DNA from: an uncultured Arthrobacter sp.
GTDB lineage: Bacteria; Actinomycetota; Actinomycetes; Actinomycetales; Micrococcaceae
NCBI RefSeq assembly: GCF_947495145.1
Contig: NZ_CANLXP010000008.1
Span: 62,001-126,000 of the forward strand
DNA length: 64,000 nucleotides
Reading direction: 5' to 3'
Part shown: positions 1 to 64,000 of the stretch, piece after piece
Layout of the letters: each line of letters opens with the position of its first letter
Numbering within the stretch: position 1 is the stretch's first letter
Translations under genes and position numbers: made by a program
Notes under the pieces: model-generated
What the model saw: only the letters and a program-made list of their open reading frames with translations
Databases searched by the model: none
What the model was told of the DNA's origin: nothing

Positions 1-758
1 TTCGGCTGTTCGAGGCCCATTTCCTCGAACAGGTCCGTGCGGTAGAAGAACGCATCATTGACCAGTGGGGTGGGCATGGGCAGTCCGTAGAGGCCGCCCT
101 CGAAGCAGCTGTACTTCCACGCCGCCGTCGGAATGTTGGCCAGGTTGGGGTACTTCTCGACCTTGTCACCCGCAAGATAGGGGGAAAGGTCCGTGAACAG
201 GCCCTTGGCTGCCTGCCCGAAACGCGGCGGGATGTTCCAGGACGGGATGACCACCCAGTCGGGAACGTCGCGCGGTGAGGCGAGGACGGTCTGGATCTTG
301 TCGCCGTAGGTATTGCCGTCATTGGCCTGGAATTCGACGGTGGCGCCGAGGCGCTCGTTCACCGCCTGGTAGTACGCGTTATCCGGCAGGCCGCGGGGAA
401 TGGCCCACCACGCGGGCGACATTGCCGTGTAGGCGCCGCCGCTTCCGGGAGGCTTCGGAACGGACTTGACCAGTTTGGTGGGGATGGTCGTGAAGCCCGG
501 CGTGGACCCGTTGACGCCCGGAATGTCGGGCTGAACCAGGTTCATCGGGATGTACTTGGGCACAAGCTTGGCGACGGCGTCCGCCAGCCCGCCGGCCGTC
601 GTCGCCTGTGGAACGGATGCGCTTGTGCTGCACGCGGTCAGCAGTGTGGGGGAGGCGGCGAGGAAGGCGGCTCCGCCCAGCAGGCCGAGGAAAGACCGGC
701 GGCCCAGGGGCTTGCGGCTTTCAGTAACCGGGTTGAAGCCGTGGGAATGGTTTGGCAT
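1..758 (-). CDS. Extracellular sugar-binding lipoprotein, N-terminal part (ABC transporter)
   Basis: This is the first ~252 residues of a solute-binding protein; the gene runs off the left edge. The start ATG (758-756) has AAGGAG a few bases upstream. The N-terminus has a twin-arginine lipoprotein signal: an RRSFLGLLGG motif, a hydrophobic stretch and a lipobox ending LLTAC, so the mature protein should be exported folded and anchored at the Cys. The later sequence (a YYQAVNERLGATVEFQ stretch and FYRTDLFEEMGLEQP near the edge) is typical of large LplA/YtcQ-type binding proteins for oligosaccharides. It is divergent from the GH3 beta-glucosidase and shares an upstream region with AGCGCT-type operators, so it probably takes up a beta-glucoside that the enzyme cleaves. 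The substrate is inferred. Confidence 0.85.
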   Translation of the reverse strand, partial: MPNHSHGFNPVTESRKPLGRRSFLGLLGGAAFLAASPTLLTACSTSASVPQATTAGGLADAVAKLVPKYIPMNLVQPDIPGVNGSTPGFTTIPTKLVKSVPKPPGSGGAYTAMSPAWWAIPRGLPDNAYYQAVNERLGATVEFQANDGNTYGDKIQTVLASPRDVPDWVVIPSWNIPPRFGQAAKGLFTDLSPYLAGDKVEKYPNLANIPTAAWKYSCFEGGLYGLPMPTPLVNDAFFYRTDLFEEMGLEQP

Positions 759-846
759 GGTGCACTCCTTCGTGTCCAGGCGCGCCAATGGGGCGCTGTG
801 GTGGTTTGCAATGCGAATTGGTGGCGCGTCGGCTGGGCTGAATCAG

Positions 847-860
847 TCGAAGCGCTTCGA
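847..860. promoter_or_regulatory. LacI-type palindromic operator
   Basis: TCGAAGCGCTTCGA is a perfect 14-bp palindrome lying 89 bp upstream of the binding-protein start. AAGCGCTT-centred palindromes are typical LacI/GalR-family sites. The cognate repressor is not in the window next to this locus. Confidence 0.6.
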
Positions 861-945
861 TTGATCCAACCGTAGGGCATCTTCCGTCTCGAGACAAGAG
901 GAAATTGTGTTGCGTATCACAGCGGTTGCTGTCAGCATGGTGGTC

Positions 946-970
946 GAGAAGCGCTGTGCAAGCGCTTAAA
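946..970. promoter_or_regulatory. Second LacI-type operator, two AGCGCT cores
   Basis: Two AGCGCT cores (950-955 and 961-966) lie 11 bp apart centre to centre, one of them within AAGCGCTT. They sit 33-49 bp upstream of the GH3 start codon, where they could cover the promoter. With the site at 847-860 this suggests common control of both divergent genes. Confidence 0.5.
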
Positions 971-998
971 CAATCCTCCCAGTGATCGGAACTCCTTC

Positions 999-3821
999 GT
1001 GACCGAAACCCGTCTGGCCATCCGCACCGCGCAGGGCATACTCGCCACACTGTCCCAGGCTCAGAAGATTTCGCTGCTTCACCAGCATTCGCCCGCCGTT
1101 CCCGACGCCGGTCTGGCCTACTTCCACACGGGCGCGGAGGCAGCGCACGGCGTCGCCTGGCTCGGTGATGCGACGGTTTTTCCGCAGACCGTCGGCCTCG
1201 CAGCCACCTGGGACGAGGACCTGCTGCGGCGGGTTGGGCGGGCGGTCGGCGTCGAGATGCGGGCAAAGAAGGCCGCCGATCCGACCGTGAGCCTGAACGT
1301 CTGGGCGCCCGTGGTCAATCCGCTCCGGCACCCGCTGTGGGGCCGGAATGAGGAGGGTTTTTCGGAGGATTCCGGGCTCACCGCTTCGCTGGCCACGGCC
1401 TACTGTGAAGGGCTGAAGGGTGATTCCGCCGAGCAGTGGCTGACCGTCCCCACGCTGAAGCACTTCCTCGGCTACAACAACGAGCGCGACCGGAACGTCA
1501 CTTCCAGCCAGCTGCCGCCGCGCGTCCTGCATGAATACGAACTGCCCGCCTACCGACAGCCCATCGAATCGGGTGCCGCGGGCGCGGTCATGCTGTCCTA
1601 CAACCTGGTCAACGGGCGGCCCGCACACGTCTCCGATCTGGTGGCCGAACACCTGCGCACGTGGCGCAATGGCGACTCACTCGCTGTCGTGACGGACGCC
1701 GGCGCACCGTCCTCCCTGTTCTCGGCGGAGAAGTATTTCGACGACGGCGCTTCTGCCTACGCAGCTGCCCTGCGTGCCGGCGTCGACAGTTTCACGGACG
1801 ACGGCGACGACTCCGCGCCGTCCATTGCCTACCTTGAGGAGGCGCTGGACCGCGGGCTCATCTCTGTCGCGGATATCGATGCAGCGGTCCTTCGCCTGCT
1901 CACGCTGCGTGAACGTACGGGCGAGTTCGAGTACGACGGCGGCGTGTATGGGTCGATCCCTGCGGATGAGCTTCTGACTCCCGAGCACGCTGCCCTTGCC
2001 CGGGAGGCGGCTCGGAAGTCCGTAGTGGTTCTCCGCAATGCCCCGGTTGATGCGTCAGTTGATGTCTCGGTTGACGCCTCAGTTCATGCGGGGCCGGTCC
2101 TTCCCTTGGGCGACGCGCCTGGAACCATCGCCGTCATTGGATCCCTAGGGTCCCACGTGCTCAGCGACTGGTACAGCGGAACACTCGTGAATCCCGTGAG
2201 TATCGCGGCCGGCATCGAGGAGCGGTACGGAAGCGTCGTCGCAGAGGAAGGTGTGGACCTCGTTGCGCTTCGGAGTACCCGCACCAACCGGTATTTAGGC
2301 GTGCCGGATGGATCGGCGGCTTTGACGGCTTCGACGGGGTCTCCGGGACCGGCCGAATCTCTGGTGCTCAAGAATTGGGGGAACGGCGAGTACACGCTGC
2401 GCTCCTCTGTGAGTGGACGCTTCATATCGGGGGAGAGCGGGTACCTCCGTGCAACGTCGGAGCGGGTCGGCGGTTGGGTGGTTCAAGAGACGTTCGCGCT
2501 GCACCCCTCGGTTGACGGCTCGGTCGCCCTGCGGCACGTCGGGTCCGGGAAATGGGTTCGGGTAGAGGAAGGAACGGGTAGCGCCGTTCTCGTTACAGGA
2601 TCCGAGCAGGACGCCGACCGCTTCACTCTGCGGACCCTCCGGTCCGGTACCGAAGCGGCACGCAAGGCTGCGGCGTCGGCGGATGTCGCCGTCGTCGTTG
2701 TCGGTAATGATCCGCATCTGGGCGGGCGGGAGACGATCGACCGAACCACGCTTGACCTGCCGCAGAGCGAACAGGAGCTGATCCGGGTGGTGCGGGAGGC
2801 GAATCCGCGAACCGTGCTGGTGATCGTCTCGTCCTACCCGTATGCACTTGGCGAGCTGGCGGAGGTGCCGGCAATCGTGTGGTCTTGTCACGGAGGGCAG
2901 GAGCTCGGGCGCGGTGTGGCGGACGTGCTGAGCGGTGACCATGAGCCTTCCGGGCGGCTGCCGCAGACCTGGTGGGCGCGCGATGCAGACCTCGCGGACA
3001 TCCTCGACTACGACATCATCGGCTCCCGGTCCACCTATTCCTACAGCACTGCTGAACCTCTCTATCCGCTGGGGCATGGGCTGGGGTATGCGGCGGTGGA
3101 GTACGAGTCGGCTTCGTATGGTGACGGCGTGCTTGCGGTGTCCGTGCGGAATGCCGGTGGGCGGGCGGCGCATGAAGTGGTGCAGGTGTATGGCACATCG
3201 GACCTGCCCGGCTACCCGCGGCGGCGGCTGATTGCTCATGCACGAGTGTCGCTGAAGCCGGGGGAGCGGACCGTCGTTTCGATCCCGGTGGCCGAGGAGA
3301 AACTTGCAGTCTTCAGCCCGGCTGCGGGGCGAATGCTGGTGGAGCCGGGAAGCTATGCCCTGCTAATTGGCCGTTCCGCGGAAGATTTGCCGCTTGCGGT
3401 TGCCCTCGAGGTGGGTGGATCGGGTAGTCCTGCGCGGACGCGTGGCTCCTGGATCCGGGCGGAGCTGTTCGATGAGTCCGTCAATGCCCTGCTGGTGCCG
3501 GAGTCGCCGCTACAGGGGACTGCCGTGACCGTCGCCGATTCCGCGCTTTTGCGGGCAACTCTGACGTATCGCGGATGGGGTGGCTCAGCGCCGGCGTCGG
3601 TATCGGTGCGAGTTGTGCGGCGTGCAGGTGGTGCGCTGCGGATTCAGGTACCCGGAGCGGCTGGGACCTGGCATGACTGGGGTGCTGTATCTGTTGCGGC
3701 TGGCCACGCGGGGGACCTGGAGATTCCTCTTCCCGGGCGTTTCGATGAGATGCCCGCGGTGGTCCGGCTGGTGCTTGAAGGATCGGTTACGGTCAGCGAA
3801 ATTTTGGTTTCTGAGCCCTGA
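999..3821 (+). CDS. Glycoside hydrolase family 3 beta-glucosidase with inserted trefoil-like region
   Basis: This 940-residue enzyme should release terminal beta-linked glucose or xylose. The N-terminal GH3 barrel shows GRNEEGFSED (residues 115-124), KHF (154-156) and VTDAG with Asp233 as the expected nucleophile. The second domain starts around residue 330 and ends with a fibronectin-III-like domain (about 680-800, with VVQVYG). Between about 410 and 545 lies an extra stretch with repeated motifs such as LRSTRTNRYLGV, LRSSVSGRFISG and LRHVGSGKWVRV, which looks like a fascin/ricin-type beta-trefoil rather than the PA14 domain often found at this place. A short repetitive VDASVDVSVDASV linker is at about 345-360. 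No signal peptide is seen, so it is probably cytoplasmic. The GTG start at 999 has no clear ribosome site; no better in-frame start was found. Confidence 0.9.
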   Translation: MTETRLAIRTAQGILATLSQAQKISLLHQHSPAVPDAGLAYFHTGAEAAHGVAWLGDATVFPQTVGLAATWDEDLLRRVGRAVGVEMRAKKAADPTVSLNVWAPVVNPLRHPLWGRNEEGFSEDSGLTASLATAYCEGLKGDSAEQWLTVPTLKHFLGYNNERDRNVTSSQLPPRVLHEYELPAYRQPIESGAAGAVMLSYNLVNGRPAHVSDLVAEHLRTWRNGDSLAVVTDAGAPSSLFSAEKYFDDGASAYAAALRAGVDSFTDDGDDSAPSIAYLEEALDRGLISVADIDAAVLRLLTLRERTGEFEYDGGVYGSIPADELLTPEHAALAREAARKSVVVLRNAPVDASVDVSVDASVHAGPVLPLGDAPGTIAVIGSLGSHVLSDWYSGTLVNPVSIAAGIEERYGSVVAEEGVDLVALRSTRTNRYLGVPDGSAALTASTGSPGPAESLVLKNWGNGEYTLRSSVSGRFISGESGYLRATSERVGGWVVQETFALHPSVDGSVALRHVGSGKWVRVEEGTGSAVLVTGSEQDADRFTLRTLRSGTEAARKAAASADVAVVVVGNDPHLGGRETIDRTTLDLPQSEQELIRVVREANPRTVLVIVSSYPYALGELAEVPAIVWSCHGGQELGRGVADVLSGDHEPSGRLPQTWWARDADLADILDYDIIGSRSTYSYSTAEPLYPLGHGLGYAAVEYESASYGDGVLAVSVRNAGGRAAHEVVQVYGTSDLPGYPRRRLIAHARVSLKPGERTVVSIPVAEEKLAVFSPAAGRMLVEPGSYALLIGRSAEDLPLAVALEVGGSGSPARTRGSWIRAELFDESVNALLVPESPLQGTAVTVADSALLRATLTYRGWGGSAPASVSVRVVRRAGGALRIQVPGAAGTWHDWGAVSVAAGHAGDLEIPLPGRFDEMPAVVRLVLEGSVTVSEILVSEP

Positions 3822-3873
3822 TCCGGCTCTGGCTACTGCCTGGCTACGCTCCGGTTTCTCCAGCATCGGCTGC

Positions 3874-3961
3874 TTCAGCTGCGGTTACTTCAGCTGCGGT
3901 TATTTCTCCGGGCTACTTCGTCCGGTTGCTTCAATCCCGGTTACTTTTCCGCGCGCTACTT
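3874..3961. repeat. Degenerate ~15-bp tandem repeat
   Basis: TTCAGCTGCGGTTAC is followed directly by a near copy ending TTAT, then by weaker units that keep a TTC...GGYTAC pattern, reaching into the end of the next minus-strand gene. It lies just downstream of the GH3 stop. No function is evident. Confidence 0.45.
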
Positions 3962-4252
3962 CTCCTCCGGCGCGGCCGGTCCCTCGTGTTCCTCGTTGCG
4001 GCCTTCGTTGCGTTCGGCCGAACGGCGCTGCAGGAACCGCCGTGCCGGCCCTGCCCAGGACAGAAGGAGCAGGACTGTGAAGAGGTGATTGGCGAGCCCG
4101 CCGAGCACCTGAAACGGAATGATCTGCACGAGTGCCGTGACAACCAGCACGGCCAGCAGAACGTTCTTGATGATCTTGAGTGCCTGCGGTTTCAAGGGTC
4201 GCGGCCATTCGATCATTGCCGTTACGTCGTCATGCCTGTGCGCGCGTTGCAT
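3956..4252 (-). CDS. Small membrane protein, unknown function
   Basis: A 98-residue protein that I do not recognise. It has two hydrophobic stretches, about residues 27-48 (IIKNVLLAVLVVTALVQIIP) and 50-67 (LGGLANHLFTVLLLLSW), the second followed by ARRFLQRR, and a hydrophilic acidic tail rich in Glu, Pro and Ala. It is therefore likely a two-pass membrane protein. The ATG at 4252 is preceded by GAGAGGGGA, a good ribosome site. It is a lone gene between the GH3 enzyme (convergent) and the divergent hyi block. Codon use resembles its neighbours. Confidence 0.6.
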   Translation of the reverse strand: MQRAHRHDDVTAMIEWPRPLKPQALKIIKNVLLAVLVVTALVQIIPFQVLGGLANHLFTVLLLLSWAGPARRFLQRRSAERNEGRNEEHEGPAAPEEK

Positions 4253-4345
4253 CGGTCCCCTCTCCTGTCCCTAAGGCTATCGCGCCGGCGCACGGTGTGC
4301 TGCCCGTGCGACGTGACGCGTGACGGTGCGGCGTGTAACCCGCAG

Positions 4346-4399
4346 AAACTGCCCGGAGGTGCAGGATCGCCGATTCGACCCTGCACCTCCGGGCAGTTT
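4346..4399. repeat. Dispersed hairpin repeat, family A copy 1
   Basis: A perfect 20-bp stem (AAACTGCCCGGAGGTGCAGG and its complement at 4380-4399) closes a 14-base loop containing GCCGATTCGA. It is related to the hairpins at 23391-23460 and 23849-23917. The position between two divergent genes argues against a simple terminator role here, although TTTT follows the stem on the + strand. Confidence 0.7.
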
Positions 4400-4464
4400 T
4401 TCCGACGACGCCGGTTGACTCACGTCACACCCAACCCCTACTATTTCATTAGACAGAAAGTTAC

Positions 4465-4479
4465 TTCCACAATACGGAA
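4465..4479. promoter_or_regulatory. Candidate operator upstream of the glyoxylate operon
   Basis: TTCCACAATACGGAA is a short inverted repeat (TTCC/GGAA) 34 bp before hyi. The 11-base core TTCCACAATAC recurs in reverse at 11495-11505, upstream of the CitE-like gene. IclR-family regulators of allantoin/glyoxylate genes use TTCC..GGAA-like sites; no such regulator is in the window. Confidence 0.45.
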
Positions 4480-4512
4480 TAACGAATAAGGCGAAAGAAC
4501 ATAAAGGGATCG

Positions 4513-5304
4513 ATGATGACCTACACCGTGAACTGCTCCATCCTCCTCACCGAGCTGCCGCTGCTGGAGCGGCCGTCCGCTGCGAAGAAGGCCGGCTTCG
4601 ACGCCGTCGAGTTCTGGTGGCCGTTCGATACCTCCACCCCGTCGGAAGCGGATGTCACAGCCTTCGAAAACGCGATCACCGACGCCGGCGTTCAGCTCAC
4701 CGGCCTCAACTTCAACGCCGGCAACATGCCGGGCGGCGACCGCGGACTCGTGTCCTGGCCGGAGCGGCAGGATGACTTCCGGGCCAACGTTCCCGTCGTC
4801 GTCGGGATCGGTGAGCGTCTGGGCTGCAAGGCTTTCAATGCGCTGTATGGCAACCGAATTGATGGTGTGAGCCCCGAGGAACAGGACGCCGTCGCCGTCG
4901 AGAATCTGGCGTTCGCGGCTGACGCGGTAGCTGCAATCGGCGGCATTGTCCTTCTGGAGCCGGTAAGCGGCGCCGAGAGATATCCGCTGCTCACGGCACA
5001 GGACGCTTTGAACGTGATCGCGAAGACCGGCAAGAGCAACATCAAGCTCCTCGCTGACTTCTACCACCTGGCCGTCAACGGCGACGACGTAGCGCAGGTC
5101 ATTGAGAACCACGCCAGGGACTTCGGCCACATCCAAATCGCCGATGCCCCCGGCCGCGGAGCTCCCGGCAGCGGGGACCTCCCGCTCGGAGAGTGGATCA
5201 CCCGCAGCCGTGAACTCGGGTATGAGGGCGACATCGGGCTCGAGTACAAGGAATCGGCGGGCACCGCCTTCAACTGGACCATCCGCCAACACGCCTCCCG
5301 CTAG
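4513..5304 (+). CDS. hyi: Hydroxypyruvate isomerase
   Basis: This 263-residue TIM-barrel protein of the sugar-phosphate isomerase/epimerase family interconverts hydroxypyruvate and tartronate semialdehyde. The sequence follows the Hyi pattern: an N-terminal VNCSILLTELPLLER segment, FDAVEFWWPF, FNAGNMPGGDRG, a glutamate in LLEPVS, and DFYHLAVNGDD and GLEYK near the C-terminus, which supply the metal-binding Glu/Asp/His residues of this family. Length matches the usual ~260. The start may be either of two adjacent ATGs (4513 or 4516); AAAGGGA lies upstream. It is the first gene of the block with tartronate semialdehyde reductase, gcl, glycerate kinase and allB, which supports the assignment strongly. 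Confidence 0.9.
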   Translation: MMTYTVNCSILLTELPLLERPSAAKKAGFDAVEFWWPFDTSTPSEADVTAFENAITDAGVQLTGLNFNAGNMPGGDRGLVSWPERQDDFRANVPVVVGIGERLGCKAFNALYGNRIDGVSPEEQDAVAVENLAFAADAVAAIGGIVLLEPVSGAERYPLLTAQDALNVIAKTGKSNIKLLADFYHLAVNGDDVAQVIENHARDFGHIQIADAPGRGAPGSGDLPLGEWITRSRELGYEGDIGLEYKESAGTAFNWTIRQHASR

Positions 5305-5308
5305 TCCC

Positions 5309-5476
5309 CACCCGCTCCCTAACCTCGCAAGCTCGGCCAGGGAACCCGGCGGGCGTGGGCCCATCACCCGCTCCCTAACCTCGCAAGCTCGGCCAGGGAA
5401 CCCGGCGGGCGTGGGCCCATCACCCGCTCCCTAACCTCGCAAGCTCGGCCAGGGAACCCGCCGGGCGTGGGCCCAC
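5309..5476. repeat. Three tandem copies of a 56-bp repeat
   Basis: Units beginning CACCCGCTCCCTAACCTCGC start at 5309, 5365 and 5421 with an exact 56-base period. The copies are nearly identical; the last differs at one base (CCGCCGGG instead of CCGGCGGG). Each unit has CCCT and AGGG arms that can pair. The array fills the gap between hyi and the reductase gene. Confidence 0.9.
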
Positions 5477-5509
5477 CCACCACTGAACAGACTTCGAAGG
5501 ACATACAGA

Positions 5510-6385
5510 ATGAGCAACGTCACAGTCATCGGACTTGGCATTATGGGCCTGCCCATGGCCATCAACCTCGTCAAGGCCGGCCACACAGTTACCGGCTTCA
5601 ACCGCAGCTCCGACAAGATGGACAAGTTGGTGGCGGAGGGCGGTTCAGCGGCAACCAGCATCGCTGACGCCGTCAAGGATGCCGACGTCGTCATCACCAT
5701 GGTTCCGGACTCACCTGATGTCGAGGGCGTGGTGAGCGGGGACGACGGCGTCCTCGCCAACGCGAAAAAGGGCGCCCTCTGGATCGATGCCAGCAGCATC
5801 CGCCCGGACGTCGCGGTTGAGCTCTCCAGGCAGGCGCGCGACGCCGGTCTGAAGCCGCTGGACGCACCGGTTTCCGGCGGCGAGCAGGGCGCCATCGACG
5901 CCGTCCTCTCGATCATGGTTGGCGGAGAGAAGGAAGACTTCGACGCCGCACAGGACGTGCTGACCGCCGTCGGCAAGACCATCGTCCACGTCGGCCCGTC
6001 GGGCTCCGGCCACACCGTCAAGGCTGCCAACCAGCTCATTGTCGCCGTCAACATCGGCGTCCTGTCTGAAGCGATCGTTTTCCTTGAGGCCTACGGCGTT
6101 GACACCGACGCCGCCCTCAAGGTCCTTGGCGGCGGCCTCGCCGGCTCCAAGGTGCTCGACCAGAAGGGACAGAAGATGCTCGACCGCAACTTCGACCCCG
6201 GCTTCCGACTAGCCCTCCACCACAAGGATCTCGGCATTGTCACCTCAGCCGCCCGCGAAGCAGGCGTGGCCACCCCACTGGGTGCCGTCGTCGCGCAGTT
6301 GGTTGCCTCGCTCGTCAACACGGGCGACGGCGGCCTGGATCACTCCGGCCTCTTCAAGCTGATCAACCAGCTGTCCGGCAAATAA
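5510..6385 (+). CDS. glxR: 2-hydroxy-3-oxopropionate (tartronate semialdehyde) reductase
   Basis: A 291-residue NAD(P)H-dependent enzyme of the beta-hydroxyacid dehydrogenase family that reduces tartronate semialdehyde to D-glycerate. The Rossmann fingerprint GLGIMG is at residues 8-13. DAPVSGGEQGA (about 119-129) is the family substrate-binding motif. The segment GHTVKAANQLIVAVN near residue 167 contains the conserved catalytic Lys. Length is typical. It follows the 56-bp repeat array after hyi and precedes gcl, whose product is its substrate. The ATG is 12 bp after AAGGA. The closely related 3-hydroxyisobutyrate dehydrogenases are the main alternative, but context favours GlxR. Confidence 0.9.
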   Translation: MSNVTVIGLGIMGLPMAINLVKAGHTVTGFNRSSDKMDKLVAEGGSAATSIADAVKDADVVITMVPDSPDVEGVVSGDDGVLANAKKGALWIDASSIRPDVAVELSRQARDAGLKPLDAPVSGGEQGAIDAVLSIMVGGEKEDFDAAQDVLTAVGKTIVHVGPSGSGHTVKAANQLIVAVNIGVLSEAIVFLEAYGVDTDAALKVLGGGLAGSKVLDQKGQKMLDRNFDPGFRLALHHKDLGIVTSAAREAGVATPLGAVVAQLVASLVNTGDGGLDHSGLFKLINQLSGK

Positions 6386-6405
6386 CCCACACCCTTCCCG
6401 TTCAT

Positions 6406-6455
6406 TTGGCAGGACACGCCCCGAAAGACACCTCATAAGGGGTGTGTCCTGACAA
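6406..6455. repeat. Dispersed hairpin repeat, family B copy 1
   Basis: GGCAGGACACGCCCC pairs with GGGGTGTGTCCTG across a 16-base loop. The same hairpin, in inverted orientation and with a similar loop, is at 29505-29562. It lies between the reductase gene and gcl and could attenuate or process the operon transcript. Confidence 0.75.
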
Positions 6456-6492
6456 CTCAACGGATCTGAAACTCACGTAGTAGGAGCACACC

Positions 6493-8271
6493 ATGCCTAA
6501 AATGCGCGCTGTCGACGCAGCCGTTGCGATCCTGGAGAAGGAGGGCGCCACCACGGCGTTCGGCCTGCCCGGAGCAGCAATCAACCCCTTCTATTCCGCG
6601 ATGCGCACCCACGGCGGCATCCACCACATCCTTGCCCGCCACGTTGAGGGCGCCTCGCACATGGCCGAAGGTTTCACGCGTGCCAAACCGGGCAACATCG
6701 GCGTCTGCATCGGCACCTCCGGCCCCGCCGGAACCGACATGATCACCGGGCTCTATTCGGCCATGGCGGACTCCATCCCCATCCTCTGCATCACCGGCCA
6801 GGCACCCGTGGCCAAGCTGTACAAGGAAGATTTCCAGGCCGTCGACATCGCCTCAATCGCCGGACCGGTGACCAAGATGGCCGTTACCGTCATGGAAGCG
6901 GGCCAGGTTCCCGGCACGTTCCAGAAGGCGTTCTACGAAATGCGGACCGGGCGCCCCGGGCCCGTGCTGATCGACCTGCCGATCGACGTCCAGCAAACCG
7001 AGATCGAGTTCGACCCCGACACCTACGAGCCCCTCCAGGTCCACAAGCCCGCCGCCACGCGCAAGCAGCTGGAGAAGGCCCTTGACATGCTGACGGCGGC
7101 CGAAAAGCCCCTCATCGTGGCCGGCGGCGGCATCATCAACGCCAACGCCTCCGAGCAGCTGGTGGAACTCGCAGAGTTGCTGAACATCCCCGTGATCCCC
7201 ACGCTCATGGGTTGGGGAACCATTCCCGACGACCACGAGCTGATGGCGGGCATGGTCGGCCTGCAGACCTCGCACCGCTACGGCAACGCCACCATGCTGG
7301 AGTCGGACTTCGTGATCGGCATCGGCAACCGCTGGGCCAACCGCCACACCGGCGCCCTCGACGTCTACACCAAGGGACGCAAGTTCGTACACATCGACAT
7401 CGAGCCCACGCAGATCGGCCGCGTGTTCTCGCCCGACTTCGGCATAGTGTCCGACGCCGGTGCCGCCCTGAGCGGCCTGGTCGCCATTGCGCGCGAACGC
7501 AAGGCGCAGCAGGGCCTTCCGGACTGGAACGCCTGGGTCAAGGACTGTGCCCAGCGGAAGTCCACCATGCAGCGCAAGACCAACTTCGACAACGTGCCGG
7601 TCAAGCCGCAGCGCGTGTACCAGGAGATGAACAGCGCTTTCGGCCGGGATACCCGCTACGTGTCGACCATCGGCCTTTCCCAAATCGCCGGCGCGCAGTT
7701 CCTGCACGTCTACGAGGCCCGCAACTGGATCAACTGCGGCCAGGCCGGCCCGCTGGGTTGGACTGCACCGGCAGCTATCGGTGTGGCCCAGGCGAGTCCG
7801 GGGGAGACCGTCGTCGCGCTTTCCGGCGACTACGATTTCCAGTTCATGATCGAAGAACTGGCAGTCGGCGCGCAGTTCCAGCTGCCGTACATCCACGTGG
7901 TGGTGAACAACTCCTACCTCGGCCTGATCCGCCAGGCCCAGCGCGGGTTCGAGATGGACTACCACGTATCCCTCGCCTTCGAGAACGTGAATGCACCCGA
8001 GCTCGACGGCTACGGCGTGGACCACATCAAGGTCGCTGAGGGCCTGGGCTGCAAGGCGATCCGCGTCCGTGAGGCCGATGATCTGCAGGCTGCTTTCGAG
8101 AAGGCCCGAGCGCTCATGCAGGAGTACCGCGTGCCCGTGGTCGTGGAGGTCATCCTCGAACGCGTCACCAACATCTCCATGGGAGCAGCCGGAATCGACG
8201 CGATCAACGAGTTCGAGGACCTCGCCGAATCGTCCGACGACGCCCCCACGGCCATCTCCCTGCTCGTCTAG
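6493..8271 (+). CDS. gcl: Glyoxylate carboligase (tartronate-semialdehyde synthase)
   Basis: This 592-residue thiamine-diphosphate enzyme condenses two glyoxylate molecules to tartronate semialdehyde and CO2. Residue 51 is Val, in [12 protein letters not shown]. Nearly all related ThDP enzymes have Glu there, and Val51 is the known hallmark of E. coli Gcl. The ThDP/Mg motif runs from SGDYDFQFM to VVNNSYLG in the C-terminal third. The length is almost the same as E. coli Gcl (593). The ATG follows TAGGAGCACACC. It lies between the reductase that uses its product and the glycerate kinase gene. Confidence 0.97.
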
Positions 8272-8291
8272 AGGGCTGGTTCAATAGCGTC

Positions 8292-9440
8292 ATGCGAATC
8301 GTCATTGCACCGGACAAGTTCAAGGGATCGCTCACGGCTCCCGAGGTCGCAGAACGGCTGCGTGCCGGGCTGCTGACCGCGGACCCGGGGCTGACCGTGG
8401 ATACTGTCCCAGTGGCCGACGGCGGTGAGGGCACCCTCGATGCTGCCCTCGCCGCCGGATTCGACCGCCACATCGCCACGGTCTCCGGACCGACGGGTGA
8501 ACCGCTCGAGGCTCCGGTCGCCATCCGCGATTCCACGGCGGTGATCGAGATGGCCCTCGCGTCCGGGCTCGCGGTTCTTCCCGGGGGAGTGCTGCAGGCC
8601 CGCGACGCGACGAGTTCCGGCACCGGCGAACTGATCCGCTATGCACTCGATTCCGGCTGCACCAAAATTGTGCTGGGCGTCGGCGGCAGCGCGAACACAG
8701 ACGGCGGCGCCGGGATGCTTACCGGCCTCGGCGCCGCTTTGCTCGATACAACAGACAGCGCGCTTCCCTCTGGCGGCGCGGCATTGACTGACCTGGCCAG
8801 GATTGACCTATCCGACCTGGACCCGCGGCTTGCGACGACGACGTTCACGCTCGCGTCCGACGTCGACAATCCCCTTCTCGGCCCCAACGGCGCTGCCGCT
8901 GTTTTCGGCCCACAGAAGGGAGCAACGCCCGACGACGTCGCTCACCTGGACGGTGCGCTGGCCCGGTTCGTTGAGGTGCTTGAGAAGGAACTCGGGTCGC
9001 GCGCCCGTGTCCCGGCCGCTGCGCCGGGCGCAGGAGCCGCGGGCGGTGTCGGCTACGCAGCCCTTGCGGTACTGAACGCAGAGCGAAGGCCGGGCATCGA
9101 CGTCGTACTGGAGCACACCGGACTGGCCCGCAAGCTGGACGGTGCTGATCTGGTGATCACCGGTGAAGGCAGTCTGGATGAGCAGAGTCTCGGCGGGAAG
9201 ACGCCGCTGGGCGTGGTGAAAGCGGCCGGGGACATCCCGGTGATTGCCGTGTGTGGACGAACGACGCTCACCCATGAACAGGTCACAGCGGCAGGGTTTC
9301 AGAGCGTGTACGCGCTGACCGACCTGGAGCCCGACGTCGGCAAGTGCATCGCGAACGCCGGGGAACTGCTTGAGCAGGTAGGGCAGAGTATCGCCGCCTC
9401 CATTGGTGTGGGCGTCGGACAACAGGAAGCCAAGGGGTAG
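8292..9440 (+). CDS. glxK: Glycerate kinase (glycerate 2-kinase family)
   Basis: A 382-residue enzyme that phosphorylates D-glycerate, giving 2-phosphoglycerate that enters glycolysis. The N-terminus MRIVIAPDKFKGSLTAPEVA and the glycine-rich GVGGSANTDGGAGML are the signatures of the GarK/GlxK family; SDVDNPLLGPNGAA and ITGEGSLDEQSL follow as expected. Length is typical (about 380). It starts 20 bp after the gcl stop and ends 8 bp before allB, so it is co-transcribed and completes the glyoxylate route. Confidence 0.93.
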   Translation: MRIVIAPDKFKGSLTAPEVAERLRAGLLTADPGLTVDTVPVADGGEGTLDAALAAGFDRHIATVSGPTGEPLEAPVAIRDSTAVIEMALASGLAVLPGGVLQARDATSSGTGELIRYALDSGCTKIVLGVGGSANTDGGAGMLTGLGAALLDTTDSALPSGGAALTDLARIDLSDLDPRLATTTFTLASDVDNPLLGPNGAAAVFGPQKGATPDDVAHLDGALARFVEVLEKELGSRARVPAAAPGAGAAGGVGYAALAVLNAERRPGIDVVLEHTGLARKLDGADLVITGEGSLDEQSLGGKTPLGVVKAAGDIPVIAVCGRTTLTHEQVTAAGFQSVYALTDLEPDVGKCIANAGELLEQVGQSIAASIGVGVGQQEAKG

Positions 9441-9448
9441 GGAAACGC

Positions 9449-10792
9449 ATGAGTAACGAAACATATGACCTCGTCATCCGCGGCGAGCGCGTCCTGACGA
9501 CGGCGGGAATCGCCGCCCGGGAAGTCGGCGTCCGGAACGGCGTCATTGTGGCGATGGAGCCGCTGGGCAATGGCCTCGACGGCGCCACGGTGGTCGAACT
9601 CGGTCCCGATGAGACGCTGATCCCGGGGCTGGTTGATTCTCATGTGCACGTCAACGAACCCGGCCGGACGGAGTGGGAGGGCTTTGCCTCAGCCACGAAG
9701 GCAGCTGCGGCGGGAGGAGTCACCACCATCATCGACATGCCGCTGAACAGCATCCCACCCACGGTCAACGTGGACGCGCTTGAGCAGAAACGGGCAGTAG
9801 CGGAAACTCAGTCCTTCGTTGACGTGGGCTTTTGGGGCGGCGCGATTCCCGGCAACACAGCGGATTTGCGTCCGCTCCATGACGAGGGCGTCTTCGGGTT
9901 CAAGTGCTTCCTGCTCCACTCCGGTGTGGACGAGTTCCCACACCTCGAGGCCGATGAGATGGAAACTGACATGGCGGAGTTGAAAACCTTCGATTCCCTC
10001 ATGATCGTTCACGCCGAGGACTCGCGTTCCATTGACCGTGCACCGTCCGCCGAGGGGGATCAGTACTCGAAGTTCCTCGCATCCCGCCCGCGCGGGGCGG
10101 AGAACGTCGCCATCGCCGAGGTCATCGAACGGGCCCGCTGGACCGGTGCGCGTGCGCACATCCTGCACCTGTCGTCGTCGGACGCACTGCCCATGATTGC
10201 AACGGCCAAGCGCGACGGCGTGCACCTCACTGTTGAGACGTGCCCGCACTACCTCACGCTGCTGTCGGAGGAAATCCCGAACGGTGCCACGGCGTTCAAG
10301 TGCTGCCCGCCGATACGTGAGGCGTCCAACCGCGAGCTCCTGTGGCAGGGGCTTATTGACGGGACGATCGACTGCATTGTGTCCGACCATTCGCCGTCCA
10401 CCCTGGACCTCAAGGATCTCGAAAACGGCGACTTCGGCGTGGCGTGGGGCGGCGTTTCCTCGCTGCAATTGGGTCTCTCGCTGATCTGGTCGGAGGCGCG
10501 GAAGCGAGGCATCCCGCTCGAGCAGGTTGTGGAGTGGATGTCAGCCCGTCCCGCCGGATTGGCCCGCCTGCAGCGCAAAGGAAAGCTCGCACTCGGGTAC
10601 GACGCCGATTTCTCCATCTTCGCGGCGGATGACACCTTCGTGGTCGACGTGAACAAGCTCCACCACAAGAACCCCATCTCGCCGTACGCGGGAAAGGCGC
10701 TCTCCGGCGTCGTCCGTTCCACCTACCTGCGCGGTGAGGTGCTGGACCTTGAGAAGCCGACGGGGCGCCTGCTCCGCCGCGGAGCCGCCTGA
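9449..10792 (+). CDS. allB: Allantoinase
   Basis: A 447-residue amidohydrolase that opens (S)-allantoin to allantoate, the entry step to the glyoxylate made and used by this operon. Metal-ligand residues of the cyclic amidohydrolase fold are visible: His65 and His67 in DSHVHVNEPG, the carboxylated Lys152 in FGFKCFLLHSGVDEFP, His188 in IVHAEDS, His240 in HILHLSSSDALP, and an Asp in CIVSDHSPS. The HSGVDEFP context is characteristic of allantoinases rather than dihydroorotases or hydantoinases. No allantoate amidohydrolase or ureidoglycolate lyase is in the window, so those steps must be encoded elsewhere. Confidence 0.93.
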   Translation: MSNETYDLVIRGERVLTTAGIAAREVGVRNGVIVAMEPLGNGLDGATVVELGPDETLIPGLVDSHVHVNEPGRTEWEGFASATKAAAAGGVTTIIDMPLNSIPPTVNVDALEQKRAVAETQSFVDVGFWGGAIPGNTADLRPLHDEGVFGFKCFLLHSGVDEFPHLEADEMETDMAELKTFDSLMIVHAEDSRSIDRAPSAEGDQYSKFLASRPRGAENVAIAEVIERARWTGARAHILHLSSSDALPMIATAKRDGVHLTVETCPHYLTLLSEEIPNGATAFKCCPPIREASNRELLWQGLIDGTIDCIVSDHSPSTLDLKDLENGDFGVAWGGVSSLQLGLSLIWSEARKRGIPLEQVVEWMSARPAGLARLQRKGKLALGYDADFSIFAADDTFVVDVNKLHHKNPISPYAGKALSGVVRSTYLRGEVLDLEKPTGRLLRRGAA

Positions 10793-10806
10793 CCCACTTA
10801 CAATTC

Positions 10807-10870
10807 GCATCGAGTGGGCGCCTATAACCACATGTGGTGCCGGGGGCCGTTCCAGGCGCCCACTCGATGC
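10807..10870. repeat. Long inverted repeat downstream of allB
   Basis: GCATCGAGTGGGCGCCT (10807-10823) is exactly complementary to 10854-10870, with a 30-base loop. It precedes a separate terminator hairpin. No second copy was found in the window, so it is either another dispersed palindrome or part of a double terminator. Confidence 0.7.
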
Positions 10871-10914
10871 AAACAGACTCCGGAAGGGTGCTAGCACGTC
10901 CGTCCGGGAACGAG

Positions 10915-10948
10915 GAAGGCCCTCCCTTTTCGCCAAGGGAGGGCCTTC
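10915..10948. terminator. Terminator between allB and bcp
   Basis: GAAGGCCCTCCCTT pairs perfectly with AAGGGAGGGCCTTC around a 6-base loop. It sits between two convergent genes and can stop transcription from both sides. Confidence 0.8.
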
Positions 10949-10971
10949 TGCATCGCCGGGATGACCAAGAG

Positions 10972-11442
10972 TCAGACGACGCTCAGCTGCTCACGCAGGC
11001 GCGCAACGTGGCCCTTCGCGTCGACGCCGTACTCGGCATGCTGAACCCTGCCGTCCGCGCCCACGACGACGGTAGACCGGATAATGCCGACGACGGTTTC
11101 ACCGTTGCGTTCCTTCTCCCCGTACGCGCCCCAGGCCTTTGCGACTTCGTTGTCGACATCCGAAAGCAGCGGGAACGCCAGACCGTGGTTGCTGCTGAAG
11201 GACGCGAGCTCCTCCGGAGTGTCAGGTGAAACGCCTACAACGCTGAAGCCGGCGCCCTGGAGCGACGCGAGGTTGTCGCGGAAGTCGCACGCCTCGGTGG
11301 TGCAGCCGGGCGTCTCCGCCTTGGGGTAGAAGTACACAACTACGCTGCGGTCGCGGAACTCGGCGAGGCCCACGGGCTGTCCGTCGGCATCGGGGAGGGT
11401 GAACGAGGGAGCCGGGTCTCCGATTGCGAGTTCGTTCTTCAT
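10972..11442 (-). CDS. bcp: Thioredoxin-dependent peroxiredoxin, Bcp/PrxQ type
   Basis: A 156-residue cytoplasmic thiol peroxidase reducing hydrogen peroxide and organic peroxides. TPGCTTEACDFRD gives the peroxidatic Cys47 and, five residues later, Cys52, the resolving Cys arrangement of atypical 2-Cys Bcp enzymes. The DPAPSFTLPDADG start and VVVYFYP strand are typical, as is the length. The ATG at 11442 has AGAGGAAAGC upstream. It stands alone, divergent from the CitE-like gene. Confidence 0.95.
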   Translation of the reverse strand: MKNELAIGDPAPSFTLPDADGQPVGLAEFRDRSVVVYFYPKAETPGCTTEACDFRDNLASLQGAGFSVVGVSPDTPEELASFSSNHGLAFPLLSDVDNEVAKAWGAYGEKERNGETVVGIIRSTVVVGADGRVQHAEYGVDAKGHVARLREQLSVV

Positions 11443-11494
11443 GCTTTCCTCTTTCGTCTGGGTTGACAGTTTCGTCTAGTGATAATTCGCTACT

Positions 11495-11505
11495 GTATTG
11501 TGGAA
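11495..11505. promoter_or_regulatory. Repeat of the hyi-upstream motif
   Basis: GTATTGTGGAA is the exact reverse complement of TTCCACAATAC at 4465-4475. It lies 113 bp before the CitE-like gene and 53 bp before bcp on the other side. Confidence 0.35.
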
Positions 11506-11617
11506 AGCTTAGTAACCGGGACGGCGCCGGTCAAAAGCCTATTTTGGTCGTAGTGTTTACTGATCCACATGGCCGGGCGGTGGATTACGACGACGCCGGT
11601 TGCGTAAGGTTCTAGGT

Positions 11618-12463
11618 ATGGCCCCCCTTCGTAATAGCCGCGCTGCTGCGCTTCCCGCCAAGTTGTCCCGTTCCTGGCTGCTCGCCTCTGCGGCGTCGGA
11701 GGAAAACTTTGCGCCGGCGCTCGCCTCGGAGGCGGATTCGGTTGTCTTCGATATCGAGGATGCGGTGCCCGCCGAGTCCAAGCCTGAAGCGCGCGAACGG
11801 GTTGTCGAAGCACTCTCCACCGGCATGACGGCCTGGGTGCGGGTCAACGGTATCGAAACGGATTACTGGGCTGACGATCTTGCTGCCCTCTCCAAGGCGC
11901 CGGGCCTGCGCGGTGTCATGCTTGCCATGACCGAGAAGCCGGAGCAGGTCACCCACACCGCCATGCGCCTGCAGGCGGGTACGCCGGTGCTCGCGCTGGT
12001 CGAATCCGCGCTCGGCATCGAGAATGCAACGGCGATTGCCAGCGCTCCCGGTACGTTCCGGTTGGCCTTCGGTGTCGGCGACTTCCGCCGCGACACCGGC
12101 GCCTCTGACGATCCGATGGCGCTCGCCTACGCCCGCGCCAAGCTCGTGGTCGCTTCCCGCGTGGGGCAACTGCCCGGCCCGATCGACGGACCGACGGTGG
12201 GCGCCCTGGGCGACGATCTGTTGGAGGCGTGCAAGGTCACCGCCTCGATGGGTATGACCGGGAAGCTCTGCCTGCGGCCCGACGCCGCCGACACCATCAA
12301 TCATGGCCTCTCGCCGAGCGAGTCCGAGATCCAGTGGGCTCACGAACTCCTCGACGCCCACGCGTCCGGCGCAGTCGTGGGCGACGGCTCCTACCTGCCG
12401 CGCCTTGCCCGTGCCCAGAAGATTTCCTCGTTGGCCGACTCCTACGGACTCTGGAACGCCTGA
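11618..12463 (+). CDS. CitE-like lyase (HpcH/HpaI family)
   Basis: This 281-residue protein resembles the citrate lyase beta-subunit family, cleaving or forming C-C bonds of acyl-CoA or oxo-acid substrates such as malyl- or citramalyl-CoA. The family motif VVFDIEDAVPAESKPEARERV appears near residue 45 (metal-binding acidic residues), followed by VRVNGIETDYWADDL, LALVESALGIENA with the catalytic Glu, and GVGDFRRDTGA. No citrate lyase alpha or gamma subunits lie nearby, so it is a stand-alone CitE-like enzyme. The ATG at 11618 is chosen over an upstream TTG because AAGG sits at suitable spacing. The shared upstream motif hints at a link with glyoxylate metabolism (for example malyl-CoA chemistry); this is inference. 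Confidence 0.8.
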   Translation: MAPLRNSRAAALPAKLSRSWLLASAASEENFAPALASEADSVVFDIEDAVPAESKPEARERVVEALSTGMTAWVRVNGIETDYWADDLAALSKAPGLRGVMLAMTEKPEQVTHTAMRLQAGTPVLALVESALGIENATAIASAPGTFRLAFGVGDFRRDTGASDDPMALAYARAKLVVASRVGQLPGPIDGPTVGALGDDLLEACKVTASMGMTGKLCLRPDAADTINHGLSPSESEIQWAHELLDAHASGAVVGDGSYLPRLARAQKISSLADSYGLWNA

Positions 12464-12497
12464 CCCACCCCGCACCAAGTCCCTCCAGCACAAAGAG

Positions 12498-12546
12498 CGA
12501 CGGCGACCGCTCGCCGAATGGTGAGGGTCGCCGTCGTCGTAATGGC
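12498..12546. terminator. Bidirectional terminator
   Basis: CGACGGCGACC and GGTCGCCGTCG pair around a 27-base loop, between the convergent CitE-like and desaturase genes. Confidence 0.65.
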
Positions 12547-12555
12547 AGTTTGAGA

Positions 12556-13638
12556 TCAGCGCCGGCGGTACCGGTTGACCATGGGGCAATCGAAGGGATC
12601 GCGCGCGGCGAGCCCTACCCGGTTGAGGTAGGAGACAACCGCACCGTAGGACGCCGCGACACCAACCTCGGTGTAGGGGACCTTGAGGCGTTCGCAGTGT
12701 TCGCGCACGATTACCGCTGCCTTGCGCAGGTGTGGGCGCGGCATGTCCGGGAAGAGGTGGTGCTCAATCTGGTAGTTCAGGCCGCCGAAAGCGTTGTTGA
12801 CGAAGTTGCCGCCGCGGATGTTGCGTGAGGTGAGAACCTGCTTCTGGAAAAAGTCCAGCTTGCTGTCGCGCGGGATGACCGGCATGCCCTTGTGGTTCGG
12901 CGCGAACGAGGCGCCCATGTAGATACCGAAGACCGCCATCTGCACGCCGATAAACGCAAACGCCATGCCGACGGGCAGGAACCAGAACAGCACGCCGAGG
13001 TAGAGGCCGAAACGCACCGCGAGGAGCGCAAGCTCAACCCAGCGGCCCTGGACGGCACCGGGGCGGAACAGTGTGGCGATGGAACGGGCGTGAAGGTTCA
13101 GGCCCTCGAACGTGAGGAGCGGGAAGAACAGGTAGCCCTGGCGGCGGGTGATCCATGCCTGGATGCCCTTGGCCTTGGCTGCATCTTCCTCGATGAAGGA
13201 GATCGTGTCGATTTCAATATCCGGGTCCTTGCCCACCACGTTCGGGTCATTGTGGTGGCGCGAGTGCTTGTTCATCCACCACTGGTAGCTGATTCCGACG
13301 ACGCCGGCAGCCAGGATGCGCCCGGACCAGTCGTTGGCGCCGCGGGAGGCGAAGATCTGGCGGTGGGATGCCTCGTGTGCCAGGAACGCGATCTGCGTCA
13401 GGACAATGCCCAGGACGCCCGCGATCAGGAGCTGAAACCAGGTGTCACCGAGGAGGGCGAAGCCTGTCCAGGCGGCGCCCAGCGCGAGCCCGAGGAGCAC
13501 CATGACTGAGATATAGAAGCCGCGCTTACGCGTCAGCAGGCCTTCTTTGCGCACCTGCTTGAGGAGCGTGGAGTAGGAGGCAACGACGTCGTTCGGTTTG
13601 GAAACACGGACGGAGCGTGCGGGTGAAGTGATGGTCAT
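12556..13638 (-). CDS. Membrane fatty acid desaturase
   Basis: A 360-residue integral membrane diiron enzyme that introduces a double bond in acyl lipids. The three histidine boxes are all present: HEASH (88-92), HSRHH (125-129) and QIEHH (290-294). The Gln-first third box is typical of front-end or linoleoyl-CoA-like desaturases; no cytochrome b5 domain is fused. Hydrophobic stretches lie at about 43-62, 68-87 and 203-243. The C-terminal VPYTEVGVAASYGAVVSYLNRVG is common to actinobacterial members of this group. It has its own upstream region of about 200 bp, in which nothing specific was recognised apart from the neighbour's terminator. Confidence 0.92.
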   Translation of the reverse strand: MTITSPARSVRVSKPNDVVASYSTLLKQVRKEGLLTRKRGFYISVMVLLGLALGAAWTGFALLGDTWFQLLIAGVLGIVLTQIAFLAHEASHRQIFASRGANDWSGRILAAGVVGISYQWWMNKHSRHHNDPNVVGKDPDIEIDTISFIEEDAAKAKGIQAWITRRQGYLFFPLLTFEGLNLHARSIATLFRPGAVQGRWVELALLAVRFGLYLGVLFWFLPVGMAFAFIGVQMAVFGIYMGASFAPNHKGMPVIPRDSKLDFFQKQVLTSRNIRGGNFVNNAFGGLNYQIEHHLFPDMPRPHLRKAAVIVREHCERLKVPYTEVGVAASYGAVVSYLNRVGLAARDPFDCPMVNRYRRR

Positions 13639-13774
13639 AAAAATCCCTGAGTCGAAATCGACTTCCCAGCCGCGAAAGGGTCCCCATTTCCCCGAAGATC
13701 CTCCAATGCTACAGGCGCTGCCTGATGGTGCGCTGAAAGTATGCAGTCTGCTGACTATTTCATCGGCGAGATAA

Positions 13775-13832
13775 AAAAGCCGGCTTGCTCCCTGACCTAC
13801 CGAAACCGACGGTGGCCAGGCAGCAAGCCGGC
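13775..13832 (-). terminator. Terminator of the galactoside operon
   Basis: On the minus strand AGCAAGCCGGC pairs with GCCGGCTTGCT, followed by a T run (AAAAAA at 13773-13778 on the + strand). It lies 16 bp beyond the binding-protein stop. Confidence 0.8.
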
Positions 13833-13847
13833 GAATCTGTGGGAGGG

Positions 13848-15179
13848 CTACTCCACTACGGGGATGGACTGTGCCTTCAGGGCGTCAACCGTCTGGTCTT
13901 CACCGCGCTGGAGCGCCTCCATCAGGGTGGACTCTCCGCCGATCGCAGCACCGAAGCCGTCCGAGACGTCCGTGTAGGTCTGGGTCATGGTGGGTCCCCA
14001 GGTGAATTCGGGGTCAACGTTCTCGGAGGCTTCGGCGAAAACGTCATAGACAGCCTGTCCGCCGAAGAACTCGGACGCACCGGCGAAGGCCTCCAGGTCG
14101 GCACCCGCGCTCGCTGCCGGGTACAGTCCGCCGAGCTCGTTCGCCAGCGCCAGCGCCTCAGGATCGGTATTTAGCCACAGTGCGAACTGTGAGGCTTCGT
14201 ATGGGTGGTCGGATCCCTTCAGGACCGCTGTGGAGGAGCCGCCCCAGTTGCCGGCAGCGCTCTGGCCTGCGTCCCACTGCGGCATGGGAGCAACAGCCCA
14301 GTTGCCGGCGGTATCCGGCGCGCCGCTCTGCAGCGTCGAGGTGCCCCAGACCGCGGAAACCCAGGTCCACTGGTCGCCCTCGTTGAAGGACGCGTTCCAT
14401 TCGTCGGAGAACGAGGGGAGGGTGGACACGAGGTCATCCTCGAGCAGCCCCTGCCAGTACTCGGCCACCTGCGTCGACTCTTCGCCGGTGAGGTTGACCT
14501 CCCAGCCGTCGTCCTCGCTGCTGAACCACTCGCCACCAGCCTGCCAGACGAGGCCGGCGAACCAGTTCACGTCCGAGCGAGGGAAGTTGGTGATGTAGGC
14601 GCCTTCCTCCCGAATCTGCTCGGCGGCGGTTGCGTACTCTTCCCAGGTGGTCGGAACCTCTATCCCGGCCTGCTCGAAGAGGTCCGCCCGGTAGAAGAGC
14701 GCCATGGGTCCGCTGTCCTGCGGGATGGCGTAGACCGCGTCCTCCTCACCGAAGGTCACCTGGTTCCAGGTCCAGTCGATGAACTGGTCGCCGGCGTCGC
14801 CGATACCTTCACAGGCCGCGATGTTCTCGAGCCCGTCCTGGACACGGAAGTTGGGGAGGGCGTCGTACTCGATCTGGCCGAGGTCCGGCGCGTTGCCTGC
14901 CTGCAGCTGGTTGAAGAAGTTCTGGTACGTGCCGGAGTTGCCGTTGGGGCCGGTCTGGACGGTCACCTGGACGTCCGGATTCTCCTCGTTCCATAGCTCC
15001 ACCACCTGGTCCATGCCCGGAACCCACGTGGTGAAGGTCAGCTCCACGGGCTCGGTGGAGGGCTCGCACGCTGCTGCCTCGGGAGCGCCGGAGCTGTCGC
15101 CTCCGCCGGCGCAGCCCGCGAGGGCCAGAGCGGAGACCATGACGACGGCGGCGGTGGTCTTTCCGTGATGCATACGCAT
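13848..15179 (-). CDS. Galactoside-type sugar-binding lipoprotein (ABC transporter)
   Basis: A 443-residue solute-binding protein, last gene of the operon with two permeases and GH42 beta-galactosidase, so its ligand is probably lactose, a galacto-oligosaccharide or a similar beta-galactoside. From ATG 15179 (AAAGGA upstream) the sequence has a lipoprotein signal with lipobox ALAGC; longer in-frame starts would place 29 hydrophilic residues before it. Features of the family 1 fold include FTTWVPGMDQVVELWNEENP, YAIPQDSGPMALFYRADLFEQ and the C-terminal TYTDVSDGFG. No ATPase gene is in the operon, so a shared MsmK-like ATPase is expected from elsewhere. Confidence 0.9.
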   Translation of the reverse strand: MRMHHGKTTAAVVMVSALALAGCAGGGDSSGAPEAAACEPSTEPVELTFTTWVPGMDQVVELWNEENPDVQVTVQTGPNGNSGTYQNFFNQLQAGNAPDLGQIEYDALPNFRVQDGLENIAACEGIGDAGDQFIDWTWNQVTFGEEDAVYAIPQDSGPMALFYRADLFEQAGIEVPTTWEEYATAAEQIREEGAYITNFPRSDVNWFAGLVWQAGGEWFSSEDDGWEVNLTGEESTQVAEYWQGLLEDDLVSTLPSFSDEWNASFNEGDQWTWVSAVWGTSTLQSGAPDTAGNWAVAPMPQWDAGQSAAGNWGGSSTAVLKGSDHPYEASQFALWLNTDPEALALANELGGLYPAASAGADLEAFAGASEFFGGQAVYDVFAEASENVDPEFTWGPTMTQTYTDVSDGFGAAIGGESTLMEALQRGEDQTVDALKAQSIPVVE

Positions 15180-15246
15180 TCTGTTTTTCCTTTGTGTATG
15201 GACGGTGCCGGTGACGGGCGTCTCCGGCAGTTTCTTGGGGTCTGGG

Positions 15247-16149
15247 TTACTTGACGCTTCCCGCACCGAGTCCGCTGCTCCAGAAGCGTTGCAGCCCGAG
15301 GAAAGCGATGATGAGGGGAAGGATGGAGACGAGTGCGCCGATGATCACGAACGTGCGCAGCTCCGGGATCTGGCTGATCTGGCTGTTCCACGCGTACAGA
15401 CCGAGCGTCACCGGGAAGAGGGCCTGGTCACGCAGCATGATCAGCGGGAGGAAGAAGTTGTTCCAGATGGTGACGAACTGGAACAGGAAGATGGTCACCA
15501 GCGCCGGCGCCATCAGGCGGCTGGAAACGGTGAAGAAGGTCCGCACTTCACCGGAGCCGTCCAGCCGGGCTGCCTCGAGGAGTTCCCCGGGAACCGAGGC
15601 TGCGGCATAGATCCGCGCGAGGTAGACACCGAAGGGGCTGACGAGGCTGGGCAGGAAGACCGCCCAGTAGGTGTTGGTCAAGTTCACTTCGCTGAAGATC
15701 AGGAACAGCGGCAGGGCCAGCGCTGTGGCCGGTACCAGTACTCCGCTGAGGACCACGTTGAAGATGGCTTCCCGGCCCTTGAACTCGTACTTGGACAGCG
15801 CGTAGCCGCACATCGCCGCAATGATGGTGCCGAGGAACGCGCCGACCCCCGCGTAAAGGGCGCTGTTCAGGAGCCACTTGACGAAGAGCCCGTTCTCATA
15901 CTGGAACAATCCGGTGATGTTGCTGAAGAACGTGGTGAAGGAGTCCGGAGTGAACCACAGTGCGGCTGATCCGGTGATGTCACCGCCGGACTTCGTGGAG
16001 GTGACCAGCAGCCACCAGATCGGGGTCAGGAAGTAGAGGGTGAAGACGCCCATGATGAGCATGGCGGCGCTGCGGGACATGATGCTTTGCCGCGGTCCCC
16101 GGGAACGGGACTTCTCCGGAGCGGACAGGGGAACGGCTGCCGTGGTCAT
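15247..16149 (-). CDS. ABC sugar permease, MalG type
   Basis: A 300-residue membrane subunit with about six transmembrane segments. The EAA loop that docks the ATPase reads ELLEAARLDGSGEVRTFF near residue 190. The N-terminal tail is cytoplasmic and basic (SRSRGPRQS), followed by the first membrane helix with YFLTPIWWLLVTSTK, typical of MalG-type permeases. Its start overlaps the stop of the MalF-type gene by 4 bp, so the two are translationally coupled. Confidence 0.93.
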   Translation of the reverse strand: MTTAAVPLSAPEKSRSRGPRQSIMSRSAAMLIMGVFTLYFLTPIWWLLVTSTKSGGDITGSAALWFTPDSFTTFFSNITGLFQYENGLFVKWLLNSALYAGVGAFLGTIIAAMCGYALSKYEFKGREAIFNVVLSGVLVPATALALPLFLIFSEVNLTNTYWAVFLPSLVSPFGVYLARIYAAASVPGELLEAARLDGSGEVRTFFTVSSRLMAPALVTIFLFQFVTIWNNFFLPLIMLRDQALFPVTLGLYAWNSQISQIPELRTFVIIGALVSILPLIIAFLGLQRFWSSGLGAGSVK

Positions 16150-17078
16150 TGGGATACCTTCCGCTGGGTTGCCTTCAGGAAGACGAAGGAGAGGATGAAG
16201 GTGGCGATTGCGAGGACAACCGAGAACGCAGCGGCCAGGTTGTAGTTGGGGATCGACGCCGTGGTGTAGACCGCGAGGTTCGGTGTGTAGGTGCTGCTGA
16301 TTGCCGAGCTGAAGCTGCGCAGGGTCTGCGGTTCCGCGAGGAGCTGCAGCGTGCCGATGATGGAGAACACGCCCGTGAGGATGATCGCCGGAGTCACCAG
16401 CGGGATCTTGATCCGCCAGGCGATCTGGGCATTCGAGGCGCCGTCAAGCCGCGCGGCCTCATAGATTTCGGTGGGGATGGCGAGCAGCGATGCGTAGATG
16501 ATGAGCATGTTGTAGCCCACGTACACCCAGGTCACGATGTTGGCGATGGACCACAGGACCAGGGAGCCGTCGAGGAAGTTGATTTCCGAGGTGACCGCAC
16601 TGAACGGTGAGAGCGAAGGCGAGTACAGGAATCCCCACATGATCGCCGCGATGACGCCCGGCACCGCGTACGGGGCGAAGAACGCCAGCCGGAAGAACTT
16701 CTTGCCCTTGAGCAGCGGCGAATCGAGCAGGAGCGCAAACAGCAGCGCCATGCCCAGCATGATGGGTACCTGCACCACACCGAAGAGCAGTACCCGGCCC
16801 ACGGAGGCCCAGAACGCCTGGTCCTGGAACACGATCGCGTACTGGCTGAGCCCGCCGAAAACCTGCTGGGGTGCGCCGAACGTGCCCTCGCGTTCGACGG
16901 TGAGGAGCGACTGGATGATCGCGAAGATGATCGGCGCCGCGTAGAAGAGGACAAAGAGCACGGCGAACGGCGCCACGAAGACGACTACCGCCTTGCGCGT
17001 GCTTCGCCGCTTGTTCGAAATGTGCCGCGAACTTCCGGCGGTGCCGGGCGGCGTCTGGGCCTGGTCCAGGGTAGCCAT
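16146..17078 (-). CDS. ABC sugar permease, MalF type
   Basis: A 310-residue inner-membrane permease of the same importer. The EAA motif IYEAARLDGASNAQIAWRI lies near residue 217. The first segment is AVVVFVAPFAVLFVLFYAAP and a periplasmic loop with GLSQYAIVFQDQAFW follows, as in other MalF-like permeases without the extra MalF domain. The ATG at 17078 abuts the GH42 stop, consistent with one transcript. Confidence 0.93.
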   Translation of the reverse strand: MATLDQAQTPPGTAGSSRHISNKRRSTRKAVVVFVAPFAVLFVLFYAAPIIFAIIQSLLTVEREGTFGAPQQVFGGLSQYAIVFQDQAFWASVGRVLLFGVVQVPIMLGMALLFALLLDSPLLKGKKFFRLAFFAPYAVPGVIAAIMWGFLYSPSLSPFSAVTSEINFLDGSLVLWSIANIVTWVYVGYNMLIIYASLLAIPTEIYEAARLDGASNAQIAWRIKIPLVTPAIILTGVFSIIGTLQLLAEPQTLRSFSSAISSTYTPNLAVYTTASIPNYNLAAAFSVVLAIATFILSFVFLKATQRKVSQ

Positions 17079-19138
17079 CAGGAGGCCTCCTTGCCTGTTG
17101 ATACGGTGCTGCCTGTTGATACGGTGCTGCCTGTTGAATGGGTGCGTACAACGCGGACGGTGCCCGCCGGAACGACGACGACGTCGGCAACTTCCGTGCC
17201 GATAACCAGTTCAGTTCCGGTGATCCGGTGCTTGTAGTCCTGCGTGGTGTGGTTGAGAACGAAGAGATAGCGCTGGTCTTCGGAAACCCGCTCGACGATC
17301 TCCACGCCGCGCGTCCCGGAGGCCGGAATCCCGGCGGCGCGGGCGGCGTCGCTGATCACTTCCAGCAGGGTTTCCTTGCCGAGCGACGTACCCAGGTACC
17401 AGGCGGTGCCGTTCCCGAAGGAGTTGCGGGTGACGGCGGCGGTCCCGGCGAGGTGGCCGTCGGTGATGGTTAGAACGGCTTCAGCGCCCGTGGTGCGAAG
17501 GGCTTCGCTCCAAAGTGCCGCCGTCGTGCCGTTTGAAAGCTGCAGTTTCTCGCCGGCGGCCAGCGGGTGGAACTCCTCGACCGAGATACCGAGCAGGTCC
17601 CGGAAGGCGCCGGGGTAGCCTCCGGGCCGCACCCTCTCGTTCTCGTCGACGATGCCGCTGAAGAAGGAGACGACGGCGGTGCCGCCCCGGCGGACGTAAT
17701 CGGTGAGCCGGCGGGCGTCGTCGTCGGTAACGAGGTAGAGCGCAGGGACGAGCACGAGGTCGTAACCGGTGAAGTCGCCGTCCGGCGGCAGGAAATCGGC
17801 GGTGATGCCGGCGTCCCACAGGGCGCCGTAGAGCGCATGCACCTGGTCCAGGTAGCGGAGGTCGGAGGAAGGGTGGGAGTCGGAATCGCAGGCCCACCAG
17901 GCCTCCCAGCTGAAGACCACGGCTGCTTTCGCTGTAACGGTGCTGCCGGCGACTTCACGCAACCGGCCCAGTGTCTGGCCCAGTTCGGTTACTTCGCGCC
18001 AGATTTTTGAGTCGGTTCCGGCGTGGGGAAGCATTGCCGAGTGGAACTTCTCGCTTCCCTGCAGGGACGCGCGCCACTGGAAGAAGCACAGGCCGTCGGC
18101 ACCGCGGGCGAGGTGGGAAAGGGAGTTGCGCAGCAGCTCGCCGGGCACCTTGGCAATGTTCCTGGGCTGCCAGTTGACCGCGCTGGTGGCGTGTTCCATC
18201 AGGATCCAGGGCCGGTTCTGTGCCAGGCCGCGGGTGAGGTCGGCGGCGAGTGCGATCTCCTGCACCGGGTCATCGAGCCGGTGATCCGGGTAGTGGTCGT
18301 TGGCGATGAGGTCCATTTCCGGTGCCCACTGCCAGTAGTTCTGGGTGCGGATGTGCGCTGTGACCATGAAGTTGGTCGTGACGGGGAGGGTGCTGTGTGC
18401 GCGGAGAGTGTCGGCCTCGGCCCGGTAGTACCCGAGGAGCTCGTCGGAGCTGAAGCGGTTAAAGTCCACGACCTGCGTGGGGTTGGGGGTGGCGTGCGGG
18501 GTGCGCGGTGGGAGCACCTGTTCCCATGCCGAGTACCGCTGGCTCCAGAATGCGGTGCCCCACGCGGCGTTGAGTGCATCCAGCGTGGGGTAGCGGGCCT
18601 GCAGCCAGCGCCGGAAAGACGTGGCCGAAGCGTCGCAGTAGCACAGCGCATTGTGGCAGCCGAGTTCGTTGGACACGTGCCAGAGGCGTACCGCGGGGTG
18701 CGCGCCGTACCTTCGGGCGACTTCCTCAACCAGCCTCAGTGCGTGAGACCGGAAGGCAGGGGAGCTGGGGCACCAGGCCTGGCGCCCGCCCGGCCAACGG
18801 GTGTCGCCATCCACGGTGACAGGCAGGATTTCGGGGTGGGCGCTGGTGAGCCACGGCGGTGGGGAAGCGGTGCCGGTTCCCAGGTTGACGCCGATGCCGT
18901 TCTTGTGGAGAAGGTCCAGAACGGCGTCGAGCCGGTCGAACTGGAAAGTCTCGGCGTCGGGCTGAAGCTCTGCCCAACCGAAGATGTTCACGGCCACCAG
19001 ATTGACCCCGACCTCGCGCATCAGCAGCACGTCTTCGGCCCACGTGGCCTCATCCCACTGCTCCGGGTTGTAATCGCAGCCGAATACCAGGCCGCCCTCG
19101 GGGGCTAACTGGGCGATCGGCGAGGTGTTGGTCGGCAC
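17078..19138 (-). CDS. GH42 beta-galactosidase
   Basis: A 686-residue enzyme that hydrolyses beta-galactosides, first gene of the operon. The start FGCDYNPEQWDEATW is typical of GH42. The acid/base is Glu158 in LWHVSNELGCH and the nucleophile Glu315 in WILMEHATSAVNW. Cysteines around residues 161-168 (CHNALCYC) are part of the family zinc cluster. The A domain is followed by a trimerisation domain (about 395-600) and a small beta domain. No signal peptide is seen, so transported galactosides are cleaved inside the cell. The last ~17 residues are a repeated STGSTV run encoded by 18-bp tandem units, which looks like a recent expansion. Transcription is probably repressed by the facing LacI gene. 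Confidence 0.95.
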   Translation of the reverse strand: MPTNTSPIAQLAPEGGLVFGCDYNPEQWDEATWAEDVLLMREVGVNLVAVNIFGWAELQPDAETFQFDRLDAVLDLLHKNGIGVNLGTGTASPPPWLTSAHPEILPVTVDGDTRWPGGRQAWCPSSPAFRSHALRLVEEVARRYGAHPAVRLWHVSNELGCHNALCYCDASATSFRRWLQARYPTLDALNAAWGTAFWSQRYSAWEQVLPPRTPHATPNPTQVVDFNRFSSDELLGYYRAEADTLRAHSTLPVTTNFMVTAHIRTQNYWQWAPEMDLIANDHYPDHRLDDPVQEIALAADLTRGLAQNRPWILMEHATSAVNWQPRNIAKVPGELLRNSLSHLARGADGLCFFQWRASLQGSEKFHSAMLPHAGTDSKIWREVTELGQTLGRLREVAGSTVTAKAAVVFSWEAWWACDSDSHPSSDLRYLDQVHALYGALWDAGITADFLPPDGDFTGYDLVLVPALYLVTDDDARRLTDYVRRGGTAVVSFFSGIVDENERVRPGGYPGAFRDLLGISVEEFHPLAAGEKLQLSNGTTAALWSEALRTTGAEAVLTITDGHLAGTAAVTRNSFGNGTAWYLGTSLGKETLLEVISDAARAAGIPASGTRGVEIVERVSEDQRYLFVLNHTTQDYKHRITGTELVIGTEVADVVVVPAGTVRVVRTHSTGSTVSTGSTVSTGKEAS

Positions 19139-19166
19139 GTAAGGTCCTTGACTGTTTGTCGTTACT

Positions 19167-19256
19167 TCTGTGAACGTTCCCAGAAAGCGTGAAACGCGAT
19201 ATTCTGCGCAATCTGGGAACGTTCACAGAGTAGTCTGCGTCACACGGGCATGTCAA
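19167..19256 (-). promoter_or_regulatory. Promoter and twin operators of the galactoside operon
   Basis: On the minus strand TTGACA (19256-19251) and TACTCT (19232-19227), 18 bp apart, form a good -35/-10 pair. TCTGTGAACGTTCCCAGA (19167-19184) and its exact inverted copy (19212-19229) both centre on GAACGTTC. Their centres are 45 bp apart; one covers the -10 and the other lies 29 bp upstream of the GH42 start codon. This is a strong candidate binding region for the divergent LacI protein. Confidence 0.75.
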
Positions 19257-19303
19257 CGTTTAGTTCGGATTCGCCGGTTCGTCAGCTCCGTTACAGTATC
19301 GGT

Positions 19304-20320
19304 ATGGACTCCACTCGCGTGCGCCGTCGGCGGGCGACAATCAATGATGTTGCCTCCGCGGCGGGTCTGTCCCGGGGGACGGTTTCACGGGTTGTGAACG
19401 GAGAAAAGTACGTCTCGCCCGAGGCAAAAATGGCGGTGGAGTCGGCTATTGCTCAGGTGGGTTACGTGCGCAATTCGGCGGCGCGGAACCTCGTGCGGCA
19501 GGAGTCCCGGGCAATCGGCCTCATCATCCACGAGCCGCACTCCCTGTTGTTCGAAGACCCCAACATCGGGTCGATCCTCCTCGGTGCCAACTCCGTGCTT
19601 TCTGCCGCGGACTATCAACTGGTTTCCCTGATCATCGACACGGCACGTGACAGTCAGCGGGTGGCGGACTATCTACGCGGGGGACTGGTGGACGGGGCCG
19701 TCATCATCTCTGCACGGACCTCCGATCCCATTGCGACGGCGGTGCGCAACCTGAAGATTCCGGCCGCCTTCGTCGGCCATCCGCCGGGAACACCCGACAT
19801 CCCGTACGTGGGAATCGACAACGTGGCAGCCGCCCGGGCAATTGTTCACCGGTTGCTGGACACCGGCCGGACCAGGGTGGGCATGATCGCGTGCGCGCTG
19901 GACCGCGACTCCGGCCAGGATCGGCTTGAGGGCTTCCGGACTGCGCTTGGGCCGGCATTCGACCCGGACCTCGTTCTCGAGTTCCCGCTTTACACCTATG
20001 CTGCCGGTGCTGACGGCATGGCCGAACTCCTGCGTAGACGGCCGGATCTCGACGGCGTTTTTGCCGCCTCTGACGCGGTGGCCGCCGGTGCCATGGCCAC
20101 CCTGCAGGAGCAGGGCAGGCGGGTGCCGGACGACGTCGGGATAGTGGGCTTCGATGACAGCAGCTGGGCACTGCGCTGCAAGCCACAGCTGTCCACAGTC
20201 AAGCAACCGGCAGACCTGCTGGGACGCGCGGCGGCAGAGCTTGTCCTCGCCCAGATCGAGGGCAAGGAGGCCGAGGTGCGGATGTTGAGCACCTCGGTGG
20301 TGTGGCGCGAATCGGCATAA
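19304..20320 (+). CDS. LacI-family repressor of the galactoside operon
   Basis: A 338-residue DNA-binding regulator. The helix-turn-helix is ATINDVASAAGLSRGTVSRV, followed by a hinge with NSAARNLVRQ and a periplasmic-binding-protein-like effector domain (AIGLIIHEPHSLLFEDPN to VGIVGFDDSSWALRCKPQLSTV). ATG 19304 is chosen because the HTH begins 11 residues later; an in-frame ATG at 19250 would add 18 residues. Neither start has a good ribosome site, so a leaderless transcript is possible. It faces the GH42 operon across twin operators, which is the usual arrangement for local control. The inducer is probably a galactoside or its transglycosylation product (inference). Confidence 0.88.
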   Translation: MDSTRVRRRRATINDVASAAGLSRGTVSRVVNGEKYVSPEAKMAVESAIAQVGYVRNSAARNLVRQESRAIGLIIHEPHSLLFEDPNIGSILLGANSVLSAADYQLVSLIIDTARDSQRVADYLRGGLVDGAVIISARTSDPIATAVRNLKIPAAFVGHPPGTPDIPYVGIDNVAAARAIVHRLLDTGRTRVGMIACALDRDSGQDRLEGFRTALGPAFDPDLVLEFPLYTYAAGADGMAELLRRRPDLDGVFAASDAVAAGAMATLQEQGRRVPDDVGIVGFDDSSWALRCKPQLSTVKQPADLLGRAAAELVLAQIEGKEAEVRMLSTSVVWRESA

Positions 20321-20460
20321 AAAAGGCAGCCTCCGCCAGCTGCGCCAGATAACCTTCCGACAACAGCGCCAGCTCCGCAGTTCCAACCGCTCTCCGGCTG
20401 TGTGATGCTATGTCTCAGCGGCTGGGCAAAGGTGCCCACCGTGTGGAAGGGGACCGGATC

Positions 20461-21594
20461 GTGTTGGTGGGCGTGAAGCGGGAAACCCGTGCGGGCGAGC
20501 GCCGCGTGGCGGCGACTCCCGCCTCAGTTCGCCAACTCGCCAAGCTCGGCCTGAATGTTGCCGTTGAGTCTGGTGCCGGTATTTCCGCAGGGCACGACGA
20601 CGACGCCTACCGGGAAGCCGGCGCGGAAGTCCTTCCTCAGCTCATCGATGCCGATGTCCTGTGCCATGTCGCGCCACTGACCCCGGATGAAGCCCGCGCC
20701 CTCAAGCCGGGCACGATCACCGTCGGTTTCGCGTCCCCTGCCGCCGAATTGCCGACGGTGAAGGCGCTTGCGGAAGCAGGAGTCACCGCGTTCGCACTCG
20801 AGCTCATCCCGAGAATTTCCCGTGCGCAGTCGATGGATGCGCTATCTTCCCAGTCCCTCGTTGCCGGCTATCGTGCTGTCCTTGAGGCGGCGATCCGGTT
20901 CCCCCGCTTCTTCCCCCTCTACATGACTGCTGCGGGCACCGTACCGCCTGCCCGCGTGCTGGTCCTCGGTGCCGGAGTGGCCGGGCTGCAGGCAATCGGG
21001 ACGGCAAAGCGGCTGGGCGCCCGGGTATCCGCGTACGACGTCCGCCCCGCCTCCGCGGATGAGGTGACCTCGCTCGGCGGGACCTTCGTTCACCTCGACC
21101 TTGACGCCATCGAAGGCTCCGGTGGATATGCCCGGGAGATGAGTGCTGACCGGGCTACACGCCAGCGTGAACTCCTCGCGCCTTATGTTGCCGCAGCGGA
21201 TGTCCTGATCACCACGGCGGCAGTACCCGGACGGCCGGCGCCGCTGCTGGTGACCACCGCCATGGTTCGGGCGATGCAGGGCGGCGCCGTCGTCGTCGAC
21301 CTGGCCGCCGAAACCGGTGGAAATGTGGAGGGCGTCAGGGCAGGGCATGACGTTCCGGTACAGGGCGCCGGCGGGACGGTCACCCTGGTGGGCATGAAGG
21401 ACGCCGCGTCGGCGATGGCGGCCGATGCCTCCCGGCTGTTCGCCGCCAACGTCGCGAACCTCGTCGAGCTCATGACCGCCGACGGGCGCGTGCTCCCTGA
21501 CTTCACCGACGACGTCGTTGCCGGAGCCTGCCTTACGCACGAGGGCAAAGTGATGCACCAGCCCACAGCGGCTGCGCTGGAAGGAGTCTCCTGA
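20461..21594 (+). CDS. pntAA: NAD(P) transhydrogenase subunit alpha part 1
   Basis: A 377-residue soluble NAD(H)-binding subunit (domain I) of the proton-translocating transhydrogenase, which makes NADPH from NADH using the proton gradient. GVKRETRAGERRVAATP is at the N-terminus, RISRAQSMD at about 118-126 and the nucleotide fold GAGVAG at 170-175. GTG 20461 is preferred because GGAAGGGGA lies 8 bp before it and the protein then begins as relatives do; an ATG at 20410 would add 17 unrelated residues. It overlaps pntAB by the ATG/TGA junction. The split alpha subunit is the usual actinobacterial form. Confidence 0.93.
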   Translation: MLVGVKRETRAGERRVAATPASVRQLAKLGLNVAVESGAGISAGHDDDAYREAGAEVLPQLIDADVLCHVAPLTPDEARALKPGTITVGFASPAAELPTVKALAEAGVTAFALELIPRISRAQSMDALSSQSLVAGYRAVLEAAIRFPRFFPLYMTAAGTVPPARVLVLGAGVAGLQAIGTAKRLGARVSAYDVRPASADEVTSLGGTFVHLDLDAIEGSGGYAREMSADRATRQRELLAPYVAAADVLITTAAVPGRPAPLLVTTAMVRAMQGGAVVVDLAAETGGNVEGVRAGHDVPVQGAGGTVTLVGMKDAASAMAADASRLFAANVANLVELMTADGRVLPDFTDDVVAGACLTHEGKVMHQPTAAALEGVS

Positions 21595-21905
21595 TGGACC
21601 TGCCATCGCTGCTCACAGTTGTGGTGCTCGCCGTGTTTGTTGGCTTCGAAGTGGTCTCCAAGGTGACGAGCACCCTTCACACACCGCTCATGTCCGGCGC
21701 CAACGCGATCCACGGAATCATCCTCATCGGCGCGATTCTCGTTGCCGGTCAGGCCACCGAGCTCCTGCCGCTGGGTCTGGCACTGTTCGCGGTGCTGCTC
21801 GCCACGGTCAACCTTGTGGGTGGATTCGTGGTGACCGACCGCATGCTGCACATGTTCCGTGGCCGCAACCAGCCCGGCACGTCCGACCGGAAGCACGACG
21901 CATGA
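21594..21905 (+). CDS. pntAB: NAD(P) transhydrogenase subunit alpha part 2
   Basis: A 103-residue membrane subunit carrying the small part of domain II. Three hydrophobic segments are visible (about 6-22, 36-52 and 57-80), and SKVTSTLHTPLMSGANAIHGI is the conserved segment that takes part in the proton path. Start and stop overlap both neighbours (ATGA), giving a tightly coupled pntAA-pntAB-pntB operon. Confidence 0.93.
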   Translation: MDLPSLLTVVVLAVFVGFEVVSKVTSTLHTPLMSGANAIHGIILIGAILVAGQATELLPLGLALFAVLLATVNLVGGFVVTDRMLHMFRGRNQPGTSDRKHDA

Positions 21906-23275
21906 ACCTCCTTCCGGCGGAAGCCACCGCGCTGCTGTACCTGGTTGTGGCCGTGTGCTTCATCCTTGCGCTCAAGGGCCTGAGCTCCCCACGCACTGCC
22001 CGCCGCGGCAACCTTATCGGCGCCGCTGGAGCTGCGCTCGCCGTCGTCACCGTCTTTCTCTCCGTCCGCCTGGAGAACGTGCTCGCCATTCTTGTTGCCG
22101 TTGTCGTGGGGGCGCTGATTGCCGCGCCCATTGCGCGGCGCGTCCAGATGACGCAGATGCCCCAGCTCGTTGCGCTGTTCAACGGCGTCGGCGGTGGTGC
22201 GGCAGCGTTGGTGGCCATCCTTGAACTGACAGCGCACGACGACGCGTGGGTGCGCGCCGCCGTCGTCTTCACTCTCGTGGTGGGCGCGGTGTCATTCGCC
22301 GGCTCGGGGGTGACGGTGGCGAAGTTGCAGGAGTTGATGACGACGCGACCGGTCATCTTTGGCGGCATGCGCTGGGTGATGACGGCCGTCGTCGTACTTC
22401 TCCTGGTTGCGGCCGCACTGGTGACGGTGACGGGGGACCTGGTGTGGGCGACCGTCCTGCTGCTGCTCGGACTGGCGGGCGGCGTGCTGCTGGTCCTGCC
22501 GGTGGGCGGGGCGGATGTGCCGATCGTGATTTCCCTGCTCAACGCATTCACCGGGCTCGCTGTGGCGGCGTCCGGCGTGGTACTCGACAACGTGCTGTTG
22601 CTGGTGGCGGGAACGCTGGTCGGCGCGAGCGGCACCATCCTGACCCGTGCGATGGCCGCGGCGATGGGTCGGGGTGTCGCGGGAATCCTGTTCGGCGCGT
22701 TCCGTGGGGGTTCCACGGCCGGGGCAGGGACCGTGAGCGAGCGCCCGGTGCGCTCCTCCGGGCCGGAGGATGTGGCGGTCATGCTCGGGTTTGCTCAGCG
22801 TGTGGTGATCGTCCCGGGCTATGGCCTGGCGGTCTCGCAGGGGCAGCACACGATCGCCGAGCTTGCGGATGCGCTGGAAGCCCGGGGAGTGGAGGTGTCT
22901 TTCGCAATCCACCCGGTGGCCGGGCGCATGCCGGGGCACATGAACGTGCTGCTGGCGGAGGCCAACGTGCCGTATGAGTCGCTGCGGGAGATGGCCGAGG
23001 TGAATCCGGAGTTGCGGAACATGGACGTGGCCCTGGTGGTGGGCGCAAATGATGTCGTGAATCCGGCAGCCAAGACCTCACCGGGCTCGCCAATCTACGG
23101 GATGCCGATTCTCGAGGTCGCTGATTCCCAGCAGGTGGTGTTCCTCAAGCGGTCAATGCGGCCGGGGTTCGCGGGGATCGAGAATGAGTTGCTGTACTCG
23201 CCGAAGACCACCCTGCTGTTCGGCGATGCGAAGGATTCGCTGACCCGTGTCCTCGGGGCAGTGAAGGCGTTGTGA
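21902..23275 (+). CDS. pntB: NAD(P) transhydrogenase subunit beta
   Basis: A 457-residue subunit with about eight or nine membrane helices (to about residue 265) and a C-terminal NADP(H)-binding domain III. Characteristic pieces are ALFNGVGGGAAALVA in the membrane part, VVIVPGYGLAVSQGQHTIAEL (the GYGxA NADP motif), FAIHPVAGRMPGHMNVLLAEA, VALVVGANDVVNPAA and the lysine-bearing FLKRSMRPGFAGIEN. Full length. A dispersed hairpin repeat follows and may act as its terminator. Confidence 0.95.
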   Translation: MNLLPAEATALLYLVVAVCFILALKGLSSPRTARRGNLIGAAGAALAVVTVFLSVRLENVLAILVAVVVGALIAAPIARRVQMTQMPQLVALFNGVGGGAAALVAILELTAHDDAWVRAAVVFTLVVGAVSFAGSGVTVAKLQELMTTRPVIFGGMRWVMTAVVVLLLVAAALVTVTGDLVWATVLLLLGLAGGVLLVLPVGGADVPIVISLLNAFTGLAVAASGVVLDNVLLLVAGTLVGASGTILTRAMAAAMGRGVAGILFGAFRGGSTAGAGTVSERPVRSSGPEDVAVMLGFAQRVVIVPGYGLAVSQGQHTIAELADALEARGVEVSFAIHPVAGRMPGHMNVLLAEANVPYESLREMAEVNPELRNMDVALVVGANDVVNPAAKTSPGSPIYGMPILEVADSQQVVFLKRSMRPGFAGIENELLYSPKTTLLFGDAKDSLTRVLGAVKAL

Positions 23276-23337
23276 CGGTAGCGGCTCGCGAAGCGGCCGC
23301 GGCACTCGCGCCCGGCACCCGGCCCGCGCACGCTCCC

Positions 23338-23387
23338 GGCCCGGCACTGCGCACACGGCCCGGCACTGGGCACACGGTCCGGCACAC
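23338..23387. repeat. 19-bp tandem repeat after pntB
   Basis: GGCCCGGCACTGSGCACAC occurs twice in direct succession (23338-23356, 23357-23375), followed by a truncated third unit. It lies immediately before the family A hairpin. Confidence 0.7.
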
Positions 23388-23390
23388 GGC

Positions 23391-23460
23391 ACAGAAACGG
23401 CCCCTAGGTGCAGGACCGCCGATTCGAATCGGCGGCCCCGCACTTCCGGGCCGTTTCTGT
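23391..23460. repeat. Dispersed hairpin repeat, family A copy 2
   Basis: The outer stem ACAGAAACGGCCC / GGGCCGTTTCTGT encloses the perfect palindrome CCGCCGATTCGAATCGGCGG (23416-23435). It lies between the convergent pntB and GlsB-type genes, where it can serve as a bidirectional terminator. Confidence 0.8.
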
Positions 23461-23491
23461 GCGGGGGTGAACGCCCCGCGTCGTGCTTGAG

Positions 23492-23758
23492 TTACCGGCG
23501 CACGCTGCGGTTGCGGCGGCCGGACATGCTCTCGGCAACACCGATCAGCAGTACGGATGCAATAACCGCCACGACGAAACCGAGAATGTTCAGCTCGAAG
23601 ATGTCGCCGGTGCCGAGCAGGTTGGCGATGACGCCGCCAATCACCGAGCCGGCAAGCCCCAGCAGCAGGGTCGCGAGCAGTCCGAGGTTTTGCTTGCCCG
23701 GCTTGATGAGCCGGGCGAGTGCCCCGATGATCAATCCGGCGATGATGAAACCAATCAT
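23492..23758 (-). CDS. GlsB/YeaQ/YmgE-type small membrane protein
   Basis: An 88-residue, glycine-rich three-helix membrane protein of the transglycosylase-associated (stress-response) family. The segment GFIIAGLIIGALARLIKPG and the central LLLGLAGSVIGGVIANLLG are the family hallmarks. It has been linked to stress responses in other bacteria but its biochemical role is not established. The ATG is preceded by AGGAGGCATC. It stands alone between two family A hairpins. Confidence 0.9.
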   Translation of the reverse strand: MIGFIIAGLIIGALARLIKPGKQNLGLLATLLLGLAGSVIGGVIANLLGTGDIFELNILGFVVAVIASVLLIGVAESMSGRRNRSVRR

Positions 23759-23848
23759 GATGCCTCCTATAAGTGAGTGTTTCCTCCGAGAACACTAAGC
23801 CTGCTTTGTAGTGGGAGCAACTCGCAGCGGTTGCACGGTCGGCCATCG

Positions 23849-23917
23849 CAGAGAAACTGCCCGGAGGCGCAGGGTCGCCGGTTCGAACCGGCGAGCCTGC
23901 ACCCAGGGGCAGTTTCT
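23849..23917. repeat. Dispersed hairpin repeat, family A copy 3
   Basis: The outer stem AGAAACTGCCC / GGGCAGTTTCT encloses the perfect palindrome TCGCCGGTTCGAACCGGCGA (23875-23894). The GGTTCGAACC core resembles a tRNA T-arm, but no tRNA can be folded. It lies just past the end of the LacI gene at 23941 and may end its transcript. Confidence 0.8.
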
Positions 23918-23940
23918 GTGCGAGGCAGGACGCCCTACCG

Positions 23941-24966
23941 CTAACCCGCCGCCGGACCCGTACTTCCGCGCCGCCGAACCTCCGGCTGGAACGTGGTGTG
24001 CGAAGGTTCCAAGTCGCCGTCCCCCAGGAGCCGCCGCATCTCATGCCAGGCCTGCTCGCCGATGTCGTTGATCGGCACCGCCGCCGTGGTGAGCGGGGGA
24101 GTGGTGTAGTTGGCGAACGGGATGTCATCGAACCCGGTGACGCTGATTTCCCCGGGAACGTCGATGCCCCGCTCGTGCAGGCCGCTCAGCAGCCCCATGG
24201 CAACGAGATCGTTGAAGGCCAGTACTCCAGTCGCGCCGCTCTCGAGGACACCGTCCACCGAGCCATGCCCGGCCTCGAAACTGGAACCCGCCGGGAGGAT
24301 GGAAAGTTCAACTTCCGGATGGTCCACCCGAAATTTCTCGAGCCCCTGCAGACGGGCCTGGTTGGATGCGCTTCGCTCCGGCCCTTCGAGGAACGCAAGC
24401 TTCGTGTGCCCGAACTCGACAAGATGCGCAGCCAGGTCCTGCACTCCCTGCCCGTAATCGACCACCAGGCTGGGAGTCTGGGTGTCCGCCGTCGAACGGT
24501 TGACGAGCACCAGCGGACGCAGTGACGGAAGAAGCGCTTCCAGCTCAGCCTCATTCATGCGCGGTGCGCAGAGCACGACGCCGTCACACCGCCGTCGTGC
24601 TTCGCCCGCCAAAATTGATTCTTCGCTGGAAACCTCCGACGAGTCGGCGATGAGGACGCGATAGCCGTCCTGCGCGGCGGCGCGGCTGACGCCACGGAGC
24701 ATGCCTTGAAAGGTTGGGTTGGCGAGATCCGGCACGACGACGCCGATCGTGTCGGTCTTGCCCAGCGCGAGGCTGCGGCCCACCGCGTTGGGCTGGTAGT
24801 TCAGCTCAGCAGCCGCGGTGCGCACCCTGGCCGCAATTTCCGGGTCCACCGAGAAGTTGCCGTTCATGACGCGGGATACCGAAGCCAGTGAGACTCCTGC
24901 CCGCTGTGCGACGTCGGTGATGCCTACCCTGCGGTTGGCTGCTTTCCTGGCCATAGGTTTCCTCAT
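23941..24966 (-). CDS. LacI-family repressor of the sugar-acid regulon
   Basis: A 341-residue regulator with the HTH ITDVAQRAGVSLASVSRV, hinge LNYQPNAVGRSLALGKTDTIGVV and a ligand-binding domain ending VTGFDDIPFANYTTPPLTTAAVP. The start may be ATG 24966 or ATG 24954. It is divergent from the oxidoreductase/SDR/KdgD operon, and the palindrome AGAAAACGTTTTCT lies between them. The same site occurs twice at the promoter of the transport operon at 39.8 kb, so this repressor probably governs both. The inducer is inferred to be a uronate or related sugar acid. Confidence 0.9.
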   Translation of the reverse strand: MRKPMARKAANRRVGITDVAQRAGVSLASVSRVMNGNFSVDPEIAARVRTAAAELNYQPNAVGRSLALGKTDTIGVVVPDLANPTFQGMLRGVSRAAAQDGYRVLIADSSEVSSEESILAGEARRRCDGVVLCAPRMNEAELEALLPSLRPLVLVNRSTADTQTPSLVVDYGQGVQDLAAHLVEFGHTKLAFLEGPERSASNQARLQGLEKFRVDHPEVELSILPAGSSFEAGHGSVDGVLESGATGVLAFNDLVAMGLLSGLHERGIDVPGEISVTGFDDIPFANYTTPPLTTAAVPINDIGEQAWHEMRRLLGDGDLEPSHTTFQPEVRRRGSTGPAAG

Positions 24967-24999
24967 CCGGGTGGGAATCGGCGTCCCCGCAGCAAATGG

Positions 25000-25059
25000 T
25001 TGACGGGTGTGCCGGTGTGTTGATACAAAGCATATAACCTATTTCAGAAAACGTTTTCT
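25000..25059 (+). promoter_or_regulatory. Operator and likely promoter of the sugar-acid operon
   Basis: AGAAAACGTTTTCT (25046-25059) is a perfect palindrome 51 bp before the oxidoreductase start. Upstream, TTGACG (25000-25005) and TACAAA (25024-25029) are 18 bp apart and could be -35 and -10, placing the operator just after the transcription start. The palindrome itself is clear; the promoter boxes are tentative. Confidence 0.65.
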
Positions 25060-25109
25060 CACAGCGACGGTGCAGCATCTTCCGCTGATGCCGCATCCGA
25101 AGGAGCCCC

Positions 25110-26573
25110 ATGAGCACCGCCCCCAATACTCTTCCTGCAGAGCAGCAGGCCGATTCGAAGCCGGAGCAACGCGAACGCGCCCGAGTGGTTCTGATCGGTA
25201 CCGGATCGCGTGCCGAGATGTACGTGCAGGCAGCGCTCGGCGATCACTCGTCCTCGGTGGAGCTCGTGGCCATCAGCGACACCAATCCGGGGCGGGTTCA
25301 GTACTACCTCGCCCGTGCCGTCGAACTCTCACCGGCGACGGCGGTGACGCAGTTCCAGCCTCAAGACCTGACCCGGTTCATCCGCGACAACCGCATTGAC
25401 CGCGTCATCGTGACCACGCCCGATTACACGCACGCCGATTACATCGTTGAGGCGCTGGAAGCAGGTGCCGATGTCGTCGTAGAGAAGCCGCTCACCATCG
25501 ACGCGGAGGGCTGCCACCGGATCTCCGACGCGATCGACCGCACCGGCCGCGACGTCGTCGTCACCTTCAACTACCGGTATTCGCCCCGTAACAGCGCGCT
25601 GAAGGAGATCATCCAGAGCGGCGCGATCGGTTCGGTCACTTCGATCGACTTCAGCTGGATGCTCGACACCGTCCACGGCGCCGACTACTTCCGCCGCTGG
25701 CACCGGCAGAAGGAGAACTCCGGCGGGCTCCTGATCCACAAGGCGTCCCACCACTTTGACCTGGTCAACTGGTGGATCGACGACGTCCCCGAACGCGTCT
25801 TCGCCAGCGGCGGGCTCCGTTTTTACGGCGACCGCAACGCTGCGGGCCGAGGGCTGACGGACCGGCCGGAGCGCGGAACCACCGACTCCGCCGCGGGGGA
25901 TCCGTTTGCCCTTGACCTGCGCGAGGATGAGCGGCTCAACGCGCTCTACTACGCCAACGAACACCACGACGGCTACCAGCGCGACCAGGACGTTTTCGCC
26001 CCGGGCATCACCATCGAGGACAACCTTGCCCTCGTGGTTGACTACGCCGGCGGCCCGACTCTCAGCTACTCCCTCAACGCGCACAGCCCTTGGGAGGGCT
26101 ACCGCGTGGCAGTGAACGGCACACAGGGCCGCGTGGAGCTCGAAGTCGTGGAACGCGCCGCGGTGTCCAACAGCACCGAACAGAAGAACGTCGTCGATCC
26201 CAGTGCCACCCCGGTGGAGGAAGACGACGCCGTCCGCGTCAACGGAGAACGCCTCATCCTGCAGCGCCACTGGGAAGCTGCCGTGGAAGTGCCGATCGTG
26301 AACGGAGAGGGCGGCCACGGCGGCGGTGATGCGCTGCTGCTTACCGACCTGTTCGAAGGGCCGGGGGAGGACCCATTGGGAAGGCCGTCGGGATACCTGG
26401 ACGGACTACGCGCCGTCGCTGTCGGCATTGCGGGGAACGCCTCGCTCGAATCGTCGCTCCCGGTTCGCATCAGCGAACTCGGCCTCGGCGCGGATCTCAC
26501 CGAACGCACCGAACTCACCGACCGCGCCGAAAGCAACGACCGCACCGAAAGCAAGGAGAATCGCCGTGGCTGA
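25110..26573 (+). CDS. Gfo/Idh/MocA family oxidoreductase
   Basis: A 487-residue NAD(P)-dependent sugar oxidoreductase. The Rossmann motif VVLIGTGSRAEMY is at 27-39, the signature EKP at 125-127 and the C2-type substrate domain contains WHRQKENSGGLLIHKASHHFDLVNWW (about 197-222), where Lys and His residues usually act in catalysis. It is longer than the ~340-390 typical length because of an insertion around 225-260 and a charged, repetitive C-terminal tail with ERTELTDRAE-type units. It is the first gene of an operon with an SDR, KdgD and an enolase-superfamily enzyme, so it likely oxidises the sugar or sugar acid at the start of the route. The exact substrate is unknown. Confidence 0.88.
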   Translation: MSTAPNTLPAEQQADSKPEQRERARVVLIGTGSRAEMYVQAALGDHSSSVELVAISDTNPGRVQYYLARAVELSPATAVTQFQPQDLTRFIRDNRIDRVIVTTPDYTHADYIVEALEAGADVVVEKPLTIDAEGCHRISDAIDRTGRDVVVTFNYRYSPRNSALKEIIQSGAIGSVTSIDFSWMLDTVHGADYFRRWHRQKENSGGLLIHKASHHFDLVNWWIDDVPERVFASGGLRFYGDRNAAGRGLTDRPERGTTDSAAGDPFALDLREDERLNALYYANEHHDGYQRDQDVFAPGITIEDNLALVVDYAGGPTLSYSLNAHSPWEGYRVAVNGTQGRVELEVVERAAVSNSTEQKNVVDPSATPVEEDDAVRVNGERLILQRHWEAAVEVPIVNGEGGHGGGDALLLTDLFEGPGEDPLGRPSGYLDGLRAVAVGIAGNASLESSLPVRISELGLGADLTERTELTDRAESNDRTESKENRRG

Positions 26574-27528
26574 GCGGGCGCAGACCACAGTCCTCATCAC
26601 GGGCGGATCCGGCAGGCTGGGCCGCAGTGTGGTGACCGGCCTCGCAGAGGCAGGGTACGACGTCGTCTCCGTGGACCGCGCGCCGGTTCCCGACGGTGTG
26701 TTTCCCCACCAGGTGCGTCAGGAGTCGGTTGACCTGTTGGAACCGGGCGTTGCCCGCCGTGTGATTGAGGAGCACCGGCCCGACGTCGTCATTCACCTTG
26801 CCGCGATTGCCGTTCCGTTCAGTGCGCCGGAGGATGTCATCCTGCAGACCAACGGTCAGTTGGCGCTGCAGGTGATGGGTGCGGCCACCGACCTCGGGGT
26901 CGGCAGGATCATCACCGCTTCCAGCCCAACGGTGCTCGGCTACGGATCCCCGGCCGGCTGGATGCCGGAGGCCTTCCCCCTCGACGAGCAGACGACGCCG
27001 AAACCGTGGCACGCGTACGCCCTTTCCAAACTTCTCGCCGAGCAGACAATGCGTATGTTCGCCGCAGCGCAGGGTGAGCGGATCCGCTACGCCGCGTTTC
27101 GGCCCTGCTACGTTATTTCGCCGGAGGAATGGGCGGGGGCGCCGACGCAGCAGGGGAACACCGTCGTCGAACGGCTGGACGATCCGTCGCTGGCCGCGTC
27201 GGCAATCTTCAACTACGTTGACGCCCGCGATGTGGCGGATTTCCTGGACGTGCTGATGCAGTCCATGGATCGGATCCCCAACGCCGAGACCTTCTTTGTG
27301 GGCGCAGCCGACGCGATGGCCCGCGAACCGCTGTCCGAACTCATTCCGCGCTATCTGCCAGCGGTGGGTGCGCTCGCCGCCGGTCTGCACGGCACCAGCC
27401 CGGCGTTTTCGATTGAGAAGGCGCGGAGGCTGCTCGGGTGGGAGCCGAAGCGCAGCTGGCGCACCGAACTTCCCGAGGAAGATTCCCGCGACCAGCAGTT
27501 AGCCTCCGCAATCCAGGAAGCCAGGTAG
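26566..27528 (+). CDS. NAD-dependent epimerase/dehydratase family protein (extended SDR)
   Basis: A 320-residue extended SDR. The nucleotide motif is TGGSGRLG near residue 13, VIHLAAIAVPF follows, and the active-site YxxxK is in HAYALSKLLAEQ. The GTG start (26566) is chosen from the AAGGAG six bases upstream and the position of the Rossmann fold; it overlaps the previous gene by 8 bp. In this operon the plausible role is oxidation of a uronate to an aldarate or lactone, as done by uronate dehydrogenases of the same fold, but this protein is longer and the assignment is inferred from context only. Confidence 0.85.
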   Translation: MAERAQTTVLITGGSGRLGRSVVTGLAEAGYDVVSVDRAPVPDGVFPHQVRQESVDLLEPGVARRVIEEHRPDVVIHLAAIAVPFSAPEDVILQTNGQLALQVMGAATDLGVGRIITASSPTVLGYGSPAGWMPEAFPLDEQTTPKPWHAYALSKLLAEQTMRMFAAAQGERIRYAAFRPCYVISPEEWAGAPTQQGNTVVERLDDPSLAASAIFNYVDARDVADFLDVLMQSMDRIPNAETFFVGAADAMAREPLSELIPRYLPAVGALAAGLHGTSPAFSIEKARRLLGWEPKRSWRTELPEEDSRDQQLASAIQEAR

Positions 27529-27531
27529 ATC

Positions 27532-28437
27532 ATGCAGTTCAATGGAGTGCTGTTTTTTCCCGTTACGCCGTTCACGCCGTCCGGCTCGGTCGACACCGCG
27601 AAACTTCGCGAACACATCGAGTCGCGGCTGAGTTTCGGGCCCGGGGGTGTCTTTCCGGCCTGCGGTACCGGAGAGTTCCACGCGCTCGATATCGACGAGA
27701 TCCGCGCCGTCGTCACCACTGCGGTGAGCGCAGTCAACGGGCAGGTCCCGGTGGTAGCCGGCGCGGGCGGCCCGCTGGGCCACGCCCGTGCCGCGGCGCG
27801 AGTCGCAGAGGAGGCGGGGGCTGATGCCCTGCTCGTGCTGCCGCCCTACCTCGTCAAGGGCCCGGCCGACGGACTGGTGGCGTATGTCGAGGAGGTGGCT
27901 GCGGCATCCAGCCTACCGGTCATCATCTACCACCGGGCCAACGGCGCCTTCACCGCCGACGCCGTTGCCCGCCTGGCGGCGAATCCGAAGGTGGTCGGGT
28001 TCAAGGACGGCGTGGGCGACGTCGGGCTTGCGCAGGAAATCGTGTCAGCCGTAGCCGCCACAGGCCGCACCGACTTCCTGTTCTTCAACGGGTTGCTCAC
28101 GGCCGAGCTCAGCCAGGGCGCATACCGGGGGCTCGGGATTCCGCTCTACTCCTCCGCCGCGTTCGCCATGGCGCCCGAGATCGCCATCGCGTACTACCGG
28201 GCCTATATCGACAACGACGAGGCAGCACGGCACCGCCTGCTCGAGGGCTTCTACGCACCGCTCGTGCGGTTGCGCGACCAGACGCCGGGCTTCGGTGTCT
28301 CGCTGATCAAGGCCGGCCTGCGGCTGGACGGGCTCGACGTCGGCTCTGTCCGCCCGCCGTTGGTCGATCCGACCGAGAGCCAGTTGGTGGAACTCAAAGC
28401 CATCCTTGCTGCCGGCCGTGAGCTTGTGGGCGAATGA
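27532..28437 (+). CDS. kdgD: 5-dehydro-4-deoxyglucarate dehydratase (DapA family)
   Basis: A 301-residue class I aldolase-fold enzyme. It should dehydrate and decarboxylate 5-dehydro-4-deoxyglucarate to alpha-ketoglutarate semialdehyde. The N-terminus NGVLFFPVTPFTPSGSVD, GTGEFHAL (46-53), Tyr133 in IIYHRANG and the Schiff-base Lys158 in VVGFKDGVGD match the KdgD subgroup rather than DapA or NanA. It starts 3 bp after the SDR stop and overlaps the next gene by 4 bp. The neighbouring dehydratase would supply its substrate. No semialdehyde dehydrogenase gene is in the operon. Confidence 0.85.
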   Translation: MQFNGVLFFPVTPFTPSGSVDTAKLREHIESRLSFGPGGVFPACGTGEFHALDIDEIRAVVTTAVSAVNGQVPVVAGAGGPLGHARAAARVAEEAGADALLVLPPYLVKGPADGLVAYVEEVAAASSLPVIIYHRANGAFTADAVARLAANPKVVGFKDGVGDVGLAQEIVSAVAATGRTDFLFFNGLLTAELSQGAYRGLGIPLYSSAAFAMAPEIAIAYYRAYIDNDEAARHRLLEGFYAPLVRLRDQTPGFGVSLIKAGLRLDGLDVGSVRPPLVDPTESQLVELKAILAAGRELVGE

Positions 28438-29507
28438 CCGCGAAAATCACCGGCCTTTCCGCGCGCCTTATTACGGTGCCGCTGCAGCGCCCCTGGGGCC
28501 CCGACGTACCGGAAAACCATTTCATTGCGACGACGGTGACAACCGATGACGGCGGTATGGGCTACGGCTTCTCGTGGACACCGACCATTGGGCCGCAGGC
28601 AGTGCTGGCGCTGCTGGAGAATGACATCGCGCCGTTCGTGGCAGGACTGCCGGCGCGAGCGGAAGAAATCTGGGACGCACTGTGGGTTCGGCTTCACGAA
28701 GCGGGCGGGGGAGGGCTGACCACCATCGCGATGGCCGGCGTCGACCTTGCCCTCTGGGATTTGGCCGGACGGCAGGCGGGTTGCTCGGTACCGGACCTGT
28801 TGGGCCGGCGTCGTGAGACTGTGCCTGTATACGGGTCCGGGGTGAACCTGCACTACAGCCTTGATGAACTCATTGAGCAGACCCAGCGCTGGGTCGCCGA
28901 GGGCAGGCAGGCCGTCAAAGTGAAGGTGGGGAAACCCGATCTCCGCGAGGACGCCGAGCGGATCGCCGCCGTGCGGGAGGTAATCGGCCCCGACCGTGCG
29001 CTCATGATCGACGCCAACCAGCGGTGGGACCTGCCCACCACCCTGCGCGCTCTCGACCGGCTCGGCGAATACGGCCTGCACTGGCTCGAGGAGCCCATCC
29101 GTGCTGATGATTTGTCCGCTTACCGGCGGTTGCGGCGCTCCTCTCCGGTGCCGATCGCACTGGGCGAGAACGTGCACACCATCTACCGGTTCCGGGACTT
29201 CATCGAAGCCGACGCGGTGGACATCATCCAGCCCAACATTGTCCGTGTCGGCGGGATCACGCCGTTCCGGCGCATCGTTGAGCTGGCGCGGGCCAACAGC
29301 ATCGCGGTGGCGCCGCACCTGCTTCCGGAACTTTCGGGGCAGCTTGCCTCCACGCTCGCCGAGACCGCCTGGGTGGAAGCGGTCGACGGCGCCACCCTGG
29401 CTGAGCTGGGCGTCCTCGCCGGACCGTCACCGGTGAGCATCACGGAGCACGGGCTCACGGTGACCGGTCAGCCGGGGCTGGGGTTGGAGCTCCGCGCCCC
29501 CCGTTGA
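28434..29507 (+). CDS. Enolase-superfamily sugar-acid dehydratase (mandelate racemase/MLE group)
   Basis: A 357-residue enzyme with the capping domain and barrel of the mandelate racemase/muconate lactonizing group. The base motif KVKVG gives Lys162 and Lys164. Metal ligands are Asp193 (MIDANQRWD), Glu219/220 (HWLEEP) and Glu245 (ALGENVHT). His295 in APHLLPE with an upstream Asp forms the second base. This is the pattern of acid-sugar dehydratases. In the operon it would convert an aldarate to 5-dehydro-4-deoxyglucarate for KdgD. Its stop codon lies inside the stem of a family B hairpin. Confidence 0.88.
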   Translation: MTAKITGLSARLITVPLQRPWGPDVPENHFIATTVTTDDGGMGYGFSWTPTIGPQAVLALLENDIAPFVAGLPARAEEIWDALWVRLHEAGGGGLTTIAMAGVDLALWDLAGRQAGCSVPDLLGRRRETVPVYGSGVNLHYSLDELIEQTQRWVAEGRQAVKVKVGKPDLREDAERIAAVREVIGPDRALMIDANQRWDLPTTLRALDRLGEYGLHWLEEPIRADDLSAYRRLRRSSPVPIALGENVHTIYRFRDFIEADAVDIIQPNIVRVGGITPFRRIVELARANSIAVAPHLLPELSGQLASTLAETAWVEAVDGATLAELGVLAGPSPVSITEHGLTVTGQPGLGLELRAPR

Positions 29508-29562
29508 GTTGGCAGGACACGCCCCTAATGAAGAGTCTTTCGGGGCGTGTCCTGCCAACTCA
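29505..29562. terminator. Family B hairpin copy 2 acting as bidirectional terminator
   Basis: A perfect 21-bp stem (29505-29525 with 29542-29562; core GGCAGGACACGCCCC) closes a 16-base loop. It overlaps the stop codons of both convergent genes. The sequence is an inverted copy of 6406-6455, including a loop that matches in most positions (GAAAGACTCTTCATTA versus GAAAGACACCTCATAA). Confidence 0.85.
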
Positions 29563-30648
29563 CGGGGCGTGGCGGAGTGCCCGGTCGGCTGATGCGAGGA
29601 GCAGGTCCACCAGGGCGATGAGTTCGTCCAGAGCCGCTGCCGGGTCCTCGTCCGGGAGGCTTCCTCGCCGTGGCGGCTGACCCCTTTCAATGCCGGCGAC
29701 GACGTCGGCCGCAAGCTTCCAGCGCAGCGCGATCGCGGCGTCGAACCCCAGACGCACCTCCTCGAACGTGATATTGCCCGCCTCTGCCCGGAGGGCTTCG
29801 GCATAGGTCACCAGGGCATCGTCGACGATCGGCATCACGACGCCGGCCAGAGCGTCACCCCGCCGGACGGAGGCGAAGAGAAGTGACGCCAGGTCCGCTC
29901 CAACCGGACCGGCGCCGACGGATTCCCAGTCGATCAGCACGGTCCGACCGGCCGAGGAGAAAACGTTCGCGCCAACCGCATCATGGTGGCAGAGGGTATG
30001 CGGAAGAGTCTTAAGGATTTCGCGGTAGCGGGACTGCCTGAAGACGAGTTGCTCGGCGGCGGCCATCCGGTCACCGAGGCGGGAGACCGCGCCGGGGTCG
30101 CCGCGACGCAGCGTGGCCAGACCCTGTTCGACGGCTTCGGGCTGGCTATGGCGGTCGATCCATCCAGTGAAGTGCCAGGGCTCGGAGAGTTCGCGGCCGG
30201 CCCACCGGCCTCCCATGCCGCCCAGGTTACGCGCAGCGGCGAGGATCGTCTCCGCGTCCAGCGGCCGGGATCCCTCATGGCGAATCTCCTCAAGCCACAG
30301 GGTCATCCCTCCATCCGGATCGAGTAGCTTCCCGTGGAGTCGCGGTGTGCCGATCCCGAGAGCGACATCGTCGAGCACTCCGGAGGCGTACGCATCAAAC
30401 TCGCGCCTGCCGTTATCCAGCAAGTATGGGGAGGCCAGAAGAGGTCCTTCAGTACGCTTCTCGATCATGGACCACTGAATGCGCTTGCCGTCGACGATTG
30501 CGGTCCCCTGAAGCCGGCTCACCGTCCGGTGCGCGAGGAAAGCGTCGTAATCCAGATCGGTCCGTTTTACATCGGCCAGTTCGGTAACGCGGCCGCCCAC
30601 AGCGTCGGCGACGGCTGATTGCAGCGATTCGTGCAGCACATCGTTCAC
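29560..30648 (-). CDS. Aminoglycoside-phosphotransferase/choline-kinase-fold protein
   Basis: A 362-residue protein with the APH kinase-like active site: LCHHDAVGANVF (the HxDxxxxN catalytic loop) and LIDWESVGAGP (metal-binding Asp). The N-terminal lobe lacks an obvious glycine loop. The substrate is unknown; such proteins phosphorylate small molecules and need not confer drug resistance. It converges on the sugar-acid operon and shares its terminator hairpin, and is probably a single-gene unit. Confidence 0.75.
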   Translation of the reverse strand: MNDVLHESLQSAVADAVGGRVTELADVKRTDLDYDAFLAHRTVSRLQGTAIVDGKRIQWSMIEKRTEGPLLASPYLLDNGRREFDAYASGVLDDVALGIGTPRLHGKLLDPDGGMTLWLEEIRHEGSRPLDAETILAAARNLGGMGGRWAGRELSEPWHFTGWIDRHSQPEAVEQGLATLRRGDPGAVSRLGDRMAAAEQLVFRQSRYREILKTLPHTLCHHDAVGANVFSSAGRTVLIDWESVGAGPVGADLASLLFASVRRGDALAGVVMPIVDDALVTYAEALRAEAGNITFEEVRLGFDAAIALRWKLAADVVAGIERGQPPRRGSLPDEDPAAALDELIALVDLLLASADRALRHAP

Positions 30649-30786
30649 GTTCCACAGACTAGCGTTGGGCGTTGGGTATGAAGTGCAGGGGTCAGGCCCA
30701 CCCTTCCAAATTCAGCGGCAAGCGAGGCTCGATGGTGCCGCTATCCAGCGTCACGATGCTGGTGTGCGCTGAAGTAAGCCAAGACC

Positions 30787-31881
30787 CTAGGGGATGAGAT
30801 TCTCGGCACGATAACGGTCGAAGAGGGAGACGAACGCCTCGAGCGTCCGCCGGTAGCCGGTGAAGCCGGCGTCCCGGCTCTTGCCCATGTCGGTGACCAC
30901 CTCGATATCGCGGCCCAGATCACCGTCCGTGTGCCACCACGAGGCCATGCGGTCCAACCGTGGTTCTGCCAGTCCATGCAGCCGGGCGAGCTCTGACCAC
31001 TGATCCTCCCGGCCCGCCATAGCCTCCTCAAGGGGCCGTGGTGCCTGGCTATACCCTTCCCACTCGACGCCGAAGTAGGCCGCGAGCTTCGGCCACATCC
31101 ACCGCCACCGGAAGACGTCCCCATTGACGATGTTGAAGGCCTCGTCTGCCGCGCCGGGCGTGGTGGCGGCCCACACCATGTGCTCTGCGAGGAGCCCGGC
31201 ATCGGTCATGTCGGTCAAGCCGTTCCACTGGGTTTCTGAACCCGGAAAGACGAACGGTTCACCTCGTTCCCTGCAGAGCGTCGCCTGCGTCGCGAGCGTC
31301 AGTCCCATGTTCATGGCATTGCCCACGGCATGACCAATCACGGTGTGTGCACGGTGCACGGACCAGGTGAACCCCTGCTTCGCGGCCGCCGCGAACAGTT
31401 CATCCTCCTGCGCATAGTAGAAGTTCCGGACGGGCAGGCGGGGTTCCTCCTCATGGAACGGCGTGTCTGCCATCTGCCCCGCAGCGTAGGCCTCGAAGGG
31501 GCCGAGGTAGTGCTTGAGGCCGGTCATCAGGGCCACGTGCGCCACGTCCTTGTCCTGAAGCGCACTCAGCAGGTCACGCACCATCCCGGCGTTGACCGCG
31601 ATGTTCTCCTCTTCGGTATCCTGCCTCGACCAAGCGGTGAAAAAGACATGCGTGGGCTGCTCCGGAACGAGAACCGCAGACAGGGACTCGAGCGAAGTCA
31701 GGTCCGCTGACAGCCAGCGCACGCCCTCGCGATCAGCTCCTGGCCTTCGGGACAGTGCCAGGACAGACCATCCCTCGCTCGTAAGCTTCTCGACAAGCGC
31801 CGAGCCGGCGATGCCCGTCGCGCCCACCACCAGTGCCGTCCGGGCTGCGCTGTCTGCTGTCTGGTCCTCGGGGAATGTCAT
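30787..31881 (-). CDS. SDR of the PRISE type (progesterone 5-beta-reductase/iridoid synthase-like)
   Basis: A 364-residue NADPH-dependent reductase-like protein. The nucleotide motif VVGATGIAGSALV (18-30) is followed by LSRRP. TGLKHYLGPFEAY gives Lys123 and NFYYAQEDEL gives Tyr155/156, the two signatures that set PRISE enzymes apart from classical YxxxK dehydrogenases. These enzymes reduce activated C=C bonds of enones. It lies 35 bp downstream of the M24-like gene on the same strand and may be the tail of that transport operon. The physiological substrate is unknown. Confidence 0.85.
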   Translation of the reverse strand: MTFPEDQTADSAARTALVVGATGIAGSALVEKLTSEGWSVLALSRRPGADREGVRWLSADLTSLESLSAVLVPEQPTHVFFTAWSRQDTEEENIAVNAGMVRDLLSALQDKDVAHVALMTGLKHYLGPFEAYAAGQMADTPFHEEEPRLPVRNFYYAQEDELFAAAAKQGFTWSVHRAHTVIGHAVGNAMNMGLTLATQATLCRERGEPFVFPGSETQWNGLTDMTDAGLLAEHMVWAATTPGAADEAFNIVNGDVFRWRWMWPKLAAYFGVEWEGYSQAPRPLEEAMAGREDQWSELARLHGLAEPRLDRMASWWHTDGDLGRDIEVVTDMGKSRDAGFTGYRRTLEAFVSLFDRYRAENLIP

Positions 31882-31915
31882 ACAGGCGACAAGACCCGGC
31901 GCCGGATGAATATTC

Positions 31916-33022
31916 CTAGATCTCCAGCGTCATTGGCCTCAGCAGGCCGTTCACCTCGACCGTCGGCCAGCGCTCGTCGACACTCAGCACCCGGATCCCT
32001 TCGGCAGTCAGCAGTACCGTGTCCTCAATCTTCACGCCCGGACCCGATGGGTTCCAGGTGAACGCCTGATTCAGGACCACCTCGTCGTCCGTGGACCCAG
32101 TCACGCGGGGATCCCTGCCCGCATATCCCGCGGGGCCGCCCTGATGGTGCAGCCGCCACTGATCCGCGCCGAACCCATGCGCTTCGTAGGAACCGCGGAT
32201 AACGTCGAAGATACCGTCGAGCCGGGCGCCAGGAACGGTCGCTCGGAAGATGTCGGCCTCGACCGCCGCGATCCGCGCCTCGGCATCGCGCTCGGCAGCC
32301 GTCGATCCGTCAAAACGAACCCACCGCGTAACGTTCGCCACCATGCCGTTACGCCGGGCGCACACCACGGCCATGGCGCGCCGCCCCAGCGGAGCCGACG
32401 TCGGCAGCGGGTGGCGGAAGGCCGAGCGTTCCCGGCCGTTGCAGAGCAGGACCAGCGGCTCCGCGCCCATCGCAACCACCCGTGCGGCCAGCTCGGCGGC
32501 AACATTGCGCTCGGTTGTATGCGGCCGCGCAGCCGACAGCACATCGGTCATCGCCCTCGCCACCTCGCGGTTGAGCTCCGTGTACTGCTCCGTCTCCACC
32601 GGAAGAAGGGCCTGCCGTGCTTCGCGCAGCTCCCGCCGCACGCTTGCCTCGTCGAGTGGCTCGGAGGGGGAGAGCCGGCGGGCCACGTCGTGCATCGATC
32701 CGTGCCAGGCGACGGGATGAACGACGACGTCGGCAGGCAGCTCCTCGCGGATCAGCCGGTCCGCTTCGTTATTGAAGGTGACCAGGTGGTCGCGTTCGCG
32801 GTCGACCAGCAGCATCGCAACCGGATCGCCGGCGAGACTGATGTGCAGGCGGCTTCCGCCCAGGTACCAGGTCATCGCTGTGTTTGTGGTCAGCAGCAGC
32901 GAATCGCGGCCGGCGCGGTCGAGGATGTCCAGGACCCGGTTGCGCTTGATGGCGCGTTCGTCAGCGAGATCCGCTACCGGATCCGCAAGGGACTCGAGTC
33001 CGGGGGCTGAAGTGGTGGTCAT
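31916..33022 (-). CDS. Divergent M24 (creatinase/aminopeptidase fold) protein
   Basis: A 368-residue protein with the two-domain creatinase/prolidase layout: an N-terminal domain (about 20-140) and a pita-bread domain with FRHPLPTSAPLGRRAM (202-217), HHQGGPAGYAGRDP (292-305) and NPSGPGVKIEDTVLL (324-338). The two metal-binding Asp residues expected in the DxG...D segment are absent from AVVCARRNGMVANVTRWV (218-235), and the usual EPG Glu is replaced by NPS. It is therefore probably not a normal dimetal aminopeptidase and may be a metal-free hydrolase like creatinase. It overlaps the Gfo/Idh-PmoA gene by 4 bp, which points to a role in the same catabolism. Confidence 0.75.
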   Translation of the reverse strand: MTTTSAPGLESLADPVADLADERAIKRNRVLDILDRAGRDSLLLTTNTAMTWYLGGSRLHISLAGDPVAMLLVDRERDHLVTFNNEADRLIREELPADVVVHPVAWHGSMHDVARRLSPSEPLDEASVRRELREARQALLPVETEQYTELNREVARAMTDVLSAARPHTTERNVAAELAARVVAMGAEPLVLLCNGRERSAFRHPLPTSAPLGRRAMAVVCARRNGMVANVTRWVRFDGSTAAERDAEARIAAVEADIFRATVPGARLDGIFDVIRGSYEAHGFGADQWRLHHQGGPAGYAGRDPRVTGSTDDEVVLNQAFTWNPSGPGVKIEDTVLLTAEGIRVLSVDERWPTVEVNGLLRPMTLEI

Positions 33023-35076
33023 GGGTGCCTTTCTTGTGCCGCGAAGGCGCGGATGGCGTCGGGTGTCAGAGTGCCGTCGGCAATGAGGACGGTGACTGAG
33101 CGGGTCAGGGGAGCGTCCCGGGTGGTTGCTGCGGGACGGTCCCAGGCAAGTGCCAATCCAACACCCGGGTAGCCTTCGGAGCGTACAAACCAGGGATCGA
33201 TCGCGTTGTCATTGGGTAGGAAGAGCAGCGTAGCTGGCCGGCCGCCGAAGCTGCCCTGCCAGCACAGCCAGTCAGACACGGTGCCGTGAACGCCCGCCTC
33301 ACCGGAAGCGTCCGCCGTCGTAATAGAGGCGCCGTCACACGTGGGAAGGCGCCAGAAGAAGCCGCCGTAACCGCCGCCTGCCCGCCCGTTCGATCCGGGG
33401 CTTCCGATGAGAACTTCACCGTCACCTACGGGTGTCAGGGAGAAGTCGACGGTGAGTGCCCAAACGGCGTCATTCACCGTGCCCCAGCTGATACGGCGGA
33501 CTTCATCGAGCAGAGCGGCGCCGTCGGGGCCGGTCCAGCGCAGCGTCTCGTTCAGGGAGTCGCCATGCTGCGTGATTCCGGTCCGGGAGATCCGGCCGTG
33601 GTCGGGGCGCCAGACGTAGCCCTGCTCCTCGCGGCGGTAGGTCCGGCCGCCCCAGATGTTCACGCCGTCGACGTCCTGTACCGCAACACCTGCGCCGAGG
33701 TGCCAGACGTGGTCAGCCGGGAAATGGTCGGTCACGGCCACGCCGGCGAGCGTTGTGACCGGGTGCAGGTAGGGGCGCGGTGAGAGGAAGGGGGAGACGG
33801 CGGTGCCGTCCCGATAGGAGCCGACCTCACGGCCGTCCAGTACAAGCGGTAACGACGACGACGCCGGCCGCGCCCAGCCCGGGTCCAGTTCAGACAGGGT
33901 CGCCTGGGCGAGGCAGGCCCGCTGCAGGAGGTCCTCGATGCCGTTCACTATGGGGTGGGCTTCGTCGCCGTCGCCGATCCAGGTGACGTACGAGGGATCA
34001 ATGGGATGTGGCGGCGGGGCCAGCCGGACGGCGTCGAGCACCCGCATGAATGCGCCGGCGGAGGAAAGGGGGCTGAGCAGCGGAGTGCCGGTCGTGCGGT
34101 GTTCGAGCAGATTCTCGAGCAGGTTGGCGCGGCCGAAACGCTCGGTGTCTGTGCCCTGTGCCGTGGTGACGGCCAACTCGTCCTCGGTGTAGTACAGGAC
34201 GGCCGCTCCCTGTGTGCCGTGGAGGGTGACGCTGGGTCGCGTCTGCTCCGCGGCACACAGGGTGAGTGCGAGTGTCACCACCGTGCCGGATGCTGTGTGC
34301 ACCCGGATGGTGGACGTGTCATCGCACTCGATGTCGTGGGCCCGGTAGAGGTCCGTTTCGACGGTAGCCACGTCGGACGCCTTCCTTGCACCGGCCACAC
34401 GAAGGGCGGTTGCAACCGCATGGGCGAGCGGATTGGTGGCCACGCCGTCGACCACGTCCACTCCGTCCAGCGTCCGCTTCCCCGCCCAGCGGGAGCGTCC
34501 GAAGTAGCCCCGGGTCCGCACCCACGTACCCAGCGCACTGACGCCCCTAACCGAACCCAGCGTTCCCGATGCCACGAGATCGTCGAGCCGGTCAAGCGCT
34601 GCCGAGCCCAGGCTTTGAAACCCGGTCTGCACGGCAACGCCTGCCTTGTCTGCGGCGGCTAGGAGCGAGTGGTACTGCTCCATCGACGCCACCGGAGGTT
34701 TCTCCACGTACACATCCGCCCCGGCCGCGATCGCCGCGTGGGCGAGCGGGGCATGGGCCTGGATGGGGGTGGCAATAACGACGACGTCGGGCGTCGTCCC
34801 CGCTGCGAGCAGGTCCTCCAGATTCGCGAACACGCCCACCCCGGCACCCAGCGTCCCGTCCTCGGGCGGACGGGGGTCCGCCACGGCAACCAGCCGTGCG
34901 GCGCCGTCGTCCTCCAACCGGCGAAGGTTGTCGAGGTGCCGGGCACCATACCCATGGACACCGACCAGGGCCACGCGGGCAACGCGGACGGAGCCCTCGC
35001 GATCGGAATCAACGCGGGATTGGTCGTTGCCTTCCGGAAGATCGAATGGGTGCGGTGCGGGGTCGAGCATGTTCAT
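33019..35076 (-). CDS. Gfo/Idh/MocA oxidoreductase fused to a PmoA-like (DUF6807) domain
   Basis: A 685-residue two-domain protein. Residues about 33-395 form an NAD(P)-dependent oxidoreductase (VALVGVHGYGARHLDNL, EKP at 125-127). From about 405 onwards the sequence matches the PmoA family: FLSPRPYLHPVTTLAGV, TDHFPADHVWHLGAGVAV, VNIWGGRTY, GGYGGFFWR and DWLCWQGSFGGRP. The PmoA domain is named after methane oxidation loci but has no established activity; it is common next to sugar oxidoreductases. Both parts look intact. It lies directly after the two binding proteins and is coupled to the M24-like gene. Start ATG 35076 or 35070. Confidence 0.85.
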   Translation of the reverse strand: MNMLDPAPHPFDLPEGNDQSRVDSDREGSVRVARVALVGVHGYGARHLDNLRRLEDDGAARLVAVADPRPPEDGTLGAGVGVFANLEDLLAAGTTPDVVVIATPIQAHAPLAHAAIAAGADVYVEKPPVASMEQYHSLLAAADKAGVAVQTGFQSLGSAALDRLDDLVASGTLGSVRGVSALGTWVRTRGYFGRSRWAGKRTLDGVDVVDGVATNPLAHAVATALRVAGARKASDVATVETDLYRAHDIECDDTSTIRVHTASGTVVTLALTLCAAEQTRPSVTLHGTQGAAVLYYTEDELAVTTAQGTDTERFGRANLLENLLEHRTTGTPLLSPLSSAGAFMRVLDAVRLAPPPHPIDPSYVTWIGDGDEAHPIVNGIEDLLQRACLAQATLSELDPGWARPASSSLPLVLDGREVGSYRDGTAVSPFLSPRPYLHPVTTLAGVAVTDHFPADHVWHLGAGVAVQDVDGVNIWGGRTYRREEQGYVWRPDHGRISRTGITQHGDSLNETLRWTGPDGAALLDEVRRISWGTVNDAVWALTVDFSLTPVGDGEVLIGSPGSNGRAGGGYGGFFWRLPTCDGASITTADASGEAGVHGTVSDWLCWQGSFGGRPATLLFLPNDNAIDPWFVRSEGYPGVGLALAWDRPAATTRDAPLTRSVTVLIADGTLTPDAIRAFAAQERHP

Positions 35077-35092
35077 TTCCGTTTCTGGATGA

Positions 35093-36406
35093 TCAGCCTG
35101 CGCTGATCATCCCTTCGATTTCTGCGGTCATTTGTTCGGTGGCCTGCTCGGGAGTCAGCTTGTCGAACAGGACCTCGGAAACGTAGCGCTTGACCATGTC
35201 CTGGACGCCGCCGGCTCCCACGGGGGAGGGCAGCGGCGGTTCGGCCATGTCGGGACGGATCTCGTCGAGGAAATCCACCACTGTCTGGTCGTTCTCGTCC
35301 AGTTCCGGGGCGATTGCCGCAGCCATGTCCGGGTTGGCGGGTACTCCGCGGTCAACGAGCATCTTCTTGGCGGCATCCGGGTTGTTTGCCAGGTAGTTCA
35401 CGAACTCCGCGGCGGCTTCCTGGTCATCGGACTGGCTTGAGATCGACCAGTACATTGATGCCTTGTAGTACATGCCGTTCTCGTCGGCCGACCCGCTGTC
35501 CGACGGTACGCGCAGCATGGTCACGTCACTGCCGCTGGCGGTGCGGAGGGCCGAAAGCTGGTTGGACCAGTACCAGCCCATCGCTGCCCGGTTGGTGGCG
35601 AAACCGCCGGCTTCGAAGGAGCCTGACATTTCCTCGGTGTAGCGGGCGGCGCTCGGGCCGCCGCCGTCGCGTACCTCGAGGAGATGCTCAAACCACGCTG
35701 TGGCGTTCTCCGGCGAGTAGCCTACGGTGCCCGGTTCGTCGTCGTTATACAGGTTTTCACCGTGCTGGCGGAGCCAGATTCTCAGGTCGACGTCCTGTGC
35801 GCCGTAGTCGGTGCCGACAATGTCGCCGCCCAACTTCTCGCTCAGCTCGGCGGAAATGCGGTAGTAGTCGTCCCAGGTCCAGGTGCTGTCATCCGGGAGT
35901 TCCATCCCGGCCTGCTCGAAGAGGTCCCTGTTGGCCATGAGCACGTAGGCATTCTGCCCGGTGCTGAGGCCGTACAGGCCCTCCTCGTAGCGGCCAAGGT
36001 TCAGGGAGGCGTCGTCGAACTTGGAGGTGTCAAGGCCTTCGAGTGTGCTGAGGTCGGCAAGCGCGCCGCGGCCGGCATATTCCTGGAGATACTTTTCGTC
36101 CATGGTGATGACGTCCGGGGCGTCGCGACCGGCGGTGGTGGTTGCGAGCTTGTCCCAGTAGCCGCCGAAGTCGGAGTACTCACCCTCGATGGTGATGCCC
36201 TCGTTCTCCGCTTCGAACATGTCGATGATATCCTGGTTCGCCACATGGCGGGGATCAGAGCCCCACCAGGAGAAGCGGAGGTTTCCGTCACCGGCAGCGG
36301 CGCTGTCACCGCCGCCGCCGTTCCCGCAGGCCCCCAGTGACACGGTGAGCACTACGGCGGCAGCCGCAGCCGTAAGAGTTCGCGTGGAGCGAGAGAAGTT
36401 CTTCAT
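35093..36406 (-). CDS. Sugar-binding lipoprotein, second tandem copy
   Basis: A 437-residue solute-binding protein with signal peptide and lipobox SLGAC. It is a close paralogue of the product of 36461-37765: the same order of motifs (SWWGSDPRH, GYWDKLATTTAGRDAPDVITMDEKY, LYGLSTGQNAY, STWTWDDYY, YKASMYW, VDRGVPANPDMAAAI) and the same C-terminus EGMISAG, but with many substitutions. Even the ribosome site and bases before the ATG match (AGAGATTCA). It is most likely a duplicated gene with a shifted ligand range, serving the two permeases upstream in the operon. Confidence 0.9.
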   Translation of the reverse strand: MKNFSRSTRTLTAAAAAVVLTVSLGACGNGGGGDSAAAGDGNLRFSWWGSDPRHVANQDIIDMFEAENEGITIEGEYSDFGGYWDKLATTTAGRDAPDVITMDEKYLQEYAGRGALADLSTLEGLDTSKFDDASLNLGRYEEGLYGLSTGQNAYVLMANRDLFEQAGMELPDDSTWTWDDYYRISAELSEKLGGDIVGTDYGAQDVDLRIWLRQHGENLYNDDEPGTVGYSPENATAWFEHLLEVRDGGGPSAARYTEEMSGSFEAGGFATNRAAMGWYWSNQLSALRTASGSDVTMLRVPSDSGSADENGMYYKASMYWSISSQSDDQEAAAEFVNYLANNPDAAKKMLVDRGVPANPDMAAAIAPELDENDQTVVDFLDEIRPDMAEPPLPSPVGAGGVQDMVKRYVSEVLFDKLTPEQATEQMTAEIEGMISAG

Positions 36407-36460
36407 TGAATCTCTTTCTGTCTTATCGGATGGATATCTGTTCGCTTGAATGGTGCGTGG

Positions 36461-37765
36461 TCAACCTGCGCTGATCATGCCTTCGATTTCAGCGGTCAGC
36501 TGCTCGGTTGCTTCCTCGGGGGTGAGGTTGTCGAACAGGACCTCACCGACGTAGCGGACGATGGTCTCCTGGACGGTTCCTGCGCCGATGGGCGAGGGCT
36601 TCGGCGAGTCGGAAACCTCGGGCTCGATCTCCTCGAGGAAGGAGACAACCGTCTGCTGGGACTCATCGAGCTTCGGTTCGATGGCCGCAGCCATGTCCGG
36701 GTTGGCAGGAACACCGCGGTCCACGAGCATCTTCTCGGCGGCGGCCGGATCGTTGGCCAGGAAGTTCACGAAGTCGGCTGCGGCTGCCTGGTCATCAGAC
36801 TGGCTGGAGACGGACCAGTACATGGAGGCCTTGTAGTACATGCCGTTGTCCTCGGCATTGCCGGACGGGGACGGTACCCGGAGGATGCGGATGTCGTCTC
36901 CGGTGGCGGCGCGCAGGGCGCCGAGCTGGTTGGACCAGTACCATCCCATGGCGGTCTTCTTCGTCGGGAAGTTCTCTGCCTCGAAGGTTCCGGCAGCGGC
37001 TTCGGTGAATTGCGCCGCGCTGACTCCGCCGCCGGTGTCACGGACATGGAGCAGATGCTCGAACCAGGAGAGCAGGTTCTCCGGCGAGTAGCCCACGGTG
37101 CCCGGCTCATCCTCGCTGTACAGCTTCTCGCCGTTCTGGCGCAGCCAGATGCGCAGGTCACCGTCGAGTGCGCCGTAGTCGGTTCCCGCAACCTCGCCCA
37201 GGTTCTCGCTGATCGTGGCCGAGATTTCGTAGTAGTCATCCCAGGTCCAGGTGCTGTCATCCGGGATTTCCACGCCGGCTTCGGCGAAGAGGTCCGCGTT
37301 GACCATGACCGAGTAGGCGTTCTGGCCGGTGCTCAGCCCGTACACGCCGTCCTCGTAACGCCCGAGGTCAAGCGCCGCTTCGGGGAACTTGGACAGGTCG
37401 AGATTCTCGAGTTCGGTGAGGTCCGTCAGCGCGCCGCGGCCCGCATACTCCATGATGTATTTCTCGTCCATGGTGATGACGTCCGGCGCATCCCGGCCCG
37501 CCGTCGTCGTCGCCAGCTTGTCCCAGTAACCGGAGAAGTCGGAGAATTCGCCGGCTACGGTGACGCCCTCGTTGTTCGACTCGTAGATGTCGATGATTTC
37601 CTGAGTTGCCTCGTGGCGTGGGTCCGAGCCCCACCAGGAGAAACGGAGGTTGCCGTCGCCGGCAGATTCACTGCCGCCGTTTCCGCAGGCTCCCATCGAC
37701 AAGCCAAGGACGACGGCGAGGGAGGCTGCGGTAAGGGTGCGGGCAGGACGCGAGAACTTCTTCAT
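36461..37765 (-). CDS. Sugar-binding lipoprotein, first tandem copy
   Basis: A 434-residue binding protein with signal peptide and lipobox SMGAC. ATG 37765 has AAAGAGA upstream and gives MKKFSRPARTL, parallel to MKNFSRSTRTL in the paralogue; a TTG 15 bp earlier is less likely. It belongs to the oligosaccharide-binding family 1. It follows the two permease genes in the order of transcription and is followed by its paralogue after 54 bp. Confidence 0.92.
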   Translation of the reverse strand: MKKFSRPARTLTAASLAVVLGLSMGACGNGGSESAGDGNLRFSWWGSDPRHEATQEIIDIYESNNEGVTVAGEFSDFSGYWDKLATTTAGRDAPDVITMDEKYIMEYAGRGALTDLTELENLDLSKFPEAALDLGRYEDGVYGLSTGQNAYSVMVNADLFAEAGVEIPDDSTWTWDDYYEISATISENLGEVAGTDYGALDGDLRIWLRQNGEKLYSEDEPGTVGYSPENLLSWFEHLLHVRDTGGGVSAAQFTEAAAGTFEAENFPTKKTAMGWYWSNQLGALRAATGDDIRILRVPSPSGNAEDNGMYYKASMYWSVSSQSDDQAAAADFVNFLANDPAAAEKMLVDRGVPANPDMAAAIEPKLDESQQTVVSFLEEIEPEVSDSPKPSPIGAGTVQETIVRYVGEVLFDNLTPEEATEQLTAEIEGMISAG

Positions 37766-37812
37766 TGAATCTCTTTCCAATCTTTTAGCTGTTGTCTGGT
37801 GACGTGAGCGGT

Positions 37813-38751
37813 CTATTTGATGCCTGTGGTGGCGATGCCCTTGACCAGGTACTTCTGGCCGAACAGGAAGACCAGGAAGACGGGCAGGAGGGAAACGATG
37901 GACATGGCAAACATCGAGCCCCAGGAGGAGGTGGCGGTGCTGTCCACGAAGGAGCGCAAGGCAACCGGCACCGTGTACATCTCGGGGTCGGTCAGGTAGA
38001 TCAGCTGGCTGAAGAAGTCGTTCCAGGTCCAGATGAAGGTGAAGATGGTGGTGGTTGCGAGTGCGGGCATCATCAGCGGAAGGATGATTCTGGTGAAGAT
38101 CCGCACATGGCCGCAGCCGTCAATGCGCGCGGCTTCATCCAGTTCCTTCGGCAAACCGCGGATGAACTGCACCATGAGGAACACGAAGAACGCGTCCGTG
38201 GCGAGCAGCTTGGGGAGCACCAGCGGAATGAAGGTGTTCACCCAGCCCAGCTCGGAGAAGATGATGTACTGCGGCACGATGATCACGTGGATCGGCAGCA
38301 TGATCGTCATGAGCATGATCGCGAACAGCAGATTACGACGGCGGAACTTCAGCCGGGCAAACGCGTAGGCCGCCATGGAGCAGGACACGAGGTTTCCGAT
38401 GATCGAGCCGATCACCACGATCATCGAGTTGATCATGTAGTGCCCGAACGGTGACTGGAGTGCGTTCCAGCCTTCCGTGTAGTTGCTGACCTCGAAGCTG
38501 GTGAGCCAGAGGCCGGCCTCGCGGAAAATTACGTCATTCGGCCGCAGCGAACTCACCAGCATCCACAGCAGCGGGTAGAGCATGATGATGCCGAAGGCGA
38601 TGAGCACGAGGTGCTTGAGCAGCCGGCGCCCGGCGCTTCCGCCCAACTCCTCGCTGTTCCGGTTCTTTCGGCGGGTCGGCGGCGCGGCAGGGGTCTGCTT
38701 CAACCCCGCGGCGGGGGCTGTGCTGGTCTGGGGCGCGATATTAGTCGTCAT
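37813..38751 (-). CDS. ABC sugar permease, MalG type
   Basis: A 312-residue permease with about six membrane segments. The EAA loop is ELDEAARIDGCGHVRIFTRI near residue 205. The N-terminus is a long hydrophilic tail rich in Thr, Pro and Arg (residues 1-45). The gene overlaps the MalF-type gene by 11 bp. Confidence 0.93.
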   Translation of the reverse strand: MTTNIAPQTSTAPAAGLKQTPAAPPTRRKNRNSEELGGSAGRRLLKHLVLIAFGIIMLYPLLWMLVSSLRPNDVIFREAGLWLTSFEVSNYTEGWNALQSPFGHYMINSMIVVIGSIIGNLVSCSMAAYAFARLKFRRRNLLFAIMLMTIMLPIHVIIVPQYIIFSELGWVNTFIPLVLPKLLATDAFFVFLMVQFIRGLPKELDEAARIDGCGHVRIFTRIILPLMMPALATTTIFTFIWTWNDFFSQLIYLTDPEMYTVPVALRSFVDSTATSSWGSMFAMSIVSLLPVFLVFLFGQKYLVKGIATTGIK

Positions 38752-39685
38752 AGAACACCCACCATTTCGAGGCGATGAAGTTGATGAAGGTGAAGGCCGC
38801 GATGATGAGCAGCAGCAGCCAGGCCATGGCCGAGGCGTAGCCCATATTGAAGTTGCCGAAGCCTTGCTGGTAGAGGTACAGCGTGAAGAACATGGTCGAG
38901 TCCGCGGGTCCGCCGGTGCCGCCAGAGACGACGAACGCCTGGGTGAAGGACTGGAACGCTCCGATGATCTGCAACACCAGGTTGAAGAAGATGATCGGGG
39001 TGAGCAGCGGGGCCGTGATGGTGGTGAACTGCCGCACCTTCGAGGCGCCGTCCATGGCCGCTGCCTCGTAGTACATGGTGGGAATCTGGCGGAGACCGGC
39101 CAGGAAGATCACCATCGGTGCGCCGAACGTCCAGACATTGAGCACCATCAGCGTGCCCAGCGCCGTGGACGGGTCAGCGATCCAGCCCATGCCCTCGATG
39201 CCCACCAGCGCCAGGAGCTGGTTGATGAGCCCGGAGGTGCCGAAGATCTGCCGCCACAGCACCGCGATGGCAACGGAGCCACCGAGCAGGGAGGGCAGGT
39301 AGTAGATGGAGCGGTAAAAGCTGAGGCCGCGCATCCCGCGGTCCAGGATCAGTGCAAGCGCCAGTGCCGCAATGAGCTGGAGAGGGACCGAGACAAAGAC
39401 GTAGAGGAAGGTGACACCGAGTGAGTTCTGGAGACGGGTGTCCTCGAACATCCGGGAATAGTTCTCCAGGCCGGTCCATTCGGGCGGCTGGAGCAGGTTG
39501 TAATCCGTGAAGGAAAGGTAGAGCGACGCCGCCATGGGGCCAATGGTGATGAGCACCAGACCCACCAGCCAGGGAGCGAGGAACAGGTAGGAGACCCGCT
39601 CCTCCTTCTTCTCCGCAGCGGTGAGCTTCCGCTTCTTTCCTCGCGGCTCTTTCTTCAGCCGCGACACTTCAGTCAAAGCTGACAT
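38741..39685 (-). CDS. ABC sugar permease, MalF type
   Basis: A 314-residue permease, first gene of the transport operon. The N-terminus is strongly basic (RLKKEPRGKKRKLTAAEKKE), then the first membrane helix LFLAPWLVGLVLITIGPM. The EAA motif is YYEAAAMDGASKVRQFTTI near residue 217. No ATPase gene is present in the operon. Control is through the twin AGAAAACGYTTTCT operators upstream. Confidence 0.93.
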   Translation of the reverse strand: MSALTEVSRLKKEPRGKKRKLTAAEKKEERVSYLFLAPWLVGLVLITIGPMAASLYLSFTDYNLLQPPEWTGLENYSRMFEDTRLQNSLGVTFLYVFVSVPLQLIAALALALILDRGMRGLSFYRSIYYLPSLLGGSVAIAVLWRQIFGTSGLINQLLALVGIEGMGWIADPSTALGTLMVLNVWTFGAPMVIFLAGLRQIPTMYYEAAAMDGASKVRQFTTITAPLLTPIIFFNLVLQIIGAFQSFTQAFVVSGGTGGPADSTMFFTLYLYQQGFGNFNMGYASAMAWLLLLIIAAFTFINFIASKWWVFYDD

Positions 39686-39798
39686 CGCCGGTCCTTTCCG
39701 CGGAGTGGCGGGGGCGTTCCGGCGCCGCCGCGTGCGCGTCGTTCGGAAGCTTCATGGGGAACCTTCTGTCGGGTTGTAGGGCATCTGTCTCGGGTGCG

Positions 39799-39869
39799 AG
39801 AAAACGCTTTCTCGGGATTCCACTTGACCCTAGTGTGTGATGCGCCACACGTCAAGGAAAACGTTTTCT
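39799..39869 (-). promoter_or_regulatory. Promoter flanked by twin LacI operators (transport operon)
   Basis: On the minus strand TTGACG (39855-39850) and TAGGGT (39832-39827) are exactly 17 bp apart. GGAAAACGTTTTCT (39856-39869) adjoins the -35 on its upstream side and AGAAAACGCTTTCT (39799-39812) lies about 15 bp after the -10. Centre spacing is 57 bp. Both match the palindrome at 25046-25059. Confidence 0.8.
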
Positions 39870-39909
39870 GGCGGGAAACTCGGGCGTCATATCACCCCGA
39901 CGTGTCGGG

Positions 39910-41043
39910 TTAGTGCTGCAGCGAAACCGCCAGATAGCTAATAAACTCGCGCAGCATTTCCGGGGTAACCACATGGCCGGCGTCGTACCAGGATCCGGTG
40001 TAGCGACCCGGTTCAGAAGTGGTCAGCGCCGCGAGCAACGCGTCGGCGTCGTGCATGCCGTCGCTGGTGAACAGCGGATCGTGACGGCCGTACTGCACGA
40101 GGTAGCGGCACGCGGTGTTGATCGCCGCAAGCTCCGGCCAGTCGAACGTCCCCGCAAGCCCCGGAGTGGCGAGCAGCCACGAGTGGGTATCGGCGTGGGA
40201 GGGAAAGAGGCCCTCGAAGGTGGTCATCATGCAGCAGACGACGGCGGCACGCACCTCCGGTGCCAGCGCGGACAGTACCAGCGCCCTGCCTCCTCCACCG
40301 GAGAAACCGCCGACGCCGACCCTTCCGTTCTCGACGCCGGGCAGGTTACGCAGGACTTCCAGCGCCGCCAGATCCTCGAGAGCCACCATTCCGGCGTAAC
40401 TCGTGCCGAGGAGGCCTGCGATCTTGGCAAGAGTGTGTTCGTGAAGGGCCGCAGCGGCGTTGTACTCCATGGCGGGTGTTGGTTGCGCACCTTCTTCCCG
40501 CCACAGCGCTCGCCGTGCTGCCAGTCCCTCGGCTACGCGGGCGGGCGGCGGGTCCAGGACGAATCTCCTGCTGCCCCAGGTGAAGGAATCGTGTACCAGG
40601 ACTGCGAAACCGGCGCGCGCCAGGTCGTTGGCGACGGCGTGGCCCGAGTAGAGGTTCTGCTGGACGGCTGTTACCTCGGCGCTGGTTTCGCCGTTGTTTT
40701 CGTCACCGGCATCGATCAGCCGTTCAGCTCCGAGCCACTTGTTGCCGCCGTGGCAGTGGAGCCAAAGCACGCCGGGGAGCTCATGCTGGGCCCTCACGGG
40801 CTTCAGCAGGTAACCCTTGGTGGGCGGGCCGTACGGCAGCTCCCACCCAAGCTCCTGCAGTTCGACGCCGTCGATCACGCTTGTGCGGTGCACAGTGACG
40901 GGCGGTGTAGGGACGGGCCCGGGTACGCCGAGGGCCTGAGCCAGTTCCGCGCTCGCAGCATTGTGCCCCGGATGCTTGCCGAGGCGCCGGACGGCATCGG
41001 GCCAGTCCTCGAAGCCGGCGATCGGGTTGGGCAGAGACGTCAT
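39910..41043 (-). CDS. Alpha/beta hydrolase family protein
   Basis: A 377-residue hydrolase, probably an esterase of the acetyl-xylan-esterase/dienelactone-hydrolase type. The nucleophile elbow is VGGFSGGGGRALV (Ser in GFSGG), and YDAGHVVTPEM near the C-terminus supplies the catalytic His; an Asp in GRHDPLFTSD is the likely third member. LPGVLWLHCHGG is the oxyanion-hole strand. No signal peptide, so intracellular. It is downstream of and overlaps the flavin reductase gene by 4 bp. It faces away from the transport promoter; whether it belongs to the sugar regulon is unclear. Confidence 0.8.
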   Translation of the reverse strand: MTSLPNPIAGFEDWPDAVRRLGKHPGHNAASAELAQALGVPGPVPTPPVTVHRTSVIDGVELQELGWELPYGPPTKGYLLKPVRAQHELPGVLWLHCHGGNKWLGAERLIDAGDENNGETSAEVTAVQQNLYSGHAVANDLARAGFAVLVHDSFTWGSRRFVLDPPPARVAEGLAARRALWREEGAQPTPAMEYNAAAALHEHTLAKIAGLLGTSYAGMVALEDLAALEVLRNLPGVENGRVGVGGFSGGGGRALVLSALAPEVRAAVVCCMMTTFEGLFPSHADTHSWLLATPGLAGTFDWPELAAINTACRYLVQYGRHDPLFTSDGMHDADALLAALTTSEPGRYTGSWYDAGHVVTPEMLREFISYLAVSLQH

Positions 41044-41663
41044 GCGCTATCCGCCGAGAAGGATCCGGGCCAGTCCTGCAGGCGAATCCGGTCGATCTGT
41101 CGAACGTCGCCCAGCGTCCCCCACTCGTTCCGGCCCAGTCGCGACAGCGGCTTGAGGAGGTCCGCCCGGGGGTGGTCGCCGTCGAGCACGTGTTCAGAGA
41201 TAGCGGCGTGCACCACCTCGCCCAGGACCAGTGTGCAGTTGCCGACAGGAACGAGACTGCGCAGGCGGCATTCCAAGGCGATGGGCGATTCATGGACGCG
41301 TGGAGTGTTGATAAAAGTGCTCGGCTCGCGCTGCAGGCCGGCGGCGTCGAACTCGCTGACCTCGGGTCCGAAGGCGGTGGCCGTAGCGTTGATGCGCTCG
41401 AAGAGATTTTCAGGAGTGAAGTTCACGGTGAACTCGCGGGTCGCCCGGATGTTGCGGAGGCTGTCCTTTTCGCCCACGGAGGTGAACTGGATGATCGGCG
41501 GGTCAGTCGACGCAACCGTGAAGAACGAGTGCGGGGCGAGGTTATCCACGCCGTCTCCTGACGTGGAGGCCACCCAGGCGATGGGGCGAGGCACCACCGT
41601 GGCGGTCAACAGTTTGTAGAACGCGGCGGCCGGATGTTGGTCGCGATAAAAGTCCCTGCGCAT
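41040..41663 (-). CDS. Flavin reductase-like FMN-binding protein
   Basis: A 207-residue protein of the FMN-binding split-barrel flavin reductase family. The N-terminal AFYKLLTATVVPRPIAWVAS and APHSFFTVASTDPPIIQFTS are the FMN-binding signatures of this group. TREFTVNF and ALECRL also fit. It could supply reduced flavin or act alone as an FMN-dependent reductase. It is coupled with the downstream hydrolase. Confidence 0.85.
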   Translation of the reverse strand: MRRDFYRDQHPAAAFYKLLTATVVPRPIAWVASTSGDGVDNLAPHSFFTVASTDPPIIQFTSVGEKDSLRNIRATREFTVNFTPENLFERINATATAFGPEVSEFDAAGLQREPSTFINTPRVHESPIALECRLRSLVPVGNCTLVLGEVVHAAISEHVLDGDHPRADLLKPLSRLGRNEWGTLGDVRQIDRIRLQDWPGSFSADSA

Positions 41664-41742
41664 GTATCGAGCGTAAGGTGCGCCGGCGTCACACCGCGAA
41701 GCATCCCACCGGATCGGGGCTTCCGCTGGCAGGCGGGCTCAA

Positions 41743-41813
41743 CTGGGAAAGCCCGCTCCATCGGGAAGGGGTTGTTCACTGGGAAGGCGGGTTCCACTGG
41801 GAAGGTCGGGATC
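41743..41813. repeat. Four ~18-bp direct repeats
   Basis: The motif AYYGGGAARG recurs at 41743, 41760, 41778 and 41796, spaced 17-18 bp. The array lies in the 224-bp gap between the flavin reductase start and the SRPBCC stop, which otherwise shows nothing recognisable. Confidence 0.6.
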
Positions 41814-41887
41814 CAAGGAACGTCGGACCTTCCCAGCGGAACCTGTCTTTGAAAGAGAGGTGCGGTTGCCGTCGGCTTTGTGCCGAC

Positions 41888-42367
41888 CTACTGCCGCGAA
41901 GCGAGTAGCTCGTCGAGGCGCTCGTACCCCTCGGACATCCCATCTTCCATGCCGGATTGAGCCATGCCGTCACGTGCTTCCTGGGTGGGATACACCGAGT
42001 GGCCGATCAGCTTGCAACGCCCACCGCCCAGGTCCTCGAAGGTCAGGGACTCAATGCTGACAACGTCGGGATAGCCGAGAAACTCGAAGGTCTGGATGGC
42101 GAACTCGTTGTCCCGCACGGTGTGAAAGACGCCGCTGAAGTCGTAGCGCTCACCGTCCGGTCCGATATGGGTGTAGCGGTAGCTGCCGCCGGTGCGGAAA
42201 TCATAGTGGTCGATTTCGGCCTTCATTCCACGCGGGCCGAGCCAATTCGCGATCATCGCGGGGTCTCTGTGCGCCTCGAAGACGGCCTCAACCGGGAAGT
42301 CGAACTCCCGCTCGACGTCGATGTACGGTACGCCTTCCGGCACGGAAAGCTTGAGTGGGTTGCTCAT
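41888..42367 (-). CDS. SRPBCC (AHSA1-like) domain protein
   Basis: A 159-residue single-domain START/Bet-v1-like protein of the activator-of-Hsp90 homologue 1 family. Motifs include REFDFPVEAVFEAHRDPAMIANWLGPRG and SYRYTHIGPDGERYDFSGVFH. In bacteria such genes are very often paired with an ArsR regulator, as here with a 4-bp overlap. The ligand and role are not known. Confidence 0.9.
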   Translation of the reverse strand: MSNPLKLSVPEGVPYIDVEREFDFPVEAVFEAHRDPAMIANWLGPRGMKAEIDHYDFRTGGSYRYTHIGPDGERYDFSGVFHTVRDNEFAIQTFEFLGYPDVVSIESLTFEDLGGGRCKLIGHSVYPTQEARDGMAQSGMEDGMSEGYERLDELLASRQ

Positions 42368-42720
42368 GATTGATCCTTGGGTGCGCGGCCACTGCTGGCC
42401 TTGAATTCGAGTAAATCATCGAGTGCGCGGAACTGGCTTTCACGGACGAGCCTGTACTGGTCAATCCACGCGGTGAGCGCCTCCAGCCGTGCAGGGTTCA
42501 AGTGCACTGGGCGGCGCTGTGCATCACGTGAGCGGGTCACCAGTTCAGCCTGTTCAAGAACCTGAATGTGCCTGGAGACTGCCTGCTTGGTGATGTTGAA
42601 CGGTGCAGCCAATTCGTTGACCGTTGCCGGGCCACGGCTGAGTTGAGCGATGATGCTGCGGCGCGCGGGGTCTGCCAGGGCCATGAAGGCCCGGTCAAGC
42701 CCTTCGGCATCCGCACTCAT
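42364..42720 (-). CDS. ArsR-family regulator
   Basis: A 118-residue winged-helix repressor. DPARRSIIAQLSRGPATVNELA and ITKQAVSRHIQVLEQAELV form the HTH, followed by the wing. No Cys metal-binding motif (such as ELCVCDL) is present, so it is not a classical metal sensor; it belongs to the group paired with SRPBCC genes. ATG 42720 is preferred over an upstream TTG. It probably represses its own operon via the TTATCAAC palindrome just upstream. Confidence 0.9.
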   Translation of the reverse strand: MSADAEGLDRAFMALADPARRSIIAQLSRGPATVNELAAPFNITKQAVSRHIQVLEQAELVTRSRDAQRRPVHLNPARLEALTAWIDQYRLVRESQFRALDDLLEFKASSGRAPKDQS

Positions 42721-42735
42721 TGTCAATCAGACCCT

Positions 42736-42757
42736 TTATCAACGAATTGGTTGATAA
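42736..42757. promoter_or_regulatory. Inverted repeat upstream of arsR-SRPBCC operon
   Basis: TTATCAAC and GTTGATAA are perfect 8-base arms around GAATTG, 16 bp before the ArsR start. This is the expected place and shape for its autoregulatory operator. Confidence 0.65.
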
Positions 42758-42879
42758 CAACTCTAGGCTCGGTGTTTCGGGGAGTCAAGGATTTGCTTCT
42801 ACACATTCAGAGGGCGACGAAGGGCGCGGTGCCGGTACTCAAGTCAGTCGGGCCCCTGCAACTCCACCTTGGGAAGTTC

Positions 42880-44457
42880 CTAGAATGGTGGTGGGGGTTC
42901 GGGCAGGGTTGTGTAGGTTTGCTCGCCGGGTGAGGTGACGTTGGGTGTGCCCTCGTCGTCGTGTCCGACTGGCCAGATGCCTTCGGTTTTGAGCATGTGG
43001 TGGAGTTTGCATCTGGGTTTGAGGTTATCCAGTGCGGTTTTCCCGCCGTGTGCCCAGGGTGTGACGTGGTCGATTTCGCAGGACCAGGATGATCGGTTGC
43101 AGCCGGGATGGATGCAGGTGGGGTTGGTGATCCGGACCCAGTCCTGCAGGTGTTTGGGTGGCCGGTATTTGTTCCTGCCGACACTGAGTACTGCACCGGT
43201 TTCGGGGTGGACCAGGATTCGGGTGAAACTCGGGGCGTGTGCGGCGAGGTTCCGGGCGGTTTCAGGGTCGATCGGACCGTACCCTTCCAACAACCCGTTC
43301 TCGCAACCCGCCAAATTCGGTGCGTTACTGTCTGGGTTAGGCGCCATCCCAGCGGGTTCCGCCATGCCGGCGTCCTCGCGCTGCTGTTGCCAGTCTTTTC
43401 GTTGGTGTCCGAGGAGGGTCATGACGGGGACGGTGATGAACACGGAAGCGCCGACCCCGCGGTACCCGGTGCCCCGCTTGGGGTTGCCGGTGCAGGTGTG
43501 GGTGAGGACATCAGCGAACACATCGGCACGGAGTTGGGACAGGGTGCGTCCCTCGTCCGGGCCCTGAAGCGAACGTGCCGCTGCGTCGACCCGGTTGAAG
43601 ATCCCGTGCGCCTGCTCCGCGGGCAGGTACGCGCTGAGCCAGGCCATGCCGTCCTGCTCGGGCTGAACCTCAACATGGCGGTCTTTCACCGCCCGGGCTT
43701 TGCGGTCGATGATCGACTCCGGGTGCAATTCCTCCCGCAACCGGCGGCAGCGGCGGGTGAGCTTCGGGCGGGTCAGGTCACCGGCGGTTTCCAGGACCGT
43801 CTCTTCAAACCCGGCGACAGCCTCTGCCGGGATGGATACGGACTCGTCCACGATCACTGAGGCCTGGGTCGGGCTGATCCTGCCCGCATCGAGTGCTTCC
43901 CACGTTTCGGGTAGTTCCCCGGTGAGCCGCAGCGCTTCATCGAGCATCCGCTGCGCGGTCCGTCCAGGTACACGCAGTACTGGGGCGATTTCCTGTGCCG
44001 CCAACATGAGGGACAGCTGCGGGTCGGACCCACGATGCCCAGGATTGGCTTGGGCGTCGCCGTTCCACTCGTGGATGCGGTGGAAGACCTCGGCGATCAG
44101 CAGGGCCTGCCTGGAGGCAACCCAGGACGCCAGACGGTCAGCAGCACGGAGTAGCTCGAGGGTGTCAGGAAGGATCCGATACGACTCCGTGGACGGCACA
44201 TCCTGCAAACGCCTCGCAAGGTCCGCAGCCGTGACGGCTGCCCACGCAGCACGGGCGCGCTCAGCGGCTTCGGGATCATCAAACTCGTCATCCCACTCCA
44301 GGCAGAACAGCTCGGTCAGCGGCCGCTCCATCACCGGCAGATCCGCCCCAGCATAAGCGGCAGCAAGGACCCGCTCATACTCATCCGCAGCACTCAACCC
44401 ACCAGCAACCCCACCAATCTGCACAGTCTCCGCGGCCCCGATTCCCATACAAAACAC
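42880..44457 (-). CDS. DUF222 domain protein with C-terminal HNH endonuclease
   Basis: A 525-residue protein. The large N-terminal part is DUF222, a helical domain abundant in actinobacteria (13E12-type repeats). The C-terminus carries the HNH site: CIHPGCNRSSWSCEIDHV, then WAHGGKTALDNLKPRCKLHH, with zinc-binding Cys and catalytic His. Biological role is unknown; related genes occur in many copies and may be mobile. The start is GTG 44457 or ATG 44448, neither with a clear ribosome site. It stands alone. Confidence 0.88.
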   Translation of the reverse strand: MFCMGIGAAETVQIGGVAGGLSAADEYERVLAAAYAGADLPVMERPLTELFCLEWDDEFDDPEAAERARAAWAAVTAADLARRLQDVPSTESYRILPDTLELLRAADRLASWVASRQALLIAEVFHRIHEWNGDAQANPGHRGSDPQLSLMLAAQEIAPVLRVPGRTAQRMLDEALRLTGELPETWEALDAGRISPTQASVIVDESVSIPAEAVAGFEETVLETAGDLTRPKLTRRCRRLREELHPESIIDRKARAVKDRHVEVQPEQDGMAWLSAYLPAEQAHGIFNRVDAAARSLQGPDEGRTLSQLRADVFADVLTHTCTGNPKRGTGYRGVGASVFITVPVMTLLGHQRKDWQQQREDAGMAEPAGMAPNPDSNAPNLAGCENGLLEGYGPIDPETARNLAAHAPSFTRILVHPETGAVLSVGRNKYRPPKHLQDWVRITNPTCIHPGCNRSSWSCEIDHVTPWAHGGKTALDNLKPRCKLHHMLKTEGIWPVGHDDEGTPNVTSPGEQTYTTLPEPPPPF

Positions 44458-44509
44458 TCAACCACCCGCGTCTGACATTTTCGGATCGAGGACATATTCG
44501 GGGAGGGTT

Positions 44510-45346
44510 TCAGCGCCTGAGCAGTGCTTCGAGATTCAGCGGAGCTGTTCCAGTCAGGTCCTGCACCGCCGTCGTCGTGCGTTCCAACTGACCGGAGGCG
44601 ATCGCCGTGTAGGTGCTCACCCAGGCGTCCAGCTGCCAGGCCGGCACGCCGTAATGGGCGCGTGAGGCATAGGCCTCCTCCACGGTCTCTTCCTCGTACC
44701 GTGTTTCGCGACCGGTCACACGCGTGATGACCGCAGCGGCCTCACCGAGAGAGAGGGCTTCGGGGCCGGTAAGATCATAAGTGCGTCCCACGTGCGCGTG
44801 CGGATCTTGAAGCACGACGACGGCGGCGCGTGCCACATCGGCCCGCGCCACTGCTGCCACACGGCCGTTGCCTGCCGGTCCGCGCAGCACGCCTTCGTCA
44901 CCTGCGAAGAGCGGCAGAACATCCAGGTAGAAGTTGTCACGAAGGAGCGTGTAGCTCATCCCGGAGTTGCGGATGTGCTCCTCCGTTGCCCAGTGATCCC
45001 GCCCCAACGTGAAGGTCGCGTCCGGCGCAGCGGCAAGGAAGGAGGTGTAGATGACGTGCTGCACGCCGGCTTCCGCTGCTGCGTCTAGAAAGGTGCGGTG
45101 CTGGTCCACGCGGTTCTCGGCTTCAGCGCCGGACACCATAAAGAGGATTTCACTCCCGCGCAGGGCGTCAACGGCCCGCGCCCGGTTCGAGTAGTCGGCG
45201 GAAGCGATGCTCGCTCCCGGAAGAATGGGCGCCCGTGCGGGATCACGCACGACGAGTTGCTGTTCGTGTCCTGCGTGGGACAGGAGGCGGGCTACTTCGC
45301 CGCCAACGTGTCCGGTTGAGCCGGTAACCGCGATTCGGGGAGTCAT
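44510..45346 (-). CDS. NmrA-like NAD(P)-binding protein
   Basis: A 278-residue atypical SDR similar to NmrA and quinone oxidoreductase QorB. The N-terminal fold is IAVTGSTGHVGGEVARLL with LVVRDPARAP after beta-2; VIYTSFLAAAPDATFTLGRDHWATEEHI and YTLLRDNFYLD follow. Length matches QorB-like proteins. It may be a quinone reductase or a redox-sensing protein. It is a single gene, divergent from the SGNH hydrolase. Confidence 0.85.
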   Translation of the reverse strand: MTPRIAVTGSTGHVGGEVARLLSHAGHEQQLVVRDPARAPILPGASIASADYSNRARAVDALRGSEILFMVSGAEAENRVDQHRTFLDAAAEAGVQHVIYTSFLAAAPDATFTLGRDHWATEEHIRNSGMSYTLLRDNFYLDVLPLFAGDEGVLRGPAGNGRVAAVARADVARAAVVVLQDPHAHVGRTYDLTGPEALSLGEAAAVITRVTGRETRYEEETVEEAYASRAHYGVPAWQLDAWVSTYTAIASGQLERTTTAVQDLTGTAPLNLEALLRR

Positions 45347-45455
45347 GCTGGGTTGAGCGCGCGGGTCGGCTCCAATATTCCAAGTTCACCGCAACTTCCC
45401 CCCGCCGACATGTGGAGGACGAGCCGGCGTCGTCCGTCATCCCTACCGTGGAGCA

Positions 45456-46277
45456 GTGTCCAGGCTGTTTGTCGCGATTGGCGATTCCTTCACAGAGGGA
45501 GTGGGGGACTGGGACTCCCGCTATCCCAATGGTGTGCGTGGTTGGGCCGACCGCGTGGCGAAACAGCTGAGTAAACAGGACCCCCGCTGGCGCTACGCCA
45601 ACCTCGCGATCCGCAGCAAGCGGCTCCAACAGATCATTGACGAGCAGCTCCAGCCCGCGCTCGACCTTCGCCCTACCGTGGTCAGCGTCTACGCCGGCGG
45701 CAACGACATCCTCGAACTGCGCACCAGCATCACACCGCTGATGGAAAGCTACGAGGACATGGTGTCCCGCATCGCAGCCGCCGGCGCCCGACCGCTTCTC
45801 TTCACCGGATTCGACGTCCGGCTGCATCCGGTCCTTGAACCGATGCGCCGCCGGAACTGGACCTACAACGACCACGTTCGGCGGATCGCGGACACCTATG
45901 GTGCATTGCTAGTGGATTACTGGTGCTTCGATGAGTACCACGACCAGCGACTCTGGGACATTGACCGACTTCACATGTCTCCGGCAGGGCACAAGAACAT
46001 GGCTGCCCACGTGCTGCGGGTATTGGGCATCGACCACACGCTCTCCGCCAAACCCCTGCGGCCCGCGCAACAGCTCACCGTGGCGGAACTCCTGCGCAAG
46101 GAGTCAGCATGGTGGGGCGAGTGGGTCATCCCGATGTTCGGACGGCGCCTGCGCAATGTCACGCTTGGCGACCACCTTGAACCCCGCTGGCCGGAGCCCA
46201 TCCGGCCAGCGGACGGGCTCAAGCGCCTGGCCGCCGAGCGGTTCAACGCTTCAGCGGGTCATGCCCCCAGTTCATGA
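45456..46277 (+). CDS. SGNH/GDSL-type hydrolase
   Basis: A 273-residue esterase/lipase-like enzyme. Block I is AIGDSFTEGVGD with the nucleophile Ser; VSVYAGGNDIL gives the oxyanion Gly/Asn block; WDIDRLHMSPAGHKNMA holds the catalytic Asp and His. No signal peptide, so probably cytoplasmic. The GTG start at 45456 puts block I eight residues in, as usual for this group. Its 3' end overlaps the convergent DUF3140 gene by 35 bp. Confidence 0.9.
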   Translation: MSRLFVAIGDSFTEGVGDWDSRYPNGVRGWADRVAKQLSKQDPRWRYANLAIRSKRLQQIIDEQLQPALDLRPTVVSVYAGGNDILELRTSITPLMESYEDMVSRIAAAGARPLLFTGFDVRLHPVLEPMRRRNWTYNDHVRRIADTYGALLVDYWCFDEYHDQRLWDIDRLHMSPAGHKNMAAHVLRVLGIDHTLSAKPLRPAQQLTVAELLRKESAWWGEWVIPMFGRRLRNVTLGDHLEPRWPEPIRPADGLKRLAAERFNASAGHAPSS

Positions 46278-46581
46278 GGGAAAAGCGCCACTTCGAATGC
46301 TCGACGTCGGAAGATGGCTTCTGCGCGAGATGTCGGTGAACATAGCCAACAACTTTGCGCATGTGCTCGACGTCGGAGTCGGTCAGATCGGCCTTCTTCG
46401 TCGACAGGAGTTCGATAATGCGACGCCCGGACGCATGGCCTACAGACTCGCCGCCGTTGTCCTTTTGCCCGACCTCCTGCGACTCGTCCGTGTCCAGCCA
46501 CTTCTTCAGCTCGGATGCCGTCATGTTGACGGCCTCCTTCCAGTCATCCCAGACTTCGTCAACGCCGGTGCTGTCTGCCAT
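46243..46581 (-). CDS. DUF3140 family protein
   Basis: A 112-residue protein of unknown function. The sequence VWDDWKEAVNMTASELKKWL, GRRIIELLSTKK, HMRKVVGYVHRHLAQ and KWRFSLMNWGHDPLK is characteristic of DUF3140. It is charged, soluble and probably helical. The gene is convergent with and overlaps the SGNH hydrolase. Confidence 0.88.
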   Translation of the reverse strand: MADSTGVDEVWDDWKEAVNMTASELKKWLDTDESQEVGQKDNGGESVGHASGRRIIELLSTKKADLTDSDVEHMRKVVGYVHRHLAQKPSSDVEHSKWRFSLMNWGHDPLKR

Positions 46582-46613
46582 GCCTTCTCCTACCCTCGTA
46601 CACTTGATTCACT

Positions 46614-46712
46614 ATGGGTTTAATCAACAAGTACCGCACTCCGATCGTCTGGCTCGTCGTCATCGCCATGGTGGCCTCTATCGGAGCCGGCTTCTTCGTC
46701 ACTATTTTCTAG
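46614..46712 (+). CDS. Very small membrane protein (32 residues)
   Basis: The frame ATG...TAG encodes a 32-residue peptide starting MGLINKYRTP with one hydrophobic helix (IVWLVVIAMVASIGAGFFVT). No ribosome site is evident, so translation would be leaderless or weak. It lies between the divergent DUF3140 start and the GH13 stop. Composition strongly favours a single-pass membrane protein; the function is unknown. Confidence 0.5.
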   Translation: MGLINKYRTPIVWLVVIAMVASIGAGFFVTIF

Positions 46713-46742
46713 GCGCTTTCTGCTCAATTGCAGGAGCATCAA

Positions 46743-48416
46743 TCACCAGAGCCGGCCTGCGTCGGGCATCTGGATCCGCAACCAGCGGTAACCGTAAGCG
46801 GGCAGTTCGACCTTCATCTCGTCACCGGCCTGGATGTCCGTCATGGTGTTCTGCAGCAGGTCCGTCAGGATCCCGCCGCCGTCGGGCACATCGTTTTCCT
46901 TCAGCGTGACGGAAACTGTGGTTGGTTCATCCGCGAAATTGTGAAACAGGAACAGCGAATGGTCTTCCCAGTCACAGCGGTGCGCCAGAACAGCAGGATT
47001 CGGCGTATCGATCAGGGAGAAGGTACCCCACCCAAGTTCGGGGCACTCACGGTAACGGCGGATCAGCGTTCCCATGAAGCTCAGCAGAGACGACGGGTCA
47101 CGGCGCCCATCAACCACGTTCACGTTCGTCGGACCGAATTCACCCTCCACCAAGGGCGCCACGAGCTTGTCCGGCGGCGCGGCTGAGAAGCCGGCGCTGT
47201 CCTCGTGCGTCCACTGCATGGGCGTGCGGACAGCCAGCCGGCCCTCCGCCGCGAGGTGCTCGCCCATGCCGATCTCCTCGCCGTAGAAGAGAACCGGCGT
47301 GCCCGGTAGCGAGAACAGCAGCGAATACACCATGCGGATGCGCTGCTGGTCTCCGCCCAGCATGGGAGGAAGCCGCCGCTTGAGGCCCCGGCCGTAGACC
47401 TGCATGTTCCTCTCGGGACCGAAGGCGTCGAACACCTCCTGACGCTCGGAGTCCAGCAGTTTGTCCAGGGTCAGCTCGTCATGGTTCCGGACGAAAGTAG
47501 CCCACTGGCTATCCGGATCGATCGAAGGCCTGTCAGTAAGTGTGCGGGACAACGGGCGCGCATCGCCGCGCGCCAGGGAGAGGTACATCTGCTGCATCGT
47601 CACGAAATCGAACTGCATGGTGAGTTCGTCCGCCGCATCGCCGAAGAACTCGACCTGCTGCTCGTACGGCAGGTTGACTTCTCCCAGCAGCACAGCATCT
47701 CCAGCTCGTCGTGAGAGGAACCGGCGCAGATTCTTCAGGTAGTCATGCGGGTCTCCTGCCGGGCTGTCGAGACCGCGTGTCTCCAGGAAGAAGGGCACCG
47801 CGTCAACGCGGAACCCGGATAGCCCGAGTTCGAGCCAGAAGCCGACGGCCTTGGCGATCTCGTCACGAACCATCGGGTGAGCGACGTTCAGGTCCGGCTG
47901 ATGTGAGTAGAAGCGGTGCAGGTACCACTCGCCGGTGCCCTCGTCCTTGCTCCAGATGGAGTTTTCCTTGTCGGGGAACACCACTTCACTGGAGGTATCC
48001 GGAGGCGGGTCTGACCGCCAGACGTAGAAGTCGCGGTACGGATTGTCCTTCGAGGACCGCGCCTCCTTGAACCAGGGGTGCTGGTCCGACGTGTGGTTGA
48101 CCACCAGGTCAGCGATGACACGCATCCCGCGGTCTTTCGCGGTCCGGATCAACTCAACGAAATCACCCAGCGTGCCAAGCCGCTCGTCCACACCGTAGAA
48201 GTCGACGATGTCGTACCCGTCGTCCCGCTGCGGGGAAGGATAGAAAGGCATGAGCCAGATGCAGGTGACTCCAAGCTCCGCCAGGTAGTCCATCCGCTGG
48301 GCTGCGCCCGCGAAGTCACCTACCCCGTCGCCGTCGGAATCACAGAACGTCTCGATGTCCAGGCAGTAGACCACTGCGTTTTTCCACCAGAGATCTGAGG
48401 TATCGGTGATGCGCAT
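46743..48416 (-). CDS. GH13 alpha-amylase family enzyme, trehalose-synthase-like
   Basis: A 557-residue enzyme of family GH13. The start WWKNAVVYCLDIETFCDSDGDGVGDF resembles trehalose synthase (maltose to trehalose isomerisation). The active site is intact: Asp205 in GFRVDAVPFF, Glu246 in LLGEVNL and Asp313 in VRNHDELTLD; ADLVVNHTS is region I. A C-terminal beta domain is present, but not the maltokinase part found in some TreS proteins. Its first codon abuts the stop of the LLM oxidoreductase gene, so both are co-translated from that gene's promoter. Substrate could be maltose, trehalose or a related disaccharide. Confidence 0.88.
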   Translation of the reverse strand: MRITDTSDLWWKNAVVYCLDIETFCDSDGDGVGDFAGAAQRMDYLAELGVTCIWLMPFYPSPQRDDGYDIVDFYGVDERLGTLGDFVELIRTAKDRGMRVIADLVVNHTSDQHPWFKEARSSKDNPYRDFYVWRSDPPPDTSSEVVFPDKENSIWSKDEGTGEWYLHRFYSHQPDLNVAHPMVRDEIAKAVGFWLELGLSGFRVDAVPFFLETRGLDSPAGDPHDYLKNLRRFLSRRAGDAVLLGEVNLPYEQQVEFFGDAADELTMQFDFVTMQQMYLSLARGDARPLSRTLTDRPSIDPDSQWATFVRNHDELTLDKLLDSERQEVFDAFGPERNMQVYGRGLKRRLPPMLGGDQQRIRMVYSLLFSLPGTPVLFYGEEIGMGEHLAAEGRLAVRTPMQWTHEDSAGFSAAPPDKLVAPLVEGEFGPTNVNVVDGRRDPSSLLSFMGTLIRRYRECPELGWGTFSLIDTPNPAVLAHRCDWEDHSLFLFHNFADEPTTVSVTLKENDVPDGGGILTDLLQNTMTDIQAGDEMKVELPAYGYRWLRIQMPDAGRLW

Positions 48417-49372
48417 CAGCGGACCTCGGGCAGAACGTGCTCGGCGAACGCCTCGATGAACGGCTTCTGTTCGATCCCCACATAGTGCAGGTAGAGCTCA
48501 TCGAATCCGAGATCCGCGAACTCCCGCAAGCGTTGGGCATGAACCGCAAGATCGGCTGAGATCTGCACGGTGCTACGAAGCTTCTCCTCGGTGAGATCTT
48601 TGGTGCTCTCCTCGAAGTCGGAGGGGCGTGCGAGGTCCCACGTCGTTGGTGGAGTCAGGCAATTCGCGCCCCACTGGGATCGCGCAACTTCAACAGCCTC
48701 CTCCTCCGTCGGAGCCCAGGAGAGGTGTACCTGCAGAATCAGCTTGCCCTGCCCGCCGTTGTCCCGGTACGCGTTGATCATTTCTGTCAGCTTCTCGTGC
48801 GGCTGGTTCACGGTCACCAGCCCGTCAGCCCAGCGGGCGCTCCGCGCAGCGGTTTCCACGCTCACCGCAGGAGCGATCAGCGGCGGCTTGACGTCCGGCA
48901 CGTCCCACAGGCGGGCCTGCTCTGCGGTGACCAGACCGCGGTGGGTGACCTCCTCGCCGTCGTGCATTCGCCGGATGATGTCAACGCATTCTTCGAGGCG
49001 CTCCTGCCGGTCAGCCTTCGAAGGCCAGGGATCGCCCGTGATGTGCTCGTTGAGATTTTCTCCACTGCCGACGGCGGCCCAGAACCGGCCCGGAAACATG
49101 GACGCCAGGGTGCCGCTTGCCTGAGCGATGATGGCAGGGTGGTAGCGCTGGCCGGGAGCGGTCACGACGCCGTAGCGCAGGCTGGTGGTCGCAAGCGCAG
49201 CTCCCAGCCAGGACCAGGCGAAGCCGGAGTGGCCCTGCGTGGAAGACCACGGCTCGAAGTGGTCCGAGCACATTGCGGCGTCGAAACCAGCCTGTTCCGC
49301 CAGTTGGACATCGGCGAGGAGTTGTCCCGGCGCGATCTGTTCGTGGGAAGCGTGAAATCCGATGACGGGCAT
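48416..49372 (-). CDS. LLM-class flavin-dependent oxidoreductase
   Basis: A 318-residue luciferase-like TIM-barrel protein. GFHASHEQIAPGQLLADVQLAEQAGFDAAMCSDHFEPW and FPGRFWAAVGSGENLNEHI match the family with F420-dependent glucose-6-phosphate dehydrogenase, in particular the subgroup described as a probable non-F420 flavin oxidoreductase (TIGR03885). The cofactor cannot be settled from sequence. Coupling to the trehalose-synthase-like gene is repeated in actinobacteria as far as I recall. The substrate is unknown. Confidence 0.85.
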   Translation of the reverse strand: MPVIGFHASHEQIAPGQLLADVQLAEQAGFDAAMCSDHFEPWSSTQGHSGFAWSWLGAALATTSLRYGVVTAPGQRYHPAIIAQASGTLASMFPGRFWAAVGSGENLNEHITGDPWPSKADRQERLEECVDIIRRMHDGEEVTHRGLVTAEQARLWDVPDVKPPLIAPAVSVETAARSARWADGLVTVNQPHEKLTEMINAYRDNGGQGKLILQVHLSWAPTEEEAVEVARSQWGANCLTPPTTWDLARPSDFEESTKDLTEEKLRSTVQISADLAVHAQRLREFADLGFDELYLHYVGIEQKPFIEAFAEHVLPEVR

Positions 49373-49521
49373 GCGCGGACCTTTCCGTGGGCGGCTCTTG
49401 AACGGCTGAGCCGGTCCGTCCTAGTGTGATCAGCAGGCTTAGCAATATGTGATGAGCCTAGCTGTACTGCAGACGGCCCCTCAAGGGTGCTACCAAACTT
49501 CCCACGTACCAGGAGGATCGC

Positions 49522-50415
49522 ATGAGTGATCAGTACACCTTTCAGAATCCGGTGACACGGTTCCCGGAGATTTCGCCGCCGAAGCAGGACCAGTCAGAGC
49601 CGGGACTGGATCGCGATCTTGAGCCGCAAAGCGACAGGGGTGAAGAGTCGTACCGCGGCACAGGCCGCCTGGAGGGCAGGAAGGCCCTCATTACGGGTGC
49701 AGATTCCGGCATCGGCGCAGCGGTGGCAATTGCCTTCGCGCGGGAAGGCGCCGACGTCGCGCTCTCCTACCTTCCGGAGGAGGAGGCGGACGCCGATGAA
49801 ATTGTCCGTTTGATCGAGGAGTGCGGTCGCACGGCGGTCAAGCTGCCCGGAGACATCAAGGACGGCGGGTTCTGCAAGGAGCTCGTGACGAAGGCGGTGG
49901 AGGGTCTGGGCGGCCTCGACATCCTCGTCAACAATGCGGGCAAGCAGATCGCGGTGGAGCGGCTTGAGGACCTGGACGATGAACAGCTTGACCACACGTT
50001 CAAGACGAACATCTACTCGTTCTTCCGTATCACCAGGGAAGCTCTCAAGCACTTGCCGGCCGGAGCGAGCATCATCAACACCACCTCAATCCAGGCGTAC
50101 AACCCGTCGCCGACCCTCCTCGACTACGCGAGCACCAAGGCGGCGATCAACAACTTCACCAAGGGACTTGCGCAGCAGCTGGCACCGCGCGGTATCCGGG
50201 TGAACGCCGTCGCGCCCGGTCCGTTCTGGACGCCGCTGCAGGTGTCCGATGGGCAGCCGAAGGACGCGCTGCCGGAATTCGGTAAGTCCACGCCGCTGGG
50301 ACGGGCCGGTCAGCCAACCGAACTGGCGCCCGCTTACGTGTTCCTTGCTTCGCCTGAATCGAGCTACGTGATAGGCGAAACCCTGAACGTCAACGGCGGA
50401 AGCCCGACGCCGTGA
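49522..50415 (+). CDS. SDR family oxidoreductase
   Basis: A 297-residue classical SDR of the YghA/general-stress-protein type with an N-terminal extension (SDQYTFQNPVTRFPEISPP). Cofactor motif TGADSGIGAAVAIAFAREGADV (about 58-79), NNAG, active-site Ser in STTSIQ region and YASTKAAINNFTKGL. The C-terminus SYVIGETLNVNGGSPTP is typical. ATG follows AGGAGGATCGC. It may act in aldehyde or ketone detoxification. A manganese catalase gene follows after about 180 bp. Confidence 0.92.
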   Translation: MSDQYTFQNPVTRFPEISPPKQDQSEPGLDRDLEPQSDRGEESYRGTGRLEGRKALITGADSGIGAAVAIAFAREGADVALSYLPEEEADADEIVRLIEECGRTAVKLPGDIKDGGFCKELVTKAVEGLGGLDILVNNAGKQIAVERLEDLDDEQLDHTFKTNIYSFFRITREALKHLPAGASIINTTSIQAYNPSPTLLDYASTKAAINNFTKGLAQQLAPRGIRVNAVAPGPFWTPLQVSDGQPKDALPEFGKSTPLGRAGQPTELAPAYVFLASPESSYVIGETLNVNGGSPTP

Positions 50416-50597
50416 TCTGCGGGTAACGGGGGTGATTGTTCACGGGCAATTACGCATCGGGAAAGCGCCCGGGTGATTCCCGGGCGGGGCCGCCTCAGTC
50501 GGGGAAACGGGGCGGTCCCGCTCGGGGGGCTCTGACATTGTCAGTGCCGGCAGGAGGAGCCCGGTGGTCTCGTCCGTCTCAGTCCTGCCCTCTGATC

Positions 50598-51413
50598 ATG
50601 GAGGGCGGACCTTGGAGAATTCTTGTTGAATACTCCTGCACGGGATACTCCCAGTACAGCTTCCAGGCGTGGAACACCCACAGTCCCGGCAAGTACCGGG
50701 ACCTGCTCTTCGGAATCGGCTCTGAAGAGTTTGGTCACGTCGAAATGCTCGCAACCATGATCGCCCAGTTGCTGGAGAAGGCGCCTCTCGGCATCACCGA
50801 CGACGCCGTCCAGTCGGATCCGGCGATTGCCGCCGTCGTTGGTGGTACCGATATGCAGCAGGCGATCGTTGCGGGCGCCGGTGCCCGCCCGGTGGACAGT
50901 ATGGGCAACCCCTGGCAGGGCAGTTACATCACCGCTAGCGGCAATTTGCTGGCGGACTTCACCGCCAATGCCAACGCCGAGATGCAGGGCAGGCTGCAGG
51001 TTGCCCGGCTCTATCACATGACGGATGACCACGGTGTGCGGGACATGCTCTCCTTCCTCCTTGCGCGTGACACGATGCACCAGAACCAGTGGTTGGCCGC
51101 GGCTCGCGAGCTTCAGGAAGAAGGGTCGGAGAACCTTCCCGTGCCGAGCAACTTCCCGCTCAAGAAGGAGGAGCGAAGCGTCGCGTACCAGTACCAGAAC
51201 TTCTCGGACGGTAAGGCGGCATCCGAGGGTTCCTGGGCATCAGGGCCCACCCCCGACGGGCTTGGCGAGTTCTCGTACCACGAGGGTCCCACTACGTCGG
51301 CGCCCATGCCGCCGCCCACCCACCCCGATTCGCGGTTCTACGGAACAACGGAGCTGCCGAACAAGATGGAAAAGATGGCCGGCAGCGTGCAGGACAAGCT
51401 GCACAAGGAGTAG
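50598..51413 (+). CDS. Manganese catalase with missing or altered N-terminus
   Basis: From SQYSFQAWNTHSPGKYRDLLFGIGSEEFGHVEMLATMI onward this matches dimanganese catalases (conversion of H2O2 to water and oxygen): metal ligands in EEFGH, NANAEMQGRLQVARLY and ARDTMHQNQW are present. Before it, the ~45 residues that normally carry the first Glu ligand (GE.xxAxQYLFQGW context) are absent or unrecognisable; here the sequence reads MEGGPWRILVEYSCTGY. The frame stays open upstream to a GTG-type start at 50436, but that stretch (GKRPGDSRAGPPQSGKRGG) looks non-coding. The gene may be 5'-truncated, rearranged or simply divergent. ATG 50598 gives 271 residues against a usual ~290-300. Confidence 0.7.
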   Translation: MEGGPWRILVEYSCTGYSQYSFQAWNTHSPGKYRDLLFGIGSEEFGHVEMLATMIAQLLEKAPLGITDDAVQSDPAIAAVVGGTDMQQAIVAGAGARPVDSMGNPWQGSYITASGNLLADFTANANAEMQGRLQVARLYHMTDDHGVRDMLSFLLARDTMHQNQWLAAARELQEEGSENLPVPSNFPLKKEERSVAYQYQNFSDGKAASEGSWASGPTPDGLGEFSYHEGPTTSAPMPPPTHPDSRFYGTTELPNKMEKMAGSVQDKLHKE

Positions 51414-51596
51414 CCTCCACACCGAGTTGGAACAGGGAGACAGCCTGCCGCATTCGCCGCGGCGGGCTGTCGCCGCGTTCAACTCCCGGTTCACCTCCGC
51501 GAGACACCCGAAGGACGCCCGAGAAGAACAGTAGGCTTAGCACCATGTGGTTGATGGGCACGACGACGTCGGGCCACCGGGTAGGAGAGGGTTGCC

Positions 51597-52625
51597 ATGA
51601 AGAGTCCTGACGCACGTGGAATTGGAAGCAAGGCGTTGCTGGAGTTGCTTCTGCAGGCGCCGAATGCCGAGGGTATCGACGCTCTGCACAGCGCAGTACG
51701 GAGCGGCCTCGACGATTCGCCCGGGATACTGGCGGATGACGATCTGCAACTGACGCTCCTATGCCTCTACGAACTCCACTACGGCGGCATCGATGGCGCT
51801 CACCCCGAGTGGGAGTGGGAGCCGGGACTGATCGCTATCCGCAGGGACATCGAGCGGAACTTCGAAGGGGCCCTGCGCGCCGTCGTCGAGCTTCCCTCAC
51901 TGGAACCGCGAGACAGCGACGGCGTGGCAGCGGTTCTCTTCGAGCTCGCCGCAGCTGATACCGGTCCGAGCGTTTCACGGTTCGTTGCGAAGAGAGCCAC
52001 TCTGGAGCAGGCCCAGGAATTCCTCATTCACAAGTCCATCTATCAGCTGAAGGAAGCCGACCCGCACACCTGGGCCATCCCGCGCCTGAGCGGACGGGCC
52101 AAGGCGGCGATGGTCGAGATCCAGGCTGACGAGTACGGCGGAGGTCGCCCCGACCGCATGCACTCCGCGCTGTTTGCACGCACCATGCGCGGCCTGGGTC
52201 TCGATGACAGCTACGGGCACTACGTTGACGCTGTCCCCGCCCTCACTCTCGCGTCGATCAACATGATGTCCATGTTCGGGCTGAACCGCAGGCTGCGCGG
52301 CGCCATCGTGGGCCACCTTGCTGCCTATGAGATGACGTCTTCCCAGCCCAACCGCCTGTACGGGAACGGGTTCCGGCGGCTCGGCTTCGATGAGGAGGTC
52401 ACCTGGTACTTCGACGAGCATGTCGAGGCCGACGCCGTCCACGAGCAGATCGCCGGACGTGACCTGGCGGGCGGTCTGGTGGAAGCCGAGCCGGAGCTGC
52501 TGGAGGACGTCTACTTCGGAGCGGCAGCGGCGCTGACGCTGGACGGCATGCTCGGAGAGCACATCATCGCTGCGTGGGAGAAAGGTGAGTCGTCGCTGCG
52601 CGCAACTGTACCTACGCCGGCATGA
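51597..52625 (+). CDS. Heme-oxygenase-like diiron protein (iron-containing redox enzyme family)
   Basis: A 342-residue helical protein that fits the heme-oxygenase-like diiron oxidase (HDO) superfamily, which includes UndA-type decarboxylases and N-oxygenases. Candidate metal ligands are Glu59/His61 (LYELHYGG), Glu153/His157 (KEADPHTW), Glu174/Asp178 (EIQADEYGGG), His189 (RMHS) and the HVEADAVHE cluster (275-283). The reaction is not known. The ATG is preceded by GGGTTGCC only; the next gene starts within its stop codon (ATGA), so it is translationally linked to a glycosyltransferase. Confidence 0.8.
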   Translation: MKSPDARGIGSKALLELLLQAPNAEGIDALHSAVRSGLDDSPGILADDDLQLTLLCLYELHYGGIDGAHPEWEWEPGLIAIRRDIERNFEGALRAVVELPSLEPRDSDGVAAVLFELAAADTGPSVSRFVAKRATLEQAQEFLIHKSIYQLKEADPHTWAIPRLSGRAKAAMVEIQADEYGGGRPDRMHSALFARTMRGLGLDDSYGHYVDAVPALTLASINMMSMFGLNRRLRGAIVGHLAAYEMTSSQPNRLYGNGFRRLGFDEEVTWYFDEHVEADAVHEQIAGRDLAGGLVEAEPELLEDVYFGAAAALTLDGMLGEHIIAAWEKGESSLRATVPTPA

Positions 52626-53602
52626 CCCGACCGGCGGCAACCTACATCCTGCCCCTGCGGTGGACCGAGGATGTCGGAATCGCGTCACTGGCGGAGTACC
52701 TCGCTGAGGTGGCGCAGTGGGCCGAGGTATTGGTCATCGACGGGTCACCGGACCAGCTGTTCGCAAGCCACGCAGCAGCATTGCCGCCCGCGGTGCGTCA
52801 CCTGAAACCACGGTTCACCTGCCGCAACGGCAAGGTGTCGGGAGTCCTCACCGGCCTCGCCGAGGCCTCCTGCGAGCGGATCATCATCGCCGACGACGAC
52901 GTCCGTTACGAGGCGGAAGCATTCCGGCGCGTGGTCAGCCTGCTGGACGGGGCCGACGTCGTCCGCCCTCAGAACTACTTCCTGTCCCTGCCCTGGCATG
53001 CTAGTTGGGACACAGGCAGGACCCTGCTGAACCGGGCGCTCCGGTCGGACTTCCCCGGCACTCTCGGCGTACGCCGCTCCATTCTGGAGGCGACGGGCGG
53101 CTACGACGGCGATGTGTTGTTCGAGAACCTCGAGCTTCTGCGCACGGTGGCTGCGGCGGGTGGGACGGAGGTGCGGGCGGATGACCTGTTCGTCGGCCGT
53201 CTTCCGCCCAGCGTTGCCCACTTCCGCCGCCAGCGGATCCGGCAGGCCTACGATGACTTCGCCCAACCGCCGCGGCTGCTGCTGGAGCTGTCGCTGCTTC
53301 CCGCTCTGATCCTGCTCGCGGGCCGCTATGGTGCGCTTGCCTTTCCGGGGGCTGCCGCCGTCGTCGTCGGTCTGGCAGAAGCAGGACGACGACGGCGGGG
53401 CGGCAGGCTGGTCTTTCCCGCTACCTCCGCGCTCTGGGCGCCGGTGTGGGTGACTGAGCGGATGCTGACCGTCTGGGTGGCGCTTGCCTACCGGATGACC
53501 GGTGGAGTCCCTTACTACGGCTCAAAGTTGGCGAAGGCAGGTAACCCGGTACGGGTGCTGAAGCGCAGGCATGGCGAAGGAAGTGCGCACAAACAGCCAT
53601 AG
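52622..53602 (+). CDS. Glycosyltransferase, GT2-like
   Basis: A 326-residue glycosyltransferase-like protein. After the first strand (TYILPLRW) and VLVIDGSPDQ, the donor-binding Asp cluster IIIADDDVRY appears near residue 92, followed by RPQNYFLSLPWHASWDTGRTL, LGVRRSILEATGGYDGDVLFENLEL and a basic FRRQRIRQ. Hydrophobic stretches near the C-terminus (about 220-260 and 275-295) suggest membrane association. It probably glycosylates a lipid or a product linked to the diiron partner; acceptor unknown. Confidence 0.82.
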   Translation: MTRPAATYILPLRWTEDVGIASLAEYLAEVAQWAEVLVIDGSPDQLFASHAAALPPAVRHLKPRFTCRNGKVSGVLTGLAEASCERIIIADDDVRYEAEAFRRVVSLLDGADVVRPQNYFLSLPWHASWDTGRTLLNRALRSDFPGTLGVRRSILEATGGYDGDVLFENLELLRTVAAAGGTEVRADDLFVGRLPPSVAHFRRQRIRQAYDDFAQPPRLLLELSLLPALILLAGRYGALAFPGAAAVVVGLAEAGRRRRGGRLVFPATSALWAPVWVTERMLTVWVALAYRMTGGVPYYGSKLAKAGNPVRVLKRRHGEGSAHKQP

Positions 53603-53629
53603 TTGCCGACTGGATTGCCGTGCACATAC

Positions 53630-53667
53630 GACGAGTGGGAGCAGCCATGCGGCCGCTCCCACTCGTC
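53630..53667. terminator. Bidirectional terminator
   Basis: GACGAGTGGGAGC pairs exactly with GCTCCCACTCGTC around a 12-base loop, between the convergent glycosyltransferase and membrane-protein genes. Confidence 0.8.
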
Positions 53668-53687
53668 ATGCGCAATAGCGGATTGCT

Positions 53688-54578
53688 CTACCGGTTGTTG
53701 TCGATAGCGTCGTAGTCCGTGCGGTCGATCTTGCGGTGGTAGCGCATGCCGGCCAGTCCGCCCAGAATTGCGCCAATCAGTGCGGCCAGCAGGGCGACGA
53801 CCACGGCGATGATGCCGGCGGTAGTCAACGTGCCTTCGTTCAGCGGCAGGCGGGGGAAGCTGTTCAGGTTAGCCAGCACGTCGAACTGCGATCCGAAGAT
53901 AAGGCCAAGGATGGCCACGAGGATCGCGATGATGATTGCCCAGAGCCACACGGCAACACCTTGCTTGGCTCCGTTGAAGCGCGCCATCCGTCCTGCAACA
54001 TATCCGCCGCAGTAGTAGGCGAGCAGCAGGATCACGAGCAGGATGATCGCGCTTGTAATCCCCACCGTCTGTGGATCCTGCGATGCCTGGTTGGTGGCTT
54101 CGTTCAGGTCGGTGTTCGTCGAGAGGCCGAATGCTGCGCCGGCCGCGGCGACCAGTGCAGTGAGCAGGACTGCCATTCCGGTAGCTGTTAGCCAACCGAA
54201 GAAGGCGGCGCCGAACTTCATGCCGCCGAAGGTCTCCTTCTCACGCTGGTGGAGGGCATCCCGCTCGGCTCCGACCGGAACCGGCGCTACATCACGATCG
54301 CGGTCACGATCATGGTCACGATTGTCGTCAGGGTCGAGGTCGCGACCGCGCCGGCCGTGGTCATTGGAGTCGCTGGTGTGCGATACGGGAACCGCAGCAG
54401 TTCTCTGCGAGCGGTCGTCAGCGCCGTCGTTGTTGCGGTCGACATTGAGCGCGCGGGTCTCGGTGTCAGAGGGGCCTGCGTCGTTTCTTCGGAAGTTTCC
54501 GTCATCCGGTGTCGCGGAGCCGTCTGCATGCTTCGGACGGTAGTCCCGATCGTTGTTCCCTGTTTCTGGTGTACTCAT
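53688..54578 (-). CDS. Membrane protein with disordered acidic/basic N-terminus
   Basis: A 296-residue protein. Residues 1-115 are hydrophilic and low in complexity (rich in Asp, Arg and Asn, with DDNRDHDRDRDRD), probably disordered and cytoplasmic. Four hydrophobic segments follow (about 125-150, 172-195, 206-228 and 248-275) with small-residue patterns such as GGYVAGRMARFNGAKQG and GAILGGLAGMRYHRK, resembling YrzE/TIGR04086-like integral membrane proteins. ATG has AGGAGGC upstream. Function is unknown. Confidence 0.8.
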   Translation of the reverse strand: MSTPETGNNDRDYRPKHADGSATPDDGNFRRNDAGPSDTETRALNVDRNNDGADDRSQRTAAVPVSHTSDSNDHGRRGRDLDPDDNRDHDRDRDRDVAPVPVGAERDALHQREKETFGGMKFGAAFFGWLTATGMAVLLTALVAAAGAAFGLSTNTDLNEATNQASQDPQTVGITSAIILLVILLLAYYCGGYVAGRMARFNGAKQGVAVWLWAIIIAILVAILGLIFGSQFDVLANLNSFPRLPLNEGTLTTAGIIAVVVALLAALIGAILGGLAGMRYHRKIDRTDYDAIDNNR

Positions 54579-54671
54579 GGTGCCTCCTGATTTCAGGGCC
54601 CTAAGGCGACTTAATAAGCAACCTTAGTATTCCGGTGTTGTGGGGACAAGAGCGCCACACCGTGCGGTGGC

Positions 54672-55184
54672 ATGCTTGGAGGCATGGACTGGGAAATTAT
54701 CGTGACCGTCATCTGCGGGTTGGCCATCGCCGTCGGAGTGGCGGGGGTGGTCATTCCGATCCTGCCGGGCAGCATTCTCATTATCGTTTCGCTGCTGGTG
54801 TGGGCGTTCACGGTGACGAGCGGGCCGGGTTGGACGGCGCTCGCGGTGGGTGGGGTGTGCGCATTGGCCGGGCTTCTCGCCGGCACCATCCTCACAGGGC
54901 GAAAGCTGCGTCAGCGTAAGATTCCCGGACGGTCCATCACTGTCGGCCTGGTGCTCGGCGTCGTGGGTATGTTCGTGATTCCGGTGGTGGGGCTGATCGT
55001 TGGGTTCGTCGCCGGCCTGCTGCTCAGCGAGGCTGCCCGCTTACGCGACGTCAGGGCAGCGGTGTCTTCCAGTGTTGAGGCGCTGAAGGCTCTGGGGCTG
55101 GGGATTGTGGTGGAACTGGTGCTGGCCTGTGCGGCGGGCAGCGCATGGGTTATTGCTGTGTGGGCTCACTTCGCCATGCGCTGA
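54672..55184 (+). CDS. DUF456 family membrane protein
   Basis: A 170-residue protein with four or five hydrophobic helices. The motif VGVAGVVIPILPGSILI and the glycine-rich AGLLAGTILTGRK / IPVVGLIVGFVAGLLLSE are the signature of DUF456. ATG 54672 or 54684 could be the start; the sequence after 54684 (MDWEIIVTVI) looks more like relatives. Function unknown. Confidence 0.85.
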   Translation: MLGGMDWEIIVTVICGLAIAVGVAGVVIPILPGSILIIVSLLVWAFTVTSGPGWTALAVGGVCALAGLLAGTILTGRKLRQRKIPGRSITVGLVLGVVGMFVIPVVGLIVGFVAGLLLSEAARLRDVRAAVSSSVEALKALGLGIVVELVLACAAGSAWVIAVWAHFAMR

Positions 55185-55201
55185 CCCGCCTCAAGCTTTG
55201 C

Positions 55202-55324
55202 TTACCGCCTGTAGCCGCGGTTCTTTCCACGGTTGTACTTGGCATTGGTGCGGCCCTGCTGACGCTTTCCCAGCAGTTTGGACGCAATGACCGGTGCAAG
55301 CATCCAGAGGATCTTCTTCAACAT
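55202..55324 (-). CDS. Small basic protein (40 residues)
   Basis: The frame from ATG 55324 to TAA encodes a 40-residue peptide starting MLKKILWMLAPVIASKLLGK and ending in a very basic tail (RGKNRGYRR). AAAGGCGGAACC before the ATG is a good ribosome site, and codon use is like that of neighbouring genes. The N-terminal half is amphipathic or membrane-inserting. It is convergent with the DUF456 gene. No function can be given. Confidence 0.55.
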   Translation of the reverse strand: MLKKILWMLAPVIASKLLGKRQQGRTNAKYNRGKNRGYRR

Positions 55325-55370
55325 AAGGTTCCGCCTTTCGTGGACTGAATCTCCATGGTAAGCACACTGA

Positions 55371-56849
55371 TCAATTCTGTGTTGGTTCGAAGGTGACGAA
55401 TTCCCCCAGGGCCGCCAGCTGCGCGAGCCGGCATTCCGGTTTGAGGTACATCATGTGGCCAGCCTCGTGATAGTGGTGGAAAATCCGTTCCCGTGCCTGC
55501 TCAGTGAGGGTCATGTGGGCGAACACGTACTCGGCCGCGAAGTGCGGAGTGGCGCCGTCCTGATACCCGTAATCCACGTGGACACGAAGCGCAGGATTGT
55601 GCACCATCAGCCGCTCGAGTACATCGCTGACGTCAACGGGTGCCCCTTCAAAGGTCCGGTAACTCCAGGGCTGAACCCGCGCGGTGAGGATCTCGTAGGG
55701 GAGGTCATTCTCATACCCGAGTTCGGCTCGTACGTAATGGTTGATTGCAGCCGCGAACGGCCCAGTGATTGCGCGCATGCTCGGATCGTCAGTCGAGGTG
55801 GACGATTGCAGGTTTGCAGGGGGAGCAGTGAACCGTCCGTCGATCCTGCCCACCACGAGCCCCTCGGCCCGCAGAAGTTCGGCGGCGAATTCGTGGTATG
55901 CCCAGCGCAAGTTGGTGCGGCGGATGAAACCCTCATCAAGGGTGGTGAGGGCGCTCAGGCGGCTGACGACGTCGTCGTACTCCGTGGCTGTGAGTCGGGC
56001 GCCCTGAGAGAGGGCATAACCGAAGTCCCGTGCGGCGAAGTTTTCTGCTTCCCGCACCACGTCGGCCAGTTCCCTGCCCGGATGCCGGCCGTGATAGTGG
56101 GCGATGGCCGCGTAGGTGGGCAGATGGAGCGCATACGGAGTGTCGCTGCCCGGGAAGAAGCGAAGCGTAGACATGTTCAGCACCGTCGAGATGAGGCCGA
56201 GGCCATTGACGGCCATCCCATAGGCGTCGAACAGCCGGCCCGCGACGGCGACCGCCCGAAGGGTTCCATAGGACTCGCCGACGAGGTACTTGGGGGAGAG
56301 CCACCGGTTGTTGCGCGTGGTCCAGAGGCGGATCACCTCGGCAACAAGATCGCGGTCCTCAACGAAAGCGTGGAACTCGTCGGTTTTCTCGCCCTCGATC
56401 ACCCGGGAGAAACCGGTGCTTACCGGATCAATCAGGACGAGGTCGCTGTGTTCGAGCAGGGTTTCGGGGTTGTCCACGAGCCCGAAAGGCGGGGGAGTCA
56501 AGGCGCCGACGTCGCCCGAGTCCACCAATCGTGGACCGAGCAGGCCAAGGTGCAGCCAGACGGACGAGGAGCCAGGTCCGCCGTTGAACGCGAAGGTTAC
56601 CGGCCGGTCCGAGGTGCTGTTGTCCTGGGTATACGCAACGACGAAGATCTCAGCCTTCGGCTTGAACCCTTCGGATTTGCCGTCTTTGGTTTCTTCGCGG
56701 CGCAGAACGAGTCGGCCGGTGGTTGTGGTGTAGGCCAGGCCGGAGGGCATGGTGTGCTGCCGGGAGACGAAGTCGTCGCTGACTTCCTTGACTGCGGCGG
56801 GCTCGGTCTTCTCGGTGGTGGTGTCTTCAGTTGCAAATTCTTCAGCCAT
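55371..56849 (-). CDS. S10 family serine carboxypeptidase-like peptidase
   Basis: A 492-residue alpha/beta-hydrolase-fold peptidase. FAFNGGPGSSSVWLHLG (87-103) is the oxyanion-hole segment; GESYG holds the nucleophile Ser193; Asp in HVDYGYQDGATPHF and His in YHEAGHMMYL complete the triad. No signal peptide is visible (the start is acidic, MAEEFATEDTTTEK), unlike most eukaryotic members, so this bacterial member is probably intracellular. The natural substrate is unknown. Confidence 0.92.
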   Translation of the reverse strand: MAEEFATEDTTTEKTEPAAVKEVSDDFVSRQHTMPSGLAYTTTTGRLVLRREETKDGKSEGFKPKAEIFVVAYTQDNSTSDRPVTFAFNGGPGSSSVWLHLGLLGPRLVDSGDVGALTPPPFGLVDNPETLLEHSDLVLIDPVSTGFSRVIEGEKTDEFHAFVEDRDLVAEVIRLWTTRNNRWLSPKYLVGESYGTLRAVAVAGRLFDAYGMAVNGLGLISTVLNMSTLRFFPGSDTPYALHLPTYAAIAHYHGRHPGRELADVVREAENFAARDFGYALSQGARLTATEYDDVVSRLSALTTLDEGFIRRTNLRWAYHEFAAELLRAEGLVVGRIDGRFTAPPANLQSSTSTDDPSMRAITGPFAAAINHYVRAELGYENDLPYEILTARVQPWSYRTFEGAPVDVSDVLERLMVHNPALRVHVDYGYQDGATPHFAAEYVFAHMTLTEQARERIFHHYHEAGHMMYLKPECRLAQLAALGEFVTFEPTQN

Positions 56850-56881
56850 ACGTTGAGCCTAGCGGTGGTTACGCGAGGCAA

Positions 56882-58348
56882 CTACCCCCGCTTCGAGGAT
56901 TGCATGGCCGGCTCAACGTCCGCACTCCACGACTGGTGCTGCTCGGGCGGGGCGAAGAAGAGCGCGGCAATCAGACCGATCACCACGACGGTGGCGGGCA
57001 GCAGCAGGGACTGGCCCATCGCAGCCGCGTACCCGGCGGCTTGCTCTGGTGCGTTCACCGCATCATTGGCAACGAGCCGTGCCTGCATGATTGCTGCGAT
57101 GCCCGCGCTGCCGATCACGGCTCCTACCTGCCGCGTGGTGTTGTAGACCCCCGAGCCGGCACCAGCGAGCGATGGCGCAAGGTTGCGGGTGGCGGTCAGC
57201 GAGACCGGAGCCCAGATCCCCGCGCTGGCCAGACCGATGAGCGCGAGCGGAAGTAGTAACAGCCAGAATGGAGTGTCCGGTGTGAGCAGCGACGCCAACC
57301 AATAGAGCGCCACAGCCATCCCGGCGAATCCGAAAATTGCCATGTACTTCGGGTTGCCGCGCTGCACGAGCTTCCCGACGAACGGAGCGAGCGCTCCGGA
57401 GATGATGGCCATGGGTGTAAGCAGCATGGCGGCCTCGGTGGGCGAGAGGTTTCGGACATTTTGCGCGTACAGCATGAGCGGCAGGCTGATGGTCGTGATG
57501 GTGAACCCCATGGCCGAGATTGCCGTGTTGGCCAAAGAGAAGTTGCGATCCCGAAAGAGCTTCAGCGGTACGAGCGGTTCCTTGCGGTTGAAGCGCTGCC
57601 AGACGAGGAAAGCGGTGAAAAGCACAGCCCCCGTGATGATGAGCGACCACACGGAGATTGGGCCGGCGATGGACCCCCAGTTGTAGCTCTCGCCTTCCTG
57701 AAGGCCGAAGACCAGGCAGAACATTCCGGCTGCGCTGAGGACCACGCCGAGCAGGTCGAAGGAGTGGTTGGTGGTGGTCAGGTTCGGAACCAGCCGGTAG
57801 GCGAGCACCAGCCCGACGACGCCGACCGGTACATTGACGAAGAAGATCCACTCCCAGCCGAGCGAGTCGACAAGAACCCCGCCGAGGATGGGGCCGACGA
57901 GCGTTGCGATACCCGCAACGGAACCCCAGAGTCCCATAGCCGACCCGCGCCGGTCCGGCGGAAAGATGCGGGTGATGACGGACATGGTTTGCGGTGTCAT
58001 CAGGGCTGCGCCGAGTCCCTGGAGAACACGGGCAAGAATAAGTAGCTCAATGGTGCCGGCGAGCCCGCACAGGGCGCTGGACACGGTGAAGACAGCGAGG
58101 CCGGCGAGGTAGACCCGGCGCGGGCCGAACCGGTCACCCAGCCTTCCGGTGATCAGGAGCGGCACGGCGTAGGCAAGGAGATACGCGCTGGTAACCCAGA
58201 TGGCGGCGTCGATGTCCGCTTGCAACCCGGCCATGATGGCAGGCGTGGCTACAGACACGATGGTGGAGTCAACGAGGATCATGAAAAACCCGATGACGAG
58301 CGACCATAGCGCGGGCCAGGCCCGGATCTCCGGAGCGGAAGATTGCAT
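56882..58348 (-). CDS. DHA2-type MFS drug exporter (EmrB/QacA family)
   Basis: A 488-residue transporter with about 14 membrane segments. Motif C-like WIFFVNVPVGVVGLVLAY, motif A GRLGDRFGPRRVYL and helix 1 FFMILVDSTIVSVATPAI (with the membrane Asp of 14-TMS drug/proton antiporters) support an exporter. ATG 58348 is chosen over a TTG 15 bp upstream. It is a lone gene; no TetR-type regulator is adjacent, so substrate and control are unknown. Confidence 0.92.
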   Translation of the reverse strand: MQSSAPEIRAWPALWSLVIGFFMILVDSTIVSVATPAIMAGLQADIDAAIWVTSAYLLAYAVPLLITGRLGDRFGPRRVYLAGLAVFTVSSALCGLAGTIELLILARVLQGLGAALMTPQTMSVITRIFPPDRRGSAMGLWGSVAGIATLVGPILGGVLVDSLGWEWIFFVNVPVGVVGLVLAYRLVPNLTTTNHSFDLLGVVLSAAGMFCLVFGLQEGESYNWGSIAGPISVWSLIITGAVLFTAFLVWQRFNRKEPLVPLKLFRDRNFSLANTAISAMGFTITTISLPLMLYAQNVRNLSPTEAAMLLTPMAIISGALAPFVGKLVQRGNPKYMAIFGFAGMAVALYWLASLLTPDTPFWLLLLPLALIGLASAGIWAPVSLTATRNLAPSLAGAGSGVYNTTRQVGAVIGSAGIAAIMQARLVANDAVNAPEQAAGYAAAMGQSLLLPATVVVIGLIAALFFAPPEQHQSWSADVEPAMQSSKRG

Positions 58349-58417
58349 TGTCTGAGGGTACAACCGGCCGCTGACATTTGGTTCTACGCCCGGTTGCTGC
58401 GGTATCTTGGTTGCTGC

Positions 58418-58490
58418 GGGGCTTTAGCTCAGTTGGTAGAGCGTTTCGTTCGCAATGAAAAGGTCAGGGGTTCGATTCCCCTAAGCTCCA
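58418..58490 (+). tRNA. tRNA-Ala (anticodon CGC)
   Basis: A 73-base cloverleaf: acceptor GGGGCTT/AAGCTCC (one G-U), D arm GCTC/GAGC, anticodon stem TTTCG/TGAAA with loop TTCGCAA, variable AGGTC, T arm AGGGG TTCGATT CCCCT, discriminator A. The anticodon CGC reads the alanine codon GCG. The 3' CCA is not encoded. A tRNA end is a common integration site, and accessory genes follow on the right. Confidence 0.95.
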
Positions 58491-58651
58491 CTCTCCCCGC
58501 ATAACGGCGCGTTTCTTCAACTTCGGCGGCTCGGTAGCCAGCTTCGCATGCCGGGAGCCGTTCGTGTTGCTGGAGTCGGCTAATAGGTTGAACGCCCGTC
58601 AGCGCGAACTCGTCCTGCACGGTCCGGGTGCTCTTGGCTGAGGACTAATCC

Positions 58652-59281
58652 CTAGACTACGAGGTTGCTTGTGAAGCCGATGCTTCTTGCAGCGTTGGCG
58701 ACATCTGCCGCGATGGCAGGAGAATTTAATGGAACCGAGAACTCCGGACTCGAAGGCATCGCCCGGTTGTTCCACAAAGCGATGACTCGTCGTCCACCGA
58801 CCATCGCGGAGGGAGCCAGCACGCCGTCGAGATCGGGCCATGCTGCATGGATGGCCCGCGCCCACGCGCCGGTCCGGCGCTTCTCCTGCAGTGCGACCTG
58901 CGCGGAGGCGCCAGCGCGGGTCAGCCAGGGGCCGGTAAGATCAGCCAAACTAACATCGGCGGCGGTCCGGATGGCCGTGACATACGGCGCATGGCGGTCG
59001 ACATCGACGAAGCGGGTGAGCTGGAAGACCTCACCGAGGCAGGTGTCCACGCTCTCACCCAGGTAGGCAGCGCCCAGAGGTGCGTAATCTCCAGCTGGCT
59101 CGGGATGCGGGTCCCAGCGCGAGCTTGGTACAGGCCCCCAGGTGCGAAGGCCGTTCCACGGTGTGGGGTGGGGTGAACTCGTGAAGTGGATTCGCCACAG
59201 CACCGTTCCTTGACCGAGCGTGTGAGTCTCACAGCCGATGCGGTGGAGATCGTCTACGCCCGGCGGGTACTGACTCGGCAT
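58652..59281 (-). CDS. RES-domain toxin
   Basis: A 209-residue RES protein. VLWRIHFTSSPHPTPWNGL carries the conserved Arg, SSRWDPHPE and AAYLGESVDTCLGEVF carry the Glu region, and ALWNNRAM lies near the conserved Ser region. RES toxins studied elsewhere degrade NAD+ and belong to type II modules with Xre/MbcA-type antitoxins. The start ATG overlaps the antitoxin stop (ATGA), so it is produced from the same transcript, antitoxin first. It lies 162 bp past the tRNA. Confidence 0.85.
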   Translation of the reverse strand: MPSQYPPGVDDLHRIGCETHTLGQGTVLWRIHFTSSPHPTPWNGLRTWGPVPSSRWDPHPEPAGDYAPLGAAYLGESVDTCLGEVFQLTRFVDVDRHAPYVTAIRTAADVSLADLTGPWLTRAGASAQVALQEKRRTGAWARAIHAAWPDLDGVLAPSAMVGGRRVIALWNNRAMPSSPEFSVPLNSPAIAADVANAARSIGFTSNLVV

Positions 59282-59877
59282 CAGTGTCCGGCCGCCAGGT
59301 CCTCCGCCAGATCAACCACGTGATCCACCAACCCACCCCCGAGGAGCCATTCCCGGGGCGACACTGCTGCTCCGTTCAGCACCAGATCTGGCTGCGGTGT
59401 GGTGAAGAAACCGGCCACAGATTGCGGGTGCATATCTTCTGGGAGGACTGTCAGTACCCGACCGATGGAAGGCAGTGCTGCTTGGCCGGTGAACTGCCAG
59501 AGCGGGAATCGTAGCTTGCCGCCGATGGTGACGGCATGCAGCTTGTTCTCACGGCGGTAATGCCGAACCGTGGATGCGTCGACTTTGAGGCGCTTTGCGA
59601 CTTCCTCGGCTGTCAGCGCATCAGCCTCGAGCTGCACCTGCGCAACGACATTCTCAACCGAGGGCAGAGCGGACGTGCCCGAATTTGCGATGCCGGAATG
59701 CTGCTCCCAGAAGCTCTTATCCTGAGACGACAAACCGACGGTTGCCGTTGGGCGCTCCATGCGCCGCAGGGCGACCACCAGGTCCCCCTCGCTGAAGGAG
59801 GGTCGACGGGACTCCATCCACTGCGCGACCGTCGTAGGTTCGGCCGAACGACGCTTCGATTTCGAGCTGGTCTGCAT
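59281..59877 (-). CDS. Antitoxin of the RES module with MerR/excisionase-like HTH
   Basis: A 198-residue protein. The middle part LTAEEVAKRLKVDASTVRHYRRENKLHAVTIGGKLRFPLWQF is an excisionase/MerR-type helix-turn-helix with wing, not the Cro-type HTH common to Xre antitoxins. The C-terminus LNGAAVSPREWLLGGG resembles the toxin-binding (MbcA/ParS/Xre-C) domain. The N-terminal ~70 residues are not recognised. The role as antitoxin and autorepressor is inferred from gene order and the C-terminal motif. Confidence 0.78.
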   Translation of the reverse strand: MQTSSKSKRRSAEPTTVAQWMESRRPSFSEGDLVVALRRMERPTATVGLSSQDKSFWEQHSGIANSGTSALPSVENVVAQVQLEADALTAEEVAKRLKVDASTVRHYRRENKLHAVTIGGKLRFPLWQFTGQAALPSIGRVLTVLPEDMHPQSVAGFFTTPQPDLVLNGAAVSPREWLLGGGLVDHVVDLAEDLAAGH

Positions 59878-60103
59878 GACTGCCTCCTACTTCCCACAGT
59901 CTACTCGAATCAGATTGATTGTGGCAGAGTCGCGAGTTGGGGCCCGTTGCAAAGACCCGGCCCCGCCGCCTCACTCTTCTTTCCCGCTCCAAGGAAACAG
60001 CAAGCCCAGCCTCGCATCCTTGAGGCAGGAGCAGCCGTGTGTACGAGCACGAAAGCTCCTTTGCCGGGCGGGGCCGCCCACCCCAGGAGCCGCCCCGCCC
60101 CGC

Positions 60104-60904
60104 TCAACCTTTCAGCGGCTGGCATCGGGGGCACCACCAGGTCCGGCGGCGTCCCGGATCGCCGGGCACTTCGGCACGCACAAGGATGGTTGTGCCACAG
60201 CGCAAGCAGGGTCTGTTTGCCCGTCCGGCCACCCAGTGCTGCTCTCCCTTGCGGGTGTTGCCGGTGGTGACCTGGTGGGCCCCAGGCTGTGTGGCGGAGA
60301 AGCGCAGGCAGCGCGCCCCGAGGGCAACCAGGGCCGGCACATCGATGGCACCGATCGCCGTATCCGGGTGAACGCCGCGCAGGAAGCAGAGTTCGCTAGC
60401 CCACAGGTTGCCGAAGCCAGCCACGTTGCGCTGGTCGAGCAGGGCCGCCGCCACGCGCTGCCCAGGATCATCGGAGAGGCGCCGGGCGGCCTCCTTGGCC
60501 GACCAATCATCCCGTAGCGGGTCGGGCCCGAGGTGACCGATGACGTCGCCCTCCGCCCGCGTGAAAAGCAAGTCGACCACTGGCAGGTTCAACCCGTACG
60601 CGGTCGGCCCATCGTCGGTCTCAAGGATGACGCGCACCTCGGGAAGAAGTCTCCGTGGAAGCCGCTTGCCAAGAGCTGTGATCGTCCACGAGCCCTGCAT
60701 CTTCAGATGCGTGTGCAGGGTTAGGCCGGAATCGAGCCGGGTCAAGAGGTGCTTGCCGTGAGTGTCGTGCTCGATCACCCGCACACCGTCCAGGGCGTCT
60801 GTGGCATGTGCGGGAACTCGGAGATCGCCGCGCTTGAGTGCACGGCCGTCGAGAGCTTTCCGCAGCCGTGCCGCGAGCCGGAAGACACTGTCGCCTTCAG
60901 GCAT
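60104..60904 (-). CDS. Fpg/Nei-family DNA glycosylase (endonuclease VIII-like)
   Basis: A 266-residue base-excision repair enzyme that removes oxidised bases and cuts the strand. PEG at residues 2-4 provides the N-terminal Pro nucleophile and catalytic Glu3; KHLL around residue 51 gives the conserved Lys; DQRNVAGFGNLWASELCFL is the helix-two-turn-helix; the C-terminal zinc finger is CLRCG ... WWCPRCQ. It resembles the actinobacterial Nei2 group. Monocistronic. Confidence 0.93.
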   Translation of the reverse strand: MPEGDSVFRLAARLRKALDGRALKRGDLRVPAHATDALDGVRVIEHDTHGKHLLTRLDSGLTLHTHLKMQGSWTITALGKRLPRRLLPEVRVILETDDGPTAYGLNLPVVDLLFTRAEGDVIGHLGPDPLRDDWSAKEAARRLSDDPGQRVAAALLDQRNVAGFGNLWASELCFLRGVHPDTAIGAIDVPALVALGARCLRFSATQPGAHQVTTGNTRKGEQHWVAGRANRPCLRCGTTILVRAEVPGDPGRRRTWWCPRCQPLKG

Positions 60905-61117
60905 GCCGCCCGCTCATTTCTTCGCGTCCTCCGCGGGTTCGATCAGGTGTGGCCGGGATGTCCGTCATCTGCGCCACATTCCAGGACCGACGCAGCTCGG
61001 TCCGGGCCTTTCGGATCTCAAAGGAGCTGACCAGATCGGTCTTGTTTCCTGCCAATACGGAGCGTCCGCACATGCGATCGATTGTGCCTCATCGGGCCCC
61101 AGGGTGTTCCCGGTGCA

Positions 61118-61849
61118 TCAGGCGTCGAAGTAGGTGTTCGCTGATCCTCCGGAGACGTTTTGGACGATGCGTTCAGCGATCTCGCGTAGCTTCACGTTCT
61201 GCTGGCTGGAGGCACGATGCAGTATTTCAATTGCTTCTTCTTGGGTGCACCGGTTCTGCGCCATGATGATGCCGGCGGCCAAGTCGATGGTGGTCCGGGA
61301 CCTCATGGCAGCTTCGAGGTCGTTCGCGCGGTCGGTTTGCGCGGCCACCCGAACGGCCAGCTGCAGCGCCTTCGCGGCCTGCGCGGCGTACGCTTCCGCT
61401 GTCTCCACAACGTCGGGCGTGAATGTGTTCGGCTCCTGCGCGTAGAAGTTCAGGGCTGCACCTCCTCTGGCGCCGATGAACAATGGCACTCCCAGCATGG
61501 AATAGAAGCCCTCGTCTTTCACGGCACTGAAGTAGGCCGGCCAACGGTCGTCGGTGCGCACGTCGGTGATGACTGTGGTCTGCTGCGTGGCGATGGCGTT
61601 CAGGCAGGGACCCTCGTCGTAGCCGTACTGGATCTCATCCAGCTTGCGGGCGGCCTCGCTGCTGCTGGCTACCGTGGTGGGCCTCTTCTGGCGGACGAGC
61701 GTGACACCGCAATGCACCAGGACGTCCGCGCCGAGAATCTTGGAGGAAAAGATGGCGAGATCATGCAAAAACCTGTCGGTGTCGTCGCTGCTGATGAGCA
61801 GGTCCTGCAGGTGCTCTGCCATCGGCCTACCCACGTTCACTGAGTCCAT
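61118..61849 (-). CDS. GAF-ANTAR transcription antitermination regulator
   Basis: A 243-residue regulator. Residues about 20-165 form a GAF sensor domain (YDEGPCLNAI, DDRWPAYFSA, MLGVPLFIGARGGAALNFYA), and the last ~60 an ANTAR RNA-binding domain (MRSRTTIDLAAGIIMAQNRCTQEEAIEIL). ANTAR proteins bind paired hexaloop RNA hairpins to prevent termination. ATG 61849 is chosen over an upstream TTG. No obvious ANTAR hairpin target was spotted near the gene. Confidence 0.92.
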   Translation of the reverse strand: MDSVNVGRPMAEHLQDLLISSDDTDRFLHDLAIFSSKILGADVLVHCGVTLVRQKRPTTVASSSEAARKLDEIQYGYDEGPCLNAIATQQTTVITDVRTDDRWPAYFSAVKDEGFYSMLGVPLFIGARGGAALNFYAQEPNTFTPDVVETAEAYAAQAAKALQLAVRVAAQTDRANDLEAAMRSRTTIDLAAGIIMAQNRCTQEEAIEILHRASSQQNVKLREIAERIVQNVSGGSANTYFDA

Positions 61850-61936
61850 CGGTCCACTATAAAACCGGTGCAATACAGATCCGCGTTTTCGCGTGCTGGC
61901 GCACCGTCCTGGTGTTTGATGCCTGCTCGTGTCTCG

Positions 61937-62572
61937 TCAGTGGCTGATGAATGGCATTTCGTGAACGTAGGTACGGTCATCAATCTGGGTGAGAATGAAA
62001 TCGGCGAGGTCATCCCGGCTGACCTGCGTGCTCGCATTCACTCCGACCCAGCCCACACGGTAGGAACCGGTGCCCGGCGACTCGGTCAGGCGGGGGCCTC
62101 GTACTACCGTCCAGTCCAGTCCGCTCGCTTCGAGCACCTTCAGATGGCCTTCAGCATCGGCAAGCACCCGCCCGGACAGTACCTTCAACAGTAGCCGGAT
62201 GACCCGATCCGGGAGTTTCGGCTCGTCCTTGCCTACCGCTTTAAGCCCTCCACCGGACAAGCTGATAATGCGCCGGACACCGTGGCGTTGCATCGCCTCC
62301 ACAACGTTTCGGGTTCCGTCGGTCTGCAGTGTCGCCGGTGAACCTTTCACCTGCCCGAACAGGCTCAGTACCGCGTCTGATCCCTGCACGGTCGCTTCGA
62401 CGCCACGTGTGTCGAGGACGTCGCCTTCAATTATGGTCAGCCGTTCGTTGTGCACGTCGATCTTGCTGGGATTCCTAGCAAGCGCCCGCACCGTATATCC
62501 AGCCTCGAGGGCTCGGTGTAGTACACGGCGGCCGGTCTTGCCGGTACCACCGAACAGCGCGATAGTCGTCAT
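61937..62572 (-). CDS. NAD(P)H-binding protein, NmrA/biliverdin-reductase-B-like
   Basis: A 211-residue atypical SDR. The nucleotide motif is IALFGGTGKTGRRVLHRAL and the second strand VRALARNPSK; IISLSGGGLKAVGK and WTVVRGPRLTESPGTGSYRVG follow. The C-terminal SRDDLADFILTQI is typical of this family. ATG 62572 is preferred over a TTG upstream. It likely binds NADPH and reduces a flavin or quinone, or serves as a redox sensor. Divergent from the DUF2397 gene. Confidence 0.87.
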   Translation of the reverse strand: MTTIALFGGTGKTGRRVLHRALEAGYTVRALARNPSKIDVHNERLTIIEGDVLDTRGVEATVQGSDAVLSLFGQVKGSPATLQTDGTRNVVEAMQRHGVRRIISLSGGGLKAVGKDEPKLPDRVIRLLLKVLSGRVLADAEGHLKVLEASGLDWTVVRGPRLTESPGTGSYRVGWVGVNASTQVSRDDLADFILTQIDDRTYVHEMPFISH

Positions 62573-62871
62573 TACCGGTACTTTAGTCGGCAATGCGTGG
62601 TCGTCCTAGGGACAGAATTCGGGCAGCGATCCTGCAGCGGCCACAGGGACCCGACCATCGCTCCCGCCTTTGCGGCACTCGTGCGGGAACTACTTGCCAG
62701 CATTTAGCCAGTTGGGGGAGCAGCCGAACAAGCATCATCGTGAGTCTCTGAATCGTACTCAAGCTTCAGGAAGAGCCAGCCCTCGGAGCTTGGGTGCGCC
62801 TCGTCGGTGGATCGCCTCGGAACGATGGAGACATCGAAGATGGTCGGCGGCTCGTGAAAGAATTGGCTGCC

Positions 62872-64000
62872 GTGACGGACCTCCCATTTTCCACTGCGCC
62901 AGCAGGAGCCGATGGCGCGTCGGATAGCTACGGCCCCTTCGCCTACCTCAGCGCGCCCAACGCGCAGCTGTACCGGCGTGTGATGCGTGTGTTGATGTCC
63001 GAGAAGGAGCGGTTTACTGTTCACGTGCGCCCGGAACAAATATGGAAGGCACTCGGAAACGATGGCGGAGAACCAGTCGAGGAAAGTGCGGTCACCGAAG
63101 CGCTGGAGCGGCTGTCCCAGTCCACCTGGGCCAACGTGCTCGCCTTTCCCGACTCGACCAGGGTCACGGCGCTGGAGGACTTCTACCGACGCCGGATGCT
63201 CTATCAGCTGTCGCGGCAGGGCGAGGCCGCGGAGCGGGCATTGGCTCAGTACGACGCGGCGTTGGGCACCCGAGGCGCGCTCCAGTCGGTGGCCCTTGAG
63301 GACATCGCGGTGCTGCTCACCAACCTTCGGGACGTCGTTGCTAACCAGAGGGCGGACGAGGCGGTAGATGCGGCGCTGACCCACCAGACCCTGCGCAGTC
63401 TTCGCGAGCGTTTCGTCGAACTGGCGGAGAACGCCGTGGCGTTCATGGGCTCGATGCAGCGCACCATTGACCTCCACGACGCAGACGTGGAGGCATTCCT
63501 GGCGTACAAAGAGGAGCTTATCGCCTACCTGGAGCGGTTCATTCACGATCTACTCACCCGCGGCGCCTTGATCGTCGAGCTGCTGGGCAGCATCCCGGAG
63601 GAGGGGGTGCGGTTCCTCGCGGACACCGCCGCCGAACGTGAGGCTATCGATGCGGCACCGGCCGAAGTCGACACGGCACGTGCCGCGGCGCGGGAGACCT
63701 GGTTGCGGCAGTGGTCGGGGCTGAGCGACTGGTTCATCGGCACACCCATGCGGGAGAGCGAGGCCAAGCTGCTGCGGGCTCGTGCGCGGGCGTCCATCCC
63801 GGCACTGCTCGCGGTGGTGCGCGCCCTGCACGAGAAGTCCGGCGGGCGAACCGACCGGACCCAGGACTTCCTGACCCTGGCGAGGTGGTTCGCTACCCTT
63901 CCCACCGACGCGGACCGTCACCGGTTGTGGCGCTCGGCCTTCGCCCTGACCCCTGTGCGCCACCTCAGCGTCACGGCAGCGACCGAGGACGCCTGGGCTG
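62872..64000 (+). CDS. jetA: DUF2397 protein, JetA subunit of type III Wadjet system (5' part)
   Basis: An open frame of at least 376 codons runs to the right edge. The protein fits DUF2397/TIGR02677: GPFAYLSAPNAQLYRRVMRVL, KERFTVHVRPEQIW, LDDFYRRR-like ALEDFYRRRMLYQLS, and VRFLADTAAEREA. In the defence literature DUF2397 is the JetA (kleisin-like) protein of type III Wadjet, which recognises and cuts circular plasmid DNA together with JetB (DUF2398), an SMC-like JetC and the nuclease JetD. Those genes would lie to the right. GTG 62872 (VTDLPF) is the best start; GTG 62854 and GTG 62794 remain possible. Confidence 0.82.
   Translation, partial: MTDLPFSTAPAGADGASDSYGPFAYLSAPNAQLYRRVMRVLMSEKERFTVHVRPEQIWKALGNDGGEPVEESAVTEALERLSQSTWANVLAFPDSTRVTALEDFYRRRMLYQLSRQGEAAERALAQYDAALGTRGALQSVALEDIAVLLTNLRDVVANQRADEAVDAALTHQTLRSLRERFVELAENAVAFMGSMQRTIDLHDADVEAFLAYKEELIAYLERFIHDLLTRGALIVELLGSIPEEGVRFLADTAAEREAIDAAPAEVDTARAAARETWLRQWSGLSDWFIGTPMRESEAKLLRARARASIPALLAVVRALHEKSGGRTDRTQDFLTLARWFATLPTDADRHRLWRSAFALTPVRHLSVTAATEDAWA

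Follow-up and report, generated by a model that had tools for sequence, protein, structure and literature searches.

The Arthrobacter genome analysed here, that of a soil-type actinobacterium, very probably carries a horizontally acquired, complete and apparently intact jetABCD operon encoding a type II Wadjet. The operon lies in an island of 12.9 kb that abuts the 3' end of the tRNA-Ala(CGC) gene. The window (the whole 64,000-nucleotide stretch that was analysed, G000:C8:62001-126000) belongs to a source genome of 3.55 Mb in 57 contigs that is 99.97% complete, and its right edge falls within jetA, the first gene of the operon. The genes past that edge were read from a stretch (L002) extending beyond it, where the window coordinate equals the L002 position + 58000; coordinates beyond 64000 are given below as window equivalents.

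A GTG at window position 62872 starts a frame that runs off the right edge, and the 376 residues of this frame within the window match PF09660 (E 1.2e-96, 325 bits, cut-off 28.5) and TIGR02677 (E 3e-102, 343 bits, cut-off 166), family matches to DUF2397 that are far beyond chance. The frame had been proposed from the sequence alone to encode a DUF2397 protein, the JetA component of Wadjet, and both profile searches support that proposal. The whole jetA gene lies on the plus strand from 62872 to window-equivalent 64500 (62872-64000 in the window; L002:4872-6500) and encodes 542 aa, the full-length protein scoring 459 bits against PF09660 (E 3.5e-137) and 487 bits against TIGR02677 (E 4.8e-146). 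The DUF2398, SMC-like (TIGR02680) and DUF3323/DUF2399 genes that were predicted to follow are indeed present past the window edge, all on the plus strand: jetB (window-equivalent 64497-65795, L002:6497-7795; 432 aa) matches PF09661 (E 2.1e-96) and TIGR02678 (E 3.9e-96); jetC (window-equivalent 65740-69885, L002:7740-11885; 1381 aa) matches TIGR02680 (1181 bits) and PF13558; and jetD (window-equivalent 69882-71267, L002:11882-13267; 461 aa) encodes a DUF3323 (PF11796) and a DUF2399 (PF09664) domain and matches TIGR02679 (E 2.8e-79). The genes are ordered A-B-C-D on one strand and overlap by 4 bases (A-B), 56 bases (B-C) and 4 bases (C-D), and all four products match curated families over the cut-offs. 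The four-gene Wadjet operon is complete.

The Wadjet types were reportedly defined by Doron et al. in 2018, and a 2022 paper by Deep et al. is said to be one of the mechanistic studies of Wadjet. Three types, I-III, are distinguished (PMC12647877). The best PADLOC-DB families for the four proteins encoded here are JetA2 (580 bits for full-length JetA), JetB2 (429 bits), JetC2 (1366 bits) and JetD2 (364 bits). By sequence, JetC and JetA match the chains of PDB entries 9qe0/9qe1 with E 3e-80 and E 8e-29, respectively; JetB matches them with E 1e-12 using an 18-sequence profile and with E 0.22 as a single sequence, and the JetC hinge with E 3e-28 using a 16-sequence profile. An AlphaFold model of the JetC hinge (pLDDT 90.9) has 9qe0_A as its best Foldseek match (TM 0.74 by query length), the two JetC chains of 9qe0 ranking top (TM 0.74 and 0.67) and archaeal SMC hinges following at ~0.3. 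Entry 9qe0, released in 2025, is titled 'Neobacillus vireti Wadjet-II JetABC dimer'. Because of the type II best matches in PADLOC and the homology to the Wadjet-II of 9qe0, the system is a type II Wadjet, the equation 'type II = DUF2397' being taken from the labels in PADLOC-DB and from how 9qe0 is titled.

The sequence-only reading had instead labelled the system type III. Wadjet type labels are easily confused, and JetD does match one type III model in PADLOC, JetD3, weakly (23 bits, E 1e-5, against 364 bits for JetD2); this is the sole type III model matched. Each of the four proteins scores best against a type II family, by hundreds of bits, and the solved homologue, 9qe0, carries Wadjet-II in its title, so type III was rejected and keeps next to no probability. 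The earlier type label is a mislabel, and the gene families named along with it are correct.

The type II operon is apparently intact, as far as its sequence can tell. The jetA, jetC and jetD genes are full length and free of internal stops. The Walker A, SGGE signature and Walker B motifs of JetC are invariant or nearly so in an alignment of 16 sequences, which takes in two distant ones (40 and 30% identical). In JetD, the TOPRIM residues E320, D377 and D379 are invariant in 23 of the 23 aligned sequences, and the H-x-D-x-D motif (H375, D377, D379) likewise shows no exception. The jetB product is 432 aa long here vs 415-416 aa in seven aligned relatives; compared with the jetB of relative G022, a one-base difference near the 3' end puts the tail in another frame and abolishes the 4-base overlap with jetC. 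The alteration is limited to the tail past residue 410 and is probably harmless; it is possibly a sequencing error, a natural change being the other option. Divergent last residues and a lost 4-base coupling to jetC are also what a decaying or silent remnant might show, complete on paper yet no longer working, but with the jetB change confined to the tail, the other three genes undamaged and the catalytic residues of JetC and JetD kept, such a remnant is very unlikely.

The predicted fold of JetD agrees with this picture of an intact operon in part of its length. A model of JetD (pLDDT 88.9) has as its top Foldseek matches the MksG nuclease of C. glutamicum (8b7f, E 3e-6) and the JetD of P. 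aeruginosa (7til, E 7e-5), with low whole-chain TM values to both (0.26-0.33 by query length). A second structural comparison gave Z 14.7 for 1d3y (Topo VI A; rmsd 6.4, 234 residues), Z 14.2 for 8b7f (rmsd 2.8, 161 residues aligned) and Z 11.6 for 7til (rmsd 9.7, 293 residues). The clear agreement of the model with known nucleases thus lies in its C-terminal nuclease half, the remainder superposing poorly. A sequence search of the PDB with JetD gave no match.

The left boundary of the island is the tRNA-Ala(CGC) gene (58418-58491, plus strand; ARAGORN), with synteny to relatives G002, G034, G004 and G022 ending at 58492-58494. From there the island occupies the window to its edge (58492-64000) and continues to ~71347, and nothing between 58494 and 71348 matches the syntenic stretches of G002, G034 and G004. 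Synteny resumes at 71348-71411 in these three genomes and in G022 and G018; this right boundary is an inverted repeat, likely a terminator, ahead of a DUF3618 gene. The ~12.9 kb island thus starts directly at the tRNA 3' end and holds a RES/HTH pair, three other genes and jetABCD. The RES-domain protein (58652-59281, minus strand; 209 aa; PF08808, E 3.3e-15) is likely the toxin of a RES toxin-antitoxin pair, and the HTH protein encoded just upstream (59281-59877, minus strand; 198 aa; PF12728 HTH_17, E 2.6e-9) is, from its position, likely the antitoxin. This HTH protein also weakly matches excisionase-type and PADLOC mad1 HTH models. The island passengers are an Fpg/Nei-type DNA glycosylase (60104-60904; PF01149, PF06831), a GAF-ANTAR regulator (61118-61873; PF03861, PF13185) and an NAD(P)-binding, NmrA/SDR-like protein (61937-62593; PF13460, E 2.4e-42), all on the minus strand, and jetA starts 4.4 kb from the tRNA. 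A tRNA gene and a RES pair had been placed in the same stretch as jetA, with a defence island suspected; both are there, and the synteny break against relatives puts jetA and the RES pair in one tRNA-bounded accessory island.

Neither a duplicated tRNA 3' end at the island's far boundary nor a direct repeat of at least 18 bases pairing its two ends was found. The island holds no tyrosine integrase, and the four Phage_integrase matches of the genome are all on other contigs (C3, C9 twice, and C35). Because this island has neither a duplicated tRNA end nor a tyrosine integrase, we infer its entry route from relatives. The MarR gene found at this locus in relatives is missing here, and the island contains no convincing MarR remnant (best tblastn E 0.87). 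Downstream of the island, L002:15826-17715 encodes a metallopeptidase-like protein with three S-layer homology domains.

The same tRNA site is empty in G002, G034, G004 and G023, which carry just the MarR gene before a DUF3618/holin-like gene pair. In G022, a jetABCD of its own begins 193 bases past the tRNA and is followed by HipA and other genes and then by MarR and the DUF3618/holin-like pair. The genes between the type II Wadjet and MarR in G022 (L033:5498-9520) include, besides HipA, a small adjacent ORF with weak HTH matches and an MFS transporter. G018 carries, before the MarR/DUF3618 flank, a CBASS set (patatin, CD-NTase cyclase and E1-E2), an AAA ATPase that is weakly AriA/GajA/Old-like in PADLOC, and a TrwC relaxase (L031:2266-15529, on G018:C42). 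This CBASS cargo appears to use the same tRNA-Ala site, a link that we infer, the tRNA of G018 being on another contig.

Integrases accompany the tRNA in further relatives. In Arthrobacter sp. H5 (G028; Micrococcaceae), whose contig is NZ_KI915030.1 reversed, jetA starts ~620 bases beyond a partial, 49-base copy of tRNA-Ala (L035:7605-7653), and a tyrosine integrase gene (L035:8422-9648) lies on the other side of that copy, just upstream of the type II Wadjet. A relative of this integrase (31-37% identity) is found within 1.5 kb of the tRNA in G005, G007 and G013, where a 34-35 base copy of the tRNA 3' end also lies 8-15 kb from the tRNA (L095, L104 and L114), and G014 has a similar 3'-end copy on a separate contig. 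Because integrases and copies of the tRNA 3' end occur at the same tRNA in these relatives, tRNA-Ala(CGC) very likely acts as a genuine attachment site within the genus.

Over-cut-off DUF2397 matches were found in three of the 35 genomes of the genus (this genome, G022 and G028), in 5 of 57 relatives, in 4 of 295 genomes drawn from the family and in 31 of 396 drawn from the order. Among the genus, relative and family sets, five over-cut-off loci belong to the family, and two of these have an intact tRNA-Ala(CGC) beside jetA: those of G022 and of Tersicoccus phoenicis (G085; locus L042, to part of which L126 is identical). The remaining three are G028 with its partial tRNA copy, this genome with its tRNA 4.4 kb away, and G296, with no tRNA within ~1.5 kb. 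Outside the family, 29 genomes had an over-cut-off match and 28 a scannable locus, several with flanks shortened by contig ends, and a tRNA within ~1.5 kb was found at 0 of these 28 loci; the scan thus gives no support for type II Wadjets being tRNA-linked throughout the order. A Nocardioidaceae MAG in the named set has a tRNA-Met ~250 bases before jetA.

The JetA, JetB, JetC and JetD of the operon are 82, 87, 76 and 75% identical to those of Georgenia subflava, respectively, at an RpoB identity of 76%, whereas Tersicoccus, of the window's own family, has an RpoB identity of 88% vs 81% for JetB. In a JetA+JetB tree (28 rows, midpoint-rooted, with two very long branches, G035 and G048), the genus's three copies cluster with that of G. 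subflava (98/96), leaving Tersicoccus outside; the two remaining Georgenia attach at 94/93, slightly under the tool's mark, with Gordonia and Microbacterium branching nearby. Because the Jet identities compare in this way with RpoB, and the tree groups the copies with G. subflava, the operon appears to have moved horizontally between families, with either direction possible. JetA relatives were present in 19 of 72,556 plasmid records, all at <60% identity, and in 0 of 50,697 phage records, and so no carrier plasmid or phage was seen as a recent vector.

Cross-family transfer, the island location and the patchy occurrence in the genus (3/35 genomes) bear on whether the operon serves defence at all. 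JetABC is homologous to MukFEB, and search tools confuse Wadjet and Muk systems (PMC9252829), and the genes could thus be read as a MukBEF/MksBEF-like chromosome-organising condensin. The operon, however, also encodes a nuclease, JetD, whose TOPRIM residues are conserved, and together with the transfer, the location and the distribution this makes a condensin extremely unlikely. As a Wadjet, jetABCD belongs to a known class of bacterial machines whose characterised members destroy small DNA circles such as plasmids.

In PMC12647877, a dimeric JetABC motor is described as extruding a plasmid, and JetD as cutting it once extrusion is complete; the reconstituted N. vireti Wadjet-II is described there as having one JetB per JetC dimer and a channel-less hinge, and as cleaving naked circles with obstacle bypass not seen. 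By analogy with characterised Wadjets, JetC (SMC ATPase), JetA (kleisin) and JetB (KITE) would form a loop-extruding motor that reels in circular DNA; full extrusion of a small circle would lead the motor to activate the TOPRIM nuclease JetD, which would cut the circle and cause loss of the plasmid. The JetC hinge, modelled as a monomer, is closest to the N. vireti hinge of 9qe0. Because it resembles this hinge, described as channel-less, the motor is predicted to stall and cut at DNA-linked obstacles, with no bypass through the hinge. The main target might also be other circular mobile DNA (circular integrative elements or circularised phage genomes) and not small plasmids, since the system is placed where integrative elements use one tRNA site and the circular form of a rival element is a plausible target. 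Against this, characterised Wadjets, one Wadjet-II included, cut circular DNA without sequence preference and act on plasmids, as stated in PMC12647877 and PMC10586767, and such a specialisation is unlikely.

Compared with known systems, the operon is of the same type as N. vireti Wadjet-II (nvJET; 9qe0/9qe1), with JetA, JetB and JetC homologous by sequence, a similar hinge fold and a JetC of 1381 vs 1371 residues. The two differ in their remote sequences and distant hosts, and in the tRNA island and adjoining RES pair found here. The type II Wadjets of Georgenia, Tersicoccus phoenicis and Arthrobacter sp. H5 have the same gene order and 67-90% protein identity; the Tersicoccus copy adjoins tRNA-Ala(CGC) and the H5 copy a partial one, whereas the three Georgenia loci have no tRNA in the flanks examined. 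In the flanks examined of L035 and L039-L043, tblastn (E 1e-4) found no relatives of the island's RES, HTH, Fpg, ANTAR and NAD-binding genes. Type I Wadjet/MksBEFG systems (E. coli GF4-3, C. glutamicum, P. aeruginosa) share the four-part architecture, the nuclease fold and the proposed mechanism, but belong to other families (DUF3375, DUF4194) and have a shorter JetC, and the type I JET of E. coli has a hinge with a channel (PMC12647877).

The same genome also carries a complete type I Wadjet, on C14 (L155:4081-10889, minus strand), near a contig end and outside the window, with PADLOC scores of 621 (JetA1), 277 (JetB1), 1286 (JetC1) and 418 bits (JetD1) and a JetC of 1133 aa. Of 38 genomes of the genus, 11 have a type I JetA; this genome is the sole one of the three with type II that does. 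Two Wadjets in one strain are already known from Weizmannia coagulans XZL9, with types II and III (PMC8954581).

The kind of system is ordinary and its location is interesting. Following the operon past the window edge corrected the subtype label and revealed a complete system where the window showed just an edge. A 2023 review notes that most work had been on type I and that characterising types II and III would reveal mechanistic differences (PMC10586767); one type II complex has been solved since (9qe0, 2025). Defence islands and hotspots in E. coli (PMC10121019) and P. aeruginosa (PMC10250203) likewise have defence genes swapped at fixed chromosomal places, in other taxa and at other sites than the tRNA-Ala(CGC) of this Micrococcaceae genus; among open-licence papers, none was found that places a type II Wadjet beside tRNA-Ala in Arthrobacter or other Micrococcaceae.

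The comparison with empty sites connects a type II Wadjet with integration at a tRNA and with cross-family transfer. A broader proposal, speculative and on balance rather improbable, is that tRNA-Ala(CGC) serves Micrococcaceae as a permanent site at which anti-plasmid defence is exchanged: modules of type II Wadjet would arrive on tRNA-targeting elements, the elements would lose their integrase, and the modules would guard the site against later circular elements, with a closed-hinge Wadjet-II beside an open-hinge Wadjet-I in this genome, so that circles escaping one motor would be caught by the other. With a type I Wadjet alongside a type II whose hinge is predicted to be closed, this genome offers a natural setting in which to ask why bacteria maintain two.
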